Source: Candidatus Nitrospira allomarina
GTDB taxonomy: Bacteria > Nitrospirota > Nitrospiria > Nitrospirales > UBA8639
Length of the DNA: 64,000 nucleotides
Assembly (NCBI RefSeq): GCF_032050975.1
Contig: NZ_CP116967.1
Location: 3,655,001-3,719,000, forward strand
Reading direction: 5' to 3'
The position numbers and the translations under genes were made by a program. Positions within the stretch are counted from its first letter, which is position 1. Each line of letters starts with the position of its first letter. The notes below the pieces were generated by a model. That model searched no databases. It saw only the letters and a program-made list of their open reading frames with translations, and was not told the DNA's origin. This document shows, piece by piece, positions 1 to 64,000 of the stretch.

Positions 1-632
1 TCAACATAATCCCGATACTTGCTGGCTTGAACATCTTTCCCCCGCACCGCAGTGGTCTTGAAGATCCCCTGCTCCAGATACAGCGCTCGCATGGAGGCGC
101 GGGCTTGCAGATCTTCGCTGATCCATTCGGCCATGATATCGCGCGCGCCGGCCAATGCGTCCTCCACGGTCTCCACACTGAGTTCCGGGTTGAGATATTT
201 TTTCGCCTCGGTTTCGACATGCAATTGGGTCTCTTGTGCCCAGAGGCTCAACGCCAACGGTTCCAATCCCCGCTCTTTCGCGATCATGGCCCTCGTGCGG
301 CGTTTGGGGCGGAAGGGTAAATAGATGTCTTCCAATTCGGTCATGGTTGCGGCCGCGTGCACCTGCCCTTGCAGCACGTCGGTGAGTTTGCCTTGTTCCT
401 CAAGCGAGGCCAGGATGACGTCCCGCCGCTTATCCAACTCCCGAAGCTGCGCGATACGATCCCGAATGGCGGTAATCACGACCTCATCCAACCCGCCTGT
501 GACTTCTTTGCGATACCGTGAAAGAAACGGCACCGTGGCCCCGTCATCCAGCAGGCTCACCGTGGCTGCCACCTGCTTATCGGAAATTTTCAGTTCCTTC
601 GCAATGGTCTGATCATGCAATGCTGAATTCAT
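1..632 (-). CDS. tex: Tex-family RNA-binding transcription accessory protein (5' part only)
   Basis: The reverse strand reads MNSALHDQTIAKELK, then VAATVSLLDDGATVPFLSRY and RKEVTGGLDE. This is the conserved N-terminal helix-turn-helix-like region of Tex, followed by the ELEDIYLPFRPKRRT segment that is highly conserved in the family. About 210 residues are visible; Tex proteins usually have 700-800, so the YqgF-like and S1 domains lie beyond the left edge. The start is the ATG at 632-630, with GGA about 10 bases upstream. Tex is a cytoplasmic nucleic-acid-binding protein linked to transcription and stress tolerance (family knowledge). It is divergent from the DUF3313 gene to its right. The assignment is firm and only the 3' end is missing. 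Confidence 0.93.
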   Translation of the reverse strand, partial: MNSALHDQTIAKELKISDKQVAATVSLLDDGATVPFLSRYRKEVTGGLDEVVITAIRDRIAQLRELDKRRDVILASLEEQGKLTDVLQGQVHAAATMTELEDIYLPFRPKRRTRAMIAKERGLEPLALSLWAQETQLHVETEAKKYLNPELSVETVEDALAGARDIMAEWISEDLQARASMRALYLEQGIFKTTAVRGKDVQASKYRDYV

Positions 633-987
633 ATTTTCATTCCATCCTTACTGAATCCTGAGTGAAATGGTAATCACGAGGCGCTCGTCACACCCAAAGC
701 CCGATTCCAGATACATCTTCCCGGCAAATCACTTGGGCGGTGTTTTCGGGACCCATCGGTGTTCTCCCAAACCCGGCTCAACATCATCCGGTCGCTTCGT
801 GTACGACAGACCGCACGACCGTGCCTCCAGACAGGAGCAGACTTTCCATACCGACCACAAGCCATGCCCTCAAAATGGACACCCCGTGTTCTCAATGGAG
901 TTGATTTTTCGTGCGGCCGTAATATGGCCTTTATGGAGTAGACGGGATATACTCGTCAACTTTCGATCTCAAAAAAATGAGGATACC
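633..987. other. Divergent intergenic region
   Basis: Lies between the leftward tex start and the rightward DUF3313 gene and should carry both promoters. An open frame runs through it in phase with the DUF3313 gene, but its translation has no signal peptide or family resemblance and the real start is at 988. I see no RNA gene or clear operator. Confidence 0.5.
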
Positions 988-1698
988 GTGAATTACACCT
1001 TTCCGCAATTACAACGGCTGAGCCTGCTCTTGTGCATAATCGTCAGCTGCTCCGGATGTGCTCCCAAAATCGAGCCGTTGAATTTTTCCGGATTTTTAAC
1101 CGATTACACCAGCCTTCGTCCCTCGCCGGATGACAGCGGTGCCTGGAGTTATCGGAAGCCGGGGGTCAATTTCAAAGAATACGACCACATTATTCTGGAT
1201 CCCCTGGTGATCTGGCCCAGCCAAAATTCCGAGTATGGCGGTCTTGATGCCTTAACCGCCTGGAAACTGGCTCTGGGTTTCCAGGAGAGCATGAGCCGCG
1301 CACTGGCAGGAGGCTATGTGATTGTGAAAGATCCCGGGCCTGGAGTCCTCCGGCTTCGAGCGGCTCTGACGGACGTATTATTGGAACGCCCGTCAGTGTC
1401 CACGCCGGACCATATCCTTCCGCTGGCCAATGACCTGCTGATCAGGGCTTCCGAAAAGATTTCCGGCATGAATGCCCTGGAGGGAGAGGCAGCCATTGAG
1501 GTCGAAATATTGGATACTCAGAGCCGGGAACGACTGGTGGCGTATGTGGAAAAGCGGATGAGCTCAGAGATCCTCATCACCCGCGATAAAGATTCCCTGG
1601 GACCGGTGCTGGAGATCTTTGACTATTGGGGCAAGAAACTTCGCCAACGGTTAGACGAGGAACGCGGACTACGGGAGTATCGGAAAGATATTCAATAA
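988..1698 (+). CDS. DUF3313 family lipoprotein
   Basis: Predicted envelope lipoprotein of about 236 residues. The GTG start at 988 is chosen because ATGAGGA lies just upstream and the protein then begins with a hydrophobic signal ending in VSCSGC, a lipobox with Cys24 as lipidation site. The mature part has DUF3313 hallmarks: SGFLTDYTSL, a Y-x-K-P-G-V segment, YDHIILDPLVIW, and a C-terminal block with EVEILDTQSRERL and a final WGKKLRQRLD. A second DUF3313 gene lies at 5880-6578 on the other strand. The last part of this gene is repeated as a decayed fragment at 3863-3955. Function of the family is unknown. An upstream extension of the frame to 667 is judged spurious. Confidence 0.85.
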   Translation: MNYTFPQLQRLSLLLCIIVSCSGCAPKIEPLNFSGFLTDYTSLRPSPDDSGAWSYRKPGVNFKEYDHIILDPLVIWPSQNSEYGGLDALTAWKLALGFQESMSRALAGGYVIVKDPGPGVLRLRAALTDVLLERPSVSTPDHILPLANDLLIRASEKISGMNALEGEAAIEVEILDTQSRERLVAYVEKRMSSEILITRDKDSLGPVLEIFDYWGKKLRQRLDEERGLREYRKDIQ

Positions 1699-1891
1699 TC
1701 CGTGGTGGTGTGCTCAAGAAAGAAGTGTATCCGCATCAGAAATTCATATGAATCGGCCGGGCCGTTCACTCATCCCGGGCGAATGCCTGCCGGCAAAATT
1801 CCATCACTCCCCGTTCCTGATAGCACACAACTAATTCCAAATCTTTCTCCATCCTCCCATTGGCACGTTGGTCCGTCACCTGCGGACGGGT

Positions 1892-1919
1892 GTTGAAAAT
1901 TTCCGACGGAAATTTCAAC
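1892..1919. repeat. Imperfect inverted repeat (stem-loop)
   Basis: GTTGAAAATTTCCG and CGGAAATTTCAAC face each other with almost no loop, giving a 13-bp stem with one bulged A. It lies about 190 bases after the DUF3313 gene, and no T-tract follows on either strand. It could be a processing or regulatory hairpin rather than a Rho-independent terminator. The rest of the 404-base gap (1699-2102) shows no convincing gene. Confidence 0.45.
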
Positions 1920-2102
1920 CACGTGACGAGAGATTGCCGACCAAAACCTTTGTATGAAACTGAGTCTCTGATTCTTACGAGGTAGTCGGGAGAGAGAGTT
2001 TCTTTTGAAGACCTGTGTTACGATACCTCCCGCCGAATGGTTTCACCAAATTGATCACTGATCGTTACACCTTTATTCATGTCATTTCCAGGGAGGCGCT
2101 CC

Positions 2103-3767
2103 ATGAAACGGCAGGTAAAGTGGATTTTGTGGCTAATTCTCATCATCCAAAATTGTGCAGTGCCATTGAGCTTTGGCGAGAATGACCCACAACCATTTTT
2201 TCCCGTGGAGGCCATGAACGCAGGACTGTCAAAAGCAGACCAGCATATCGACCTTACGACCCCACGTGTTGCGCTAGAACACTTTTTGGATCAGGGAAGG
2301 GTCCATAATTTCCACTCAGCCAGTCACACCCTGAACTTAAATAAATTTTCATCTTCTGACCAAAAAACCAAGGGACCTGAATTGACGGAACAGTTGTATT
2401 TCGTCCTGAATCAAAAAATCCAAATTAATTGGAGTCAAATCCCGGATCGACCCGATGGCACGCTTGATGTCCCTCTGGATAACACCAGTCCTTTAGCCGG
2501 AAAGCCCCGCCGAAGCATTAAAATTGGGAGTATCACCTTCGATAATCGTGAGGTCGAGATTCGTCTCGCACGTTACAAAGCACCCGACAGTCCGGCCCAG
2601 TGGCAGTTTAGCGAGGAAACCGTCAACAAAATTCCTCAGCTTTATGCGCAATTTGGCCCCGGTCCACTCGTAAAATATTTTCATCCGGCAATCAAGCGTC
2701 GTGTGTTGAATGATGACCCTTTAGGGCAAATCTTCGTTCTGGTCTTCATTGGAATAATTTCCTTCGCCATAGGTTGGAGCGTTAATCGGATGGTCATGGG
2801 TTTTTTCGAACGATCCACCAGAAAACACCTCTCCGATGCAGCAAGACGGTTGCGCACCCCCGCAGGAATCTTTTTTAGTTTGATCATGTTTGATCTCATT
2901 GCGTTCTCTCTCATCTCTCTCTCGGGGCCCCTCATCAGTGATTTTGGTCCCATCCTGAAAACCCTCCTCATTCTGTCCATCACATGGTTTATCATTCGTA
3001 TAACAGAGGTCGTCACGGATTTTTCTTCGCACCAATATACCCACAGGATCGACACCGAGGGCGAACAGCATGCCCGACAGATGACTACGCATATTTCCGT
3101 GGCCCGGCGAGTGATCATCTTCATTACGATCGTGTTTGCAGTTGGATTTATCCTACGCCAATTTCAAATGTTTGAAAATCTTTCGTTTTCCCTTTTGGCA
3201 TCAGCTGGTGTGGCAAGTGTAATTTTGGGCGTGGCAGCCCATAGCGTTTTAGGGAATATCATGGCCGGAATGCAGGTAGCCATTACGCAACCAGCCTGTA
3301 TTGGCGATGCCGTTCGATTTGAAAAAGAATGGGGATTCATAGAAGCCATTACCTATACCTACATCACGATCCGAACCTGGGATTTGCGACGGGTGGTCAT
3401 CCCGTTGTCCTACTTTATTGAGCATCCATTTGAAAATTGGTCTATGAAAGATGCACACATCATTAAACCGATTTATCTGTATGTGGACTATCGAATGGAT
3501 GTCAGTCACCTACGCCAAAAATTTAAAGAGATTTTAGAAAATTCTCCCGAGTGGGATCGGCAAACTCCTCCCGTTATGCAAGTCACGGGTTTAACGGAGG
3601 AGGCCATGGAATTAAGAGCATTATGTAGCGCAAAAGATGGGAAGACCGCATGGAGTCTTCAATGTGCAACCCGGGAACAATTAGTGGCGTTTCTGCAAGA
3701 ATTTCATGGAGGGCGATATTTGCCCAAACAACGGGTATTGCTTGAAAAGGACCAATTCGAATCCTAG
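2103..3767 (+). CDS. MscS-family mechanosensitive ion channel
   Basis: About 554 residues. The start at 2103 is preceded by GGGAGG at 2091-2096; a frame-compatible ATG at 2079 has no such site. Order of parts: signal peptide (about 1-25), a periplasmic-looking domain (about 40-210) starting with the TPRVALEHFLDQGR motif, four membrane segments (about 215-400), then the MscS core. The pore-lining stretch reads SAGVASVILGVAAHSVLGN, followed by the beta domain with GDAVRFEKEWGFIEAI and a cytoplasmic C-terminus. It should open under membrane tension to release small solutes (family knowledge). A second channel with the same overall plan lies at 13867-15699. Both are longer than the classic 286-residue MscS because of the extra N-terminal domain. 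Confidence 0.9.
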   Translation: MKRQVKWILWLILIIQNCAVPLSFGENDPQPFFPVEAMNAGLSKADQHIDLTTPRVALEHFLDQGRVHNFHSASHTLNLNKFSSSDQKTKGPELTEQLYFVLNQKIQINWSQIPDRPDGTLDVPLDNTSPLAGKPRRSIKIGSITFDNREVEIRLARYKAPDSPAQWQFSEETVNKIPQLYAQFGPGPLVKYFHPAIKRRVLNDDPLGQIFVLVFIGIISFAIGWSVNRMVMGFFERSTRKHLSDAARRLRTPAGIFFSLIMFDLIAFSLISLSGPLISDFGPILKTLLILSITWFIIRITEVVTDFSSHQYTHRIDTEGEQHARQMTTHISVARRVIIFITIVFAVGFILRQFQMFENLSFSLLASAGVASVILGVAAHSVLGNIMAGMQVAITQPACIGDAVRFEKEWGFIEAITYTYITIRTWDLRRVVIPLSYFIEHPFENWSMKDAHIIKPIYLYVDYRMDVSHLRQKFKEILENSPEWDRQTPPVMQVTGLTEEAMELRALCSAKDGKTAWSLQCATREQLVAFLQEFHGGRYLPKQRVLLEKDQFES

Positions 3768-3862
3768 TGAACCCGGACCAAATTTTTCCTGGCATTGTAA
3801 AAAAAGTGTAGGGACAGACGGGAATTCGATAGAAAAAGGGGCCCGGGGCCCTGGGGCTTCGT

Positions 3863-3955
3863 GTCGAAATATTGGATACTCAGAGCCGGGAACGGCTGGT
3901 GGCATATGTGGAAAAGCGGATGAACTCAGATATCCAATAATCCGTGGTGGTATGC
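3863..3955 (+). pseudogene. Scarred relic of the DUF3313 gene 3' end
   Basis: Positions 3863-3930 match 1501-1568 with only three mismatches. The copy then jumps, at a shared GATAT, to bases matching about 1687-1713, including the stop codon and the sequence just after it. About 119 bases of the parent are missing between the two blocks. The frame is too short to be functional. The rest of the gap (3768-4099) shows nothing else recognisable. Confidence 0.8.
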
Positions 3956-4099
3956 AAGGCCCCCTTTATCCGATACCCAAACGAACAGCACGAGCATTGA
4001 TTTCCTCATGCAGTGAGGATCGAAATGCCGATTGGAAGAATCGTTTCTGAGCGCATCAACAACCCCCCCGCACGTATTCGGCCACGAAGGATTGTGGCG

Positions 4100-5413
4100 T
4101 TAGGCTCCTCCTGGCCCCATCTTCACCCCTTCGCCCCAGGTGACGGTTAATGCAAAAAAGTGAAGAGTCGTGTTCTTAAAGTCACCGGATACCCGGCCGG
4201 ACAGTGGTCCACGACTTTGATCAACCGGCATATCTCCCACCCAGGTCAGTTCATAGGAAAAACCAAGATTGAGGGTTCGCGTCGTTTGCCAGAGGGCTCC
4301 CAACCCGAATTTGTAGGTTTCGCCAACAGGAAGGCTGAGGGTGCGATTTTTATCCTTCACCATGGAACTATCATAGGCAAAACCGGTTGAGAGCACCCAT
4401 GCGGGATTCACGCGATATTGGGTCCCAAACGCCACATGCCAGGTATCCTGATAGTTCAGGTTGGCGACGACGCTTGTGGGATTCGCCGTATTCACGCCGA
4501 TATCCACCTTCCCGAATTCAGACCAGTCCTGCCATCCAACATCACCCATAATCGCCCACTGCCTGCTCAGGTCGTGGTAGGCGCTGAACATCAGCGATTG
4601 GGGGACGGTAATGCCCACATCGAGTTTATTATCCAGCAGCCCGTTATTCTGCAGGGCGGTGCCGATAGGACCAAGATTCGAAAACTTCGGCTTATCGGAA
4701 AAATTCAAATCAATGGGCGATTGATACGTGAGGCCGAAGCGTGTTCCTCGTGTCGGGGTAAACATCACACCGATATTGCCTCCCACCCCGACTGCCTGAT
4801 CTTTGATTTGCATTTGCCCGTCGTTGGTACTCCCGAGATTGTTGATCCCAACGGTTTGTTTGACTGCGCCAAGCATCACGTTAACGCCTCCGCCGACAGA
4901 CAGGTATTCATTTACCCGATAGCTTGCGGTGGGCATGAAACTGACTCCGGCCAGCAGTGCATCTTTCACGTAATAGCGACCGACCCATTCCCCTTTGTAT
5001 TTCAATCCAAGCCCGAAATTGGAAAATATGCCAAAGCCCACTCTCCAATCATCTCCCAGGGGATGCACGTAAAATCCGCTGGCTCCGGGAAACACATCGA
5101 TGGGATTCCCGCCGCCGCCGCCGGTCGGGGTGGATTTGCCGTCGGAGGTGAATCCAATATCTCCATATAACAGCTGGGCGCCACCCTGAAATTGGGCACC
5201 CTCCAGGAGGGTCATGCCGGCGGGATTTTTAAATAAGGTTGACGCATCCTGAGCGCGGGCCGCCCATCCCGCTCCGGCAAGTCCCACGTCCGGAGTTCCG
5301 ATCTCAGTCAGAAAAAGTCCTCCGGCTTGAGCCCATGAAGGCAGGAGCCATGTTCCTATCAAGAATAAACACAGGATAGGCAATCGGAATTTCACCGCAA
5401 ACCAGACATTCAT
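4100..5413 (-). CDS. FadL/TodX-type outer-membrane transport protein
   Basis: 437 residues with a signal peptide ending at WAQAGG, followed by the typical FadL N-terminus: GLFLTEIGTPDVGLAGAGWA, then ARAQDASTLFKNPAGMTLL. The remainder alternates in the way expected of a 14-strand barrel and ends in aromatic-rich strands such as LHFFALTVTW. FadL proteins let hydrophobic molecules such as fatty acids or aromatics cross the outer membrane (family knowledge); the substrate cannot be read here. AAGGAA precedes the ATG. It is the last gene of a leftward series with a small lipoprotein, a DUF3313 protein and an alpha/beta hydrolase, which together suggest an envelope-lipid theme (inference). Confidence 0.9.
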   Translation of the reverse strand: MNVWFAVKFRLPILCLFLIGTWLLPSWAQAGGLFLTEIGTPDVGLAGAGWAARAQDASTLFKNPAGMTLLEGAQFQGGAQLLYGDIGFTSDGKSTPTGGGGGNPIDVFPGASGFYVHPLGDDWRVGFGIFSNFGLGLKYKGEWVGRYYVKDALLAGVSFMPTASYRVNEYLSVGGGVNVMLGAVKQTVGINNLGSTNDGQMQIKDQAVGVGGNIGVMFTPTRGTRFGLTYQSPIDLNFSDKPKFSNLGPIGTALQNNGLLDNKLDVGITVPQSLMFSAYHDLSRQWAIMGDVGWQDWSEFGKVDIGVNTANPTSVVANLNYQDTWHVAFGTQYRVNPAWVLSTGFAYDSSMVKDKNRTLSLPVGETYKFGLGALWQTTRTLNLGFSYELTWVGDMPVDQSRGPLSGRVSGDFKNTTLHFFALTVTWGEGVKMGPGGA

Positions 5414-5485
5414 AATTGTTCCTTATGTGAAGGATGCCTTGCCGGAATGTCCAGGGCCACGCTTCAAACATGGCCCTGGAATCGC

Positions 5486-5815
5486 TTATTCAAATTGGAC
5501 GTCGAGAATCTTTCGAGCCGCATCCTGGCCGGACGGCAGGAAGGCGCACCCGAGATAAACCGTTTGATTGGCTTTCACCGGTATTTGGGAAGTCGTGATG
5601 ACCTTGTCTCCGGTGATCTCGGCAACGGTAACCAGGACCGTCGCCTCCGGATGTTTATTGACAAGACCTTGTTCAATCTTGGAATGCGGGCACTCCCCGT
5701 TAGGACGCTCGATCATTTGAGCATACGGTGTGGCATCCATTTGCTGGAGATTCCCTCCACCACAGGACGCCAAGGTAAGAATCACCCAAACGGACCACCA
5801 GGGCACGCCTTTCAT
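5486..5815 (-). CDS. Small lipoprotein of unknown function
   Basis: 109 residues. The start at 5815 is preferred because AAGGAG lies six bases upstream; an ATG six bases earlier directly abuts that site. The N-terminus is a short hydrophobic signal ending LTLASCGG, making Cys18 the likely lipidated residue. The mature part has two further cysteines (GECPHSK and YLGCAF) that could pair in the periplasm, and a small predicted beta domain. It lies between the FadL-type gene and a DUF3313 gene on the same strand. I do not recognise the family. Confidence 0.7.
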   Translation of the reverse strand: MKGVPWWSVWVILTLASCGGGNLQQMDATPYAQMIERPNGECPHSKIEQGLVNKHPEATVLVTVAEITGDKVITTSQIPVKANQTVYLGCAFLPSGQDAARKILDVQFE

Positions 5816-5879
5816 AGTCATCTCCTTGTCAGTGAATCACACGATGATATGACCAAATTTCGTTGGGAATGTCGGGCCC

Positions 5880-6578
5880 TTACGCCTCAGGCTCCACGCA
5901 ATTTTGTTCACCTCGAAGCAGACATGCCCGCCACCGTACTTTTTCCGCCCAATACCGGTAGGCTTCCTCAACATCGTGCCACGAATTGGTCACTCCGCTC
6001 AGACTTTTCGTCCCGCCCCGGCGATCCACCGCAGCGGCCAACAGGGTTTTGTCCGAGGAATCCGTGACTTTCATCTCCACACTCGCCGAACCGGTAAAAC
6101 CGGAAACGCCCGTCGCGAAACCTTTGACTCCGGTTAAAACTCTCAACTGAGGAACGATGCTGGACACCGTATCTAGAACGGGATTGGAGGTTTCGGCTTC
6201 CGTAATGGCCGCCTGAATACGCATGACATCCGGGCCGGGTGTGGTCACGATTTCATAATCGTTTTTTAAGGCATCATGCAATTTGACCCAGAAGAGATCC
6301 GCCATCCGTTGACGATCTTCCGCGGATACGTCTTTCAATTGGGAGTCCTTGCCGATCCAGAGGGTGACAGGATCAAGAATGATTTTCTGATATTTTTTCC
6401 AATCGGCTTGAGGATTTTTATAGATCAAAAGGGTTTCGTCCTTTTTCCCTTCCTGCAACATGGAATAGTCTCCAAGAAATCCTGATTGTTCCACGCTCCG
6501 AGAATGCTGAGTACTGGCACAACCCGATACGCCCACCACCAGGATGAGAACCACATGTAACGGTAAACGAATCATCAC
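5880..6578 (-). CDS. DUF3313 family lipoprotein (second copy)
   Basis: 232 residues, ATG preceded by GGGGAG. The signal ends VGVSGCAS with Cys20 as lipidation site. DUF3313 features are SGFLGDYSMLQ, YKNPQADWKKYQKIILDP, TPGPDVMRIQAAITEAE, and a central small-residue stretch GVKGFATGVSGFTGSASVE. It is a distant paralogue of the gene at 988-1698: the Y-x-x-I-I-L-D-P motif and the order of blocks agree. It carries a C-terminal extension with two cysteines (ACLLRGEQNC) not seen in the other copy. Role unknown; probably in the periplasm, anchored to a membrane. Confidence 0.85.
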   Translation of the reverse strand: MMIRLPLHVVLILVVGVSGCASTQHSRSVEQSGFLGDYSMLQEGKKDETLLIYKNPQADWKKYQKIILDPVTLWIGKDSQLKDVSAEDRQRMADLFWVKLHDALKNDYEIVTTPGPDVMRIQAAITEAETSNPVLDTVSSIVPQLRVLTGVKGFATGVSGFTGSASVEMKVTDSSDKTLLAAAVDRRGGTKSLSGVTNSWHDVEEAYRYWAEKVRWRACLLRGEQNCVEPEA

Positions 6579-6821
6579 GCTTCTCCCCTCACTTTAAAAT
6601 TGATAAGATGCTCGTTAAAGGCAGTTGTCTTTATCGGGATTATAGCGATATCAGCATGGAAAAAATACGAGGAATAACAGGCACGAAACGTGGGGTCCAT
6701 GCCGTCAACTAAAAAACTCCGCACATCAGTACACTAGAACAGTGATGATTTAAGAAGCTTCCAAAGTTTAGAAAAATACCATCATACAGACAGTCGTCCC
6801 AATCCCTCCCGGCACAACACA

Positions 6822-8693
6822 TCAGGCGCAAAGGCCATGGGTCTTGCATGTTTCCATGGCATGAAGCAATAAAATCCGTCTGATTTCCTGAATCGTATGC
6901 GTATTCGATTGACAGGAATGCCCGGACCGGACGATAAATTCCGACTCCATGCCCTCCACGTGGGCGCTCTGATAGGCCACGACCCCATCGTTCCCTTCCT
7001 CCAAAGGCCCATCACCTTCCACCGCAATAATGGAGTGCCCGGTAATCCCGGGAGCCAGAGGCGTCTGCGGCAGGATGGTCATGAGGGGGCTTCCCGGTTC
7101 CATGGCAGACACACTTCCCAAATTCTTCCCTTGGATTTTCAACTTGAGGGTATCCATTTTGAGAGTCATGAGATCGGTGATGCCTGACATCAATCGGCCC
7201 GGCAGCTTTACGAACTTGGCCAGTTGATGAGCCCCCCAACTTCCGGCCACATAACTCCCATGTTGTGGCGTGGCGATAAAGACGAGGCGATTGACAAATG
7301 GCAGGGATTCAATAAAGAGACTTCTTTGCAAGAGATCACGGGTTTGGTCCGAGACTTTCAGGTCCTCAAGTGGAGAGTTGCTGATCGCGTCCCAAAAGGT
7401 ATTTCCGCTGTCGACGGCTGTCAGTTTCGCGAGCAACCCACCTTGACTGTGCCCGATCAGGACCATGGCATCGAGGGCCGGGTCTTGATATTTTTGCCGG
7501 AGTTGGTCCACGGTCTTTTGCAGGAGTTCACGGAGCAACGCCGCAGAGTACAGAATGGGATTCCCGGTATCATACGTAAAATACCAAAATTGAAAACGAC
7601 TGCGGATCGAGGGATCGATGATCAAATCGTTGGTCATGTCGGCCCACCTTCCAGGGCCGGAGGCCGTCCCGTGGACAAAAACTACCGGAATGCGCCCGGG
7701 CCTGTACGGCTCGAGAGCCGTTAATTCTCCTGACTGCAGCGTAAGCGAATCACCCATGAAAAACCCCTTCAGTTCCCGTTCCCAGACTGCGGCTTCGGAC
7801 AGACTGGCCGCCAGAGAAGAGGTAAACTCAATTTCCAACGGCACATCCCTTCCTTTGATACGGACAGCCTTCTGGTCATAGGCGTTGTAGATTTCCCAGT
7901 CCCCCTGAATGGAATCGGTTGTCAATTGTTGAAGAAGGTTGGAGAACCGCATGAAAGCGGTGACGGGCATTTTGCCCTTGGCAATCTGCAGTCCTTCCTC
8001 CTGCCCTAAGGGTATTTGATCGGCCGCTAAGGGAACTCCGACGCCGGCCTGCCGATACCGGTTTTGTAACCCGCGGACTTCCAACTCTGCGACGGGAATG
8101 AAATTGGTGAGTGTCCGGTTTTCCCACTGGAGCCGATTATCCGGAAGGGCCACCTGGAGGGTTCCGAAAGGAAGCGAGTACGTTCCGGATTCCAGATTCA
8201 TGAGGGAACGATCTTTTGCAATAAACGCTGATGTCAGTCCCCGATTATACACATCAGCCGCAATCCGCACCCGGGGATCTAATGGGTTGAGAGGATGAGT
8301 TGAAGTTTCGGGAAACAAATACAGATACGCATACACGGCTGCAGCCAGATAATAGGACGGTTGATTGGACTTTTGGGCATACAAAAAAGATAATTCAGCA
8401 AGCGCGAATGCCACGTAGACTTTCCGTTGGTCTTCGGCGAGGAAGAACTGGTGCAGGTGTTTCAACGCCTGACGGGGATAATCAAAGTAGGCATCAGTCA
8501 GGTCTGTGACACGCAGCACAATATCGGTATAGGGGCTAAGTTCCCCTGAAGAAATCACGTTTTTGGTAAGTTGGTGCCGAACGGTCTCAGAATCGACCCG
8601 GGCCACACCCACCGGGGTTTGACAGCCGGCCAGCATGGCGGCGGTGAGGATGACGAACAACCATTGGCAGTTAGCTTGCACACTCGCCATCAT
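6822..8693 (-). CDS. Lipoprotein alpha/beta hydrolase (lipase-like)
   Basis: 623 residues. The signal ends MLAGCQ, so Cys24 is the likely lipid-modified residue. Residues 30-320 form a helical domain with many aromatics that I do not recognise. The C-terminal half is an alpha/beta hydrolase: the oxyanion segment VVFVHGTASGPGRWADM (about 337-353), and the nucleophile elbow GHSQG with Ser416. Later conserved segments VFIATPQHGS and a final region with several histidines could supply the catalytic base. Likely an esterase or lipase acting at the envelope; substrate unknown. It runs in the same direction as the DUF3313 and FadL-type genes. The 243-base gap to its left shows no gene. Confidence 0.85.
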   Translation of the reverse strand: MMASVQANCQWLFVILTAAMLAGCQTPVGVARVDSETVRHQLTKNVISSGELSPYTDIVLRVTDLTDAYFDYPRQALKHLHQFFLAEDQRKVYVAFALAELSFLYAQKSNQPSYYLAAAVYAYLYLFPETSTHPLNPLDPRVRIAADVYNRGLTSAFIAKDRSLMNLESGTYSLPFGTLQVALPDNRLQWENRTLTNFIPVAELEVRGLQNRYRQAGVGVPLAADQIPLGQEEGLQIAKGKMPVTAFMRFSNLLQQLTTDSIQGDWEIYNAYDQKAVRIKGRDVPLEIEFTSSLAASLSEAAVWERELKGFFMGDSLTLQSGELTALEPYRPGRIPVVFVHGTASGPGRWADMTNDLIIDPSIRSRFQFWYFTYDTGNPILYSAALLRELLQKTVDQLRQKYQDPALDAMVLIGHSQGGLLAKLTAVDSGNTFWDAISNSPLEDLKVSDQTRDLLQRSLFIESLPFVNRLVFIATPQHGSYVAGSWGAHQLAKFVKLPGRLMSGITDLMTLKMDTLKLKIQGKNLGSVSAMEPGSPLMTILPQTPLAPGITGHSIIAVEGDGPLEEGNDGVVAYQSAHVEGMESEFIVRSGHSCQSNTHTIQEIRRILLLHAMETCKTHGLCA

Positions 8694-8912
8694 CTATTTA
8701 TCCATTCTTAACAGAAAATAGGGTAAAGACTGCCTTCGACTCATCTTGAATCCAGGATTTTCGTGGATTGGTTCACACATGACTACACCCGGATCACCGA
8801 CTCGCCCCCTTTAACAGGGAGGAGCGAGCCGGCCAGGTCGGCACAAAACCGAGGGACCCCACCTATACGATCCCGCTGAGGGAAAAATCAGAAACCATGG
8901 CTGAATCCTCGA

Positions 8913-9386
8913 CTAATCCATCAAGGGAATATTCGCAGCCAGGTCAAACTTGATCGCCGCCCGGATTTTATTTTCCATTTGCAGGTACCGCGCGACTTTA
9001 TGAGCGGGCAGCACTTTGCTGAGTTTTTCGGCATACTCCCTCCGCATTTTGACTTCCGCCCCTTCGGTTTTGATTGATTCGTTAATCAGATCTTTGGCTA
9101 CTTTATCGGGCACGGACCCTTTATTGTAGGCCTCCGCATATTCGTTGATGAGTCCGCCCAAATGTTGATTTAAATGTTCGAGTTCTTTTTGATACCCCTC
9201 ATACAGGGGCCAGAAATCTTTTGATTCCTGGTCCGTCAAATCCATATTGCTGGCGATGAGCAGCTTCTTATCCGCTTTGACCTTATCGATCAGGATTTGC
9301 AAATTGGTGATTTGTGCATTCTCCGCAAATGCTGGAGTCACACACGTGATAGCTGCGGCAACGACAAACATGATGAACGGCTTCAT
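8913..9386 (-). CDS. Small exported helical protein of unknown function
   Basis: 157 residues starting at the ATG at 9386, which is preceded by AAGGGG and followed by a clean signal peptide (MKPFIMFVVAAAITC, cleavage after AFA). A longer frame reaching 9491 lacks this logic. The mature protein is charged and mostly helical, with the segments ILIDKVKADKKLLIAS, LTDQESKDFWPLYEGYQKEL and EYAEKLSKVLP. The pattern recalls the LTxxQ-type periplasmic helical hairpins such as Spy/CpxP, though I would not assign it to that family without a profile search. A decayed copy lies at 13260-13700. Confidence 0.75.
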   Translation of the reverse strand: MKPFIMFVVAAAITCVTPAFAENAQITNLQILIDKVKADKKLLIASNMDLTDQESKDFWPLYEGYQKELEHLNQHLGGLINEYAEAYNKGSVPDKVAKDLINESIKTEGAEVKMRREYAEKLSKVLPAHKVARYLQMENKIRAAIKFDLAANIPLMD

Positions 9387-9605
9387 AAGATAACACCCCT
9401 TGGTTGTAAGTAGATGGTGAATGCGAAGCGATCGAAAGCCTACCCTACAAATCTTCGCCTGAATTTGCGGCCGCCAGCGTAACAAAGGCACTAATTAAAG
9501 TAAACGCTTGAGGAACGTCGATTCACCCTGACCTTCGATACGGTTAAAGCAGACAGCGCACCATGGCCGCAGCGCGGGAGCCGGCTAGAGTCCTGGATGC
9601 GGAAA

Positions 9606-10631
9606 TCAGGGAGAGAAAAGATGGGGACGAATGCGCCGGGAAAAATCAGGAGCCTGATCGGCTTGTAAGGCCAACTCATTGAGGTGTGAACGACGCTGCA
9701 AGTCTTCAAAAGAAAAACCGGTGCCCAGTTTTCCCTGCTCATGGAGATAGGCAGGCGTGTACCCGCTTAACAGGATCTTCCAGGAGAATGGCACATGACC
9801 GGGATTCAACCGCGTATGCATCCAAATGACGTTCGTGCAGTTGGCGGTGAGCGTATTATAAAACCTTGGCCGCTCGCGCAGTTCGTTGATGGTGTGCATG
9901 TATCCCAGAAAGACCCGTCTGGCGTTGTCGGGTGATCCCGCCAATGGATACAGATACACGTCTTCGGGTGGATCTTTCCGGTAATTCGTCCGGACCCGGA
10001 TCAGATCGCGTTCGTCACCCACAATATAGATCAGCTCGTACTGTTTAAAAAATCCTTTAATTGACGAATAGCCTTCCGTGGCTTCCTTCCTGGCTTCGAT
10101 GGAAATGGCCAAATGATCATCACCAAACCCGAAGGTGAGAAAAATATGGGCGATTTCCGGTCCCATCCAATAAGCGGCCACAAGGTCTGCGGAATTCAAG
10201 TTTTCAAGATCATACGTGCGATCGTAGTAGGCGGGCGTAAAGTCGGTTTCGGTATGGTAATCAAAGTTTCGGATGTTGTGGACCGTAATCAAATTTCCAT
10301 CGAAGGTGGCATGGGGAAGCACCGCCACTTCCGGTTGCCAGTGGCGATCATTGGACGCCTCGATCATGCTCCACCAGACAACGAGCACAATAAACAGACT
10401 GAGATAGGACCCGGTGGCCATCCATCGAAATCGCCGGGTGCAATACCCCACCAACGCCATCAGGCTGGATAGGGCAAAGCCTGAAGCCAGGAGCATCCGG
10501 AGCGTGTCAGATTCCGGCCCGTCAAAATATAAAGCGAAGGTGCCCCAGGCTCCAGTGGCCACAATCAGGGAAGCTCCGAGGAACAAACCAACGTACCTTG
10601 TTATCCGGCGAAAGGAAAATTCCTGATTCAT
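9606..10631 (-). CDS. DUF4105 (Lnb N-terminal-like) membrane protein
   Basis: 341 residues. Three N-terminal hydrophobic helices (about 14-36, 44-62, 70-88) are followed by a large domain with the motifs SADLVAAYWMG, AHIFLTFGF, LAISIEARKEATEGYS and NCTNVIWMHTR. The order of a conserved H/F region, IEARKE and a later N-C-T matches the DUF4105 domain, also found at the N-terminus of Lnb lipoprotein N-acyltransferases, where a papain-like Cys is used. Here C281-T-N is a candidate active-site Cys (family reasoning, unproven). It could therefore modify lipoproteins or act as an envelope thiol hydrolase. The gene stands alone, with weak upstream signals. Confidence 0.82.
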   Translation of the reverse strand: MNQEFSFRRITRYVGLFLGASLIVATGAWGTFALYFDGPESDTLRMLLASGFALSSLMALVGYCTRRFRWMATGSYLSLFIVLVVWWSMIEASNDRHWQPEVAVLPHATFDGNLITVHNIRNFDYHTETDFTPAYYDRTYDLENLNSADLVAAYWMGPEIAHIFLTFGFGDDHLAISIEARKEATEGYSSIKGFFKQYELIYIVGDERDLIRVRTNYRKDPPEDVYLYPLAGSPDNARRVFLGYMHTINELRERPRFYNTLTANCTNVIWMHTRLNPGHVPFSWKILLSGYTPAYLHEQGKLGTGFSFEDLQRRSHLNELALQADQAPDFSRRIRPHLFSP

Positions 10632-11052
10632 GTGTATCAGAGTTTGTGTGTCAGAGTTGAAATGTCTAGTTTTCCTAGTTCCTTGCGGAGCCTACCACAA
10701 ATGACGCGCCACAGTGGCAAATGCCACGGAAAATCCAGAGCACTTGACATACACGCAAAATTTCGATCAACGATCCGGATACCTTAAAACGTATTTAGAT
10801 TTGGAACTGAAAGGTTGAGCTGCCGGAGTCGCAAGGTGTGCTGGTCCAATCGGCGGAATGTTTACGAGGGGATAACAAGTCTCCCCAATTTTCTGTGTGA
10901 GGTTCAGGGATGAGGGCTCTCGCCGTCAAACGACGGTATCACCGCAAGGGCAAGGCTTTCAGCCAAAACCCTGGGGAATTCACCATCCGGTTGGAGAAAA
11001 ATGGGACTGCATTTCGCACCGGCGGTCCAAGAGTACAAATTAATTTCGGATG
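10632..11052. other. Intergenic region, no gene seen
   Basis: About 420 bases between two leftward genes. It should carry the promoter of the DUF4105 gene. Small repeats such as CCGTC-AAAC-GACGG (near 10923) are present, but I see no convincing riboswitch, RNA gene or ORF. Confidence 0.4.
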
Positions 11053-11538
11053 TTACCAGGTGAACCGGAGAAAGCCACCGTTATAGTCTGGACCATTAAC
11101 CGAAGGAGGACGAACCAGCGGAAGCCGGTCGCGATTCACGGGGATTTCTTTCGGAAGGCTTCCTTCTGGAATAACCGTTTCCAAGGCCTGAAAACTGTGC
11201 ATTTCGACGCCTAATTGGATTCCCGGTAACACCCCTGGATCTTTGAGAGAAAAATTTGGACCGTGTTTCCATTGAAAGTCGTACTTCGGAGGAGTCTCTT
11301 GAAGAAGCGGGACGTCGAACAATTTTTTTTCCCACTTATGGGAATCCGGCAATCTGGCTGTGCTCTTTTCCGTGAGATCAGGCATGGGACCGAATTCCTT
11401 TCCGCCCACAACATTACTGGCCACTAACATCGCTTCTGCCTTCGAAGAAATTCCCAAGCTCGACCACGACAGCAACAAAAGAATTGATAAAAGTAGAATG
11501 GGATTTGAAATGTTTGTTCTGGCTGCTGAGTTCATCAT
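11053..11538 (-). CDS. Exported protein of unknown function
   Basis: 161 residues (160 if the second of two adjacent ATGs is used). AAGGAG lies four and seven bases upstream of the two start candidates. The N-terminus has a long hydrophobic run (PILLLSILLLLSWSSLG) ending near AEA, consistent with a cleaved signal peptide. The mature part is rich in Pro, charged and aromatic residues with no obvious fold, and ends YNGGFLRFTW. It belongs to no family I recognise. The ending in an aromatic residue is reminiscent of outer-membrane associated proteins, but the chain is too short for a barrel. Confidence 0.6.
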   Translation of the reverse strand: MMNSAARTNISNPILLLSILLLLSWSSLGISSKAEAMLVASNVVGGKEFGPMPDLTEKSTARLPDSHKWEKKLFDVPLLQETPPKYDFQWKHGPNFSLKDPGVLPGIQLGVEMHSFQALETVIPEGSLPKEIPVNRDRLPLVRPPSVNGPDYNGGFLRFTW

Positions 11539-11654
11539 GCCACTCCTTCCTTTTATTTTACCCCTTCACCATCTTGTCTTCCAAGGGGAGACCCCTATTG
11601 TCTGTCTTAAAAAAACCTGATGGGCGGACCTTCCGTGTCTGCGTAATAGGGTCT

Positions 11655-12107
11655 TCAATCACCGGGGTCCACAAGTTCGCGTTCTATCTCCTTGATTGCC
11701 ACCCTCCAAGCCTCCTCCACGGCCGGACTCCAGGCATCCTCCACACACTCCGCAACAACCTTCAAAAAGGTCTCTGCCAGTTTGTTGAACCGCCTTCTTT
11801 CTATAGCTGGCCTGAGCTCCACAATTGGAACAGTCCAATATTCCTCCAATGCCGACCCAAGATGACGGCCTGACCGAAAGGCGGAAACCAATGCCTCAAA
11901 ACCTTTTAAAAAGGCCTTTTGGAATTCCTCAACTCCTGTGGCCATGAGAAGCTTTCTGGTGACCGGATGTTCCTCCAAGAGGCGGTCATACAATTTCCTG
12001 GAAAATGGAGATGTAGCTTCACCTAACCAAATAAACCCTTTTTCGATGGATATGAGTTGGGTCTCAGTGAGGCCACAAAAATTTTTGGTTTGAGAATTTT
12101 GAGTCAT
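11655..12107 (-). CDS. Globin-like protein without the proximal histidine
   Basis: 150 residues. The pattern FSRKLYDRLLEEHPVTRKLL (33-52) is the B/C-helix signature of flavohaemoglobin-type globins, and DAWSPAVEEAW (124-134) is the typical G/H-helix end. Only two histidines exist, H47 and H82. Alignment by eye to flavohaemoglobin, anchored on either the HP motif or the following F107, puts E97 where the haem-binding proximal His should be. It may therefore be a non-haem globin, as known for the sensor domains of RsbR-type stressosome proteins. AGGA lies ten bases before the start. A 24-base palindromic site just upstream matches one in front of the adjacent TetR gene, so the two are probably co-regulated. 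Confidence 0.7.
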   Translation of the reverse strand: MTQNSQTKNFCGLTETQLISIEKGFIWLGEATSPFSRKLYDRLLEEHPVTRKLLMATGVEEFQKAFLKGFEALVSAFRSGRHLGSALEEYWTVPIVELRPAIERRRFNKLAETFLKVVAECVEDAWSPAVEEAWRVAIKEIERELVDPGD

Positions 12108-12132
12108 CGATTTGATCCTAATTTATTCATGG

Positions 12133-12156
12133 GTCAATTTTTGACTTTTAGTCATT
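12133..12156 (-). promoter_or_regulatory. Candidate TetR operator A (upstream of globin-like gene)
   Basis: Pattern GTCAA-N3-TTGAC-N4-AGTCATT on the + strand. It holds two overlapping perfect dyads, GTCAA/TTGAC and TGACT/AGTCA. It starts 26 bases before the globin-like start. The same 24-base pattern occurs at 12933-12956. On the coding strand a TTGACC at its edge could be a -35 element. Confidence 0.65.
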
Positions 12157-12178
12157 ATTTATCAAAAAAAAGTTTTTT

Positions 12179-12910
12179 CTAGGCCATGCCTGCTTGATGA
12201 CACTCGTGCGGAAAAATTTCATTCAGGATGCGGTTCCTGGTTTCTGCCCAATCCAGCTCGTGAAAAAACGGATGCCAGCCGAACCCATCCAATAAGGCAT
12301 GGATGTTTTCCCACACCGCTTTTCTCGGATCTGAAATTCCAAGAGCTTCCAAGTTCACTTCGGAGAACATGAGCACAAAGGCCCCATAGGCCCCGGTCCA
12401 CAATCCAAAGGTGACCTCCTCAATGGTCACCCCCTTCCGAAGTTGGACGTGGCCTTCCTTAACAGCGTCCCGTAAAACTCCGGAGACAATCCCGATATTA
12501 TCCTGCTCGGCCTTTTCCAGGTTTTTTTGGAAAACCGGAGAGGCCTTTCCCCTAATGGATTCATTCTGGAGCAACAGTTTTGATTTAAAATGATCAGGAT
12601 TAAGCTGAATGAACAAATCGTATCCCAAAGCCATCGCAGCCACTCGCTCCCTGGGAGTCCCCTTAAACTGGGACCCTCTCAAGAGAAAGGTGCCGCATTT
12701 TTGCGCGGATTGAATGAGCATCGCGACCAATATTTCTTCTTTACAGGAAAAGTGCTGATAAATCGTTCCCTTTGAATATTCGGTAATTTCCGCAATCCGG
12801 TCCATGTTGAGATCGATATAGCCAACTTCCAACAACAGGTGTCGGGCAGTGTCGATAATCAGCGTTTCCCGCTGTGCATACTCTCGTTTTTTTCTTTCTG
12901 AGGTAGCCAT
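12179..12910 (-). CDS. TetR/AcrR-family transcriptional regulator
   Basis: 243 residues from the ATG at 12910; an in-frame ATG at 12928 would add six residues. The N-terminal HTH domain is typical: IIDTARHLLLEVGYIDLNMD, IAEITEYSKGTIYQHFSCKE. The larger ligand domain (about 75-240) is helical with no recognised inducer. It sits directly upstream of the globin-like gene on the same strand, 71 bases away. Each of the two genes has the same palindromic site before it, which suggests autoregulation and control of the globin-like protein (inference). A TTGACG then 18 bases then TATACC upstream could be its promoter and overlaps the operator, as expected for repression. Confidence 0.88.
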   Translation of the reverse strand: MATSERKKREYAQRETLIIDTARHLLLEVGYIDLNMDRIAEITEYSKGTIYQHFSCKEEILVAMLIQSAQKCGTFLLRGSQFKGTPRERVAAMALGYDLFIQLNPDHFKSKLLLQNESIRGKASPVFQKNLEKAEQDNIGIVSGVLRDAVKEGHVQLRKGVTIEEVTFGLWTGAYGAFVLMFSEVNLEALGISDPRKAVWENIHALLDGFGWHPFFHELDWAETRNRILNEIFPHECHQAGMA

Positions 12911-12932
12911 TTCTGCCTGGTATAGCACAATA

Positions 12933-12956
12933 AATGACTTTACGTCAAATTTTGAC
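12933..12956 (+). promoter_or_regulatory. Candidate TetR operator B (upstream of tetR gene)
   Basis: AATGACT-N4-GTCAA-N3-TTGAC on the + strand; the reverse complement has the same layout as operator A at 12133-12156. GTCAA/TTGAC is a perfect dyad, and TGACT/CGTCA has one mismatch. It overlaps the presumed -35 of the regulator gene, which supports autorepression. Confidence 0.65.
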
Positions 12957-13259
12957 TTTTTGCACGCATGTATAGAATTTTCAAAAACCTACATTAGAGA
13001 ATAGGCTTGAACGTCAGTTTTGCGTAGCCGTTGATTCAGCCGTAACTTCACGTGGTCTCACTCCTCTCATAGATACCAACCCAGATCCGTCCCTTGAGGA
13101 AATACTAACGGACCCATCGATTGGTATTTTCATTCGTTCCTCAGGGACTATGTGGATCACGACAAAAGACGTTCACCTTTCTCTCTGCCTTCAACTGATT
13201 GTCTGCTGCCGTTTCATCCATCGCTCCCACGTCAAGGAACGACAGGGATGGACGGGCAA

Positions 13260-13700
13260 ACGATGCACTTGAAGAATCAGCGCATTCACCATACCGACCA
13301 AATGTTTTCCCGTATCCATGGCGAACAGTGCCAACCGGGACGGGTTCTCGGTACTTGCCCCCTTGGCGCGATCTCCGCACGATCCGTGGGAATGAGTTTT
13401 CATTCACCGCCCTCAAGCACCAATCCTTTATTGTAGGCTCCGACATTTTCGTTCGGGGTGGATGTTTAACTGTCCCAACCCTTTTTGATAGCCTTCACAC
13501 AGGTGCAAACCTCCTTAAACTTCTGATCCGTCGAATCTATATAAGCGTCGATTAAGAGCTTCCTATCCCTTTTCACCTTATCGATCAGGATTTGCATAGT
13601 GTTGGATTGTGCATCCTCAGCCAGAATCAGCGTCACGCACACGTCCGCTACTGCAATGAGAGAATTATGAACAGGCCTCACTGTTTTCTCCCGATAGTGG
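13260..13700 (-). pseudogene. Decayed copy of the exported helical protein at 8913-9386
   Basis: The reverse strand keeps ILIDKVKRDRKLLIDAYIDS then TDQKFKEV, matching ILIDKVKADKKLLIAS then LTDQESKDF in the intact gene. A 21-base block is identical (CCTTATCGATCAGGATTTGCA). Further left the matches continue through AYNKG (TTATTGTAGG identical) and the C-terminal helix, but stop codons and frame shifts interrupt them. The copy has no usable start or signal peptide. The flanks (12957-13259 and 13701-13866) show no other gene. Confidence 0.75.
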
Positions 13701-13866
13701 CAAAAAAAAGGATGCCCCCAAAACTCTATTTTTAAACACCCCATTGCAACAAAAGTCAGATTGTTGATGAACAATAATTAAATGTCAGGAATCTCAAAAC
13801 TAAATTTTAGCAGCTTCGACACAATTCCTAACTTGAAAAAGGAAGATAAGCAAAGGAGGAAAATGT

Positions 13867-15699
13867 ATGCACGCAAGAAAACGGGTGACGAATTTTATGT
13901 GTCAGGTATTGGCACTGCTGATCGGCCTGTCCACGGCTGACTTCATGTTGGGAGGCTTTGCTCTCGGACAACCCACGTTGAAGGAAATCGTGGCAGGAAA
14001 GGAGCCTTCGACAAATGAGGAACTCGAACAAGGCAAGAGCGAAGATACGAAAAACTCGAAACTCCCGATTCCGGATGACCCATTCGGTCGTGGAACTCCC
14101 CGTGGCACCGTGGAAGGCTTTTTAACCGCCGGCAAAGAGGGTCGGTACGAACGCGCCACGGAATACCTCGATTTTCGTTACCTGCCAGGAAAGATTGCCA
14201 AAATCCCGCAGCCCTATCTCGCCAGACAATTTGAGATCGTACTGGATCGGGCACTTTGGATCGACCCTACCGATTTGAGCATCGATACCACCGGCAAGCA
14301 AGAAGACGGCTTACCCTCCTACCGAGACTCAGTGGGACACATCGAGGTGGGAGGCCGAACCATCGATATTCTTCTCCAGCGGGTGCCCCGCGAAGATGGA
14401 GTATTTATCTGGAAATTTTCCAACGCGACCGTCGCTCAAATCCCAGGGTTGTATCAAAAATACGGATACGGGTACCTGGAAAATATTTTTCCTGACGCCT
14501 TTTTCGATCTTAAGATGTTGGGGTTAGAAATCTGGCTGTGGGTGGGTCTCGTGACCATCGCCATCTTGGCTTATGGGGCAGCGTATGCCCTCACTTCCTT
14601 GATTCACCTTGTTGTCCGCTCTCGCCCATCCCCTTCCCGTGATCAATTGTCACGCCTGGTGAAAGGTCCCGGACGCTTTCTTCTGTTTCTCCTGATAGCC
14701 AGAGTCCTGATTGAATATATTAATCCTCCCATTTGGTTTCAAGCCGTGCTTCAGGCACGAACGGTGATGACCATTGCCCTCATCTGGACGATATTTTGTA
14801 TGGTGGATTTTATGCTGGCCCGATTAACCCAGCGATTCGAACGGCAGGGAAAAAGTTCTGCGGTCGTCATTTTATCCCCGTTGGGAACAGGTCTCAAAAC
14901 CCTTTTTGTCATCATCGCCTTATTAGTCTGGCTCGATAATCTGGGATTTGAAGTGACCACCATCCTCGCAGGACTCGGCATTGGAGGGGTGGCGGTGGCC
15001 CTGGCCCTGCAAAAACCTATTGAAAACCTGATTTCGGCCATCACGTTGTACACCTCGCAACCGGTGGCCGTGGGAGACTTTTGCCGGTTTGGCGATAATA
15101 TCGGCACGGTTGAGGAAATCGGGTTGCGAGCGACGAAAGTTCGAACCCTTGATAACACGATCATCACTGTTCCTAACGTCGACTTCGCACAAACGCAACT
15201 GGAAAACTATTCGAAGAGAAAAAAGATTTGGTATCATCCGCAAGTTCGATTACGACATGAAACAACTCCGGACCAGATACGTTTCATTCTCGTTGAAATC
15301 CGAAAGCTATTGTACGCCCACCCCAAAGTCCTTCCCGACCCCGCCAGGATTCGTTTCCAGGAGTTTGGCTCATTTTCCTTTAATCTTGAAATCTTTGCAT
15401 ACGTCGATGTCACGGATTATGGAGAATTTCTCGAGGTCGCTGAGGATTTGAACCTCCGCATCATGGACATTGTGCAGAAAGCGGGTGCAAGTTTTGCGCT
15501 GCCTTCACAAACTCTTCACATGGAAAAGGGGAAAGGCCCGGACACCCATTTGGGGGATGCGGCCGAAGCTCAAGTCAAAGAGTGGCGGGAACAGCAGGCG
15601 CTGTATCTTCCGAATTTCCCTGCGGACAAGATCGCCGAACTTCAAGGGACGTTGGAATATCCTCCCCCGGGTGCACCGGTTTCCGCTACTGCTTCTTAG
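13867..15699 (+). CDS. MscS-family mechanosensitive ion channel (long form)
   Basis: 610 residues. AAAGGAGG at about 13852-13859 precedes the ATG; an overlapping ATG at 13863 is in another frame that soon stops. Parts: signal peptide (1-35), a linker rich in charges, a periplasmic domain (about 70-205) beginning PRGTVEGFLTAGKEGRYERA, then about four membrane helices. The MscS core holds the pore helix motif ILAGLGIGGVAVALALQKP (about 362-380) and the beta domain with VGDFCRFGDNIGTVEEIGLR and TVPNVDFAQTQLENYS. A C-terminal domain of about 150 residues follows. It should be an osmotic safety valve in the inner membrane (family knowledge). The N-terminal domain resembles that of the channel at 2103-3767. 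Confidence 0.92.
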   Translation: MHARKRVTNFMCQVLALLIGLSTADFMLGGFALGQPTLKEIVAGKEPSTNEELEQGKSEDTKNSKLPIPDDPFGRGTPRGTVEGFLTAGKEGRYERATEYLDFRYLPGKIAKIPQPYLARQFEIVLDRALWIDPTDLSIDTTGKQEDGLPSYRDSVGHIEVGGRTIDILLQRVPREDGVFIWKFSNATVAQIPGLYQKYGYGYLENIFPDAFFDLKMLGLEIWLWVGLVTIAILAYGAAYALTSLIHLVVRSRPSPSRDQLSRLVKGPGRFLLFLLIARVLIEYINPPIWFQAVLQARTVMTIALIWTIFCMVDFMLARLTQRFERQGKSSAVVILSPLGTGLKTLFVIIALLVWLDNLGFEVTTILAGLGIGGVAVALALQKPIENLISAITLYTSQPVAVGDFCRFGDNIGTVEEIGLRATKVRTLDNTIITVPNVDFAQTQLENYSKRKKIWYHPQVRLRHETTPDQIRFILVEIRKLLYAHPKVLPDPARIRFQEFGSFSFNLEIFAYVDVTDYGEFLEVAEDLNLRIMDIVQKAGASFALPSQTLHMEKGKGPDTHLGDAAEAQVKEWREQQALYLPNFPADKIAELQGTLEYPPPGAPVSATAS

Positions 15700-15916
15700 G
15701 GTAGGATGAAGAACATGGTCCGGGGAGTAGAAGTCTTAGCGAAAGGAATCAATTGAAGTTTCGTGCCACTTGAGAGCACACGCCGCTTGAACCGATAGCA
15801 GCGTGTATGGCATCTTTCCGGACCTTAACCACTCAAGGGTACAGGAAATCCTTCGAAACGGTATCTGCCGAGGTTAGCGGTGTTGAGATTTTTCAAGAAA
15901 AAAGGAAACCCCATGC

Positions 15917-16495
15917 ATGCAGGCGATAAAAATACCGAGAATCAAAGAGTGTGTCAGCATTTTTCTTCTATTGGCGGTGACAGGCTGCATATCCAAAATA
16001 TATATCGATTACGATAAACACGCAGATTTCACGCAGTACCAGACCTATGCGTGGAAAGAAGGAACACCGACTAAACACCCACTGATGGATCGCCGGATCA
16101 TCACAGCTATCGATGAACAATTGATTGGAAAAGGCTTCCAGAAAGTGGATACCAATCCGGACATGGTGGTCTCCTATCACGCCGCCACGACGAAGGAGGT
16201 GAGCTATACCACATCCTCAATGGGGTACGGCTACGGTCCTGCCGGGGGAACGACCTACGGTCGGTACGGTGGAGGACTCGGAATGTGGGGAGTGGGTCTT
16301 TCATCCGGAACCGCCACGCCCGTAACGGTCGTTAAAGGCACGCTGGTCGTGGACATTTTCGATGCGGAGAAAAGATCAATGCTTTGGCGAGGCACCGCGA
16401 ATGATACGGTTCATACCGACCCCGAAAAAGTAGAAGACCAGATTCATAAGGCCGTCACCGACATGTTCGACAAGTTCCCTCCGCCCGCCAAATGA
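15917..16495 (+). CDS. DUF4136 family lipoprotein
   Basis: 192 residues, signal ending LAVTGCIS with Cys24 as lipidation site. DUF4136 hallmarks are IDYDKHADFTQYQTYAWKEG near the start, ITAIDEQLIGKGFQKVDTNP, DMVVSYHAATTKE, then GTLVVDIFDAEKRSMLWRGTA and a C-terminal amphipathic helix ending FPPP. A Gly/Tyr-rich insert (GYGYGPAGGTTYGRYGGGLG, about 99-118) interrupts the domain. A second DUF4136 protein lies at 62014-62562. Function of the family is unknown; the protein is expected on a membrane facing the periplasm. AAAGGA stands about 12 bases before the start. It has its own upstream gap of 217 bases from the MscS gene. Confidence 0.88.
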   Translation: MQAIKIPRIKECVSIFLLLAVTGCISKIYIDYDKHADFTQYQTYAWKEGTPTKHPLMDRRIITAIDEQLIGKGFQKVDTNPDMVVSYHAATTKEVSYTTSSMGYGYGPAGGTTYGRYGGGLGMWGVGLSSGTATPVTVVKGTLVVDIFDAEKRSMLWRGTANDTVHTDPEKVEDQIHKAVTDMFDKFPPPAK

Positions 16496-16579
16496 TATGG
16501 CATCCAACTTTTGACGGCTTCATCCATCGGTACATTCCCATCTGACCGCTTCAATCCATTCGCTACATCTCGCTGATGA

Positions 16580-18100
16580 TTAGTGTTGCAAGGCTGATTT
16601 TGTAGCCTCCTTTTCCAGAATCAGGCGGTACGCAATAAAGTATTTGTAAATATTACTCACGTATTGCACGGTCTCGCGACCAATATGCTTCGCGGCCACA
16701 ATCTCCACATTTTTAAACCACTTATTCGGATTCAAGCCCATCGACGGCGCCTCACTCCGGAGTTTCGCGATCCTGGCAGGTCCCGCATTATAGGAAGCTA
16801 TCGCAAAAAGCCACTGGTTTAACTGGCTGATGTTTGGATCTCTAAAATACCGGTCATGCAGGAAATGCAAGTATTTGACTCCGGCATGAATATTGGGCTC
16901 AAGCTTATTAATATTGGGAATATTTACGTTTGGATCCCGGGCGGTACTGGGCAGGAGTTGCATTACCCCGATAGCACCCGCAGAACTTCTTTTTTTTTGG
17001 TCCAACATGGACTCCTGGTAGCCAAGGGCCATGGCGAGCACCCAATTAAAACCATAGGGTTTGGCGGTCTTTTCAAATACGTGCATGAGACTTTGAAATT
17101 TTTTGCGTTCCTGTTTTGCCAGGGCATGTTTGACGTACGTGGTATTTTTCAAATACCGGGTGAATAACATATTTCCGACCAAGGTCCCCTTCTTATTGTT
17201 CCTGACAAACCGATTGACCACCTTTTTCAGTTTTGGACTGTTTTTGCGAAAGGCCCAAGCGATCTCCCCGCCTGTATGGATGGCAAGGTCGGGATGCAGC
17301 CGGATATTTTTAAAAATTTGGGCCCAAAATTCCGCCTTTGGGCTATCCATGACAAGCATCGGCAATAAACCCGCGTTCACCATTTCGAGAAGATCTTCGT
17401 CTTCAAGGTTCTCCTCTTCAGGGATGAGTTTAATCTCCGGTTTCCCGGCACTGCGAAACGAAGCATTCAAGCGAACAAGGTGTTCGTAAAAACTACTGGA
17501 CTTCCGCACATGGATGGCCTTGCCGGCCAGATCATGAAGACTGGAGAGAGAGGGGCTACTAGGCCCCGTGACAATGATCTCGCGAACGTTGGTGAGAACC
17601 GGGTCGGAAAAATCAATGAGTTCCTTCCGTTCGGGTGTAATCGTGAGGCCACCGGCGGCAATATCACCAACCCCATTAAGCAAATCCGGAATGAGTTCAT
17701 CACGGTTCACAGGAATGAAGACTAACTGAACCTGCACGATCTTCCGCTTCAATTCTTCGTTAATCTGCTTTGCAAATATTTTCATAAGATCGTATGTGAG
17801 CCCACGCTGTCTGCCGCCGTCCAGAAAGAAAAAGGTTTTGCTAAAGGGGACAAGCACCCGAATCTGATTACGGTTGACCATCCCGTCCCAATCACCTGTC
17901 CACGGCTTCAGTGCCTGACGGAACTGCGGGCCGAATTGCTCATCCTCCAACTTCTGAGAAGCGCCTGATTCAGAGCCAAGGATGAGAATCAGGACAGAGG
18001 TCAACACCACAAGATAAGGGAGAAACCTGGTTTTTTGTCGCGTTAACATCATCATGGTCATATAGGGCGAGCCTATCATGGGCAATTTCCGAAATGCCAT
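16580..18100 (-). CDS. MltF-like membrane-bound lytic transglycosylase
   Basis: 506 residues, though the true start may be one of the internal Met residues at about 14-18. A signal or anchor helix (about 27-42) is followed by a solute-binding-protein domain (about 75-310; RVLVPFSKTFFFLDGG, GLTYDLMKIFA, DIAAGGLTITPERKELIDFS). A C-terminal SLT domain follows (about 340-480) with E363 in ALGYQESMLD as catalytic acid, GAIGVMQLLPSTA and ASYNAGPARI. This layout is that of MltF, which cleaves peptidoglycan glycan strands to 1,6-anhydro ends and is modulated by its periplasmic binding domain (family knowledge). It is convergent with the DUF4136 gene, with 84 bases between. Confidence 0.9.
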   Translation of the reverse strand: MAFRKLPMIGSPYMTMMMLTRQKTRFLPYLVVLTSVLILILGSESGASQKLEDEQFGPQFRQALKPWTGDWDGMVNRNQIRVLVPFSKTFFFLDGGRQRGLTYDLMKIFAKQINEELKRKIVQVQLVFIPVNRDELIPDLLNGVGDIAAGGLTITPERKELIDFSDPVLTNVREIIVTGPSSPSLSSLHDLAGKAIHVRKSSSFYEHLVRLNASFRSAGKPEIKLIPEEENLEDEDLLEMVNAGLLPMLVMDSPKAEFWAQIFKNIRLHPDLAIHTGGEIAWAFRKNSPKLKKVVNRFVRNNKKGTLVGNMLFTRYLKNTTYVKHALAKQERKKFQSLMHVFEKTAKPYGFNWVLAMALGYQESMLDQKKRSSAGAIGVMQLLPSTARDPNVNIPNINKLEPNIHAGVKYLHFLHDRYFRDPNISQLNQWLFAIASYNAGPARIAKLRSEAPSMGLNPNKWFKNVEIVAAKHIGRETVQYVSNIYKYFIAYRLILEKEATKSALQH

Positions 18101-18461
18101 TATGAATGTATCCGATAGATGAATCCGAGACGTGATCGAGTCGGTATTAAGAAAAAGCCTGCAAAAGCCCTGATTATGACATCTTAGTCAAGATATTGCC
18201 CGCAATGCTTGATGAATGGCTCATTTGTTGAATGCTACCACGAAGTCTCCCATCCATGATTCCCGTGGGAATCGAATTTTTTTATCCCCCTTATTCCATC
18301 ATTTTTTTGGCGGTCTTCCTTTAATACGCAAGGTACCCAAACGGGGAAAATAGAGGCTCCTCTGCTCGTCCGGAGATTGTGGATGAGAGATAGCTTTTCG
18401 CACCAGTCCTGCTAAACTACACAAAAAAAATAATTACCTCTTCTCCTAACAATACCCATTG
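18101..18461. other. Divergent intergenic region
   Basis: About 360 bases between the leftward transglycosylase gene and the rightward barrel-like gene. AT-rich tracts suggest promoters in both directions, but I can name no specific box or RNA with confidence. Confidence 0.4.
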
Positions 18462-19358
18462 ATGTTCATTTCGACTACACCTCAACAGAGGCTTTGTTGC
18501 GCAAAAAGAATGTTATTGGCTTTTCTAAAAATACTATTTAAAAACTGGGTCATGGCGGGGGTTATTCTGGGATTCCTCGGAAGTCAACCGGCCCAGGCCG
18601 AGGATATTAAAACCCTTGCAGAAGAAGTGCAGAACCCGGTGTCAGATCTTGTGCGACTGGGGTTTACGAATGGGACATTTTTTGGAGCCGGGCTCAATGA
18701 CCATCTTTCGAATGTCTTCAACCTGCAGTTCGATACCACCAGAAAATGGGGGGATTGGGCGCTCCTCAACCGGCTTACGATTCCCCTCCCCTATTTTCCA
18801 GCCACGGCCTTTGAAGATAAAACGGGAAGCCTCGCCGGACTGGGGGACATTCAGTATACGGGATTTCTGGCCCGTGATGAATCCAAGCGACGGTTCAAAT
18901 TGATCGGCGGCCTTGGCCCAACCTTTATCCTCGACACCGCCACGGATGATCGTTTGGGCACTGGCAAATGGAGTGTCGGCCCTACACTCGCAATCGTAAG
19001 CGTACCGGATCCGTGGGTGATAGGGGCCGTCGTCAGTAATATCTGGTCGTTTGCAGGTGATAATCGACGCCTCAAGGTCAATCTGTTTTCGGTCCAACCC
19101 TTTCTCAATTACAACTTCTCCAATGGCTGGTATTTGACCTCTACCCCGTTGATCACCGCAAATTGGGAAGCGGAGGACAAAAGGAACCGGTGGACGGTAC
19201 CCATTGGAGGCGGATTCGGGAAAGTGGTGTTCCGCGGAGAAAAACGTCCGGTCAACATCAAACTCCAGGGATTTTATTATCTGGAAAAACAGGACCGCGC
19301 ACCAGACTGGACGCTCCAACTCCAGTTTCAAATTCTGTTTCCAGATAAATCCGCCTAA
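18462..19358 (+). CDS. Outer-membrane beta-barrel-like protein
   Basis: 298 residues from the ATG at 18462; Met at 18510 is an alternative that would start nearer the hydrophobic signal. The signal peptide ends SQPAQAED. The mature part shows repeated amphipathic strands with aromatic girdles (FNLQFDTTRKWGDWALLNRL, NGWYLTSTPLITANWE, TLQLQFQILFP at the end), a pattern of transporter-like barrels often labelled neuromedin U-like in bacterial annotation. FKLIGGLGPTFILDTATDD and VGPTLAIVSVPDPWVIGAVV are the most conserved-looking pieces. Substrate or function is not apparent. No gene follows in the same operon. Confidence 0.75.
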   Translation: MFISTTPQQRLCCAKRMLLAFLKILFKNWVMAGVILGFLGSQPAQAEDIKTLAEEVQNPVSDLVRLGFTNGTFFGAGLNDHLSNVFNLQFDTTRKWGDWALLNRLTIPLPYFPATAFEDKTGSLAGLGDIQYTGFLARDESKRRFKLIGGLGPTFILDTATDDRLGTGKWSVGPTLAIVSVPDPWVIGAVVSNIWSFAGDNRRLKVNLFSVQPFLNYNFSNGWYLTSTPLITANWEAEDKRNRWTVPIGGGFGKVVFRGEKRPVNIKLQGFYYLEKQDRAPDWTLQLQFQILFPDKSA

Positions 19359-19612
19359 ACAGGGCCGCCTAATTTCCATCTTGCTTTCTCATCACCCCGC
19401 GCTTTTAAATCTTATTTCAAATCTGAGCCAGAGCCTCTTCTGTGTGAGTTGGAGGAATGGAATTGATTGGGGCAATGGATTGGACTCTTCCATGGTCTGA
19501 AAGGCAATCCAGCAAACGGCACTCAAAATCTTTTTGGAGTGTAAATTTACATTCTGCGGGCAAATAAAATATCCCGGCTCTCAATCTTCAACCATTCGTG
19601 TGGGGTAAGACT

Positions 19613-19888
19613 ATGAAAGTACCATCATGTGTGGGGTTATGTTTTTTACTCTTGTCCGCTTGTGGTTCTACGCAACAGTGGGTCAAACCAGGCGCGACAA
19701 AGGAAGACTTGAAATCGGCGATTATCCTCTGTGATCGGGAGAACGTGCATTTTGGCCAGGATCGATTCGCCCATTTCGGTCCGGAAGACGAAACCACCCG
19801 CCCAAGAAGCTATCCGAGAGGTGGAGGGGAAATGATGAGGGAAAAATGTCTTGAAAGTCACGGTTGGACACGTGAGTATGTCGAGTGA
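19613..19888 (+). CDS. Small lipoprotein of unknown function
   Basis: 91 residues, starting at 19613 where GGGGTAAG lies just upstream; an ATG 15 bases earlier is less well placed. The signal ends LLSACGST, giving Cys17 as lipidation site. The following WVKPGATKEDLKSA is a phrase I associate with small bacterial envelope lipoproteins. Two more cysteines, ILCDREN and KCLESHGW, might form a disulfide. The C-terminus is charged. The role is unknown. It stands alone between a barrel gene and a convergent Slp-family gene. Confidence 0.7.
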   Translation: MKVPSCVGLCFLLLSACGSTQQWVKPGATKEDLKSAIILCDRENVHFGQDRFAHFGPEDETTRPRSYPRGGGEMMREKCLESHGWTREYVE

Positions 19889-20138
19889 GCCGTCAGTATT
19901 CGAATCCTACGCCACGATGGGATCAGGCCGGCCTGAATACATCTGCCGCTTCCCTGCGCGCAATCTTCATTCCGCGATTGGTAGAGTCCTTTTGATAGGC
20001 CGTCAGGGTAGGGCCCTGCGTGGAGGGCCCCTGATACGAAGATGAAAGGGTAGTGATCCCCTATAAGAATGGACACGTATGGCCGTCTATCATGACATGG
20101 ATCAATGGGACCATTCACAAATCACGAAATTTCTTATG

Positions 20139-20699
20139 TTAATCCGCACAGAGTGTTCTATTTCTCGTTGGGGGATATTGATTGTCCAACTGGCTGGAGC
20201 GTGAATCGTCTTGCCCGGTTTCCCAGATACGGATACATCTCGCATTGACATACAGCAAATCCTTTCGAGGACCGAAAACATTCACCAGTGCCTTTTGGGT
20301 TCCTTCCACAGTTCCTTCTAAAAGAAAGATATTTCCCCGGGTGGTATAAAACTCCCTTTCGCGTTTTCCGATAAACCGAATAAGAAAATGTCTACTCCTA
20401 TCAGTTTGACCTATTTGGGGCCCTTCTTCGATCTGCGTTTTAGGATAGGGCAGCCATTCCGCTAATATTAAATATCCCTCTTCCGTTTGATCAATACTGA
20501 CGACTGCTCCTGCGAGCCTCTTTTCCTGCCCCAGGTAATTTGAGGGATTGTCCGCTATTTCGTCGAACTGGGAGTTGGAGGTTACTGTCTTTGTCCCATT
20601 CGAATTAGAAGACAATAAATCTGAGCCTGGTAATGCCGTGCATCCAATCTGCAGACCTACCAGTCCCAATATGCCAAGTACGATAATCCCTTTACTCAT
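20139..20699 (-). CDS. Slp-family outer-membrane lipoprotein
   Basis: 186 residues. AAAGGAGG lies just before the ATG at 20699; the longer frame reaching 20804 has no such site. The signal ends GLQIGCTA with Cys20 lipidated. The core FDEIADNPSNYLGQEKRLAG, then AVVSIDQTEEGYLILAEWLP and the later LIRFIGKREREFYTTRGNIF fit the Slp/YeaY lipoprotein fold, in which F-x-x-I-x-x-x-P-x-x-Y-x-G is the signature. Slp proteins are starvation- or acid-linked outer-membrane lipoproteins of unclear mechanism (family knowledge). It is convergent with the small lipoprotein gene at 19613-19888. Confidence 0.82.
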   Translation of the reverse strand: MSKGIIVLGILGLVGLQIGCTALPGSDLLSSNSNGTKTVTSNSQFDEIADNPSNYLGQEKRLAGAVVSIDQTEEGYLILAEWLPYPKTQIEEGPQIGQTDRSRHFLIRFIGKREREFYTTRGNIFLLEGTVEGTQKALVNVFGPRKDLLYVNARCIRIWETGQDDSRSSQLDNQYPPTRNRTLCAD

Positions 20700-21528
20700 G
20701 AAGATCCTCCTTTGTGGTAAACAGAAAGCCCTGACAATGCAGACGAAAACAGAATGCGATTGTTTCCGGCTGCATGTGGAATTTTTTCTCAAATGAGAGT
20801 CCAAGCCTAGCTCGAACTTATTGCAGCCGGGTCAAGGGCCTGTTACGGCATTGTTAATTTTCAGGAATCAATTCCATGAATAGCATTATCAAACGACCGC
20901 ATGGAATTCACCGGATTCAATGGTCCGTCCGGTTCGTCTCTGTCTTCGGCCAATCTTCACCGGTCGTGAAGAGCACTTTGCGCAGGTCTTGTGTAGGCTC
21001 TGTCGTTGTATGCGATCGGCATACGCGAGTTTCGGCTCACATATAGACCGGTCAGCTTGGGTTCCAACATGATCGATCTGTATCTCTCGCTTTATGCCTG
21101 AATGATATTTCGCCGCACCAAGGGCAGGATGGAATTGCCCTTGTACACTGGACCATACCGGCTAACTGCCCCCTTAGGGTATGATCACGGATGGGAAAGT
21201 GCACGATGCAACAGTGCATGCCAACCGGTCTGTGTTCCTGCCACCATGATCCTCAAGGCCATGGATTAAGGGCTACCGGCTCGTCAAGGAATGGACCGGA
21301 ACCAAACCGGGATTCTCCAGGCGGCTGAAAGGGAGTGCGCATGTTGAGATGGTGAAGTGGGGGTGCATGGCCGCACCGCTTCTTTTAAAAGGTTCAACCC
21401 ATCCGGAGGTTGGGATGAGTTTTGACTTCACCACGTATAATTTGACCGCCTTATTCCAAATCTGAGGACGCAACAAAAATGAATATTCATGCGGGAGAAT
21501 CCCGTTCGGTTGCCAGGGACCTTCCGCG
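20700..21528. other. Long intergenic region, no confident gene
   Basis: About 830 bases. It contains small dyads such as GTATGC-GATCG-GCATAC near 21008 and GGTGC-ATGGCC-GCACC near 21363. An open reverse frame overlaps the next gene but has no family resemblance. Composition is mixed and the region may hold decayed coding sequence, but I cannot match it to anything in the window. Confidence 0.4.
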
Positions 21529-22053
21529 TTAGCCGACCTTATAACCTTTTGCCTCCATACAGGTACGATGGGCACGATCAAACGTGTCACGCGTGCGCTG
21601 GTTGCGGGCACCAGCCTGTTGAACATCCTGCTGATACTCCTGCTCAGCCGCCCGCTGTCCCATCAAGCCCAACCCGCCGCCGGCAGCGGCACCAATGGCT
21701 GCTCCCATCCCTGGATCGCCCGCAATGGCCCCTCCGATCGCTCCGAGCGCGGCGCCCCCCATCGCGCCGAACAACGCGCCACCCCCGGATGGCGGAGGTG
21801 GCGCGGCGGCCAGGTTCGGATGTTCGGGATCGTAGCCCGTTTGCTGTTTGGCCCATTTGTAACACGTAAAGTCGTCCTGCTCCTGCTGCTCCGGACTCTG
21901 CCCCTTTTCCGGAAACACAAAGGTCTTCACCTGCGGAGGAGGCGCATAGTCAACAGGATAAGCCGATGGAGCCGGCCCGGTCTGCTGAGCGCTCACACAA
22001 CCTGCCAGCATGACCGCGCATGACAGGATAACACACGACTGCTGTACCCTCAT
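21529..22053 (-). CDS. Glycine-zipper lipoprotein (tandem copy 1)
   Basis: 174 residues; AAAGGAG precedes the ATG. The signal ends VMLAGCVS (Cys19 lipidated). A Pro-rich linker leads into TFVFPEKGQSPEQQEQDDFT, then a Cys-containing CYKWAKQQTGYDP motif. A long glycine-zipper hydrophobic segment (GAMGGAALGAIGGAIAGD and following, about 95-130) comes next, then a helical C-terminus ending RTCMEAKGYKVG. Glycine zippers insert in or associate with membranes (known for the motif). The gene at 22094-22564 encodes a close paralogue 40 bases upstream, so this is a tandem duplication. Only this copy has a lipobox. Confidence 0.82.
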   Translation of the reverse strand: MRVQQSCVILSCAVMLAGCVSAQQTGPAPSAYPVDYAPPPQVKTFVFPEKGQSPEQQEQDDFTCYKWAKQQTGYDPEHPNLAAAPPPPSGGGALFGAMGGAALGAIGGAIAGDPGMGAAIGAAAGGGLGLMGQRAAEQEYQQDVQQAGARNQRTRDTFDRAHRTCMEAKGYKVG

Positions 22054-22093
22054 CTATCTTCTCCTTTATGTATTCAATCAAGGACCTGCAGCC

Positions 22094-22564
22094 CTACCCG
22101 ATCTTGTACCCTTTGGCTTCCATACATACGTTGTGCGCACGGTCAAAGGTGGCACGGGTCTGCTGGTTTTTGGCCGAGGCTTCTTGCACCTCTTCCTGAT
22201 ACCCCCGCTCAGCCCGACGTTGTCGCATCATGCCCAGCCCGCCGCCGGCAGCAGCTCCGATCGCCGCACCTTCACCGGCATTGCCGGCGATGGCTCCCCC
22301 AATGGCTCCGAGTGCGGCACCTCCCATCGCCCCCCGCATCCCACCACCACCGGATGGAGGCGGCGGCGCGGCCGCCAGGGTCGGATGTTCCGGATCGTAA
22401 CCGGTTTGCTGCTTGGCCCACTTGAAACACGTAAAGTCGTCTAACTCCTGCTGTTCCGGACTCTGTCCTTTTTCGGGGAACACAAACGTCTGCGCTTGCA
22501 AAAGAGGGGCAAGGAGAAGCAACCCCAGTCCAAACATCGGTCCCATGATCACATACCTACGCAT
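22094..22564 (-). CDS. Glycine-zipper exported protein (tandem copy 2)
   Basis: 156 residues from the ATG at 22564, with GGAGG about six bases upstream; the apparent start at 22576 is a GTG overlapping that site. A signal peptide ends near LLQAQ. From TFVFPEKGQSPEQQELDDFT on, it matches the neighbour at 21529-22053 through the same WAKQQTGYDPEHP, PPPPSGGGG, glycine zipper and MEAKGYK end. Lacking a lipobox, it is probably periplasmic or membrane-inserted through the zipper. It lies between a secreted barrel-like protein gene and its paralogue, all leftward with short gaps, so an operon is likely. Confidence 0.82.
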   Translation of the reverse strand: MRRYVIMGPMFGLGLLLLAPLLQAQTFVFPEKGQSPEQQELDDFTCFKWAKQQTGYDPEHPTLAAAPPPPSGGGGMRGAMGGAALGAIGGAIAGNAGEGAAIGAAAGGGLGMMRQRRAERGYQEEVQEASAKNQQTRATFDRAHNVCMEAKGYKIG

Positions 22565-22601
22565 CGATGCCTCCACAAGTAGAGAATGAATTGTTTCGCG
22601 C

Positions 22602-23147
22602 TTATTTCTTTTCGGGAATATGATAGGTCAAATTAGGCCACACCGCGACTCCCTCTCCGAGTTGTTGTGCCGACTCAACACCGCTGACCATCGTAATTTC
22701 CCGCGCCTGGATCTTTGAAATCATTTCGCCTTCCCCTGTAATGCCGGCAAACTTGCCGGTGCCGCCGGTGATTGTAAAGGTTCCCCGGCACCCTTCCACA
22801 TCGCCGGTGCAATTGAATTCTGCAAAGACACGATTGCCCTGCTCACCCGTGATGACACACTTGGCATGACCTGTTTTCGTACCCTTTTTCAAATCGGCAT
22901 CAACGGTACCGGGACACACGATCGAGGCTGCATGCATCGGTCCTTTGCCGTCATCCACCAACATCACACCGCTATAGACGGCCACCATATAGACTTGATC
23001 GGGCCCAACGGGAAAGGCAAAGCCTACCCCTTTCCACGGAGACATGGCTTTGACGCTGCCTTCTTCTGCATGGCCATACCCGCTCAGCATCAACGTGACT
23101 GCCATGAGAACTGTCATCGTCACGATCCCGCTCACCAATCGCTTCAT
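22602..23147 (-). CDS. Exported beta-rich protein of unknown function
   Basis: 181 residues with AGGAGG upstream and a signal peptide ending GYGHAEE. The mature region is beta-rich with paired cysteines (SIVCPG, AKCVIT, EFNCTGDVEGC). It carries the phrase GTFTITGGTGKFAGITGEGE, which recurs in small secreted barrel domains of the allene-oxide-cyclase/DUF3224 type (resemblance only). It is the first gene of the leftward trio with the two glycine-zipper proteins. Its function is unknown; it is probably periplasmic. Confidence 0.72.
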   Translation of the reverse strand: MKRLVSGIVTMTVLMAVTLMLSGYGHAEEGSVKAMSPWKGVGFAFPVGPDQVYMVAVYSGVMLVDDGKGPMHAASIVCPGTVDADLKKGTKTGHAKCVITGEQGNRVFAEFNCTGDVEGCRGTFTITGGTGKFAGITGEGEMISKIQAREITMVSGVESAQQLGEGVAVWPNLTYHIPEKK

Positions 23148-23514
23148 GGATTCTTCCTCCTGGTTTATATGAAAATGTCACGAATGCGCGCCAATATACC
23201 AAACATTTTCACGCGAGGAAAACCTGGGTTTCCCCCATACTCACCAATTTTCCTGTTCCCCATCGGCGAAGTCGATGATCGCCTTGGAATAAAAAAAATG
23301 CTCCACATTCAAGCATGGAATGCGTCCTCGATTTTTCCTGCTGTTTTACCTACAATGTCTGATCCATATTCATAAACCCCTTTCTTGTATACGATTGAAC
23401 CGTCATTACCACCCAAGGAAAATCACTTTTACTGACAGAATAGCCTACGGTGAAATCCGCAGGGACAGAAAATCGAAAACATCCGGAATCCACCTATACA
23501 AATGGAGGTCTGTC
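23148..23514. other. Divergent intergenic region
   Basis: Separates the leftward exported-protein operon from the rightward DUF4410 gene. A frame open from 23320 runs into the DUF4410 gene, but its N-terminal part shows no signal or family resemblance. No other feature seen. Confidence 0.4.
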
Positions 23515-24228
23515 ATGAGGTCCCTCACAGGTATCATCCTAGGAGTCTTTGCCATTATTGTGGCAGCAGGATGCTCCTCTACCAAAATCACCGAAACGCA
23601 TCCGTTGTATGGCAAAGAGAAACTTCCCCAGCCGGAACGCATTTATGTATATCCCTTTGCTGCCACCCATTCGGATCTCCCGTCCTGGTCCTCCGCAGCC
23701 AAACTGCATGACCCGTCCGGCGCACCGCCATCACCCGAGCATCTCGAGACAGGGCGGAAACTGGGTGCTGCCGTCGCGGAAGAATTAGTCTCGAAAATTC
23801 AACAAATGGGACTGACATCCTTGGTGGCAGACGCACAGACCGTTCCACGTGTCAATGACCTGTTGATTGTGGGGTATTTTGGCACGTTCGAAGAAGGCAG
23901 CACCCTCAAACGGATGGCCTTGGGTTTCGGATCCGGCGCGGCTGAAATCACGACGGCTGCGGAAGGGTACCAGTGGACAGCCAATGGTCCCCGTCAACTC
24001 GGATCCGGGAAGATGGATTCCGGGGGAAATAAAATGCCCGGAGTGGCCTTACCTATTGTTGTCCTGGCAGCTACCGCTAATCCAATCGGACTGATCGTCG
24101 GAGGAGGCGCAAAGGTGTACGGGGAGATGTCAGGAAAAGATACGATCGAGGGCGCAGGGAAACGAACGGCAGATGCGATCGCCGAACACCTTGAGGGAAA
24201 ATTCAAGGAGCAGGGATGGATCCGGTAA
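23515..24228 (+). CDS. DUF4410 family lipoprotein (copy A)
   Basis: 237 residues; GGAGG precedes the ATG at 23515. Lipobox IVAAGCSS, Cys20. DUF4410 pattern: ERIYVYPFAATHSDLPSWSS, RKLGAAVAEELVSKIQQMGL, NDLLIVGYFGTFEEGSTLKR, the glycine-rich ALGFGSGAAEITTAAEGYQ, then LAATANPIGLIVGGGAKVYG and a helical end FKEQGWIR. Two close relatives follow at 30487 and 34974. All three share the GFGSG and TANPxGLIV blocks and the same upstream phrase (GGAGGTCTGTCATG in copies A and C), so the 5' regions were copied as well. Role unknown; the hydrophobic TANP segment may insert in a membrane. Confidence 0.87.
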   Translation: MRSLTGIILGVFAIIVAAGCSSTKITETHPLYGKEKLPQPERIYVYPFAATHSDLPSWSSAAKLHDPSGAPPSPEHLETGRKLGAAVAEELVSKIQQMGLTSLVADAQTVPRVNDLLIVGYFGTFEEGSTLKRMALGFGSGAAEITTAAEGYQWTANGPRQLGSGKMDSGGNKMPGVALPIVVLAATANPIGLIVGGGAKVYGEMSGKDTIEGAGKRTADAIAEHLEGKFKEQGWIR

Positions 24229-24612
24229 TTTTGTTCGGCAAGATCCAAATGGCACGAATGGAAGCCGTTGGAAAATACCACCGGTCACGGTGCGTGAGAG
24301 CGGCCGGCATTCCGCGGATGGAATATCACGCATGCCGCCGGGGCAAGTGAAAAAGAATTTTGCCATCATGTCGAATCGCACCCTAAACGGAGCAGGACGG
24401 TTCACGCATTCGCCCTTGAGACACGAGCCATCCGTGAAGATATGAGTGACCTGCCACGAAAGCACCAATGGCACGGGAGCATAATGAAACGCATCTCCTC
24501 ACAAATCAGACAATACGCATACTGCCCTCACCTGAAGCGTAAATATGACCCGCTTGACTTTATCCGGGGATATTGAAATTATTCGCCCAACCCCACAGAG
24601 GAGAGAAAGCAT
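24229..24612. other. Intergenic region, no gene seen
   Basis: About 380 bases between copy A of the DUF4410 gene and the next exported-protein gene. No convincing ORF, RNA or hairpin found. Confidence 0.4.
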
Positions 24613-25671
24613 ATGCGGTTAAAGACAAACCAATTCAACATTCTCAAAGTTCTGGGATGGCTCTGCGTCACCCTGCTCATCAGCGGGCCTATCCCTAAAG
24701 CCGGAGCCCTGCCGACAGTCGATGAAGTCCTCCAGGAATTGCACCTCTCGGATAGCGACGGGGAAGACATCCGGCAGGGAAAGATTGTCGATTGGTCACC
24801 CAGTGAAGGTTCAGATCGGGAATTGGCGCTCGGCATGGCCTTCCTGGTGAACGCCAAACCGGAGGATCTGGAAAAACTCTATCAAGAGGCTATCATTCTG
24901 AAAGAAGTTTCGGTCATCACGGCGCATGGCCGGCTGACGGGCGAAGGGACCATGGCGGATTTGGCAGGAGTAAAGTTGGAGCCAAATGGAGAAAAAGAAG
25001 CCGGGCGTTATCTGAACGTGGAACCGGGCGACAAACTGAACCTTGATGCAAACGAGATGGCCGCGTTTCAGGCTCTCAAGTCAACCCACCAGGGTGAGGA
25101 AGTGCCGGTGCAGGAGGTCGAAGACCTTATCCGACGGAAATTACTCGCCCGCTACCAGGCCTATCGGACAAAGGGGCTTTCGGGCATTGCGCCTTACGAA
25201 CGTGGTGACGGAAACCAACGGAATGCCGGCGATGAATTGCTCCTCTCCACGAAGGAACTGACAGGTGTGGCCAAATATTTGCCGGCCTTCCATCAATTCT
25301 TGCTTACCTACCCACAGGGACTTGATAAGGATGAGGCTAAAAACCTGGAGGAATTCTTCTACTGGCTGAACATTGACGTGTTTGGTCGACCGACCTACGT
25401 TCTGGTTCAACGCATGTTATACCATGTGGATGAGGCGGCATTTGCCGTCGAGCGTCAATACTATGCGAGCCACGATTACAACAGCATGTTGCAAGGCATC
25501 GCTGCTCTTCCGACCAAGGACGGCACATTCCTGTTCTACATCGGCAGGGTTTCAACCGACCAAGTCGGGGGATTCGGAAGTTCCGCTAAACATCCCATCT
25601 CACGAGCGATCACCGCACCGTATATCAAGGACATGTTCCGAGAGCTTCAGACCAAAGTAGGGAAACAGTAG
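24613..25671 (+). CDS. Exported protein of unknown function
   Basis: 352 residues; GAGGAGAG lies just before the ATG. A signal peptide (about 1-32) ends at KAGALPT. The mature protein has an alpha/beta look: QELHLSDSDGEDIRQGKIVD, ELALGMAFLVNAKPEDLEKL, then KYLPAFHQFLLTYPQGLDKD, EFFYWLNIDVFGRPTYVLVQ and ending FRELQTKVG. I do not recognise a family. The later half with ERQYYASHDYNSMLQGIAAL and TFLFYIGRVSTDQVGGFGSS looks enzymatic or ligand-binding, but no catalytic motif can be named. It stands between a DUF4410 gene and the PpiC-HupE-DUF3604 operon. Confidence 0.78.
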   Translation: MRLKTNQFNILKVLGWLCVTLLISGPIPKAGALPTVDEVLQELHLSDSDGEDIRQGKIVDWSPSEGSDRELALGMAFLVNAKPEDLEKLYQEAIILKEVSVITAHGRLTGEGTMADLAGVKLEPNGEKEAGRYLNVEPGDKLNLDANEMAAFQALKSTHQGEEVPVQEVEDLIRRKLLARYQAYRTKGLSGIAPYERGDGNQRNAGDELLLSTKELTGVAKYLPAFHQFLLTYPQGLDKDEAKNLEEFFYWLNIDVFGRPTYVLVQRMLYHVDEAAFAVERQYYASHDYNSMLQGIAALPTKDGTFLFYIGRVSTDQVGGFGSSAKHPISRAITAPYIKDMFRELQTKVGKQ

Positions 25672-26344
25672 ATTCTTTCGGTAGGTGTTGTGTCGGACCT
25701 GGACCGTGGCGTTTTGGAACTGTGGCAATCCTTTATCCAAAATTTCCATGGATCTCCTAATCAGGGAGCCCGCCCACCGGTTAACCAAGACTCCCTATTC
25801 CAGATGAAACCCGAAATCCTGATAGTATTCCAGTGACCGGCAGGCTTGCTCCTTTTGTTCCCAATCTATCTGAGTCGTCGCTTCGACCTGCGGCCACGAC
25901 CAAGTACTCTCCATCGGTCCGCCCAAATCCTATCAAAGCCCATCACTTGCATTTCTTTCACGGCTTTTTCGTAGTTGGCTGCGACAGTCCCAATCTTTTG
26001 AAAAATCGACAGAGACGAAACGGCTCATCGTCCCCTTTCGCAGCCATTGAACCATCGGCCTGCGTTGTTGGGTCGGCAACGTCCGAGGTCTGCTATTGGA
26101 CACATCTGAAATAATCAAAACCTAATGCTCAATATGTCACAAATGGGTTCGTCCAATCATGAGTAAGGGTTTTAGATTTTTAAGGGTAAATGGCAAGAAG
26201 TCACGATGACAATTCTTGTATAGTGGTCAACCATAAAAGAACGTCCTCCGAGGTAGAGCCCCTATAGCCCGGAAACACACCAAGGGAAAAATTTAAAAAA
26301 TGTTTTTCCCAAGCCATTTTCCCGGAAGTGAAAGATTGTCCATC
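25672..26344. other. Intergenic region upstream of the PpiC-HupE-DUF3604 operon
   Basis: About 670 bases. Should hold the operon promoter. No convincing gene or RNA seen. The longest forward ORF here (93 codons from 25833) has no coding look. Confidence 0.4.
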
Positions 26345-27193
26345 ATGAGACATTGGCTTAAAGAACCGCTAGTACATTTCCTCATCAGTGGGGGGCTGAT
26401 ATTTGCTGGTTACACTTGGCTCGATCGCGCGCCCGCTCATGAACCGCGTATGGTGCGCGTCACTTCGGCCGAAGTGAACTGGCTTAAGGAAACCTGGGTC
26501 CGCCAATGGCAACGTCGACCGGACGACCAGGAACTCCGTGGCCTCGTGACTGACTACCTGAAGGAAAAACTGCTCGCACACGAGGCACGCGAATTAGGCC
26601 TGGACGAAAACGATACCGTTGTCCGCCGTCGGTTGGCGCAGAAGATGGAGTTCCTGGTTCAGGACACCGCCCGCGTTGCTGAACCGGTTGAGGACGAACT
26701 GCGTCAGGTGTATGCGGCCCACCGCGACAACTACACAACCCCCGTCCACATCTCGTTTCACCAAATCTATTTCAAAAGTGAACCAGAAGCTCGTCAAGGA
26801 TTGAAAGACATCCAGACGTCCGGCACTGGTGACGTTGGTGACCCCATCCTGTTGGAGCGCGAATATATCCGGACCGACGAGCAGACGGTGACCAGTCTGT
26901 TCGGACCAAAATTCGCTGAACGGGTATTTACTCTCGAATCAGGTCCGTGGCAGGGTCCGATTGAGTCCGGGTATGGCTTTCATCTGGTGCGGATCGGTGA
27001 ACGAGTGCCTGCAGAGTTGCGTCCCTTTGAGGAGGTACGCAGCCAGGTCGTCAACGAGTGGCATCGTTCACAACAGGCGAAAATCCAGGCACAATTTTTT
27101 TCGGAATTACTGAAAAAATATGACATCATCGTGGATGAGAGCGTCAAACCGCTGATGGGGCCACCCGGAAACATGGAGATGGCTCGAAGATGA
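26345..27193 (+). CDS. Membrane-anchored PpiC-type peptidyl-prolyl isomerase (copy 1)
   Basis: 282 residues from the ATG at 26345, chosen because relatives begin with a short basic tip and the anchor LKEPLVHFLISGGLIFAGY. A charged helical SurA-like region follows (VTDYLKEKLLAHEARELGLD, RRRLAQKMEFLVQD). The parvulin domain comes next: VHISFHQIYFKS, LFGPKFAERVFTLESGPWQG and the strand PIESGYGFHLVRIGERVP. It should face the periplasm and assist folding of exported proteins. Its TGA overlaps the ATG of the HupE gene (ATGA), indicating translational coupling. A second such gene lies at 33761. Possible clients are the neighbouring DUF3604 proteins and sulfatases (inference). Confidence 0.88.
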   Translation: MRHWLKEPLVHFLISGGLIFAGYTWLDRAPAHEPRMVRVTSAEVNWLKETWVRQWQRRPDDQELRGLVTDYLKEKLLAHEARELGLDENDTVVRRRLAQKMEFLVQDTARVAEPVEDELRQVYAAHRDNYTTPVHISFHQIYFKSEPEARQGLKDIQTSGTGDVGDPILLEREYIRTDEQTVTSLFGPKFAERVFTLESGPWQGPIESGYGFHLVRIGERVPAELRPFEEVRSQVVNEWHRSQQAKIQAQFFSELLKKYDIIVDESVKPLMGPPGNMEMARR

Positions 27194-28311
27194 TCGGTCC
27201 TACCTGGACCGTTTCGTCCCGTGGGGCGTCCGTCCAACGGGACATCAAGGACGCTATTTCTTGGAGACCTTCCGTCTTCAAAATGATCTCCTATTTGTCC
27301 GGCCATCGCCGTCCAAAATGGCCACGGCTCGTTACTTGTTGCGCGGTTTTCTTTTTGTTCATCCTCTTGCCGACACTAGGCCTCGCCCACGAGGTTCGTC
27401 CGGCCTATTTGGAACTTCGAGAAACCACAACCGGAGAGTTCAGCGTGCTGTGGAAAACACCCGCGCGTGGAGAAATGCGTCTGGCATTGTCACCGGAATT
27501 CTCCGCCGGCCACAAAACCCTCACCCCCTTCGTGACCCGCCGGACAGAGACGGCCGCCGTGCAAACGTGGAATATCCGGACCATCGAATCCCTACGCGGT
27601 CAAACCATCGGAATTCGCGGGCTTGAACGGACGATGACGGATGCCTTGGTGCGAATTGAATTTGCCGACGGCAATTCGTGGGTCCAACGGCTTACCCCAT
27701 CGAATCCCGTGGGCACGGTACCCGTGGAGCAAAGTACATGGGAGGTAGCCGGCCAATATTCGAAGCTTGGCGTGGAGCACATTCTTCTCGGCATTGATCA
27801 CCTGCTCTTCGTGCTCGCGTTGTTGATGATTACCAGAGGGAGGATGCATCTGGTCAAGACTATCACCGCCTTCACGGCGGCGCACAGCATCACACTCGGA
27901 CTGGCGACGCTGGGATTTATCCATGTGCCATCGCAGCCTGTCGAAGCGCTTATCGCGTTGAGCATTGTGATGGTCGCTGCGGAAATCATTCACACCCGGC
28001 ATGGGATTGAAGGAATCACAGCGCGTGCCCCGTGGATCGTGGCGTTTTCGTTCGGGCTGCTGCACGGATTCGGGTTTGCGGGCGCATTGAGCGAAGTCGG
28101 TCTACCGGAGGGACATATTCCAGTGGCCTTGCTCTTCTTTAATATCGGAGTGGAGGCCGGTCAATTGCTATTCATCGCTGCCGTCATGGGTGTCATCGCA
28201 GCTTTTCGACAGGTTCACATTCAAATGCCACAATGGACCCAATATATCCCGCCATACACCATCGGCAGTGTGGCGATGTTCTGGGTCTTTCAACGCGTTT
28301 CAGCATTTTAA
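27190..28311 (+). CDS. HupE/UreJ-family membrane protein
   Basis: 373 residues if started at the ATGA overlap; Met at 27283 is an alternative. After a hydrophobic helix (about 43-65) comes a domain beginning HEVRPAYLELRETTTGEFSV that is conserved in long HupE proteins. The C-terminal half has about six helices, with the signature GVEHILLGIDHLLFVLALL, AFTAAHSITLGLATLG, PVEALIALSIVMVAAE and FGLLHGFGFAGAL. The repeated His residues of these motifs could bind a metal such as nickel or cobalt in the small HupE/UreJ transporters (family knowledge). Long forms like this are of uncertain substrate. It overlaps PpiC copy 1 and is 15 bases from the DUF3604 gene. Confidence 0.87.
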   Translation: MIGPTWTVSSRGASVQRDIKDAISWRPSVFKMISYLSGHRRPKWPRLVTCCAVFFLFILLPTLGLAHEVRPAYLELRETTTGEFSVLWKTPARGEMRLALSPEFSAGHKTLTPFVTRRTETAAVQTWNIRTIESLRGQTIGIRGLERTMTDALVRIEFADGNSWVQRLTPSNPVGTVPVEQSTWEVAGQYSKLGVEHILLGIDHLLFVLALLMITRGRMHLVKTITAFTAAHSITLGLATLGFIHVPSQPVEALIALSIVMVAAEIIHTRHGIEGITARAPWIVAFSFGLLHGFGFAGALSEVGLPEGHIPVALLFFNIGVEAGQLLFIAAVMGVIAAFRQVHIQMPQWTQYIPPYTIGSVAMFWVFQRVSAF

Positions 28312-28326
28312 AAAGGAGAATGCCTG

Positions 28327-30288
28327 ATGAAAACACGAGTGGTTGGTCAAACGATCCTCAGCGGAATGATGGTTTTTACCCTGAGTTTTCATTTGGCCGA
28401 TATCGCTACCGGCGCCTCGCCGGGACTCAGTGCCCCTGAGAAGGGATCGGTGGAAAAGGCGTTTCCATCTAAGCCCCCCTACTCGCCCTATGCCGGCCGC
28501 AGTTTTCCTACGAGACCCTTCTTCGGCGACACCCATCTGCACACGTCGTTCTCGATGGATGCCGGGGCGTTTGGCGCACGACTCACACCGCGTGATGCGT
28601 ATCAGTTCGCCAGAGGCGGGGAAGTCATAGCGTCGAGCGGCCAACCGGTTAAGCTCTCACGGCCCCTGGACTTTCTTGTGGTTGCGGATCATTCCGACAA
28701 CATGGGGTTTTTCCCCGATCTCTTCGCCGGAAAGCCAGAGGTCCTGGCCGACCCGACCGGACGAAAGTGGTACGACATGCTTCAATCCGGCAAGGGGGCG
28801 GAGGCAGCCATCGAGATTATCATGTCATTTTCGCACGGCACCTTTCCGAAGCCGTTGATGTATTTTCCCGGTACGCGGCCCTATCGAAACGCGTGGCAGG
28901 AAACGATCAAGGCCGCCGAGGATTTCAACGAACCAGGCCGCTTTACCGCCTTTATCGGGTATGAATGGACATCCAACACCGGTGGCAATAACCTGCACCG
29001 CAACATCATCTTCCGCGACAATGGTGATAAGGCCAGCCAGGTTGAGCCATTTACCGTTTATCCACCGATGGGTAGTGATAATCCCGAGGACCTCTGGAAA
29101 TGGATGGCCGCCTATGAGCGAAAAACCGGTGGAAGCGTGCTGGCGATTGCCCACAATGGCAATTTGAGCAACGGCCTCATGTTTCCGACGATCGAGACGT
29201 TTGGCAAAACGATCGATCGCGAGTATGTCGAAACCCGGGCGAAATGGGAGCGCCTTTACGAGGCGACTCAGACTAAAGGCGACGGGGAGACTCACCCCTT
29301 CCTCTCACCCAATGATGAGTTTGCCGATTTCGAAACATGGGATAAAGGCAATCTTGACGGCAGCGTGGCCAAAACAAAAGAGATGCTCGAATTTGAATAT
29401 GCCCGCTCAGGCCTGAAAAATGGCCTCATGCTTGAAAAGAAGTTCGGCACAAATCCATTCAAGTTCGGCCTGATCGGCAGCAGCGATGCCCACACCGGTC
29501 TATCCGCGCTGGAAGAGGAGAACTTCTTTGGCAAAACCACGCCCCAGGAACCCAGTCCGGAACGGATGACCAAAGCTTTTTTTGATAATCCCAAAACCGG
29601 GGTGAAGGTGATGGACTGGGAGGTCGCTGCGGCGGGATACGCCGGAGTCTGGGCAACAGAGAATACCCGCGAGGCGCTCTGGGACGCGATGGAACGAAAG
29701 GAGACGTACGCCACAACCGGACCGCGCATGCTTGTACGCTTCTTCGGCGGCTTCGATTTCAAACCGGGTGACGCGCACAACCGGATGCCGGCTAATATCG
29801 GCTACACAAAAGGTGTCCCGATGGGTGGTGATTTGCGCGATGCCCCCCAAGGTAAATCGCCCACATTTCTTGTCGCTGCGCTGAAAGATCCTATCGGCGC
29901 GAACCTTGACCGCATCCAAATTATCAAAGGATGGTTGAGCAAGGACGGGGCTCTTCAGGAAAAGGTCTACGATGTGGTTTGGGGAGACGCCGATAAACGC
30001 CGGCCCGAGTCTGACGGCAAGCTGCCACCTGTGGGCAGCACCGTGGATCTCGAAAACGCCACCTGGACCAACACCATCGGCGACCCGGAATTAATCACGG
30101 TCTGGACGGATCCGGATTTTGACCCATCGGTTCGTGCCTTTTACTATGCACGTGTCCTTGAGATTCCGACGCCTCGTTGGACTGCCTACGATGCGAAACG
30201 TTTTGGCGTGATACCCCCACCGGACGCCAGAATGGTCCTCCAGGAACGCGCGTACACTTCACCCATCTGGTACAATCCGGGGACATAA
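28327..30288 (+). CDS. DUF3604 exported PHP-like metallohydrolase candidate (copy 1)
   Basis: 653 residues; AAAAGGAG precedes the ATG. A signal peptide ends near ATGASPG. The N-terminal GDTHLHTSFSMDAGAFGARL (His-x-His) and DFLVVADHSDNMGF (Asp-His) are the metal-binding motifs of the PHP fold. HNGNLSNGLMFP and SSDAHTGLSALEEENFFGKT supply more likely ligands, and the C-terminus holds NLDRIQIIKGW and ARVLEIPTPRWT. DUF3604 proteins are large exported proteins of unsettled function; a metal-dependent phosphoesterase-like activity is inferred from the motifs. It is the third gene of the PpiC-HupE-DUF3604 operon. A longer relative lies at 31533. Confidence 0.9.
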   Translation: MKTRVVGQTILSGMMVFTLSFHLADIATGASPGLSAPEKGSVEKAFPSKPPYSPYAGRSFPTRPFFGDTHLHTSFSMDAGAFGARLTPRDAYQFARGGEVIASSGQPVKLSRPLDFLVVADHSDNMGFFPDLFAGKPEVLADPTGRKWYDMLQSGKGAEAAIEIIMSFSHGTFPKPLMYFPGTRPYRNAWQETIKAAEDFNEPGRFTAFIGYEWTSNTGGNNLHRNIIFRDNGDKASQVEPFTVYPPMGSDNPEDLWKWMAAYERKTGGSVLAIAHNGNLSNGLMFPTIETFGKTIDREYVETRAKWERLYEATQTKGDGETHPFLSPNDEFADFETWDKGNLDGSVAKTKEMLEFEYARSGLKNGLMLEKKFGTNPFKFGLIGSSDAHTGLSALEEENFFGKTTPQEPSPERMTKAFFDNPKTGVKVMDWEVAAAGYAGVWATENTREALWDAMERKETYATTGPRMLVRFFGGFDFKPGDAHNRMPANIGYTKGVPMGGDLRDAPQGKSPTFLVAALKDPIGANLDRIQIIKGWLSKDGALQEKVYDVVWGDADKRRPESDGKLPPVGSTVDLENATWTNTIGDPELITVWTDPDFDPSVRAFYYARVLEIPTPRWTAYDAKRFGVIPPPDARMVLQERAYTSPIWYNPGT

Positions 30289-30486
30289 CCCCCAAAACAG
30301 TAATCGCCTTAGCAATCAAAGCGGTCATAATCGACCAGCAGGAAAGGAATAGTCGATCCATCGATTTATCATCATCAACATCTCATGTGCGGCGAGGTCC
30401 TGATCCTTGCCCGTCGGAAAGTCCGCCCGATGTCTGGTATGAAACCGAAGGCGATGCACATGCCCTCTAACCAAAGGAGATCCGCC

Positions 30487-31197
30487 ATGAAGGTTTTCAT
30501 GCGGTCCGCAGTATGTATGTTGTCCCTCGTAGTTACAGTCGGATGCGCCTCAACCGAGACATCGAACCGCGAAATACTCGTGACCGAAAAAGTCGCACGA
30601 CCCGCTCACATCTGGGTCTACGACTTTGCCGCCAGCTCCGCCGACGTTCCGGCCGATTCCGTGCTCGCCGGGCAGCATACCGATCATCCGACTCCCCAAA
30701 CTCCCGAACAGATCGAGGCCGGTCGACAGGTGGGTATTCACATTGCAGAACAACTGGTCGAGGAGATTCGCTACATGGGACTGGCAGCCAGACGGGCTTC
30801 GAGTGAAACCACCCCGCAGATCAACGACCTCGTGATCCGGGGTTACCTCCTCGCCATCGATGAAGGCAGTGCGGTCAAGCGCGTCGCGGTGGGATTTGGC
30901 TCCGGTGGGTCGGAGTTGACGGTGGCGGCCGAAGGCTTCCAAATGACGCCCCAGGGACTGCGAAAACTTGGATCCGGTACCGTACATTCCGGAGGAAGTA
31001 AAACCCCCGGAGCCGCTGTAGGGACCGCCGCCCTCATTGCCACGGCCAACCCCGTGGGTCTTATCGTTGGAGGGGGGATGAAGGCATACGGGGAATACAG
31101 CGGTAGCGCCAAAATTGAGGGCCGGGAAAAGGCGATTGCCAAAGAAATCGCCGATAAGATCAAGCCCAGATTCCAAGAACAGGGGTGGGTGAATTGA
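30487..31197 (+). CDS. DUF4410 family lipoprotein (copy B)
   Basis: 236 residues from the ATG at 30487, with AAAGGAG directly upstream; the frame extending back to 30385 is not used. Lipobox VVTVGCAS, Cys20. The conserved blocks are AHIWVYDFAASSADVPADS, NDLVIRGYLLAIDEGSAVKR, VAVGFGSGGSELTVAAEGFQ, ATANPVGLIVGGGMKAYGE and PRFQEQGWVN. It sits between the two DUF3604 genes, in the same direction. Its repeated company with these proteins in the window suggests a shared task, but no partner interaction can be read from sequence. It is the most divergent of the three copies in its N-terminal third. Confidence 0.87.
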   Translation: MKVFMRSAVCMLSLVVTVGCASTETSNREILVTEKVARPAHIWVYDFAASSADVPADSVLAGQHTDHPTPQTPEQIEAGRQVGIHIAEQLVEEIRYMGLAARRASSETTPQINDLVIRGYLLAIDEGSAVKRVAVGFGSGGSELTVAAEGFQMTPQGLRKLGSGTVHSGGSKTPGAAVGTAALIATANPVGLIVGGGMKAYGEYSGSAKIEGREKAIAKEIADKIKPRFQEQGWVN

Positions 31198-31532
31198 AAC
31201 CCACAGGGCCATACCCCGTGCCACGCGACTGAGGAACATCCACGCATCAAATCGGCAGCCACCCGATGCTCTTTCGGTCCGATCTCTTTTCAGCTAAAAA
31301 AGATTTCGCACTTAACGGGACACACGGCAAAGACAACCAAAGGGGTAACGTCACATTCGACGATCTCGAAAAGGCCAAGATCAACCATGATGTCCTGCGT
31401 AAAGGCGACGATAAGTAAAACGAAAATTCGGTCCCACCCTCGATGGCAACTGGAAATTCTGAGAACCTCAGCCCGCCAAAAACAAGCATGCACTGCCTCG
31501 AACGAATGCCATGCGAAAAAAAGGAGACTGCT
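31198..31532. other. Intergenic region with a doubtful 50-codon ORF
   Basis: 335 bases between DUF4410 copy B and DUF3604 copy 2. A forward ORF at 31266-31418 encodes a charged peptide with the segment GNVTFDDLEKAKINHDVL. It has no ribosome site and may be the end of a decayed gene. No hairpin or RNA seen. Confidence 0.35.
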
Positions 31533-33764
31533 ATGCAGAACCGTGTTCTGTTTCGCGTGCACCTCAACTCTATCTTCACTACTCTATTGTTAGCCGGACT
31601 CTTGATCCAGCCGGGTCAAGCGGCCTTCGCCCAACCCGCACCGGAACGGGAAGCCTATTTCGGCGAAACGCATGTACATACGAGCTGGTCGCTCGACTCC
31701 TATCTCGGGTTCGGGAACACCATCGCCGGACCTGAAGAGTTCTACAAGTATTCGCTGGGGCAGCCCATCACGCACCCGGGCGGATTCACGGTGAAGATCA
31801 CGAAACCGCTTGACTGGGGGGCGACAACCGAGCATGCGGAATATCTCGGAGCCGTTCAGGCCGCGTTGGACCCCGATTCGCAGCTCAGCAAGACCCTGCT
31901 TGGGAAATCCTTGAAGTTCGGCAGCCGGGTAGAGGCCGAGGCCACCTACAAGCTCCTCACGGTGACCATGCTCAAAAATCACCCACTCACTGATTTGATG
32001 GCCCCTGACGTGTTAGGCACGTACTGGAAGCGGCTGGTGGAGATCGCCGACAAATACTACCAGCCGGGCAAGTTCACGACGTTTGCGGCTTACGAATGGA
32101 CCTCGACACCGAACAGTGCAAACCTGCATCGCAACATCTTTTTTCTGGATACCAAGAAGGTGCCGGACATGCCGTTCAGCGCGATCGACTCGGATGATCC
32201 GCGTGCGCTCTGGGAGTGGATGGATGCCCAACGCAAAGCGGGCAACGAGCTCCTCGCGATTACCCATAATCCGAACCTGAGCAATGGCCTGATGTTTCCG
32301 ACGGAAGTGGACGACAGAGGGCGACCGATCGACAAGGCGTGGGCAGAGACCCGAATACGCAACGAGCCGCTGGCGGAACTCAAACAGGTCAAGGGTCAAT
32401 CGGAGACGACGCCGGGACTTTCACCAAACGACGAATTTGCCAATTACGAGGTCGTGGTCTGGCAGTTACTGGGTTATAAAGGCGATCCGCGCAATTTTGG
32501 CAGCTACATCCGACAGGCGTATAAGGACGGACTCGCCATGCAGGACAGGCTCGGCCTCAATCCTTATAAATTTGGCGTCGTCAGCGGATCCGATTCGCAT
32601 AGCACCGCGGTGTCCTACCGGCAGAACAACTTCTTCGGTATTCACGGAGGCAACTTTGACGAAACACCGGAAAAACGCCTGGAAGGTGGGCATTTTGGAT
32701 TCAAGAACCTCTGGGCCAGCCCTGCAGGTTTGAGTGTGGTGTGGGCGGAAGAAAATACGCGCGAGGCCATCTTTGCCGCGATGCAACGCAAGGAGACTTA
32801 TTCGACCAGCGGCGTCCGTCTCAGGGTACGCCTATTCGGCGGATGGGAATTCGAACCCGATGTCCTTAACCAAAAAGATTGGGTGAAGACGGCTTATGCC
32901 AAAGGCGTATCGATGGGTGGCGATCTGCCGGCTGCAACGGCCAAGGCCCCGTCATTTGTCGTCTGGGCGGTGAAAGACCCCGACAGCGGCAACCTCGATC
33001 GCGTTCAGATCGTCAAAGGCTGGTCCAAGAATGGTCAGACCTTTGAAAAAATTTATGATGTCGCCTGGGCCGGCGAGCGGAAACCGAATCCGGCCACCGG
33101 CAAGCTGCCCTCCATCGGTCACACGGTGAACCTCGTGACGGCAACGTATACGAACACCATCGGCGCAGTGGAGCTGAAGACTGTCTGGACGGATCCGGAC
33201 TTCGATCCCAGTCTCGACGCATTTTACTACGCACGTGTTCTGGAGATTCCGACCCCGCGCTGGAGCACCATCCAAGCCGTGAAGTTGGGCAGAGTACCGC
33301 CTGACGGTGTGGCCGCGACGATCCAGGAACGGGCCTGGACATCGCCGATCTGGTACACACCAAACGAGGAAGCACGCAAAACGGCCAAACCGGGGATCAC
33401 CGTCGCCGAACTCACACAAAAGGGCGCGACCGTTCTCGGTGACGAGGAGTTGAAACAGTTGATCGTCGGCAAAACCATCCTGGTCCGCAATTCGGTCACC
33501 GGGCAACGGTTCGAAATCCTCCATGGAGCGGACGGCCGACGTCTCATCACAGCCGTAGACGGGAACCTGCCTAGCCTGGATGTCATGGGCGAATTGGCGC
33601 ATGGCCGCCAAATGCAGTATGAAATCCGCGACGGACGCTACATGGTCGATGTGGCGGGGACACCCTTCGAAGTGATCGTCTATAAGATAGGCAACAAGCA
33701 CGTGGCGGCACGCAGCAATGAGTTCGGTTACGCCAATTATGAGATCGAAGCTGCACACGAATGA
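31533..33764 (+). CDS. DUF3604 exported PHP-like metallohydrolase candidate (copy 2)
   Basis: 743 residues from the ATG at 31533, preceded by AAGGAG; an in-frame extension to 31443 is not needed. The signal peptide ends QAAFAQP. Metal-motif candidates are GETHVHTSWSLDSYLGFGN, the DWGATTEHAEYLG segment (Glu-His in place of the Asp-His of copy 1), THNPNLSNGLMFPTEV and SGSDSHSTAVSYRQNNFFG. About 110 extra C-terminal residues (from NEEARKTAKPG) form a second small domain containing GKTILVRNSVTGQRFEIL, absent in copy 1. The stop overlaps the start of PpiC copy 2 by four bases. Function inferred only from the PHP-like motifs. Confidence 0.9.
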   Translation: MQNRVLFRVHLNSIFTTLLLAGLLIQPGQAAFAQPAPEREAYFGETHVHTSWSLDSYLGFGNTIAGPEEFYKYSLGQPITHPGGFTVKITKPLDWGATTEHAEYLGAVQAALDPDSQLSKTLLGKSLKFGSRVEAEATYKLLTVTMLKNHPLTDLMAPDVLGTYWKRLVEIADKYYQPGKFTTFAAYEWTSTPNSANLHRNIFFLDTKKVPDMPFSAIDSDDPRALWEWMDAQRKAGNELLAITHNPNLSNGLMFPTEVDDRGRPIDKAWAETRIRNEPLAELKQVKGQSETTPGLSPNDEFANYEVVVWQLLGYKGDPRNFGSYIRQAYKDGLAMQDRLGLNPYKFGVVSGSDSHSTAVSYRQNNFFGIHGGNFDETPEKRLEGGHFGFKNLWASPAGLSVVWAEENTREAIFAAMQRKETYSTSGVRLRVRLFGGWEFEPDVLNQKDWVKTAYAKGVSMGGDLPAATAKAPSFVVWAVKDPDSGNLDRVQIVKGWSKNGQTFEKIYDVAWAGERKPNPATGKLPSIGHTVNLVTATYTNTIGAVELKTVWTDPDFDPSLDAFYYARVLEIPTPRWSTIQAVKLGRVPPDGVAATIQERAWTSPIWYTPNEEARKTAKPGITVAELTQKGATVLGDEELKQLIVGKTILVRNSVTGQRFEILHGADGRRLITAVDGNLPSLDVMGELAHGRQMQYEIRDGRYMVDVAGTPFEVIVYKIGNKHVAARSNEFGYANYEIEAAHE

Positions 33765-34729
33765 TCGGTCTGAGCCGGCGTGAAGAGGTGCAATTGGAAG
33801 AACGTGTTGATCCGGATCAGGATGAGCCCGCTTCCGTCGGGCGAACTCCATCGCGTCTCATGCGATGGGGACGCGAGCCGCTGCTGCACTTCCTGCTGAT
33901 CGGCGTTGCAATATTTGTCGGGTACCACCTGCTCCAACCGGAAACGACAGGGCCGGATGTTTCCGACCGGATCGTGCTGACCGGGGACGACCTGCGCCAG
34001 CTCAAGGCAACGTGGCTTGCGCAGGGACGCCCTTCGCCCACTCCCGAAGACATGCGTCGTCTCATCGGGAACAAGGTCCGGGAGGAGATTTTCTACCGGG
34101 AGGCACTTGCGCTTGGCCTGGACAAGGAAGACATCATCGTCAAACGTCGACTGGCACAGAAGATGGAGTTTCTCATCGAAGACCTCGCTGCCCTTCGTAA
34201 TCCTACAACTGAAGAACTCCGGGCCTGGTACGAGAAGAACCCCGAACGCTTCACGCCGGCCCCACGTGTATCGTTTCATCATCTCTATTTTTCACCCGAC
34301 CGGCGTGGCGCAGGGGTAAAGGACGAGGCTGAATCAGTGCGTGAACAACTTAACGGGAAGCCATTGGATACGCCCGTCCGGGCGACGTCGGCCGATTCTT
34401 TCATGTTCAAGGATTCCTACAATGACCGGACGCCGGAGCAGGTGGCCTCAGTGTTCGGCACCACGTTTGCCGAAGCCTTGCTCCTGCTGACGCCGGGATC
34501 CTGGCAAGGCCCGATTGAGTCCGGATTGGGCTGGCACATAGTCTGGGTGGAGTCGATCACACCAGGTCGCATTCCCGCCTTCGAGGAAATAGAACAGGAC
34601 ATTAAAGCTCAATGGACCGAGGAGCAACGAATCGAATCCAGCCGCCGGACATTTGACGCGATGAAAGCCCGCTACGAGGTGATTCTGCCTCACGTTCCGA
34701 CCATGGTTGACAGGACGAAGGGCGGGTGA
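33761..34729 (+). CDS. Membrane-anchored PpiC-type peptidyl-prolyl isomerase (copy 2)
   Basis: 322 residues, ATGA overlap with the DUF3604 stop. A 35-residue acidic N-terminal tail precedes the anchor WGREPLLHFLLIGVAIFVGY. The helical part KVREEIFYREALALGLDKED, then VKRRLAQKMEFLIEDLA, matches copy 1. The parvulin domain holds RVSFHHLYFS, FGTTFAEALLLLTPGSWQGP and GLGWHIVWVESITPG. The same RRLAQKMEFL and GPIESG phrases occur in both copies, showing common descent. In this copy the order is DUF3604 then PpiC and no HupE gene is present, whereas copy 1 is followed by HupE. Likely a periplasm-facing folding helper for the exported enzymes nearby (inference). Confidence 0.87.
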   Translation: MIGLSRREEVQLEERVDPDQDEPASVGRTPSRLMRWGREPLLHFLLIGVAIFVGYHLLQPETTGPDVSDRIVLTGDDLRQLKATWLAQGRPSPTPEDMRRLIGNKVREEIFYREALALGLDKEDIIVKRRLAQKMEFLIEDLAALRNPTTEELRAWYEKNPERFTPAPRVSFHHLYFSPDRRGAGVKDEAESVREQLNGKPLDTPVRATSADSFMFKDSYNDRTPEQVASVFGTTFAEALLLLTPGSWQGPIESGLGWHIVWVESITPGRIPAFEEIEQDIKAQWTEEQRIESSRRTFDAMKARYEVILPHVPTMVDRTKGG

Positions 34730-34973
34730 GGGGGAAGGGTTTGCCATACAGCAGGCAGAGGTGCATGTATGTTTTTTCTGGCACTAATGTGTGTACGACT
34801 GCTCAGAGATAGGCTCTGATCGCCTGATCACAGAGCCAAATGACAAGCCTGAAGTATGGTGTCGGCTGCCTGCGCTTTGCGATGCTGTTACCACCCCAAA
34901 GCCTTCGGTCTAGTTTCGTGCAGAACAATCACACGCGCAGATGCCAGGAGACATTTATCATAGGAGGTCTGTC

Positions 34974-35687
34974 ATGCAGTCGATCGCACGTCTTGTCGTA
35001 TCAGGTTTATTTGTCATACTCGCGGTTGGATGCGCTTCAACCAAAGTTACCGACCGTCATCGGCTTGTGGGGACGGAAAAGATCGCCAAGCCAGATCGAA
35101 TCTATGTGTATGCCTTTGCGCCTTCCCATGAGGATATCCCATCCTGGTCCACGGCAGCGGAGAAATATGCCAAACCCAGCAAACCCCTTACTGCCGAGGA
35201 ACTTGAGGTTGGTCGCAAGCTGGGCGCGCTGGTAGCCAGAGAACTGGTGACGGAAATTAATGAAATGGGAGTGTTGGCATTAGAGGGTGACGAGCAAATT
35301 CTTCCACAACTCAACGATCTCATGATTATTGGCTATTTTGAAGGAGTCGAAGAAGGCAGCACGGTCAAACGTCTCGGACTTGGGTTTGGCTCCGGGGCTG
35401 TGGAGTTACGGACAGTGGTGGAAGGTTACCAGATGACTAATACCGGCCCACGCCTGCTCGGGACCGGCAAACTCGACTCCGGTGGAGGTAAAATGCCAGG
35501 ACTGATTGCCCCAATAGCCGTTCTCGCCGCCACCGCCAACCCGATCGGACTGATTGTGATGGGAACGGCAAAAGTGGAAGGTGAACTGACAGGCAGGACC
35601 AAAATCGAAGGGGCGGCCAAACGAACGGCTGAGGCCATTGGAAAAGAACTCCAGATCAGATTCAAGGAAAAAGGTTTGATTAAATAG
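34974..35687 (+). CDS. DUF4410 family lipoprotein (copy C)
   Basis: 237 residues, ATG at 34974 after the ribosome site GGAGG; the upstream bases GGAGGTCTGTCATG are the same as in copy A at 23515. Lipobox ILAVGCAS, Cys20. Blocks: DRIYVYAFAPSHEDIPSWST, GRKLGALVARELVTEINEMG, NDLMIIGYFEGVEEGSTVKR, LGLGFGSGAVELRTVVEGYQ, LAATANPIGLIVMGTAKVEG. It is clearly closer to copy A than to copy B, which implies a separate duplication. It is followed by a stem-loop and then by the formylglycine-generating enzyme gene. The 244-base gap before it shows no gene. Confidence 0.87.
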   Translation: MQSIARLVVSGLFVILAVGCASTKVTDRHRLVGTEKIAKPDRIYVYAFAPSHEDIPSWSTAAEKYAKPSKPLTAEELEVGRKLGALVARELVTEINEMGVLALEGDEQILPQLNDLMIIGYFEGVEEGSTVKRLGLGFGSGAVELRTVVEGYQMTNTGPRLLGTGKLDSGGGKMPGLIAPIAVLAATANPIGLIVMGTAKVEGELTGRTKIEGAAKRTAEAIGKELQIRFKEKGLIK

Positions 35688-35739
35688 GTCCTCGGCTCTA
35701 TTCAGATCAAACCACAATATGGAACGAAAACCCTGCCAA

Positions 35740-35761
35740 ACGCCGATCCTGCGATCGGCGT
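35740..35761. terminator. Perfect 9-bp stem-loop after DUF4410 copy C
   Basis: ACGCCGATC, loop CTGC, GATCGGCGT. It lies 53 bases after the stop. No T-run follows on the + strand, so it is only a possible terminator or RNA-stabilising hairpin. Confidence 0.4.
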
Positions 35762-35861
35762 AAAACAGGTAGAAAAGCTCTACAAGTCCTGGTAGATTCG
35801 TGTGGTCCCTATTTACCGCAACAGGAATAAAATTCTTTTCCTCAAATAGTGTGAAGCTATC

Positions 35862-37121
35862 ATGAAAGCCGGTCGTCGCGTGAAAGATCAAGAGAAACGT
35901 TCACTATACAATGGGATTAAATCAATTGGCGCAATGGCCTTCATCGTGCTCTTAGTCATCGGGACCTGGTGGTATAGCACGGCACAATCAGACCAGTCCT
36001 CTGTGCCGGATCCACAGGTCGGCATGACATGCGATATGGGTGTTTCTGCCGCGAAGTCCGGGCGGTCTCTGTCAGTGACGAATGCCCAACCAGCCCTGCC
36101 GGCGGGCCAATCGGTCCCATCCGCAGATGTGTCATCAGATGCTGTACACTCATCGCCGCCCTCCGATCCGGCTCCTGATGGGCTGGTTTGGATTCCCGGT
36201 GGTGAATTTTCCATGGGGGCAGCCGATTTATCCGAAGATGAAATGAACGATGTCGGCATGCATGCAACGCGAGATTCCCGCCCGATTCATCGTGTCTACG
36301 TGGATGGATTCTGGATGGATAAAACAGAGGTCACGAATGCGCAGTTCAAACGGTTCGTCGACGCCACCGGCTATATCACGGTCGCGGAGCGCACACCGCG
36401 TGCGGAGGATTTTCCAGGTGCCCCCCCGGAGAACCTGGTGGCCGGGTCCGTCGTATTTTCTCCACCGGACCATGCCGTGCCGCTTGATACCCATTTTCGA
36501 TGGTGGAGTTACATTAAGGGGGCCAACTGGCGTCATCCGCTTGGTCCAACCAGCGACCTCAATGGTCGCGAAGAATATCCTGTTGTGCACATCGCGTATG
36601 AAGACGCGGAGGCCTATGCCAAATGGGCCGGAAAACGGCTTCCCACCGAAGCGGAATGGGAGTTCGCCGCGCGCGGAGGATTAAGCGGCAAGGTCTATCC
36701 CTGGGGCGATGAGTTTCGAAAAGATGGTCAATGGATGGCCAATAGCCATCAAGGCCATTTTCCGAATCAAGATACCGGTGACGATCAATATATGGGCATC
36801 GGGCCGGTGGCAAAGTTTCCCCCGAACGGGTACGGACTCTATGACGTAGCCGGGAACGTATGGGAATGGACGAGTGACTGGTATCGGCCCGATTATTACG
36901 CACGACTCGCAATAGCAGGCGGAGTCGCACACAATCCGCAAGGACCCGACTCCCCGTTCGATCCTACCGAACCCGGAGAAAAAAAACGCGTGCACCGTGG
37001 CGGATCGTTTTTGTGCACCGAACAATACTGTTCCCGCTACATGGTCGGCACACGCGGCAAGGGTGAAATCAACACGGGAACCAATCACCTGGGATTTCGG
37101 TGTGTCATGTCCCCAAAATAG
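35862..37121 (+). CDS. Membrane-anchored formylglycine-generating enzyme (sulfatase-modifying factor)
   Basis: 419 residues. A basic tip and one helix (about 20-40) anchor it, then a Ser/Pro-rich linker leads to the FGE domain (about 107-417): VWIPGGEFSMGA, HRVYVDGFWMDKTEVTNAQF, LPTEAEWEFAARGG, NVWEWTSDWYRPDYY and HLGFRCVM. C385 and C390 in GGSFLCTEQYCSRY match the C-x4-C copper-binding active pair of true FGEs, so it should turn the sulfatase active-site Cys into formylglycine. The two sulfatase genes that follow carry exactly such a Cys. The linker suggests it works outside the cytoplasm; many bacterial FGEs are cytoplasmic, so this placement is notable. Confidence 0.9.
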   Translation: MKAGRRVKDQEKRSLYNGIKSIGAMAFIVLLVIGTWWYSTAQSDQSSVPDPQVGMTCDMGVSAAKSGRSLSVTNAQPALPAGQSVPSADVSSDAVHSSPPSDPAPDGLVWIPGGEFSMGAADLSEDEMNDVGMHATRDSRPIHRVYVDGFWMDKTEVTNAQFKRFVDATGYITVAERTPRAEDFPGAPPENLVAGSVVFSPPDHAVPLDTHFRWWSYIKGANWRHPLGPTSDLNGREEYPVVHIAYEDAEAYAKWAGKRLPTEAEWEFAARGGLSGKVYPWGDEFRKDGQWMANSHQGHFPNQDTGDDQYMGIGPVAKFPPNGYGLYDVAGNVWEWTSDWYRPDYYARLAIAGGVAHNPQGPDSPFDPTEPGEKKRVHRGGSFLCTEQYCSRYMVGTRGKGEINTGTNHLGFRCVMSPK

Positions 37122-37246
37122 AAATCTTGAGAGCATGATGAGCGATTATATGCCGACACGACAGGCCATCGGACGAAAACCGTAAGCAAGAAAATCATGA
37201 AAATACAGATACCAACTTATGACATGAATGAGAAAAGGAGAAAATT

Positions 37247-39667
37247 ATGAAGGGTGTCCTTGGTGTTTCCCTCGCCATTCTGGCGGTTTTATCCCTTCCG
37301 CTGGGTGCAGCGGCTGAAAGTCAGCTTGATCGGACAGTGCTGCCGATTCACGAGCCGGAATATCCACCCATCACAAAGTTGGATGCTCGAAACGCCACTC
37401 CTCCCCCACGATTTGAAGTAAAGGCCCCTGCGGACGCGCCCAACGTACTGCTCGTGATGATTGATGACATGGGGTTCGGAATGCCCAGCGCTTTTGGCGG
37501 GCCCATACACATGCCAACCGCAGAACGATTGGCTAATCAGGGACTCCGCTATAACCATTTCCATACGACCGCTCTTTGTTCGCCGACCCGTGCCGCCCTA
37601 TTGAGTGGCCGAAACCATCACATGAACAACATGGGCGCCATCACGGAAATGGCCACGCCATTCCCCGGCAATACCGGCCGGCGTCCGAACAATGTGGCCC
37701 CACTGGCAGAGATGCTGCGGCTGAACGGTTACAGCACCGCGTTTTTCGGCAAGAACCACGAGACGGCTGCCTGGGAAGTGAGCCCCTCCGGTCCGACCGA
37801 CCGCTGGCCGACCCGGTCCGGATTCGACAAGTTTTATGGCTTCATCGGCGGAGAAACCAATCAATGGGCGCCCTTACTCTATGACGGCCTGTCGCAAGTG
37901 GAGCTGTCAAAAGATCCGAACTACCATTTCATGAACGACATGACGAACCAGGCAATTCACTGGATGCGGTATCAAAAGTCGCTTACGCCTGACAAACCAT
38001 TTTTCATTTACTTTGCGCCTGGGGCCACCCATGCGCCTCACCATGTGCCCAAAGAATGGATCGAGAAGTACAAGGGCAAATTTGATGGAGGGTGGGATCA
38101 GTTTCGCGCAGAAACCCTGTCCCGTCAAATCAAACTTGGAGTGGTGCCTGCCGGCACGAAGCTCGCATCGAAACCCGAAGCCATCAAGGACTGGGACAAA
38201 TTGACAGCGGATGAAAAAAAGTTGTTTGCACGACAAATGGAAGTTTTCGCAGGATTCGGCGAATATACCGACAGGGAAATCGGGCGGTTGGTTCAAGCGG
38301 TGGAGCAGACCGGCCACATGGACAACACCCTGATCATCTACATCATCGGGGACAATGGCACAAGTGCGGAAGGTGGCATGAGCGGCCTGTTCAACGAGAT
38401 GACGTATTTTAATCGAGTACCCGAAACTGTCCAGGACATTCTGAAGCATTACGATGATCTGGGGGGACCGATGTCGTATCCTCACATGGCGGCGGGGTGG
38501 GCGGTGGCCGGTGATACACCCTTTATGTGGACCAAACAAGTGCCTTCCAACTTTGGCGGCACCCGGAACGGAATGGTCATTCACTGGCCCCAAAGAATCA
38601 AGGCCAAAGGGGAGATTCGCCAACAATTCCACCACGTGATCGATGTAGCACCGACCGTGCTGGAGGCTGCCGGCCTGCCGGAGCCGAGCATGGTCAACGG
38701 AACGAAACAGGCTCCCATCGAAGGCGTGAGCATGGTGTATACATTTGATAATCCGAAGGCAACAGATCGGCATACCACGCAATACTTTGAAATCATGGGC
38801 AATCGCGGCATCTACGCGGACGGCTGGTTTGCCGGAACGGTCCATCGGGCGCCGTGGGAATTCGAGCCGCGCAGAGCACTTCTCGATGATATATGGGAGC
38901 TATACGATACGCGCACTGATTTCAGCCTTTCCAACGATCTGGCTGCCAAGAATTCAGACAAGCTGAAGGAACTGCAGGCTCTGTTTCTGGAGGAAGCCGT
39001 CAAATATCGCGTGTTGCCCATAGATGACCGCCTCCTGGAGCGCGTCAATGCAGCTACGGCGGGCCGACCGGATTTGATGGATGGCCGTACATCCCTTACC
39101 CTGTATGAGGGCATGGAGGGAATGTCGGAAAACGTCTTCATCAATATCAAAAATCGCTCCCACACTATTACTGCCCAGTTAGAGATTCCCGATGGAGACA
39201 TTAACGGCGTGATTCTTGCGCAAGCGGGCCGGTTCGGCGGCTGGAGTCTTTATGTAAAAGACGGGAAGCCGACCTATACCTATAACTTCCTGGGCTTACA
39301 GCGGTTCACCGTGGCGGCTCCACATACTCTTGAACCCGGCAAAGTCACGATACGGTACGAATTCGTCTATGAGGCACCTGGTATGGGCAAAGGCGGCGTC
39401 GGTACAATTTTTATCAATGATCAGAAAGTGGCCGAGGGAAAAATCGAGCATACGCAATGCTGCGTGTTTTCCGCGGACGAGGGTGCGGATGTAGGGTTGG
39501 ATGAAGGGACGCCTGTCATTGAGAACTATGGAATTCCGTCGCCATATCGATTCAACGGAACAATCAAGCAGGTCACAGTTGATCTTCAAGATATGACAGC
39601 TGCCGACCGGCACGAAGCAAATCAAGCTCGCATTGAATATACTCACAAAAAAGCTTTGTCCGACTAA
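37247..39667 (+). CDS. Exported arylsulfatase, Cys-type (large form)
   Basis: 806 residues; AAAAGGAG precedes the ATG. A signal peptide ends LGAAAESQ. The alkaline-phosphatase-fold core has the metal Asp pair NVLLVMIDDMGFG (about 76-88), the sulfatase signature TALCSPTRAALLSGRN with C111 as the residue to be converted to formylglycine, then GKNHETAAWE, FAPGATHAPHH and IIGDNGTSAEGGMSG. A C-terminal domain of about 200 residues (from LYEGMEGMSENVFINIKNRS) is beta-rich and may bind substrate. Arylsulfatases release sulfate from aryl or sugar esters (family knowledge). It lies 125 bases after the FGE gene, its expected activator. Confidence 0.93.
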   Translation: MKGVLGVSLAILAVLSLPLGAAAESQLDRTVLPIHEPEYPPITKLDARNATPPPRFEVKAPADAPNVLLVMIDDMGFGMPSAFGGPIHMPTAERLANQGLRYNHFHTTALCSPTRAALLSGRNHHMNNMGAITEMATPFPGNTGRRPNNVAPLAEMLRLNGYSTAFFGKNHETAAWEVSPSGPTDRWPTRSGFDKFYGFIGGETNQWAPLLYDGLSQVELSKDPNYHFMNDMTNQAIHWMRYQKSLTPDKPFFIYFAPGATHAPHHVPKEWIEKYKGKFDGGWDQFRAETLSRQIKLGVVPAGTKLASKPEAIKDWDKLTADEKKLFARQMEVFAGFGEYTDREIGRLVQAVEQTGHMDNTLIIYIIGDNGTSAEGGMSGLFNEMTYFNRVPETVQDILKHYDDLGGPMSYPHMAAGWAVAGDTPFMWTKQVPSNFGGTRNGMVIHWPQRIKAKGEIRQQFHHVIDVAPTVLEAAGLPEPSMVNGTKQAPIEGVSMVYTFDNPKATDRHTTQYFEIMGNRGIYADGWFAGTVHRAPWEFEPRRALLDDIWELYDTRTDFSLSNDLAAKNSDKLKELQALFLEEAVKYRVLPIDDRLLERVNAATAGRPDLMDGRTSLTLYEGMEGMSENVFINIKNRSHTITAQLEIPDGDINGVILAQAGRFGGWSLYVKDGKPTYTYNFLGLQRFTVAAPHTLEPGKVTIRYEFVYEAPGMGKGGVGTIFINDQKVAEGKIEHTQCCVFSADEGADVGLDEGTPVIENYGIPSPYRFNGTIKQVTVDLQDMTAADRHEANQARIEYTHKKALSD

Positions 39668-40374
39668 AAATGCTGCATGGTACGGACAGGGAAAGGCTTG
39701 CGACTTTTCCTACCTGTTTTCCTCTTCCGTGAATATGGATGGGTGAAGGAGTAATGCCTAGAATTTGCATGGCTGCTGTTACGGAAGATGACGAGACCCG
39801 CGATAGTTGAGGATTACGAAATCACCCTGCCCTATCGATTGACGGAGAAGATCAAAAGAATTTTCATCAAATTGAAGTACATGAAATTGTCTGCCCAAGC
39901 GGACATGAAGAAGGACTTGCAGCCTCCAGACCTGGGGATGAACCCACTCCTCAGTCAGAAAGGTACGACTGAAATCCCCCAGATGGGGAAAGGCCTTTTT
40001 CGAGATCAAACCAGTGCACGGCAGCGAATGTTGGCCCTGACGAACGGATTTACGGCATTAGGGAAGGAGAACGTCTTCTGGCACAGTTTCCTGCATGTGT
40101 TTTATCTAACCCTCATTTTGGTGTGTCGCCACTCATTAAAAGAAAATTTTTTAAATGGAAACGAGCCGCCTTATTGAGGTATATTCTGATCGCACTCCTC
40201 ATCAAGCGAATCTGGTTTTAGCAAACCTTCGCAAGCCCGCTCTAAATCGTTTCGGATAAGAGGCGGTTACCCGCATGAGGACAAGAACGCGACAAGATAA
40301 TGACACCATTCAACTGCCCAAAATAGTCCACAAAAAATTACCCCCAAACTTTCACAGAAAGGAGCAGCGCAGCA
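39668..40374. other. Intergenic region with a doubtful ORF
   Basis: About 700 bases between the two sulfatase genes. A forward ORF at 39788-40177 (129 codons) starts without a ribosome site and its product, rich in Lys and Leu, matches nothing I know. It could be a decayed remnant. No RNA gene or hairpin found. Confidence 0.35.
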
Positions 40375-41946
40375 ATGAAAACATTACTGACCGCTTGTAG
40401 GCTGGCCGTCTTGCTGACATTGAGCGGGCTGACGACAGCCCATGCCGCTGAAACAAAGCCGAACATCATTATCATCTGGGGCGACGATATAGGACAAAGC
40501 AATGTCAGCGCATACTCCCACGGCGTAATGGGCTACCAGACACCCAACATTGATCGTGTCGCGAAAGAGGGGATGATGTTCACAGATTATTACGCCGAGC
40601 AAAGCTGCACCGCCGGGCGTTCGGCCTTTATCACCGGCCAGAACGTTTTCCGTACGGGCTTGAGCAAGGTCGGCATGCCGGGCGCCCCCATCGGCATGAG
40701 CAAGGAAGACCCGTCCATCGCCATGTTGCTAAAGGCACAAGGGTATGTCACCGGCCAATTCGGTAAGAATCACCTGGGAGACAAGGACGAGCACCTCCCT
40801 ACCGCCCATGGGTTCGATGAGTTTTATGGGAACCTGTATCACCTGAACGCCGAAGAGGAGCCGGAACAGCCCGATTATCCTAAAGAAACCGACTTCCCCA
40901 ACTTCCGCAAAAAATTCGGCCCGCGCGGGGTGATTCATAGCTTTGCCAATTCTGACGGCACCCAGAAAATCGAGGACACCGGTCCTCTCACCAAGAAGCG
41001 AATGGAAACGATCGACGACGACATTGCCGCCCGTGCAGCGGAGTTCATCGAGAAACAGGCCAAGGCCGGCAAGCCGATGTTTGTCTGGGTCAATTTTACT
41101 CACATGCATTTCCGCACCCATCCCAAGCCGGAGAGTGTGGGCCAGTCCGGGCGATGGCAGAGTGAATACCACGACACGATGATCGATCACGACAAGAACG
41201 TCGGCACCGTACTCGACAAACTCGATGAATTGGGTCTTAGCGACAACACCCTCGTCGTGTATAGCACCGACAACGGACCTCACATGAATTCCTGGCCGGA
41301 TGCCGGGATGACACCTTTTCGTAACGAGAAGAACTCCAACTGGGAAGGAGCCTATCGCGTCCCTGCCATGGTGCGCTGGCCCGGCCACATTCAGCCCGGC
41401 ACCGTGTCCAACGACATTGTGTCCCACCTTGATTGGGCACCGACCCTCTTGGCCGCCGCCGGAGAGCCCGACATCAAGGAAAAACTGCAAAAGGGCTACC
41501 AGATTGGAAAAATGACGTACAAAGTACATTTGGACGGGTTTAACCAGTTACCGTACTTCACTGGCCAGCAGAAGAAGAGCGCTCGCGAATCATTCCTCTA
41601 TTTTTCTGACGATGGGGATTTGACAGGTTTGCGCTACGACAACTGGAAGGTGATCTTTGCTCAGCAACGGGCAGCTGGTACCCTGGCGGTCTGGAGCGAG
41701 CCTTTCGTGAAGACCCGGATTCCCTTGCTCATCAATCTACGAATGGACCCGTACGAGCGGGCGCCGATTACGTCCAACACCTATTGGGACTGGTATATCG
41801 ATCATGCTTACCTCCTCCTGCCGGCGCAGGATTATGTCGGCCGATTCTTAGGGTCCTTTAAAGAATTTCCGCCCCGTCAAAAGGCCGCCAGCTTCACCAT
41901 CGACCAGGTGTTGGAAACTCTTCAAATGGGCGTAGGCAGCAAATAA
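40375..41946 (+). CDS. Exported arylsulfatase, Cys-type
   Basis: 523 residues; AAAGGAG lies about twelve bases before the ATG. Signal peptide ends TTAHAAET. Metal-binding NIIIIWGDDIGQSNVSAYS (30-48), sulfatase signature EQSCTAGRSAFITGQ with C78 for formylglycine (C-T-A-G-R), GKNHLGDKDEHLPTAHGFDE, VWVNFTHMHFRTHP, and VVYSTDNGPHMNSWPDAG. It is distinct from the 806-residue sulfatase and shares only the core motifs. A strong hairpin follows the stop. Substrate is unknown. Formylglycine formation is expected to need the FGE at 35862-37121, or another one elsewhere. Confidence 0.93.
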   Translation: MKTLLTACRLAVLLTLSGLTTAHAAETKPNIIIIWGDDIGQSNVSAYSHGVMGYQTPNIDRVAKEGMMFTDYYAEQSCTAGRSAFITGQNVFRTGLSKVGMPGAPIGMSKEDPSIAMLLKAQGYVTGQFGKNHLGDKDEHLPTAHGFDEFYGNLYHLNAEEEPEQPDYPKETDFPNFRKKFGPRGVIHSFANSDGTQKIEDTGPLTKKRMETIDDDIAARAAEFIEKQAKAGKPMFVWVNFTHMHFRTHPKPESVGQSGRWQSEYHDTMIDHDKNVGTVLDKLDELGLSDNTLVVYSTDNGPHMNSWPDAGMTPFRNEKNSNWEGAYRVPAMVRWPGHIQPGTVSNDIVSHLDWAPTLLAAAGEPDIKEKLQKGYQIGKMTYKVHLDGFNQLPYFTGQQKKSARESFLYFSDDGDLTGLRYDNWKVIFAQQRAAGTLAVWSEPFVKTRIPLLINLRMDPYERAPITSNTYWDWYIDHAYLLLPAQDYVGRFLGSFKEFPPRQKAASFTIDQVLETLQMGVGSK

Positions 41947-41981
41947 TGCCCGATACCATGACAAACTGAATCAACTTACCC

Positions 41982-42012
41982 GCCCGCATCCGTCCCACCG
42001 GAGGATGCGGGC
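41982..42012 (+). terminator. Strong stem-loop after the second sulfatase
   Basis: GCCCGCATCC pairs with GGATGCGGGC over an 11-base loop, 36 bases after the stop. TATCTCATT follows, a weak U-tract, so a Rho-independent terminator is likely. It also separates the sulfatase from the next membrane-protein gene. Confidence 0.6.
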
Positions 42013-42044
42013 TATCTCATTACACACACATTGGAAGACTCACG

Positions 42045-42425
42045 GTGCAACTCAGAGCCTTGTTCATCGTGACAGCGATGCTGGAGACAGGGACAGGTTT
42101 AGCGTTAGTCCTTTCCCCATCGGTACCGGCTGCGATTCTGTTTGGTGCCTCCCTCGATACAGCCGGCGGTCTCCTCACAGCTCGCCTTGCAGGAGCCGCA
42201 CTCATTTCCCTCGGTATCGCCTGTTGGTTTGCACGGAATGATCGACAGAGCCGGGCGGCAACAGGGTTGGTGACAGCCATGGTGCTCTACAACGTTGGCG
42301 CCGTCGGAGTCTTCCTCTATGCGGGCATGGGCCTGGGACTGACCGGCGTGGGTCTTTGGCCGGCAGCTCTCCTTCACACAGGGTTGGCCATCTGGTGCCT
42401 CGGATGCCTTCGATCACATATGTGA
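42045..42425 (+). CDS. Small four-helix membrane protein
   Basis: 126 residues with a GTG start preceded by GGAAG. Four hydrophobic stretches (about 4-27, 38-61, 72-93 and 97-122) leave almost no soluble part. A recurring pattern of small residues (GTGLALVL, GGLLTARLAGAALISLG, YNVGAVGVFLYAGMGLGL) suits tightly packed helices. I do not recognise the family. It is placed just after a terminator-like hairpin and 62 bases before the HAD gene, in the same direction, so the two may be transcribed together. Confidence 0.65.
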   Translation: MQLRALFIVTAMLETGTGLALVLSPSVPAAILFGASLDTAGGLLTARLAGAALISLGIACWFARNDRQSRAATGLVTAMVLYNVGAVGVFLYAGMGLGLTGVGLWPAALLHTGLAIWCLGCLRSHM

Positions 42426-42487
42426 ACCTGATTAAGGATAGGTCGTCCAAGATCGACTTCAAACTCAGAAAGGAACCCAGGACAAAA

Positions 42488-43519
42488 ATGAACCGCACCC
42501 ATACTTTCGTTGCGGCCTGTGTCTTTTTGATCGCCCCATTCTCCGCAACGCTGATCTACGCCGCAGACGAGCTTCCATCCTGGAACGACGGCCTGAACAA
42601 ACAGGCCGTCGTGAACTTTGTCCAACGTGTCACCACACCAGGTCCCGACTTTGTGCCTGAAGCTGCTCGCATTGGTGTTTTTGACAACGATGGCACGCTT
42701 TGGGCGGAACAGCCCATGTACTTCCAATTGTTCTTTGCACTTGACCGCGTCAAAGCCCTCGCGCCACAACATCCCGAATGGAAAACCACGGAGCCGTTCG
42801 CCTCCCTGCTCCAAGGGGATGTAAAGGGCGCTCTGGCGGGCGGTGAACACGCAATCCTCAAAATCGTCATGGCCACCCACGCGGGGATGACGACGGCTGA
42901 GTTTGAGACAACCGTGAAAGACTGGATTGCGACCGCGAAACATCCCAAGACCAAACGTCTGCTCACTGAAATGGTGTATCAGCCCATGTTGGAGTTGCTG
43001 GCGTATCTTCGGACGAATGGTTTCAAGACGTTCATTGTTTCCGGCGGCGGCATCGATTTCATGCGGCCCTGGACCGAGCACGTGTATGGAATCCCACCCG
43101 AACAGGTCGTCGGCAGCAGCGGCAAACTGAAATATGCGTTGCGCGATGGGGATCCGGTACTCGTCAAGCTTCCTGAAATCAACTTCATTGACGACAAGGA
43201 CGGCAAACCTGTCGGCATTCAGACGCACATCGGTCGAAGGCCCATTCTGGCCTTCGGCAACTCAGACGGCGATCTTCAAATGCTCCAGTGGACGGCAAGC
43301 GGAAATGGAGCACGCTTCATGGCTCTCATCCACCACACCGACGCTGAGCGTGAATGGGCCTATGACCGCAAATCATCCATCGGCCATCTAGATAAGGCAC
43401 TGGACGAAGCAAAAGGCAAAGGGTGGACGGTGGTAGATATGGAAAAGGATTGGAAGGCCGTCTATCCGTATCACAGGCATAGCGGTGATATGTCAATGTC
43501 CGAATCCTCGGATAGATGA
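42488..43519 (+). CDS. Exported HAD-family phosphatase
   Basis: 343 residues from the ATG at 42488; an open frame from 42356 overlaps the upstream gene. The signal peptide ends LIYAADEL. HAD motif I is GVFDNDGTLW (nucleophile and acid Asp), motif II is FIVSGGGIDFM, motif III probably lies near KLKYAL, and motif IV is FIDDKDGKP followed by AFGNSDGDLQMLQW. The cap region (about 70-150) is helical. It resembles phosphoserine-phosphatase-type HAD hydrolases but is predicted periplasmic, which fits the hydrolase theme of the locus. Substrate unknown. The gene closes the 23.5-43.5 kb block. Confidence 0.88.
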   Translation: MNRTHTFVAACVFLIAPFSATLIYAADELPSWNDGLNKQAVVNFVQRVTTPGPDFVPEAARIGVFDNDGTLWAEQPMYFQLFFALDRVKALAPQHPEWKTTEPFASLLQGDVKGALAGGEHAILKIVMATHAGMTTAEFETTVKDWIATAKHPKTKRLLTEMVYQPMLELLAYLRTNGFKTFIVSGGGIDFMRPWTEHVYGIPPEQVVGSSGKLKYALRDGDPVLVKLPEINFIDDKDGKPVGIQTHIGRRPILAFGNSDGDLQMLQWTASGNGARFMALIHHTDAEREWAYDRKSSIGHLDKALDEAKGKGWTVVDMEKDWKAVYPYHRHSGDMSMSESSDR

Positions 43520-44212
43520 ATTTCATTTTGCCGATTTATCGGAGGAATGAGCCAAGTGAATGGGGCATGGCGGGGAAACGCTCTCCTTTAGAAATGCATG
43601 TGATCCACAAAGCCGGTCGGTCACCTCTCGATGATCTCTGTATTGGTTCGAAACGGGGAACTCCATCTCATCCCAGTCACGCCGGGGCATGGATAAAAAA
43701 ACCGGATGATCGATTTCCAATCGAACGGAAAGATATAAGGTCCTGCCCAAAAAAAAGAACACCCTTTTGCCGAAGGACCAGAGCCATTTCTCTTCTGATG
43801 AAGGATCATTGACGAGAAACCTTGTTCTCAAAAAGTGCCGTAGATCATTCTGAAAGAGCACCTTGAGGTCTCTGAACGGCAAGTCCAGAGGTTTATCCGC
43901 ACTATCCCTCCAAACGCCCGCCCAACTTTGAAGAGGCGTTTCTAAAAATCGTCTCTTCCTTCATTGCACTCCTCACGCTATTCAACTCATTTGATTCTCA
44001 TGCCGTTCCTCCATGGCTGTTCCGATGCGTTTCGGGAGTGACCGGCAAATCGGCAAACAACCGAGGTAGCACTCCAAGTCTTCTATGAGGTAATATTTTC
44101 AACATTGCATTGGGCGCCCACTTCAACGTCGCACAATACGTCACGCACACTCCTGGATACTCGAGACAAAAAAGGTGTGAGCGTCGACTCTTTTCAAGGA
44201 CAACACAGGATT
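43520..44212. other. Intergenic region, no confident gene
   Basis: About 690 bases. Opposing ORFs (43516-43812 forward, 43523-43882 reverse) overlap each other, lack ribosome sites and match no family I know. The region marks the end of the sulfatase/DUF3604 locus. Confidence 0.4.
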
Positions 44213-44833
44213 ATGAGGAATTGGAGTCGAGGCATATTTTTAGGCCATCTCACCTCACTTGAACGGCTCAATGCCCTCACAGACGGTGTGTACGCAATTG
44301 TGATCACCCTTCTGGTGCTGGATCTGAAGGTGCCTGAAACTCCTGGACTGACCACAGGCCAGCTTCTTACCGACCTTCAAGAGCAGATCCCAAATTTTGC
44401 TGCCTGGATACTCAGTTTTTATATGGCGGCGTTTCTGTGGATGAGGAATTTTTGGATTCTCAAGCACCTGCAGAAATGCGATGAAAAGACATTCTGGTTG
44501 AACTTTGTTCATCTGATGTTTGTATCGCTCATCCCTTACTCTGCCTCGTTGCTCGGTCATTACGAAGAAGATGCCGTTGCGGTCATCATTTTTTCCTCAA
44601 CTCTTGGTCTGGCTAGTTTTTCTTTATTGATCCTCCACCAGTATGTGGCGGCCAAACGCGATTGGCATCTGGATGGTGCACCCAAGCTCTGGACGAATCC
44701 GAACTTGTGGGCCATGTACCCCGCACCAATTTTTGCGATAGGTTCTATTCTCATCTCTTTCAACAACGTCAATGGCGCGATTGCCTTCTGGTTCCTCGCG
44801 CCCGTCTGGGCGCGCTTTTTCTCACAGAGATAA
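44213..44833 (+). CDS. TMEM175-family (DUF1211) channel-like protein
   Basis: 206 residues from the ATG at 44213, preceded by AGGA; an extension to 44105 has no signal. Helix 1 carries the family signature LNALTDGVYAIVITLLVLDLK, where the S/T-D-G motif and neighbouring residues line the pore of bacterial TMEM175 potassium channels (family knowledge). About six helices follow: WILSFYMAAFLWMRNFW, FVHLMFVSLIPYSASLLG, VAVIIFSSTLGLASFSLLIL, PAPIFAIGSILISF and GAIAFWFLAPVW. The expected Phe of the F-S-D motif is Leu here. Probably a potassium-permeable tetramer in the inner membrane. Confidence 0.87.
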   Translation: MRNWSRGIFLGHLTSLERLNALTDGVYAIVITLLVLDLKVPETPGLTTGQLLTDLQEQIPNFAAWILSFYMAAFLWMRNFWILKHLQKCDEKTFWLNFVHLMFVSLIPYSASLLGHYEEDAVAVIIFSSTLGLASFSLLILHQYVAAKRDWHLDGAPKLWTNPNLWAMYPAPIFAIGSILISFNNVNGAIAFWFLAPVWARFFSQR

Positions 44834-44870
44834 ATGGACTCAGAGGTAAAACGGTCCACTTTGAGAATGA

Positions 44871-45308
44871 ATGATGAATCCCTACCGACGAGGACAGGCA
44901 TGCTTGGGCCGACTCGGATTGACGTTCACCATATTCTGCGCGGTCGGGATTTTTGCCTGTGCCTCGCAAGACTTCCTATTAACAGGATCATGGGAAAGCA
45001 CTGAGATCACCCATCCTTCTCCTTTTTTTTCCGGGGCGCTGGCCTCCAATACAGGCAGGAATGTCAGCTTGATCCTGAACCGGCATGGGACATTTACATG
45101 GGTCGAACCTGAAGGCGTTTGCCATTCGGGGGTCTATCGCATTCAAGGCCAGGCTCTCCTTTTGATCCCATCGCCAGAAAAGGAACGTATTCGCCTTGAC
45201 TATACTTTCCGTGGGGATGAACTCCGCCTGAAAACCCCGGATGGTTTTATGTTTGAGTTTCGAAAGACACCGCACCAGGTTGATGCGGGAGCCAAGCCCT
45301 GCAATTGA
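44871..45308 (+). CDS. Small lipoprotein with a lipocalin-like core
   Basis: 145 residues. A basic start and hydrophobic helix end in GIFACASQ, giving Cys30 as likely lipidation site. The mature region (LLTGSWESTEITHP, GRNVSLILNRHGTFTWVEPE, SGVYRIQGQALLLIPS, RLDYTFRGDELRLKTPDGF) reads as an up-and-down beta barrel, as in small lipocalin-like domains that bind lipids or haem. Family not certain. It starts 37 bases after the TMEM175-like gene and 15 bases before the EF-hand gene, so the three may form one transcription unit. Confidence 0.7.
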   Translation: MMNPYRRGQACLGRLGLTFTIFCAVGIFACASQDFLLTGSWESTEITHPSPFFSGALASNTGRNVSLILNRHGTFTWVEPEGVCHSGVYRIQGQALLLIPSPEKERIRLDYTFRGDELRLKTPDGFMFEFRKTPHQVDAGAKPCN

Positions 45309-45323
45309 AAGAAAGGAGATGCA

Positions 45324-45659
45324 GTGGGAGCCGAAGAGGAGGAGTTGACAAAAAAAATTCGTCGACTGGTCGAGGAGAAATTTGATGGTGACTTTCGTAA
45401 AGGCTTCGACCATTACGATTCCATCGATGGTCAGGATTTAAAGATCGGGTCATCCGCGTTGGAGCAACTTCTCGCGGATGCCAAGATAGGAAATTTCCTG
45501 ACCCGAACACTATGGGTGGAAGGCGTCTTACAGGCACTCGATAAAGATCAGGACGGCGCCATTTCCTGGAATGAGTTCGCATCAATTCTTGAGGACAGCC
45601 CGACACCCAAAGAAGAAACGGATAAGAGCCTGGGCGAGGACTTATCCCCGGACAAATAG
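45324..45659 (+). CDS. EF-hand calcium-binding protein
   Basis: 111 residues with a GTG start; AAAGGAG lies just upstream. It has no signal peptide. One canonical EF-hand loop occurs at 73-84: D73, D75, D77, A79, S81 and E84 in LDKDQDGAISWNEF. Its partner loop (around FDHYDSIDGQDLK, 28-40) is degenerate. The charged C-terminus is disordered-looking. It probably binds Ca2+ in the cytoplasm. Its neighbourhood holds cation transport genes (a TMEM175-like channel, CorA, and a Ca2+/H+ exchanger about 6 kb away), but a functional link is only a guess. Confidence 0.85.
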   Translation: MGAEEEELTKKIRRLVEEKFDGDFRKGFDHYDSIDGQDLKIGSSALEQLLADAKIGNFLTRTLWVEGVLQALDKDQDGAISWNEFASILEDSPTPKEETDKSLGEDLSPDK

Positions 45660-45867
45660 GTTTGCCGATTGAGAATGGGAACGGATCGGGCCGAACCTCT
45701 ATTACATGAGAACAGGAACCTTTGTTTAACCAAACGACTGCTTACCTGAAACAGGTCCATAGGTGAAATTTCACAAAGAATTCATCAGAGGAGGATTTTT
45801 CCCTGGAGGCAGGCCATAAAAAATTCCCTACCATTTTTCAGAAGTTCAACACGAATTGAAGAGAGCT

Positions 45868-46830
45868 CTACTCAAACCAACCCCGGACATAGAAAAATAT
45901 TCCCAAACCTCCGCCAATCACAGCCATGAGACCAAGAAGGATAAAATACCCGTAGGGCATCTGAAGTTCGGGCATATTAGGGAAATTCATGCCGTAGATA
46001 CCGGCAATAAGGGTGAGTGGCATAAAAATGGCCGAAATCACCGTCAGGATACGAAGCCGGTTGTTCGTGCTATTCTGGAGTGACAAATTGTAGTGTTGAG
46101 ATAATCCCTGTAGCCGCCCCTCTAACCGTTCCAGCCAACGCTGCATTTGGTTTAATTCGTTCATGGCTTCCTTAAAATACAATCGTACTTCATGCAAATC
46201 CAACAAAGAAGATTTCAACGTGAGGAGGCTTCCCATAAGAATAAGACGATCTTCGGTCGTTGATTGGAGACGGCTCACGTGATTGGTCAGATTCTGAATA
46301 TCATTGAGGACATCGGTGTTGAGACTCTGGTCAAAGTCATTTGACAGTTCCGCAATCATTTGTCGAGTTTGCTGATATAATTCGATATCACGATTAATGC
46401 CTAATAACAGGATATGGAGAATCAGGTCCGTGATGGTGCTGTTTCCGATTCCGCCGAACCGATCGATCCTTGCGAGAATTTGTTCCGGAGGCAGATATAG
46501 TTCATTGTGAAGGAGAATGAGAGTTTCTTTCACACAGATCGCGGTAATATAGGGATCCTTAAAATCATGTAAAGCCGGGCGTGGGAATCGAAGAAACAAG
46601 GCGTGTGAGAAGGTTTCCACACTGACACCCCCGGCTTGGGATTTGACTTTGTCCAGCAAAGCGTCATCCAAGTTCAAGGGCGCAAGGAGCTCCGGCAGCT
46701 CTTTGGTCAAGTCGGGATTATCAATATCCAGTAAACGGACGGTCCCATCCCCAAGCCATGATGCGGAAGGTCTTTCCTCGGTCAGTTGGAGCAAACCCTG
46801 CTCTTGGAGTCGGAAGCAATGTATCTGCAC
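45868..46830 (-). CDS. CorA-family divalent-cation transporter
   Basis: About 320 residues. A GTG at 46830 stands nine bases after GGAGA; another GTG at 46839 is too close to it. The soluble N-terminal part includes WLGDGTVRLLDIDN, DPYITAICVKETLILLHNEL and a long helix (YQQTRQMIAELSNDFDQSLN and beyond). Two C-terminal helices carry the diagnostic YGMNF loop (GMN motif) after SAIFMPLTLIAGI. CorA/ZntB proteins form pentamers that pass Mg2+, Co2+, Ni2+ or Zn2+ (family knowledge). Which ion cannot be told. It runs leftward, convergent with the EF-hand gene. Confidence 0.92.
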   Translation of the reverse strand: MQIHCFRLQEQGLLQLTEERPSASWLGDGTVRLLDIDNPDLTKELPELLAPLNLDDALLDKVKSQAGGVSVETFSHALFLRFPRPALHDFKDPYITAICVKETLILLHNELYLPPEQILARIDRFGGIGNSTITDLILHILLLGINRDIELYQQTRQMIAELSNDFDQSLNTDVLNDIQNLTNHVSRLQSTTEDRLILMGSLLTLKSSLLDLHEVRLYFKEAMNELNQMQRWLERLEGRLQGLSQHYNLSLQNSTNNRLRILTVISAIFMPLTLIAGIYGMNFPNMPELQMPYGYFILLGLMAVIGGGLGIFFYVRGWFE

Positions 46831-47078
46831 TGGGAGCACTCTCCAATGCTAATAGTTCGTATCAAAGTCTTCGGAAGCCCGCAATGAATGGGAAATGGAT
46901 ACCGTTCAGAGCAGAATCGATAGAAAGGGCGGATGTCGTTTAACCAACCTGCTTATATGCTGAAGCCTGCATGCCAATGCCATTTCGAAAAGGTTCGAGA
47001 ATTTTTTCTCGAGGAAGACCATAGATACATCCCCTCTCCTTTTAGTCGGCCGGAAGGTGCTATCCGATCGAATCGAGA

Positions 47079-47492
47079 CTAGCCCAGTAAGGCTAACAGG
47101 ACAAGAGGCGCGAGAATCACTCCCAATGCCCACTTCAGGCAAAGATTCTCCTCTTCGAGTTCGACAAGACGTTCCGATAATTGACCGGTCGCCGGAAGCA
47201 CCTCTACGTTTAATGGAGCTGCTGATACAGGACCCTCTTGAAAGCTTTTGGTTTTCCCTTGAGGCCTGTCATCCTGTAAAACCGCATAAAGCCGTGTACC
47301 CACTTTTTTGTCATGATGATCGCGACCTCGCATAGGTTGCTGCCCGGCAGGCCTGTTTCTGTTTTCCGGCTTCCCAACATCTTCAGGCACTGATGGGTCT
47401 GAACCTTTGTGTTGGTCAGGTATCGCAGCTCCCAATGGATTGGGAATGATCTCATCCAGCGGATTGGTCCCGATGGTGCTTCGTTTGCTCAT
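47079..47492 (-). CDS. Tail-anchored partner protein candidate next to ParA
   Basis: 137 residues, with AAAGGAG upstream. It starts SKRSTIGTNPLDEIIPNPLG, a short basic peptide followed by a long disordered, polar region. Near the end are a coiled-coil stretch (LSERLVELEEENLCLK) and a final hydrophobic helix (WALGVILAPLVLLALLG), suggesting a tail anchor in the inner membrane. It lies 39 bases downstream of the parA gene on the same strand. Many ParA-type ATPases are activated by partners carrying a short Lys/Arg-containing N-terminal peptide (known for ParB and others), so this protein is a plausible partner (inference). I do not recognise a named family. Confidence 0.7.
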   Translation of the reverse strand: MSKRSTIGTNPLDEIIPNPLGAAIPDQHKGSDPSVPEDVGKPENRNRPAGQQPMRGRDHHDKKVGTRLYAVLQDDRPQGKTKSFQEGPVSAAPLNVEVLPATGQLSERLVELEEENLCLKWALGVILAPLVLLALLG

Positions 47493-47531
47493 AAACCAGA
47501 TCTCCTTTGCAAAACAGCGAAAATGGTCTCC

Positions 47532-48302
47532 CTATACTCCGGATCGGCTTTCCTGTCTTTTCACTTCTTTTGCCAAATCCCGATAGTCTTTGGCGCCATT
47601 CCCCTGAGGATCGTAAAGAGTCACGGGTTTTCCAAATGATGGACATTCTGCCAACCGAATACTTTCCCTCACCACGACCTGAAACACCTGCTTGCCAAAA
47701 CGCTCCCGAAGTTGGGCAACCACTTCTAACGCATGCCGCGTGCGAGCATCAACCCGGCAGGCCAGAATTCCCGAAATCGCCAAATCCGGGTTCAATCTGA
47801 CACGGATGGTCTCCACCGTTTGAAGTAAGTGAGCTAATCCGCGCAAGGCCATCACATGGGCCTCTACGGGAATGAGAATTTCTTTGGCTGCGACCAACGC
47901 ATTGATGGTAACAATGCCAAGCGTGGGCGAACAATCAAGAAGAATATAATCCCATTGATCGGACAGGTGAGCGAGATGACGGTTGAGAATCATCTCAGCC
48001 CCGACTTCCCCGGCCAACGCCTTATCCACTCCCACCAGCCAGGCGGAAGAAGGGATCATCTCAACCAAGGGCACACAGGTCTGGTGTATGAGATCCTTGA
48101 GATTTTTGGACTCCGTAAAAGCCTCGAAGAGGCCTTTCTCCTCTTCGGTAATCCCAAACCAGTTGGAGGCTGAGGCCTGCGGATCAAGGTCAATCAGCAA
48201 CACTCGACGCTTCAGTTCGCCCAATGTCGCGGCAAGATTCACGGCGGTTGTCGTTTTCCCACTCCCGCCTTTTTGATTGGTGATGGCAATTATGCGAGTC
48301 AT
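47532..48302 (-). CDS. ParA-family ATPase (orphan)
   Basis: 256 residues. Deviant Walker A KGGSGKTTTAVNLA (about 10-24, signature Lys and GKT), switch I LLIDLDPQASASNWFG, and a Walker B region DYILLDCSPTLG are all intact. It includes the lineage phrases EILIPVEAHVMALRGLAHL and VKPVTLYD-like GKPVTLYDPQGNGAKDYRDL. ParA proteins move or space cargo such as chromosomes, plasmids or protein clusters by ATP-driven DNA binding. No parB gene accompanies it. The next gene encodes a tail-anchored protein with a basic N-terminal peptide, so it may position a membrane-linked cargo rather than DNA (inference). It has its own upstream gap. Confidence 0.93.
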   Translation of the reverse strand: MTRIIAITNQKGGSGKTTTAVNLAATLGELKRRVLLIDLDPQASASNWFGITEEEKGLFEAFTESKNLKDLIHQTCVPLVEMIPSSAWLVGVDKALAGEVGAEMILNRHLAHLSDQWDYILLDCSPTLGIVTINALVAAKEILIPVEAHVMALRGLAHLLQTVETIRVRLNPDLAISGILACRVDARTRHALEVVAQLRERFGKQVFQVVVRESIRLAECPSFGKPVTLYDPQGNGAKDYRDLAKEVKRQESRSGV

Positions 48303-48436
48303 CGCTTGAGAAAGGGAATGCTCCTGGTTATAGGCTCAGGGCACGGGCGATCGAGGCTAAAAAAAATAGATGGAAGAGTTTCAGCAAAGCCCATTAAAAA
48401 GTCAAGAAGAATTGAACCTTGATCACACCAGATTTC

Positions 48437-49744
48437 TCAGCTAATTGTTTGTCCGGCCGCACTTTCGAGGAGAAGGATATGACGTTGATAGTGGTAGAGA
48501 GCATCCAGATAGGCCTCCTGAATATCGTTTCTTGTCAGATGGGCATCAAGGAAGGACAGAATCGCGGTGTCCCCGGATTCGTAGGACTTCTTCACAGTAT
48601 CGAACAGGGACTGCGCAGCATGCAGCGCCTTGGCTCGATAGGCTTCCACTAATCGACGACTTTGGACCAGATGACGATAGGCCAAATCGACTTGAGCATG
48701 CGCCTCATTGAGAGTCTGGCGCAGGTCGGCCTCGGCTATTTGAACGACGGTGGCGGCTTCCTGTATGCCGCCCTGATTTCGGTCGAACACGGGAAGGGGC
48801 ATGCCCACGTTAAAGGTCCATTGCTGTTGATTGTCAGGTCCTTTGGCTCCCTGGACCATGAATCCGAGATCCACGGTCACATCCGGGTACTGAATAGCGA
48901 GCGCAAGTTTCAATTCAGCGCGACGCTTCGCATACAATAGACGTTTGGCCCGAACGTCCGGGCGCGTATTTTCAATCTGAGATTTCAATGCGTGTATATC
49001 GGGGGCGATGGGCAGGAATGTCAGATCCGTCGTCAGGTCTAGTTCAGTTTCCGGGGGGAGAGATAAAAGCAAAAGAAGGTCGGCAGTATCGGAATCGATT
49101 TGCTGCAAATCACGGATCAACCCATATTGTGCATCCACCAGTTGTATTTTGAGCCGGATCAGATCTTTGCCATAGCCGATCCGTTGTGACTCATCCATCA
49201 TTTTTTTCACCACACCCGAAAGGTGCTCGCGAGTCTCTTTATCGAAAGCCAGATGACGACGCGCGACCTGAACGCGGTAATACGCATCCTTCACGGCGAA
49301 ACTGAGTTGTCGAAGCGAGTCTTCAAACCCGGCTTCGGCTGACTGTGTCCCGAATTCCGCACTTTCAATACGAAACCCGCGTTTGCCGGCCACGACAAAA
49401 AGTTGGCTCAGGACGGAGCTAATCGCTCCACAGTCAGAGAGTTGACAATTTTGTGTGTAGGAACTCAGGGTATTGATGGAGAATTGGGGGTTCGGGAAGA
49501 GCCCGGCGGTAATTCTCTTGGCCTTAGCGGTATCGATACCATATTGGGTTGTAAGGAGATCCAAATTTTGACGGAGAAACAAGGCAATGGCGTCATCCAG
49601 GCTCAGACGCTGGACCACGGACTTCCTGCTTGCAGGTCTGTTTTCCTGTTCTCCCGCCGTAGCGTTTCCGACGGTTCCCAATCCCAGCACGCCAAGAAGG
49701 CCCATGATGATACATACCTTCGCAAATAATCGAATCTCCAACAT
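48437..49744 (-). CDS. TolC-family outer-membrane efflux protein (tandem copy 1)
   Basis: 435 residues from the ATG at 49744, with AAGGT upstream; a longer frame to 49804 is not supported. A signal peptide is followed by LSLDDAIALFLRQNLDLLTT and GIDTAKAKRITAGLFPNPQF, the OEP pattern of the CzcC/TolC class. The long helical hairpins contain PDVRAKRLLYAKRRAELKLA, PDVTVDLGFMV, MPLPVFDRNQGGIQEAA (highly conserved in CzcC-like proteins) and HLVQSRRLVEAYRAKAL. TolC proteins form trimeric tunnels that serve inner-membrane pumps. No pump or adaptor gene is adjacent. The upstream gene at 49817 encodes a close paralogue. Confidence 0.9.
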   Translation of the reverse strand: MLEIRLFAKVCIIMGLLGVLGLGTVGNATAGEQENRPASRKSVVQRLSLDDAIALFLRQNLDLLTTQYGIDTAKAKRITAGLFPNPQFSINTLSSYTQNCQLSDCGAISSVLSQLFVVAGKRGFRIESAEFGTQSAEAGFEDSLRQLSFAVKDAYYRVQVARRHLAFDKETREHLSGVVKKMMDESQRIGYGKDLIRLKIQLVDAQYGLIRDLQQIDSDTADLLLLLSLPPETELDLTTDLTFLPIAPDIHALKSQIENTRPDVRAKRLLYAKRRAELKLALAIQYPDVTVDLGFMVQGAKGPDNQQQWTFNVGMPLPVFDRNQGGIQEAATVVQIAEADLRQTLNEAHAQVDLAYRHLVQSRRLVEAYRAKALHAAQSLFDTVKKSYESGDTAILSFLDAHLTRNDIQEAYLDALYHYQRHILLLESAAGQTIS

Positions 49745-49816
49745 TGACCTTGCGTGGTCGCGTAAGCCTGAAAAAAAGCAAAGGAAATAATGGGAACAAA
49801 TCATAGGCCGGGATCT

Positions 49817-51166
49817 TTAGCTGATTGGCTGCGCGACGGCACTTTCGAGAAGGAGGATATCGCGTTGATATTCGTAGAGGGCGTTGATGTAGGCCTTATC
49901 TATATTTATTTTTGTCTGAAAGGCATCAAGCAGGTGTAGGATCGTGGTCTCTCCCGAATGGAAGTCATTCTCCACCCTATCCAACAGCGCCTGGGTGGCT
50001 TCGAAGGCACCCGCGCGGTAGGTTTCGACTAGCAGACGACTTTGGCCCAAATGCCGGTAGACCGTATTAATTTGGTGATGCACTTCATTGAGGGTCTTTT
50101 GCAGATCGGCTTCTGCCATATGTACTTTGGTGGCGGCTTCCTTGATGCCTCCCTGATTTCTATCGAACACCGGGATAGGCATGCCCAAATTGATGGTCCA
50201 TTGTTGCTGGTTGTCAGGCCCTTGAGGTCCCTGGACATTGTACCCGAGGTCCACTGTCACGTCCGGATACTGGTTCGCTATCGCGAGCTTCGATTCCGAG
50301 CGGCGCTTGGCCAACAGCAGACGCTTGGCGCGAAGATCCGGTCTGGCATCCTCCACGCGCTTCTTCAAAGCCACCATATCGGGGTCGATCGGCTGAAATG
50401 TCAGATCCGTCGTCAGCGCTAATTCAGTTTCCGGAGGGAGGGTCAAGAGCAGAAGAAGATCGGATCGGTCCGAATCAAGCTGTTGAATATCCCGGATGAT
50501 ATCCCCCTGTGTTTTCACCGCACGAATTTGAAGACGGATTAAATCCTCCGGATCTTGCATCTTTGTGGGTGCACCCACGAGTTTTTCGATGGCACCATTG
50601 ATCCGGCTCGATCGCTGTTCATCATCCGCCAGAAGGCGATGCCCCACCTGCACCCGATAGTAGGCATCCTTCACGGCAAAACCGAGTTGTCGAAGCGTGT
50701 CTTCAAAACCGGCTTCGGCTGACTGTGTCCCGAACTCCGCACTTTCAACACGGAACCCGCGTTTACCGGCCACCAGAAAAAGTTGACTGATAACCGGCAT
50801 AATCCCTCCGCACTTACTCAAATTACAATCCTGTGTGTAGGCGGTGAGGGTATTGATGGAGAGCTCGGGGTTTGGGAACAGTCCGGCGGTGATCTGTTGG
50901 GCCTTTGCGGCATCAATGCCATATTTGGTTTTAAGAAGATCCAGATTTTGACGCAGAAACATGGCAAGGGCATCATCAAGACTCAGACGCAGGATCGTGG
51001 GTTTCTGCTTCTCCAAGCTCCCTTCCCCGGTTGCCGCCACCGCTGAACTCAGACTCAAGAGCCCCGGGATCAGCATCACGATCGCCAAAAGCCAAGTCCC
51101 CACGCACCATGTCCCTCCGCAATTGGCTCTCATGGGATTGGTGTATTGGGTCGCCCATCTGGTCAT
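49817..51166 (-). CDS. TolC-family outer-membrane efflux protein (tandem copy 2)
   Basis: 449 residues from the ATG at 51166, with GGGAGG upstream. A signal (LLAIVMLIPGLLSLSSAVAA) leads to LSLDDALAMFLRQNLDLLKT and the same helical framework as copy 1: GIDAAKAQQITAGLFPNPEL, YTQDCNLSKCGGI (two Cys, paired in both copies), PDLRAKRLLLAKRRSESKLA and MPIPVFDRNQGGIKEAA. Many stretches are identical in both proteins. About 70 bases separate them, so this is a recent tandem duplication. It would be the outer-membrane part of an efflux complex, whose pump must be elsewhere (inference). Confidence 0.9.
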   Translation of the reverse strand: MTRWATQYTNPMRANCGGTWCVGTWLLAIVMLIPGLLSLSSAVAATGEGSLEKQKPTILRLSLDDALAMFLRQNLDLLKTKYGIDAAKAQQITAGLFPNPELSINTLTAYTQDCNLSKCGGIMPVISQLFLVAGKRGFRVESAEFGTQSAEAGFEDTLRQLGFAVKDAYYRVQVGHRLLADDEQRSSRINGAIEKLVGAPTKMQDPEDLIRLQIRAVKTQGDIIRDIQQLDSDRSDLLLLLTLPPETELALTTDLTFQPIDPDMVALKKRVEDARPDLRAKRLLLAKRRSESKLAIANQYPDVTVDLGYNVQGPQGPDNQQQWTINLGMPIPVFDRNQGGIKEAATKVHMAEADLQKTLNEVHHQINTVYRHLGQSRLLVETYRAGAFEATQALLDRVENDFHSGETTILHLLDAFQTKINIDKAYINALYEYQRDILLLESAVAQPIS

Positions 51167-51787
51167 GCGTTTCCTCCCTCCTGACAACTCACGAAGCAAA
51201 AAGATACCTTACCGGATGCCTGCTCCCCGCCTTCGCCTTGCCCGGTGAAGGGCGACAACACATCCATGCGAGGGCAATCTTCAGCGCAGGTTAATTAGGG
51301 CTGCCTTTCCGTTTCTTACCACATACACCCATGGATACATGGCGCCAGCATAGCTCAAATATTCAGTCTGTAGCCATATGCCATAGCCTCAAGATTCAGT
51401 TTTTACTTCCGAAATTTTATGTCTGCCACTGTCATTTTTGTGAGATACTCCCGGATTAAAAAATTTGTCTTTAGATAGAGACGTATGCCCGGCCGACAGG
51501 GACAACCTGCCCCGGTATCATGAGTCAAAAACGACGTCGAAGAAAAAAAATTTCCAGGACTCATTGTCAGGGATGCCGGAGCGTGCGATGAATTTTCGCG
51601 AGAGGTAACGGTATTGTAAAAATTTTTTCCTTGGCCGGCATTGAGTTCTTCCCTCCTGAAAGAGACTTCAATCGAGGCGCGCGAAAATAGTTCCTCATAC
51701 CGAAGACAGGTAATGAATAGTGTGGTAGGTATTTAGTACACTGCCGAAATTCTGGGTTCTCTTAACCACTTCAGCAAAAGGGCACCG
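51167..51787. other. Divergent intergenic region
   Basis: About 620 bases between the leftward TolC pair and the rightward Ca2+/H+ exchanger. It is expected to hold two promoters. AT-rich stretches at 51400-51500 and 51610-51640 are visible, but I find no clear RNA or gene. Confidence 0.4.
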
Positions 51788-52855
51788 ATGGGTCTAAATC
51801 TACTTCTGATCTTCATTCCCATTGCAATAGGACTTGACTGGTACGAAGCCAACCCCATTCTGGTCTTCATTGCCTCAGGCCTCGCCATTGTGCCACTAGC
51901 GGGGTTGATGGGTCGATCAACGGAAAGCCTGTCGGCCTATATCGGCGCCACTCTGGGAGGATTACTCGCCGCCACGATGGGAAACGCTCCGGAATTGATT
52001 ATTTCGATTTTTGCCCTGAAAGCCGGTCTGTACGACGTGGTCAAGGCTTCCATTACCGGATCCATCGTGGGAAATTTGCTGCTCGGGATGGGGCTGGCGA
52101 TTCTCCTCGGCGGCCTTCGCCATGAACGGCAAAAGTTTAATGCGACGGCGGCCGGGATGAGTTCGGGACTGTTAACACTCGCAGGTGTCGGGCTTATGGT
52201 CCCTGCTCTGTTTCATTTCACTTCCAAACAGGAAGAGGAACTCAGTACGGAAATCGCCATTGTGCTTTTTATCGCTTATATCCTAAGCCTGGTGTTTACC
52301 CTGAAAACTCACCAGCATTTATTTCGTACGGAACCCGCAGAACCGGGTGAAGGCACTCCCCCCCAAAAAGGGGAAAAGGAAGAGCCCGCCTGGAGTAAAA
52401 ACAAAGCCATTGGCATGTTAGCAGCCGTAACGGTCGGCATTGCCTTCATGAGCGAAATTTTGACGGGAGCGATTGAACCCGCAGCCGCAGGCATCGGCCT
52501 CACGCCTATCTTTGCCGGTGTGATTTTTCTCGCCGTATTCGGGAATGCGGCAGAGCTGATGAATTCGATACGGTTCGCCAGGAATAATCAAATGGATCTG
52601 GTCATGGGAATTGCCGTCGGGGCGAGTACCCAGGTGATTATGTTTGTGGCACCGATGCTGGTATTCGTCAGTTACCTTCTCGGTCCCAAACCTCTGGATC
52701 TGCTTTTCGTGCCATTTGAAATTGCGGCCATTGTCATTGCGATTCTCGTCAATGGGAACCTCACGAAGGATGGCGAATCCCACTGGATGGAGGGCGTGAT
52801 GCTGCTGGGAGTCTATTTAATTTTGGGCATTGGATTTTTCTTTCTCCCGATGTAG
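51788..52855 (+). CDS. Ca2+/H+ exchanger of the CAX family
   Basis: 355 residues, AAAGGG before the ATG. It has about eleven hydrophobic helices in two halves, each with an inverted alpha-repeat motif of the CaCA superfamily: LLAATMGNAPELIISIFALK (about 60-79) and IFLAVFGNAAELMNSIRFAR (about 247-266), with the ion-coordinating Glu in GNA-x-E-L. An acidic/charged loop (EPAEPGEGTPPQKGEKEEP, about 181-199) separates the halves. It should drive Ca2+ or another divalent cation out of the cytoplasm using protons (family knowledge). The carbonic anhydrase-like gene follows 12 bases after the stop, so they are co-transcribed. Confidence 0.92.
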   Translation: MGLNLLLIFIPIAIGLDWYEANPILVFIASGLAIVPLAGLMGRSTESLSAYIGATLGGLLAATMGNAPELIISIFALKAGLYDVVKASITGSIVGNLLLGMGLAILLGGLRHERQKFNATAAGMSSGLLTLAGVGLMVPALFHFTSKQEEELSTEIAIVLFIAYILSLVFTLKTHQHLFRTEPAEPGEGTPPQKGEKEEPAWSKNKAIGMLAAVTVGIAFMSEILTGAIEPAAAGIGLTPIFAGVIFLAVFGNAAELMNSIRFARNNQMDLVMGIAVGASTQVIMFVAPMLVFVSYLLGPKPLDLLFVPFEIAAIVIAILVNGNLTKDGESHWMEGVMLLGVYLILGIGFFFLPM

Positions 52856-52867
52856 CCAGGCAAACCC

Positions 52868-53587
52868 ATGGCAAGCTTTGAAACAGTCCTCTCTGCACAC
52901 TTTCCCAGGGCGATACTCCAAGAGGATTTTGTCCAACGCTCATATGCGCTCTTGCAGGCTGAGGGATTCCGCGCTGAGAACACGATTGCCTTCGTCAGCG
53001 TATGCCGGGATGAACTGACGTTGCCTCTGGTCGAGGAAGTGAAAAAAACCTGGGGAGAAGCCTTTATTTTTTCCAGTCTGGGCGGCATGCTTTTCCTCGG
53101 AAAGACCGGATTTTTAGCGGCACAGCACCATGCGCCGAATGAAGATGGGCGTGAACGTTATGTCTATTTTGCCCTGCCGCACATCGGCGTGGATGCAGAA
53201 GGCGAGATTGGTCGCCATGATCGCCCAGGGCGCTTTCAACCGTCCCATGCCTGCGGAGCGTTGCACGGATTTCAGATGGAACTGGCCAATCGGTGTGTCT
53301 CTTTAGGAATCGATCCTGATGACATCGAGCAAAGCCTGCTGAAACAACATCTGTTTCGCAAACTCACTTACGGTGATATTCCGGACCTGTTGAGTCTCAC
53401 GAAAATTGCCTATGCCGTCATTCTGGAGGAACTGAAAAGAATGATCCACATAACCGTTGACCCCCTTCATAATGACTATGCCGTCCTGACAGGCATTCAA
53501 ATTCACGGTCCCCAAGGCATGGAATACATCTGGCCTGGAGAGACCTACTGGGTCCGGGATGGAAATCGCCAGGGCTTTGCCTTATAG
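52868..53587 (+). CDS. LCIB/C-family carbonic anhydrase-like protein
   Basis: 239 residues. The region FVSVCRDELTLPLVEEVKKT, then IFSSLGGMLFLGKTGFLAAQHHAP, YFALPHIGVDAEGEIGRHDRPG and PSHACGALHGF matches the limiting-CO2-inducible B/C family, which has a beta-carbonic-anhydrase-type fold. The Zn ligands expected are a Cys-His-Cys set; C46, a His at 87, 88 or 105, and C129 are the candidates, and the C-R-D-E motif (46-49) gives the usual Asp-Arg dyad. The family interconverts CO2 and bicarbonate in algal and bacterial members (family knowledge). It is 12 bases downstream of the CAX gene, and so may link bicarbonate or pH with Ca2+/H+ exchange (inference). Confidence 0.82.
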   Translation: MASFETVLSAHFPRAILQEDFVQRSYALLQAEGFRAENTIAFVSVCRDELTLPLVEEVKKTWGEAFIFSSLGGMLFLGKTGFLAAQHHAPNEDGRERYVYFALPHIGVDAEGEIGRHDRPGRFQPSHACGALHGFQMELANRCVSLGIDPDDIEQSLLKQHLFRKLTYGDIPDLLSLTKIAYAVILEELKRMIHITVDPLHNDYAVLTGIQIHGPQGMEYIWPGETYWVRDGNRQGFAL

Positions 53588-53806
53588 GTTGGTATTGTTC
53601 AGGTAACGCTAGAGGGGCGATTTCTCGGCCGGACCATTTACAGGGAAATCTCCTTTGGAGGGGTTGACCCATTTACCGTGATGGGTATTTTTTAAAAATA
53701 TTATCTATTTCAAGGATATATGCCTTGCAAATCAATTGATAGATATTTATAAATAAGCCGTCAGTGAAAAGGTGTGAATAATCATTTCTTGAAGGAGGGC
53801 TTGCAA

Positions 53807-54046
53807 ATGGAAGCTGTAATCGGCGGTGCTGTTGTTGGAGCTGTGGCGGCAGTGGCCGCTCCTTCGCTTATTTCGGGAATTGGAGAGGTGCTTCGTCCCT
53901 TGGCGAAAGAAGTCCTCAAGGGGGGAATTGTGGCCTATACCGCTGTATCAGAAATGGTTGCCGAGACCGGGGAACAATTCAATGACATTGTCGCCGAGGC
54001 CAAAGCAGAAATTGCTCATCCCGCGAAAACCAAACCCTCAAACTAG
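53807..54046 (+). CDS. DUF5132-type small membrane protein (copy 1)
   Basis: 79 residues with AAGGAGG before the ATG. A glycine/alanine-rich membrane helix (VIGGAVVGAVAAVAAPSLIS, 4-23) precedes the family phrase LRPLAKEVLKGGIVAYTAVS and a charged tail EMVAETGEQFNDIVAEAKAE. DUF5132 proteins are small, single-helix, of unknown role. About 83% identical by eye with the copy at 61516-61764. It is the first gene of a string of five or six small genes that ends with the P-type ATPase and further DUF5132 copies. Confidence 0.85.
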   Translation: MEAVIGGAVVGAVAAVAAPSLISGIGEVLRPLAKEVLKGGIVAYTAVSEMVAETGEQFNDIVAEAKAEIAHPAKTKPSN

Positions 54047-54064
54047 TCCAGATTGGGTCGGAAC

Positions 54065-54367
54065 ATGCCACAGCCTGATAAAGAAGATCCTGAATCCACG
54101 GACAACTCCCAAGCCGGGAGCGGTCCGGGGGGAATCTCTGGAGCGTTCCGCCCATTAGTCAAAGAGCTTGTGAAAGCCGGGCTTATCGCATATGAAACGG
54201 TTTCAGAGAAGGCATCGGGCTTCGGGAAACAATTGAATGATCTCGTAGAAGAGGCACGGTCGGAAACGATAAAAACGCCCCACCCTGCCAGTGCCCCCGA
54301 AGAAACCGAAACAAAAGGCAAAGCGAGAAAATCTGGAAAGGCGAAGGATTCACACAGAAATGCCTGA
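54065..54367 (+). CDS. DUF5132-type protein (copy 2), no N-terminal helix
   Basis: 100 residues from the ATG at 54065; a TTG twelve bases earlier would be an alternative. It has an acidic start, then GGISGAFRPLVKELVKAGLI and AYETVSEKASGFGKQLNDLV, which matches the RPLAKE-x-x-K-G-G-x-x-A-Y and helical tail of copy 1, but the membrane helix is missing. It ends with a Lys/Glu-rich low-complexity tail. It follows copy 1 by 18 bases and is likely soluble or peripheral. The weak ribosome site suggests coupling to the upstream gene. Confidence 0.7.
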   Translation: MPQPDKEDPESTDNSQAGSGPGGISGAFRPLVKELVKAGLIAYETVSEKASGFGKQLNDLVEEARSETIKTPHPASAPEETETKGKARKSGKAKDSHRNA

Positions 54368-54397
54368 CGAAGGTCCGGAGAGTCATAAGGAAGACCA

Positions 54398-54787
54398 ATG
54401 AAAATCGAAAAGGACATTCAGGTTGTGCATGCTTTGCCTGATCGGGTGCGCCTTAAGCTTCACCGGCTGAAAAACAATATGGCCTATGCCGAGGAAATTC
54501 AACGCCGGCTTTATAACGTTCAGGGGATTACACATCTGGAGACCAATCCCAAGACAGGAAGCCTCCTCATTCACTACGATCCCACTGTCTTAGAAATGCT
54601 GGCCCTTCATCCGTCCATTTCATCCTCTCTGGGCCCATCCTCTCCTGAGGTCAAACCAACAAACAAAGCTGCCCCTCCTGCTAAAGCCCGCGTCAAACCC
54701 TTAAAAACCGTTCGCAAGGCCGGCACCAAAATTGAGAAAAAAACCAAATCTAATAAATTTTCCAAGAAAGCCAAAGGCAAATCTTAA
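54398..54787 (+). CDS. HMA-like (HMA_2) protein with basic tail
   Basis: 129 residues; AAGGAA precedes the ATG. Residues 1-65 form an HMA-like ferredoxin fold: IQVVHALPDRVRLKLHRLKN, then EEIQRRLYNVQGITHLETNP and GSLLIHYDPT. The Cys-x-x-Cys metal site of classical HMA domains is absent; the loop reads P-D-R-V-R. The C-terminus (about 80-129) is a Lys/Ala/Pro-rich, histone-like tail. The same V-H-x-x-P-x-R-x-R pattern recurs twice in the P-type ATPase that follows 137 bases downstream, so this may be a stand-alone partner or regulator of that pump (inference). Confidence 0.8.
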   Translation: MKIEKDIQVVHALPDRVRLKLHRLKNNMAYAEEIQRRLYNVQGITHLETNPKTGSLLIHYDPTVLEMLALHPSISSSLGPSSPEVKPTNKAAPPAKARVKPLKTVRKAGTKIEKKTKSNKFSKKAKGKS

Positions 54788-54924
54788 ATTTGACGCTAGC
54801 AGCCAGGGCAAGAAAGGTGATGGAAACCACAGGATTAAACCCGCCTGTATCCTTATAAATAAGAGTTTTTAAAACGCACAGATGTATTCCCCCAACCTTC
54901 ACTTCATTCAAAGGAATTATTCCC

Positions 54925-57528
54925 ATGGGCGTTCATTCGGCCTCCATTGTTCATGCTGTTCCAGGGCGTCTTCGTGTAAAACTGTCTGATAACGAGCAAA
55001 ATTTTGACTCCGCGGAAGCCATTGATCTCAAGCTTTCTGAGTTGGAAGGGGTAGATGAGGTCACAAGGAATTTAACCACCGGTCACCTCATTCTTCACTA
55101 TGATGAATGTCAGGGAACAAATCCAAAATTTTTCCGTTCCGTAGCTGAGACCCTTGGAGTCTCCCCGAACGTTTTCACCATCGACCACCTCGAAACATCC
55201 TTCGGGCAGACCGTGCATGATCAGAACAATGGGAATGGAGCGAAGGCCCCTTCGAGAAAACAATCCCTAAACCTACCCGCCACCATTCCCAATATCATGG
55301 CCTCTTCGAAGGTGGTCCACTCACTTCCAGAACGAGTGCGTCTTCGTGTCCCTGCCTTGCAGATTCGTACCCGGCTTGCCGAAGCCCTCCCTATCTTTTT
55401 ACAAGACCAGGAAGGCATTCAGGAGGTCAGTGTCAATTCCAGCTGCTCAAGCGTCACGGTGATATTTGACTCGACCCTCTGGGACGGAGAAAGACTCTGC
55501 CAATTCCTGCGAGACCTTCGGCATGAGGACATTGAGGCCTACCAGCCCAAGCAGGTCATACAAGAACAGGCAGAGAATGCGGTCGATGAGGAATCGGGCC
55601 CGGAATTGTGGTACTCAAGCACCGGAATTGCCATCGCCCTGTTCGTGGAACCACTGGCCCCGATCGCGGTCCCCGCCTTCCTCCTGGCCGCTGCACTGCC
55701 TATGCTCAAACGAGCTTACCATTCTGTCGCGGTGGACGGGAAACTGAATGTGGATGTGCTTGATGCCTCCGCCACCGCTTTGATGTCGATACAAGGCGCC
55801 TTTCCCATGGCGACCGGTATGGTCTTTTTAATCAATGTGGCGGACTATATTCGTGACCTGACCGTATTGCAATCCAAGAAGGCGATTGAAGAAGTCCTGG
55901 CCTACCAGAAGACTCGAGCGTGGGTCATTCGCGACGGGCAAACCATTCAAGTTCCCGTCAGTGAGATTCAACGAGGAGAAACCGTGGTTGTCTACCCGGG
56001 GGAACGGATTTCCATAGATGGGACCGTCCAATCGGGAATAGCCCTGGTGGATCAGGCTACTCTAACCGGTGAATCCATGCCGGTCGAAAAAAATCCCGGC
56101 GATCCGGTCTATGCCGCTACAGTCCTGCGTGAAGGGGAACTCTACATTCAGGCTGAACAAATCGGAGATGAAACCGAGGCCGCCCGGATTGTGCGGTTAG
56201 TTGAGGGCGCCCCGGCCAGAGAGACTAAAATTCAAAACTATGCCGTGAAATGGGCCAATGATCTGGTCCCCTATAGTTTTGGTCTTGGCGCGTTGGGAGC
56301 CGTCATTGGAGGCGGTATTCCCGGCGCGGCGGCAGTGTTAATTGTGGACTACGGAACGGGAATCCGAATCGCGGCTCCCACGACCGTTCTCTGCTCCATG
56401 ACCAAAGCGATCCGCCATGGCATATTGATTAAAGGTGGGCGGCACATGGAAACCCTGGCTGAAGTGGATGCTGTGGTCTTTGATAAAACAGGCACCTTAA
56501 CCATGGGACACCCTGACGTGGTGGACATTTGCCCACTTGGCTCCTTTACCGCAGACGAAGTCTTAACCCTGGCAGCGGCTGCGGAGAATCGCCTGACACA
56601 CCCTGTGGCCCAAGCCATTGTCCGGGCTGCGCAGGAACGTGGACTCATTATCCCGGAGCGAACCACCTCCGACTACACGCTGGGACTTGGCGTTGAATCC
56701 ATAGTGGACGATAAGATTGTACTGGTGGGGAATCACCGGTATATGGCGGAACAACGCATCACTCTTTCAAAAAAGATCAAAAAGCAAATCAGCGACATGG
56801 AAGATCGTGCCGTCTCTCCCCTCTGTGTGGCCGTGGATGGGAAACTCGCAGGCCTCTTGTCCTATACCGATCCTATCAGGCCGGAGGCCATTGAAGTGAT
56901 TCAGGCTCTCAAAGAACGTGGGGTCAAAGAAATCGTGATGCTCACAGGAGATCATGAAAAGGTCGCCAAACGCGTTGCCATGGACTTAGGGATTGACCGC
57001 TACATCGCCGAAGTCTTCCCCGGCCATAAAGCCGATGTGGTGAAGGACTTGCAACGACAAGGATATAAGGTGGCAGTGGTGGGAGATGGGATCAATGACT
57101 CCCCGGCCCTCGCCTTTGCCGATGTTGGAATTGCCGTGGAGGGAGGAACTCAGGTCGCTCAGGATACGGCTCATGTGACCTTACTCCATGGAGGCTTATG
57201 GAAAATCCCCGCGGCCATTGACATTAGTCGTGAAGCGATCAGCTTGATCCATCAAAATTGGAAAATTATTTCTATTCCTAATACCATTGCGTTGGGGCTG
57301 GCCTGCATTGGAATCCTCGGTCCCATCGGGGCGACCTTACTCAGTAATGGGTCAGCCATCATTGCCACCTTGAATGGCCTTCGTCCCATTATGGGAAAGC
57401 CAGCAGCACCACAACGGCCCATGCTGGTAATGGAGCCACACATGGTGAATCATGATAGTTCTGACAACGGTGAGCAAGAACAACGCTTTCCTGCGTTAGA
57501 AGGGGAACTCCTCGACATCCCGGCGTAA
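54925..57528 (+). CDS. P-type ATPase with two Cys-less HMA-like domains and an unusual TM4
   Basis: 867 residues; AAAGGA precedes the ATG. The N-terminus holds two HMA_2-like domains (about 6-70 with IVHAVPGRLRVKL; about 128-200 with VVHSLPERVRLRV), neither with C-x-x-C. The ATPase core is complete: TGES at 381-384, phosphorylation site DKTGTLT with D520, HP at 559-560, and GDGIND at 720-725. In TM4 the CPC of P1B pumps is replaced: IVDYGTGIRIAAP at 473-485. A C-terminal helix pair ends the protein. It moves an unknown ion; without cysteines in HMA or TM4, soft metals such as Cu+ are unlikely (inference). It is flanked by DUF5132 genes. Confidence 0.93.
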   Translation: MGVHSASIVHAVPGRLRVKLSDNEQNFDSAEAIDLKLSELEGVDEVTRNLTTGHLILHYDECQGTNPKFFRSVAETLGVSPNVFTIDHLETSFGQTVHDQNNGNGAKAPSRKQSLNLPATIPNIMASSKVVHSLPERVRLRVPALQIRTRLAEALPIFLQDQEGIQEVSVNSSCSSVTVIFDSTLWDGERLCQFLRDLRHEDIEAYQPKQVIQEQAENAVDEESGPELWYSSTGIAIALFVEPLAPIAVPAFLLAAALPMLKRAYHSVAVDGKLNVDVLDASATALMSIQGAFPMATGMVFLINVADYIRDLTVLQSKKAIEEVLAYQKTRAWVIRDGQTIQVPVSEIQRGETVVVYPGERISIDGTVQSGIALVDQATLTGESMPVEKNPGDPVYAATVLREGELYIQAEQIGDETEAARIVRLVEGAPARETKIQNYAVKWANDLVPYSFGLGALGAVIGGGIPGAAAVLIVDYGTGIRIAAPTTVLCSMTKAIRHGILIKGGRHMETLAEVDAVVFDKTGTLTMGHPDVVDICPLGSFTADEVLTLAAAAENRLTHPVAQAIVRAAQERGLIIPERTTSDYTLGLGVESIVDDKIVLVGNHRYMAEQRITLSKKIKKQISDMEDRAVSPLCVAVDGKLAGLLSYTDPIRPEAIEVIQALKERGVKEIVMLTGDHEKVAKRVAMDLGIDRYIAEVFPGHKADVVKDLQRQGYKVAVVGDGINDSPALAFADVGIAVEGGTQVAQDTAHVTLLHGGLWKIPAAIDISREAISLIHQNWKIISIPNTIALGLACIGILGPIGATLLSNGSAIIATLNGLRPIMGKPAAPQRPMLVMEPHMVNHDSSDNGEQEQRFPALEGELLDIPA

Positions 57529-57610
57529 CCTTTATGGGATTGAGAAAGTTTCCCGAACCCATACTTCGAGAGTCTTCACCCAAACCTGTTCAAGAAGGGA
57601 GATAGTCTGT

Positions 57611-57850
57611 ATGTTGCCAATCATTGGGGGTGTGGTCGTCGGAGCGATTGCAGCGTTAGCTGTTCCATCGCTCGTTTCGGGAGTGGTTTCAGGAACGCGT
57701 GCGCTTACCAAGGGAGTTATTAAAGGGGGAATGGCAGCCTATACCGCGACTTCAGAACTCGTTGCCGAGTCAGGAGAACACATTCAAGATCTTGTCGCTG
57801 AGGCGAAATCCGAAGTCAAACAGGCAAAAAAAGCTCACGTAGAGAGCTAA
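57611..57850 (+). CDS. DUF5132-type small membrane protein (copy 3)
   Basis: 79 residues; AAGGGAG precedes the ATG. A glycine-rich helix (IIGGVVVGAIAALAVPSLVS) is followed by GTRALTKGVIKGGMAAYTAT and a helical charged tail SGEHIQDLVAEAKSEVKQAK. It lies 82 bases after the ATPase and 63 bases before copy 4, on the same strand. The R-x-L/V-x-K-x-x-x-K-G-G signature is shared with the other copies. Confidence 0.85.
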   Translation: MLPIIGGVVVGAIAALAVPSLVSGVVSGTRALTKGVIKGGMAAYTATSELVAESGEHIQDLVAEAKSEVKQAKKAHVES

Positions 57851-57913
57851 CTCTCTCCCTGACAGGGAATAAGAGAAGAGATACAAGAGAGATTTAAAGA
57901 AGAGGAGGATGTC

Positions 57914-58132
57914 ATGGAGACAGGTGTTGCGGGTTTGGTCTGGGGCGCGATCGGATTCGCGGCTACGGCCGCGGTAGGGTATTTTTCGCCCTACATTATT
58001 TCCGGTCTTCAACAAAGTGTTCGCCCTGTCGTCAAAGGAGTCGTCAAGGGAGGCCTGATAATCGAAGCGACCTTTTCAGAGCTGGTGAGTGAGGTCCAGG
58101 CGGAATTGACACATTCTTCATCGTCATCATAA
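57914..58132 (+). CDS. DUF5132-type small membrane protein (copy 4)
   Basis: 72 residues; GAGGAGG precedes the ATG. Hydrophobic segment GLVWGAIGFAATAAVGYFSP, then RPVVKGVVKGGLIIEATFSE, with a short acidic tail ending in a run of Ser. It is shorter and more divergent than copies 1 and 3 but keeps R-P-x-x-K-x-x-x-K-G-G. The Ser-rich end (HSSSSS) is unlike its siblings. Confidence 0.8.
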   Translation: METGVAGLVWGAIGFAATAAVGYFSPYIISGLQQSVRPVVKGVVKGGLIIEATFSELVSEVQAELTHSSSSS

Positions 58133-58272
58133 TGCTCTTGCATGACGAGAGGTCGAGCTCTGCGATATTCGGAGATTGGATTCTTCTCAGAATTTTACAA
58201 CCTGCCATGTTTTCGCTAGAATTCTGCGGCGGAATGAGGACAAAGGCTTTCTTACTCTAAAAGGAAATTGAT

Positions 58273-58608
58273 ATGCCAAAACGCGCAACCAGCACAGTAG
58301 AGACAGAAACATTGGGTGACTCAATTGCGGGAAGTGGCAAAGAGGCACTAGGAAGCCTGGAGGGTGGCATTACCTCGCTCACCGGTGGGATTTGGGAAGT
58401 CTTTCACGAGCATCCCAATGTCGGTGGCGTCTTGACCGGAGGGTTGGGCATGGCTGCAGCCATGACCATTGGTGTCGCTGAGATTGTGGCTGGGGTCGCC
58501 GCAGGCTATCTCGGGTACAGAATTTTTGCCTATGGAGAGACATTTACCGAGGCCATTGAAAAGACCATCGAGTTCAGAGAAGGCAAGCTCTCAAAAGAGG
58601 AGCTCTAA
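58273..58608 (+). CDS. Small glycine-rich membrane protein
   Basis: 111 residues; AAAAGGAA lies about six bases before the ATG. A polar start (1-20) is followed by a glycine-rich stretch (GKEALGSLEGGITSLTGGIW), then a hydrophobic helix pair with many Gly and Ala (VGGVLTGGLGMAAAMTIGVA, EIVAGVAAGYLGYRIFAYG). The C-terminus is a charged amphipathic helix. It is not a DUF5132 member by eye but shares the glycine-zipper character and lies 140 bases after copy 4, so it probably belongs to the same cluster. Its function is unknown. Confidence 0.72.
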   Translation: MPKRATSTVETETLGDSIAGSGKEALGSLEGGITSLTGGIWEVFHEHPNVGGVLTGGLGMAAAMTIGVAEIVAGVAAGYLGYRIFAYGETFTEAIEKTIEFREGKLSKEEL

Positions 58609-59013
58609 CAACCCATTCGGTTCAAATACCAAGGATTTGGCTATGGCAGTCGGGCTTCATACTCTCACTGTAGTCTTTTCCGGATTGTTCAAACCTACGT
58701 GTGCCCTACCTCGATCATCAGACCAAAATCCCAAATGACCTCTGTCCTCTTCACAATATATGGGTAAAGATAACTGGCAGACCCATACCCTTTTTTATTT
58801 TTCAACTTTTCTCTAAAGCCAGGGGAAATAAGTTGATGCCACTCCACGGCCATAAAAAATGGGGTTTTCAGAAACAATCACAAAAGCACGCGGTGTGGGT
58901 TCACCAATGCATGGGAAAGTAGGCAGTCTCAAGAAAAGAGAATGGCCTCAATCCTTTATTTAATGCAAGAGTACGTGCCGAAACGACAATCACCCCAAAA
59001 TGGAGGAGTCAAC
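58609..59013. other. Intergenic region, no gene seen
   Basis: About 400 bases. Short ORFs on both strands have no ribosome sites. No hairpin strong enough to be called a terminator. Confidence 0.35.
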
Positions 59014-59139
59014 ATGAGTAAGTCATTTTATAACTTTATGGGTTGGCTTTCGTTAATCGTGGGTGCGGTCTTGTTTATCATTCCAGGATTGCCGGGAACT
59101 CCGATCCTTCTTCTTTCCAAATACTTTTTTTCTATTTAG
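59014..59139 (+). CDS. Very short membrane protein, probably a truncated DUF454/PGPGW-type gene
   Basis: 41 residues with a good ribosome site (GGAGG) before ATG. The sequence YNFMGWLSLIVGAVLFIIPG then LPGTPILLLSKYFFSI matches the first half of small two-helix membrane proteins with the G-W-x-x-x-x-x-G and P-G-x-P-x-L-L-L pattern. Relatives continue for tens of residues. Here a stop follows at once, and no other frame restores the rest. It is either a genuine mini-protein or a decayed gene. Confidence 0.5.
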   Translation: MSKSFYNFMGWLSLIVGAVLFIIPGLPGTPILLLSKYFFSI

Positions 59140-59811
59140 GTAGAAGAAGTCATACTGTTGCCCCTGAAAGGCAATAGCGTTTCGACCATTTCTGGTTAAA
59201 AGGATGCCATGTCATTTCTGTCTGAAATTCTCGCCGATTTTTTGGAAGTGCCGGCGGCTTCTTTAGTTTGAAGTCTCTTAGCCGTTTAGTCCCTTGGGTA
59301 CACACCGAGAATTCCAGGAAAACATGACCATCCCTTTATCCGAAGATTGCCGACTGGCCTCTGCGGACGTGCTGATTCACTGAAAGCCTTGTCTGACTCG
59401 ATATCGGCAGTAAAAGCACGAGAGGGAATGTCTCATCCTACTATCTTGCCACAGCTAACCCAACAAACGTCCACACAAACCTGTTTTTCTCCAGGCAAAG
59501 CCAACATAAAGTTGGATCTACCCACTAAGTCATGGCATTCTCTCAGTCGGGAGATTTCGCAGATATCACATAGACCGAAAACCTTCCAAAAGAATACCGG
59601 CTGTGGAAATTCTTCATTGCGAGGACAAAAGAGTTTATGTTGAAATGGCCCGTTACTCGAAACATTGCATTCGTGAAATAGAAAGAGGATGCCCCCTTAA
59701 TCCGCAATTTCAAGAATCCTCACTGCCAACTCTTTTGTTTCATTAACAAACCGGCTTCCAGAGTTTCATTATTTTCCCAATCCACTTGGATGACAAAGAA
59801 AGGCAGATGCA
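59140..59811. other. Intergenic region, no gene seen
   Basis: About 670 bases. It may include decayed remains of the truncated gene at 59014-59139. ORFs such as 59347-59643 have no ribosome site or family resemblance. Confidence 0.35.
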
Positions 59812-60294
59812 ATGACCATGTCACGCATGACAAACATTTTCGCAATGGTGCTAACCTTGACCATGGGAATCATAGGAACCTCATTGGCCGAAAATGAGGA
59901 AAAGCACCCCTTGCCATTCATCATTATGGATATCGAACGCCACATTGCCGAATTGACCATCAACATAGAGAAGGTTTCGGATCGGATGAAGTTTTTACGT
60001 GAGGTTCCGGATTCCAAGGATCCTCTCATTCAGGAAGTCCGGAATCTTGACCTGAGAGGGTGGGAGTTGCATCAGGAACAATGGAAGCTGCAACTCGACG
60101 GATTGCGATTCACGGAGGGGCTCTTGCGAAAAATCCAGGACCATCCCGAAGAAAAACCGGACGCCTTACAAACCTGGCTTGGGCGACTTAAAGAATTTAA
60201 AGAGGCCATGAACGATTATCGACAACAGCGGGCCGGGATCGAGGTGTTGCGCATAGAAACAGAAGCCAAATTGATCGAACAATATTTGCGATAA
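59812..60294 (+). CDS. Exported helical protein of unknown function
   Basis: 160 residues. A signal peptide ends GTSLAEN. The mature part is helical and highly charged: MDIERHIAELTINIEKVSDR, EVRNLDLRGWELHQEQWKLQ, GRLKEFKEAMNDYRQQRAGI, with heptad-like spacing that suggests a coiled coil or a helical hairpin. AAAGGCAG precedes the start; the second Met (59818) is an alternative. The next gene starts 15 bases after the stop, so both are co-transcribed. I do not recognise the family. Confidence 0.7.
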   Translation: MTMSRMTNIFAMVLTLTMGIIGTSLAENEEKHPLPFIIMDIERHIAELTINIEKVSDRMKFLREVPDSKDPLIQEVRNLDLRGWELHQEQWKLQLDGLRFTEGLLRKIQDHPEEKPDALQTWLGRLKEFKEAMNDYRQQRAGIEVLRIETEAKLIEQYLR

Positions 60295-60309
60295 GGCAAG
60301 GAGACCCTA

Positions 60310-60891
60310 ATGGATTGCCTAAAACGACCGACCGCATTTTTTGCCTTATGCTTGACGGGGATATGGGTCATCATGACCGGGTGTACCTCAGTCGATATTA
60401 TTCGATTTACCAACCAAACCTTTCCACCCAAAAAATCAGTTTTAGATGTGGAAGTGATGGCCCTGGAACCAAAATGTCCCCACATTGCCATCGCCCAATT
60501 GAGTGTCCAGGATTCAGCCGTGAGTTATGAGGACGAGGAAGGTGCTATTCTCAAAAAAGCCGCTGATTTGGGGGCCGACGCCGTAGTGCTCCATCGAGGG
60601 ACAAAACGGACAGTCGCGACTCCAGCCTACGGAGGCTATGCATACAATTACGGCTACCCCGGATGGGGTTATGCTTCTTACGGTATGGTTGGTTACGGAG
60701 GGTACGGTACGACCGGATACACGATAGGTGGATTCGGGTATTCTCCTTACGGCATGGGTACGCCCATGATGTATGACACAACCGTGAGATCGCTCTCGGG
60801 AATTGCCATCCGCTACCAGGATGGCCCGCGTTGCGTACCAGGTAAGCCGGAATCCAGACAGATCCACTCATCCTTCCCTCTCCAATCATGA
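60310..60891 (+). CDS. Lipoprotein with a Gly/Tyr-rich segment
   Basis: 193 residues; AAGGAG lies seven bases before the ATG. The lipobox WVIMTGCTS gives Cys25. The domain after it (PKKSVLDVEVMALEPKCPHI, EEGAILKKAADLGADAVVLH) is alpha/beta and resembles small envelope domains that contain a K-A-x-x-x-G-A-D-A-V/I motif. A repetitive GYxYxYGYPGWGY, then YGMVGYGGYGTTGYTIGGFG (about 107-150), makes a low-complexity Gly/Tyr tract, and a polar tail ends the chain. Co-transcribed with the helical protein gene upstream. Its function is unknown; it is probably at the outer membrane. Confidence 0.75.
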   Translation: MDCLKRPTAFFALCLTGIWVIMTGCTSVDIIRFTNQTFPPKKSVLDVEVMALEPKCPHIAIAQLSVQDSAVSYEDEEGAILKKAADLGADAVVLHRGTKRTVATPAYGGYAYNYGYPGWGYASYGMVGYGGYGTTGYTIGGFGYSPYGMGTPMMYDTTVRSLSGIAIRYQDGPRCVPGKPESRQIHSSFPLQS

Positions 60892-61515
60892 ATTGAGGAG
60901 AACGGATTGTCGTTGACCCTAAGATCTTATAGAAAAACCTTTCATGAGGGACGCGCTTTCCTATGGAAATCTGATGAATCCCTAGAAAAGATGATCGGCC
61001 CCTTTGACTATTCGACAAAAATTTCGGGGAACTCGTTTTTCGCTCAGAAATACCGACCAGCGGAATCATACTCCCCCGCCATCCTGCCCCTCCTCTATTC
61101 ATCACATACCGGCAGACATAGCCAGCCGTGAAGATAGGAGTGAAATGTGTTCAGTTGTGAAAGAAGAACCGGTAGGGTGAAGCCCAGGTCAATTCAGGCC
61201 AAAAGGATAATAAAGTTCCTCATCCTGATGGGAAATTTACTGCAATGATTGGTGATGGGATCTGCCAATGGTAAAATCTCATCCCATCTTTCAAGCTGTC
61301 AATAAGAGTACCAACTGAGACAGTAAAGTATTCTTCTCCGCATTTTGTCTCTGAGGCCAAACTTTATTTATAAAGAGCAACCGCCAGACGTTCATTTCAA
61401 AAATGGATCACGTTCGCTTTTTAATGCTTGAAACAGCTCAATCTGCTACCAAAATAAGATTTCTGTGAGCTTAGGGGCTCTTGCCTAAAAAGCTAGACTA
61501 GGCCTCCAATCATGC
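60892..61515. other. Convergent intergenic region, no gene seen
   Basis: About 620 bases between the lipoprotein gene and the leftward DUF5132 gene. Short ORFs (for example 60907-61131) lack ribosome sites. No clear hairpin. Confidence 0.35.
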
Positions 61516-61764
61516 CTACTGCGATTTAGCCCGCGGGGATTTTTTATCGGGATGCTCGATTTCTGCTTTGGCCTCAGCAACGATGTCATTGAAATGTTCT
61601 CCGGTTTCAGAAACCATTTCTGACACAGCCGCGTAAGCCACAAGACCTCCTTTAATAATTTCCTTGGCAAGGGGGCGAAGAACCGATCCTATTCCTGAGG
61701 CTATCGAGGGTACAGCCACTGCGGCAACAGCTCCGACCACCACACCACCAATGACAGCTTCCAT
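61516..61764 (-). CDS. DUF5132-type small membrane protein (copy 5, opposite strand)
   Basis: 82 residues; AAAGGAGG lies just before the ATG. VIGGVVVGAVAAVAVPSIAS, VLRPLAKEIIKGGLVAYAAV and SEMVSETGEHFNDIVAEAKA match copy 1 at 53807-54046 almost position by position (about 83% by eye over 73 residues). It is the closest pair in the window, although separated by 7.5 kb and inverted. No HMA or ATPase gene is beside it. It probably arose by a displaced duplication of copy 1 or the reverse. Confidence 0.85.
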   Translation of the reverse strand: MEAVIGGVVVGAVAAVAVPSIASGIGSVLRPLAKEIIKGGLVAYAAVSEMVSETGEHFNDIVAEAKAEIEHPDKKSPRAKSQ

Positions 61765-62013
61765 GTTCTCCTCCTTTGTAATTAAAATGCTTCTTGGAAA
61801 CGGTTAAAATATTAACATAAACGGAAAGATTTAGTGAAGCATGTGGGCCCCCTATAAAACCAAAACCAACGGGTTCTCTTCATGCCGCACTGCATTTCAT
61901 CCTATTGCAAAGAAAATGGCCTTCCGGTTGTTTGAGGCACTGCTCCTTAAAATGAAGAAGAGTCCATAGAGTCCCTAGTGCCATCAAACTCCGCCCAAGC
62001 TGAATGCGACTTA

Positions 62014-62562
62014 TCAGGAACGTTTTGGAGGGAATTGTGCCAAAACTTTCTGGACCGCCTCATTGATCAGACCGGTTTGGCCTCCTGTAGTACCCTTCCA
62101 ATCCACCACGCCTTTAGCAACCCCACGCCAGATAATATGCTGAGGCGGCTTCGCATCAAGCAGATCGATGATGAGCGTCCCTTCCTCGTATTGGTAAACT
62201 TCCGTGTAGCCCATACCCATCCCCCAGTAGGGCCTCATAAGCGGTCCTCGCATAGTTTCAACCTGAATTCGCTCTTCCCTACCAACATAATAGGTTACAT
62301 GGAAATCAGATTTTCCAGCGATAATTTCGATGTACCCCTTGTTCGCCAGTTCGGCTGCGACCGCGTCCTGAATCCTTTCCCGGGCCATTTGGTTGGCCCC
62401 ACCCAGATCAATGTCTCCTTCGGGCGTTTTCAGCATCCAGGAAAATGTCTTCAGCTCACTAAAGTCCGTCGACTCTCTATAATCAGAACTCACAGAAATG
62501 GTGGAGCACCCCCAAAACCCGGGTAACGCCAACAAAACAAAAAGCCTCATGAAACATCGCAT
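62014..62562 (-). CDS. DUF4136 family lipoprotein (second copy)
   Basis: 182 residues; a shorter form could start at Met5. Lipobox PGFWGCST, Cys19. DUF4136 pattern: VSSDYRESTDFSELKTFSWM, then MARERIQDAVAAELANKGYI, ADFHVTYYVG-like SDFHVTYYVGREERIQ, GTLIIDLLDAKPPQHIIWRG and a closing helix INEAVQKVLAQFPP. Compared with the protein at 15917-16495, the Gly/Tyr-rich insert is much shorter (about PYWGMGMGYTEVYQ). Family function unknown; envelope lipoprotein. No clear ribosome site is seen, so the start is less certain. Confidence 0.85.
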   Translation of the reverse strand: MRCFMRLFVLLALPGFWGCSTISVSSDYRESTDFSELKTFSWMLKTPEGDIDLGGANQMARERIQDAVAAELANKGYIEIIAGKSDFHVTYYVGREERIQVETMRGPLMRPYWGMGMGYTEVYQYEEGTLIIDLLDAKPPQHIIWRGVAKGVVDWKGTTGGQTGLINEAVQKVLAQFPPKRS

Positions 62563-63159
62563 TTGTCATACCCTTTCTTTTACCATACACATCGCATTCC
62601 CGAATTTCGGATTTCGTCTTTTCTTCACAGAGGGCACCCCCCAAAGTTCCTGCCTGCAGATTTCAGTCTGCCTGCACAGGTGGGCTTTGATCGTTTTTCC
62701 GCTTTATCGGCATTAATATTGGGCGCCGTATGTCATAACAGAAAATTTCTGAAGATTGCCTAGCTCAAAAAACACCAGGAGCAAGGCCGATTCTCCCCCC
62801 CAATCATGAGGGGCAATTGGTGCTTGTCCACTATGTTTTCTGCCTGCTCCGGTTTCTTGGCACCAAACTATAGCAGACACTTCTCACCCGTTTCGACTCG
62901 CGACTCCAGATGCGATATTCCTCCTCGAGGAAATTCCTTGGATGAGCGGTGGGATGGTGATTGCCTCGGCATGAATAGATACGTTAAAAACCCTGGCGTC
63001 TTTTCCGACATGTTCAATCAGGATGTATTTGTGTGTGTCTAAAGATAAACAATTTCCCAGACTCGCAGAAATGACGCAAGGAGGATGGATGTCCGTCGAC
63101 AATTGCGAACCCGACGACTGATGTTCTTAAGTTGTATCGGCACAGGAAATTCTACTCAC
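62563..63159. other. Divergent intergenic region
   Basis: About 600 bases between the leftward DUF4136 gene and the rightward barrel gene. No RNA gene, hairpin or ORF worth calling. Confidence 0.35.
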
Positions 63160-64000
63160 ATGCCGTTTTTTGTATCTTTTCTCATTGGAGTTCTCTTTCT
63201 TGCCTCTCCTTCGTTTGCCGGGTGGAGGGTCACCGGCGAGAGTAATGTGTATTATACCGACGATGCGGCCCTGTTCTCCTCGACACGGCGGCTGAGTCGA
63301 AACCAGGACCCCACCCAACCGGTAATTGATAGCCTTCTTGCCAACCAGGGAGACGATGTAGTGTTTGAACCCATGGCCCACATAATGAAATCTTTTTCGT
63401 TAATGGGTCGACCTACCGAATTGGGTGTCCGTGGACAGGGGTTTGTGTTTACCGACAATACCCAATTCAATCACGGATCATTGAGCGTTGAGGCCTCCCA
63501 TAACCTGACCTCCACCACTGCGCTCCTGATGCGCTATTTTTTCGGACCCGATTTATTTTTAGGAAAGAACGAGGTACGGCCACTTGAAGAGTCCGACGGG
63601 AATCCCCCACAAGTTAAAAATGAAGAGGTCACCACCAATTATTGGGCCGGAGGGCTTGCTCAACAAATCCCCGGGGTCGACGATTTGCGGCTTATTCTCT
63701 ATGGCCGCTATGGATTGCGAGACTACGATAAACCCTTTCGCCAACGGGATACCAGGTTTTGGACGGTCGGGACACACGTGGAATGGGCGCCCACGCAGAA
63801 GATCGGGTTGGCGCTAGGCTACCATTATGAACGAGGATTGGCTGATGGGCGTAAGCAGCCGGAGCTACAAGATGATATCTCTTACTTCAATCATTTCGTG
63901 ACCGGAGAATTCGAATATGAGATCACAGAACGTCTTAGCTTAGAGATGGGACTGCATTATGAATTTAACGGTTGGACCACCGGTATCCAGGGGGATGAAC
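63160..64000 (+). CDS. Outer-membrane beta-barrel protein (5' part only)
   Basis: The frame is open from 63121, but the Met at 63160 gives a clean signal peptide (MPFFVSFLIGVLFLASPSFA). The mature sequence begins GWRVTGESNVYYTDDAALFS and continues as amphipathic strands: GVRGQGFVFTDNTQFNHGSL, YFFGPDLFLGKNE, LRLILYGRYGLRDYDKPF, RFWTVGTHVEWAPTQKIGLA, LGYHYERGLADGR, FEYEITERLSLEMGLHYEF. This is typical of a many-stranded outer-membrane barrel. It is cut by the right edge after about 280 residues, so the total size is unknown. Role unknown. Confidence 0.8.
   Translation, partial: MPFFVSFLIGVLFLASPSFAGWRVTGESNVYYTDDAALFSSTRRLSRNQDPTQPVIDSLLANQGDDVVFEPMAHIMKSFSLMGRPTELGVRGQGFVFTDNTQFNHGSLSVEASHNLTSTTALLMRYFFGPDLFLGKNEVRPLEESDGNPPQVKNEEVTTNYWAGGLAQQIPGVDDLRLILYGRYGLRDYDKPFRQRDTRFWTVGTHVEWAPTQKIGLALGYHYERGLADGRKQPELQDDISYFNHFVTGEFEYEITERLSLEMGLHYEFNGWTTGIQGDE

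Follow-up and report, generated by a model that had tools for sequence, protein, structure and literature searches.

What do several small genes of a domain of unknown function, DUF5132, do around a P-type ATPase, and which ion would such a pump move? The question is raised by a cluster at positions 53807-58608 of the window (the whole stretch of 64,000 nt that was analysed, on NZ_CP116967.1), in the 4.55-Mb genome of a nitrite-oxidiser-like bacterium. No mention of DUF5132 by name was found in the literature searched. Based on profile and motif comparisons, and on analogy with a mycobacterial system, the cluster is read here as a PacL-like platform which would assemble a divergent cation-export ATPase, possibly one for Ca2+. 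A probability of about 0.6 is attached to this reading.

The DUF5132 cluster and its genes

ORF calling and Pfam searches bore out the initial annotation of this region, which had listed four DUF5132-type genes, a stand-alone HMA-like protein, a P-type ATPase and a glycine-rich membrane protein: their positions were confirmed and all of them point rightward (+ strand), with intergenic gaps, from left to right, of 18, 30, 137, 82, 63 and 140 bases. The first gene, DUF5132 copy a (53807..54046), matches PF17195 with 45 bits (E 1e-11), and hydropathy analysis revealed one transmembrane (TM) segment at residues 4-22, carrying a GxxxG motif, followed by a long predicted cytoplasmic helix. Copy b (54065..54367; PF17195 21.7 bits, E 2e-4, below the cut-off) has a lysine-rich tail and contains neither a TM-like 19-mer nor any hydrophobic segment, as judged by hydropathy. 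The ATG at 54065 is more likely to be its start than the TTG at 54053, because the copy of one relative starts there; orthologues were found in four relatives (L028, L029, L030 and L182) and dN/dS is 0.29. The stand-alone HMA_2 protein with its basic tail (54398..54787; PF19991 58 bits, E 1e-15) and the P1B-type ATPase, a protein of 867 aa with two N-terminal HMA_2 domains (54925..57528; TIGR01525 512 bits), follow. Copy c (57611..57850; PF17195 33 bits, E 6e-8) again combines one TM segment with a long helix. The short, divergent copy d (57914..58132) was matched at E 0.05 by Pfam and at E 3e-19 by a local DUF5132 profile which had copy d among its own input; it is strongly conserved, with 90-92% identity among relatives and dN/dS of 0.06-0.13. 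The last gene (58273..58608) encodes the glycine-rich membrane protein of 111 aa, which has no family assignment.

Three genes were added to the earlier list. A fifth DUF5132 copy, e, lies on the minus strand 3 kb downstream of the cluster (61516..61764; PF17195 39 bits), and such a downstream copy was also seen in relative L029. Ahead of the cluster, on the plus strand, are a CAX-type Ca2+/H+ exchanger of 355 aa (51788..52855; TIGR00378 over its cut-off, E 2e-104; Na_Ca_ex) and an LCIB-type carbonic anhydrase of 239 aa (52868..53587; PF18599 over the full length, E 8e-56). All DUF5132 and all HMA_2 Pfam matches of the genome are confined to this one locus. A promoter and terminator scan gave no clear excess over shuffled sequence; a terminator-like stem at 53667-53686, between the LCIB gene and copy a, is within chance numbers, and the CAX/LCIB pair may form a separate transcript.

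That the small ORFs are spurious calls was ruled out, as comparison with two relatives revealed purifying selection on every cluster gene (dN/dS 0.06-0.51), which marks the small genes as real. The TM-like segment at residues 4-22 was found by hydropathy in copies a, c, d and e, and G7 and G11 within it are near-invariant in the DUF5132 alignment. The C-termini read KAHVES, KTKPSN, SSSSS and similar. A structure model of copy c, built from 16 sequences, consists of helices 3-17 and 28-78 at low confidence (pLDDT 53) and was judged too uncertain for a fold search. No solved structure related to DUF5132 was identified, the only matches being helical ones with E values of 0.1 or worse.

Relation of DUF5132 to the PacL family

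Proteins of the DUF1490 family (PacL) are scaffolds which cluster P1B-ATPases into mycobacterial membrane 'effluxosomes'; clustering proceeds via TM glycines (GXXG), a Glu/Ala region contacts the pump N-terminal domain, and the pump is lost when PacL is missing (PMC9374683, PMC13043812). DUF6110 'PacL-like' proteins have already been tied to P1B6 pumps, and their relation to DUF1490 has been published (PMC9374683, PMC13043812). Pfam searches gave no match of the DUF5132 proteins of the window to either DUF1490 (PF07371) or DUF6110.

A DUF5132 profile (49 recognised ORFs) was compared with these families by hhalign, giving scores of 41.2 against DUF6110, 34.6 against DUF1490 and 45.7 against both together; for reference, the accepted DUF6110-DUF1490 relation scores 42.6. 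None of 150 column shuffles per target reached the DUF5132 scores, the maximum being 18.4. When a combined DUF6110 and DUF1490 profile was run by hmmsearch in the reciprocal direction against 10,762 ORFs, the sole DUF6110 protein came out on top, followed by an uninterrupted block of 37 DUF5132 proteins. A chance likeness between Ala/Glu-rich helices was ruled out as the source of the similarity by the column shuffles, by reversal and by the reciprocal search. The aligned part covers about 50 columns and corresponds to the cytoplasmic Ala/Glu-rich helix ending in D[IVL]xAEAK; the TM segments of DUF5132 and PacL do not align in the profiles and have only a type of motif in common (GxxxG versus GXXG). 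These profile comparisons establish that DUF5132 belongs, as a divergent branch, to the PacL family (DUF1490/DUF6110), a link that is new here and that specialists would find of interest.

The likeness extends to overall design. Both DUF5132 and PacL are small proteins with an N-terminal TM helix bearing a glycine motif and an Ala/Glu-rich cytoplasmic helix that ends in a D[IVL]xAEAx signature; their genes lie beside P1B-ATPase genes (CtpC, CtpG and CtpV in the case of PacL), with several copies per system. Unlike PacL, DUF5132 forms a Pfam family of its own, carries no C-terminal metal-binding motif, occurs at this locus in four copies of which one lacks the TM helix, has an HMA_2 partner gene, accompanies a pump without CPC and is linked to P2A pumps as well. 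The His/Asp metal-binding motif found at the C-terminus of PacL is absent from the DUF5132 copies. Since they have no His-rich metal-binding tail, the metallochaperone role of PacL1 is, as judged from these termini, not conserved in DUF5132. DUF6110 is the closest single-family profile match, it too is without a metal-binding motif, and its pumps are the sister group of the DUF5132-linked ones. It differs in usually being present as one copy and in the signatures of its pumps, which have D[YF]SCA in TM4 and HN in TM6 where DUF5132-linked pumps have D[YF][GA]TG and [SN]NG. A more general analogy, by description alone, is offered by KdpF, a small single-helix subunit of the P-type ATPase KdpB and likewise a small membrane protein accompanying a P-type pump.

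It had been proposed at the outset that the small helices either surround the pump as subunits or form a patch of membrane in which it works. That idea is strengthened, since DUF5132 is homologous to PacL, for which such a role has been shown in mycobacteria; the suggestion of a wholly new system gives way to that of a branch of a known one. The pump-platform ('effluxosome') concept would thereby reach beyond mycobacteria and DUF6110-bearing organisms, into Nitrospirota and further bacterial groups, and a domain present in several phyla would gain a testable role.

The P-type ATPase and its HMA_2 domains

The catalytic motifs TGES, DKTGT, HP and GDGxND of the window pump are intact and fall in invariant alignment columns. 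In an AlphaFold2 model (mean pLDDT 74) the P1B core is preceded by two ferredoxin-like domains, both with the secondary-structure order b-b-a-b-b-a. In Cu and Zn pumps the TM4 motif is CPC. In its place the window pump has D475-YGTG (56347..56361, + strand), and D[YF][GA]TG[IF]R was found in all 13 aligned P1B pumps of the same clade; in TM6 it has S807-NGS (57343..57354, + strand), with [SN]NGS in each of the 12 clade pumps that are complete at that end. In this alignment no Cys or His occupies the TM4 or TM6 ligand positions of the clade pumps. An HN motif in TM6 is a feature of P1B6 pumps (PMC9374683); the P1B6 signature, consisting of this HN and the TM4 SCA of DUF6110-linked pumps, is absent from the DUF5132 clade.

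In a maximum-likelihood tree the 13 DxGTG/DxATG pumps constitute one clade (100/100), which is sister to, and not inside, the DUF6110-linked P1B6 pumps (92/87). Twelve of the 13 adjoin a DUF5132 gene, the remaining one (L032) being on a short contig. The tree and alignment thus define the DUF5132-linked P1B pumps as a clade of their own, with a TM site devoid of Cys and His, which is a new finding. Since neither ligand position retains a Cys or His, Cu+, Zn2+ and Cd2+ are disfavoured, and the motifs suggest that the substrate is non-thiophilic. Thiophilic metals are, as a rule, the substrates of P1B pumps; a P1B clade lacking the customary Cys/His ligands, itself of interest to specialists, directly challenges that rule.

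An ordinary heavy-metal resistance operon, in which the pump exports Zn-, Cd- or Cu-like ions and the small proteins serve as PacL-like accessory scaffolds with the substrate unchanged, would accord with the curated model 'heavy metal translocating' (TIGR01525), which the pump exceeds in cut-off with its 512 bits, with CopA, ATP7B and ZntA as the nearest solved structures to its model, and with the service of PacL relatives to Zn/Cd pumps (PMC9374683). This explanation is considered unlikely, given the clade pumps' TM4 and TM6 positions without Cys or His, HMA_2 domains that lack CxxC, DUF5132 proteins that lack a metal-binding tail, and neighbours which are a CAX exchanger and a carbonic anhydrase.

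The HMA_2 matches in the window score 58.0 and 64.7 bits against a PF19991 cut-off of 30. The CxxC metal site of the HMA (PF00403) type is absent from all three HMA_2 domains of the window, while the HMA_2 alignment shows no variation at H11, R16 and R18 (H..P.R.R); lacking CxxC, these domains would not be metal carriers of the ordinary kind. The tail of the stand-alone protein (residues 79-129) is lysine-rich, with 17 K/R versus 2 D/E, and at several other loci the corresponding protein terminates in a hydrophobic segment. CoBaHMA (conserved-basic HMA) domains reportedly came to notice through work on intracellular CaCO3 in cyanobacteria, and are said to have been proposed to touch anionic lipids. 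Set beside this general description of the family, the window domains would fit in being without CxxC, in their invariant His, Arg and Arg, in occurring both alone and on P-type ATPases, and in the extra first strand (b-b-a-b-b-a) which the model gives to the pump HMA_2 domains. Their assignment as CoBaHMA-like is a tentative lead.

By analogy with PacL, the following arrangement is inferred for the platform. DUF5132 copies a, c and d would be small scaffolds whose TM helices pack together in the membrane through GxxxG, and whose Ala/Glu-rich cytoplasmic helix would grip the N-terminal HMA_2 domains of the pump, so that the pump is stabilised and clustered. Copy b and the stand-alone HMA_2 protein would be soluble counterparts of the scaffold and of the pump N-terminus, respectively, and may cap, bridge, tether or tune the assembly. 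The basic residues of the HMA_2 domains could make contact with the acidic helix of the scaffold or with anionic lipids. With no Cys or His ligands left at its TM site, the pump would export a hard, non-thiophilic cation, with Ca2+ as the first candidate, or else Mn2+ or Mg2+; the CAX and LCIB neighbours would speak for Ca2+ and for a role in inorganic-carbon or pH homeostasis. Clustering, pump contact and transport direction are all part of this proposal, and the substrate is put forward from the absent ligands and the neighbours.

The pump of L136, which is also linked to DUF5132, has retained both CPC and HN and falls with the DUF1490 pumps.

Recurrence across genomes and the neighbouring genes

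DUF5132 was searched for on its own, blind to neighbouring genes, in three phyla. It was found in 12 of 118 Nitrospirota genomes (the present one included), in one of the 349 genomes from a second phylum, to which a MAG titled Proteobacteria belongs, and in 15 of 201 genomes of a third, so that most genomes sampled have none. The third phylum is probably Chloroflexota; Cyanobacteria were ruled out, as PsaA/PsaB occurred in 0 of 13 genomes though they were present in a control cyanobacterium. P-type ATPases were then located in 25 of the DUF5132-bearing genomes. A P-type ATPase lies within 5 kb of DUF5132 in 20 of the 25, where the ATPase counts of the genomes would predict 0.40 (about a 50-fold excess); of the five misses, three lie at contig ends. 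In nearly all these genomes DUF5132 also adjoins an HMA_2 gene or domain, and in G586 the ATPase at DUF5132 is the sole P-type ATPase of the genome. DUF5132, HMA_2 and P-type ATPase therefore form a real, recurring unit, which is not universal. The initial annotation had named a lack of repeated co-occurrence as grounds for rejecting its candidate system; the co-occurrence was seen repeatedly, the three being adjacent in at least three phyla.

The same counts bear on whether DUF5132 proteins are simply general small membrane or stress proteins hitch-hiking with the pump. In favour of this, Ala-, Glu- and Lys-rich short helices are widespread, and a DUF5132 gene of L133 is far from any ATPase. 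Yet in several phyla, and with both P1B and P2A pumps, DUF5132 lies near a P-type ATPase 50 times more often than expected, and it is homologous to PacL; hitch-hiking appears highly improbable.

The remaining Nitrospirota loci with DUF5132 hold a P2A-type pump with an N-terminal HMA_2 domain. Where TM4 was captured these pumps have VAAVPEGLP, with N-x-x-E and N...D further on, the residues of SERCA/PMR1-type Ca2+/Mn2+ pumps. The DUF5132 and HMA_2 pair accompanies two pump subfamilies, P1B and P2A, and the scaffold is thus found beside two different kinds of P-type ATPase. Based on the TM4 and TM6 motifs without Cys or His, these P2A pumps and the CAX neighbour, the substrate of the platform's pump is possibly Ca2+.

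Among relatives, CAX is beside the cluster in L029, L030, L182 and L181, and an LCIB gene is near it in L028, L029, L030, L180, L181, L182 and L031. Of 98 relatives, the present genome among them, 7 encode the glycine-rich protein (dN/dS 0.15-0.17), and all seven bear the cluster; in 7/7 LCIB is near the cluster, as is CAX wherever flanking sequence was covered, with L180 as the exception. Two genomes from a different genus have CAX, LCIB, DUF5132, the HMA_2 pump and the glycine-rich protein together in a changed gene order. Because the parts stay together despite rearrangement, their distribution argues for a functional link of the cluster to Ca2+ and inorganic carbon. LCIB as a strict cluster partner was ruled out, since LCIB genes are also found independently of it among these relatives. 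Within the genus the cluster is patchy, and the linkage to CAX and LCIB was observed in Nitrospira-like genomes only.

A more specific reading is that a clustered Ca2+ pump, CAX and the LCIB-type carbonic anhydrase set local Ca2+, pH and bicarbonate, either for inorganic carbon supply to an autotroph or for intracellular carbonate management. The persistence of the gene set in two genera despite reshuffling, the P2A pumps at other DUF5132 loci and the reported tie of CoBaHMA to cyanobacterial CaCO3 speak for it; with LCIB genes also present apart from the cluster in relatives, and DUF5132 pumps elsewhere having no CAX or LCIB nearby, it is rated as doubtful. An extended form of the platform reading is as tentative: an undescribed P1B subfamily would pump a hard cation, most likely Ca2+, in PacL-like platforms that also gather CAX and the LCIB-type carbonic anhydrase, creating a membrane patch for local control of calcium, pH and bicarbonate in some Nitrospira-like autotrophs, with scaffold and HMA_2 adaptors interchangeable between P1B and P2A pumps. 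On a further Nitrospira contig (L031), the pump, HMA_2, the glycine-rich protein and LCIB are present.

Pump affiliation at L136 and a DUF5132 gene lacking an ATPase

The DUF5132-linked pump of locus L136 (6947-9788) was found to group with the DUF1490-linked CtpC-like pumps and has retained both the CPC and HN motifs; it is possibly an intermediate between the DUF5132 and DUF1490 systems. No ATPase was identified near the DUF5132 gene of L169 (6859-9855; the same location as L133). A short CAX-like ORF of 189 amino acids lies 2 kb from this gene.

The two LCIB-type genes and the L090 record

The LCIB-type carbonic anhydrase gene adjoining the cluster is intact, unlike the second copy in the same genome (contig 1, 1294641-1295279; locus L196), which appears to be broken by an in-frame TGA. 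PsaA and PsaB were found neither in the genome of L090, titled Pleurocapsa minor GSE-CHR-MK-17-07R, nor in its sampled phylum-mates, and the cyanobacterial name of this record looks wrong.

Further neighbouring genes

Several relatives encode, close to the cluster, a protein resembling by eye the TMEM175/DUF1211 potassium channels (L180, 3994-4638; L181, 5911-6564; L031, 4200-4847; L030, 1121-1741). In those Nitrospirota DUF5132 loci whose pump is of type P2A, an uncharacterised protein of approximately 230 amino acids is encoded between the HMA_2 gene and the pump, as in L016 (7651-8343), L023 (7639-8358) and similar loci.
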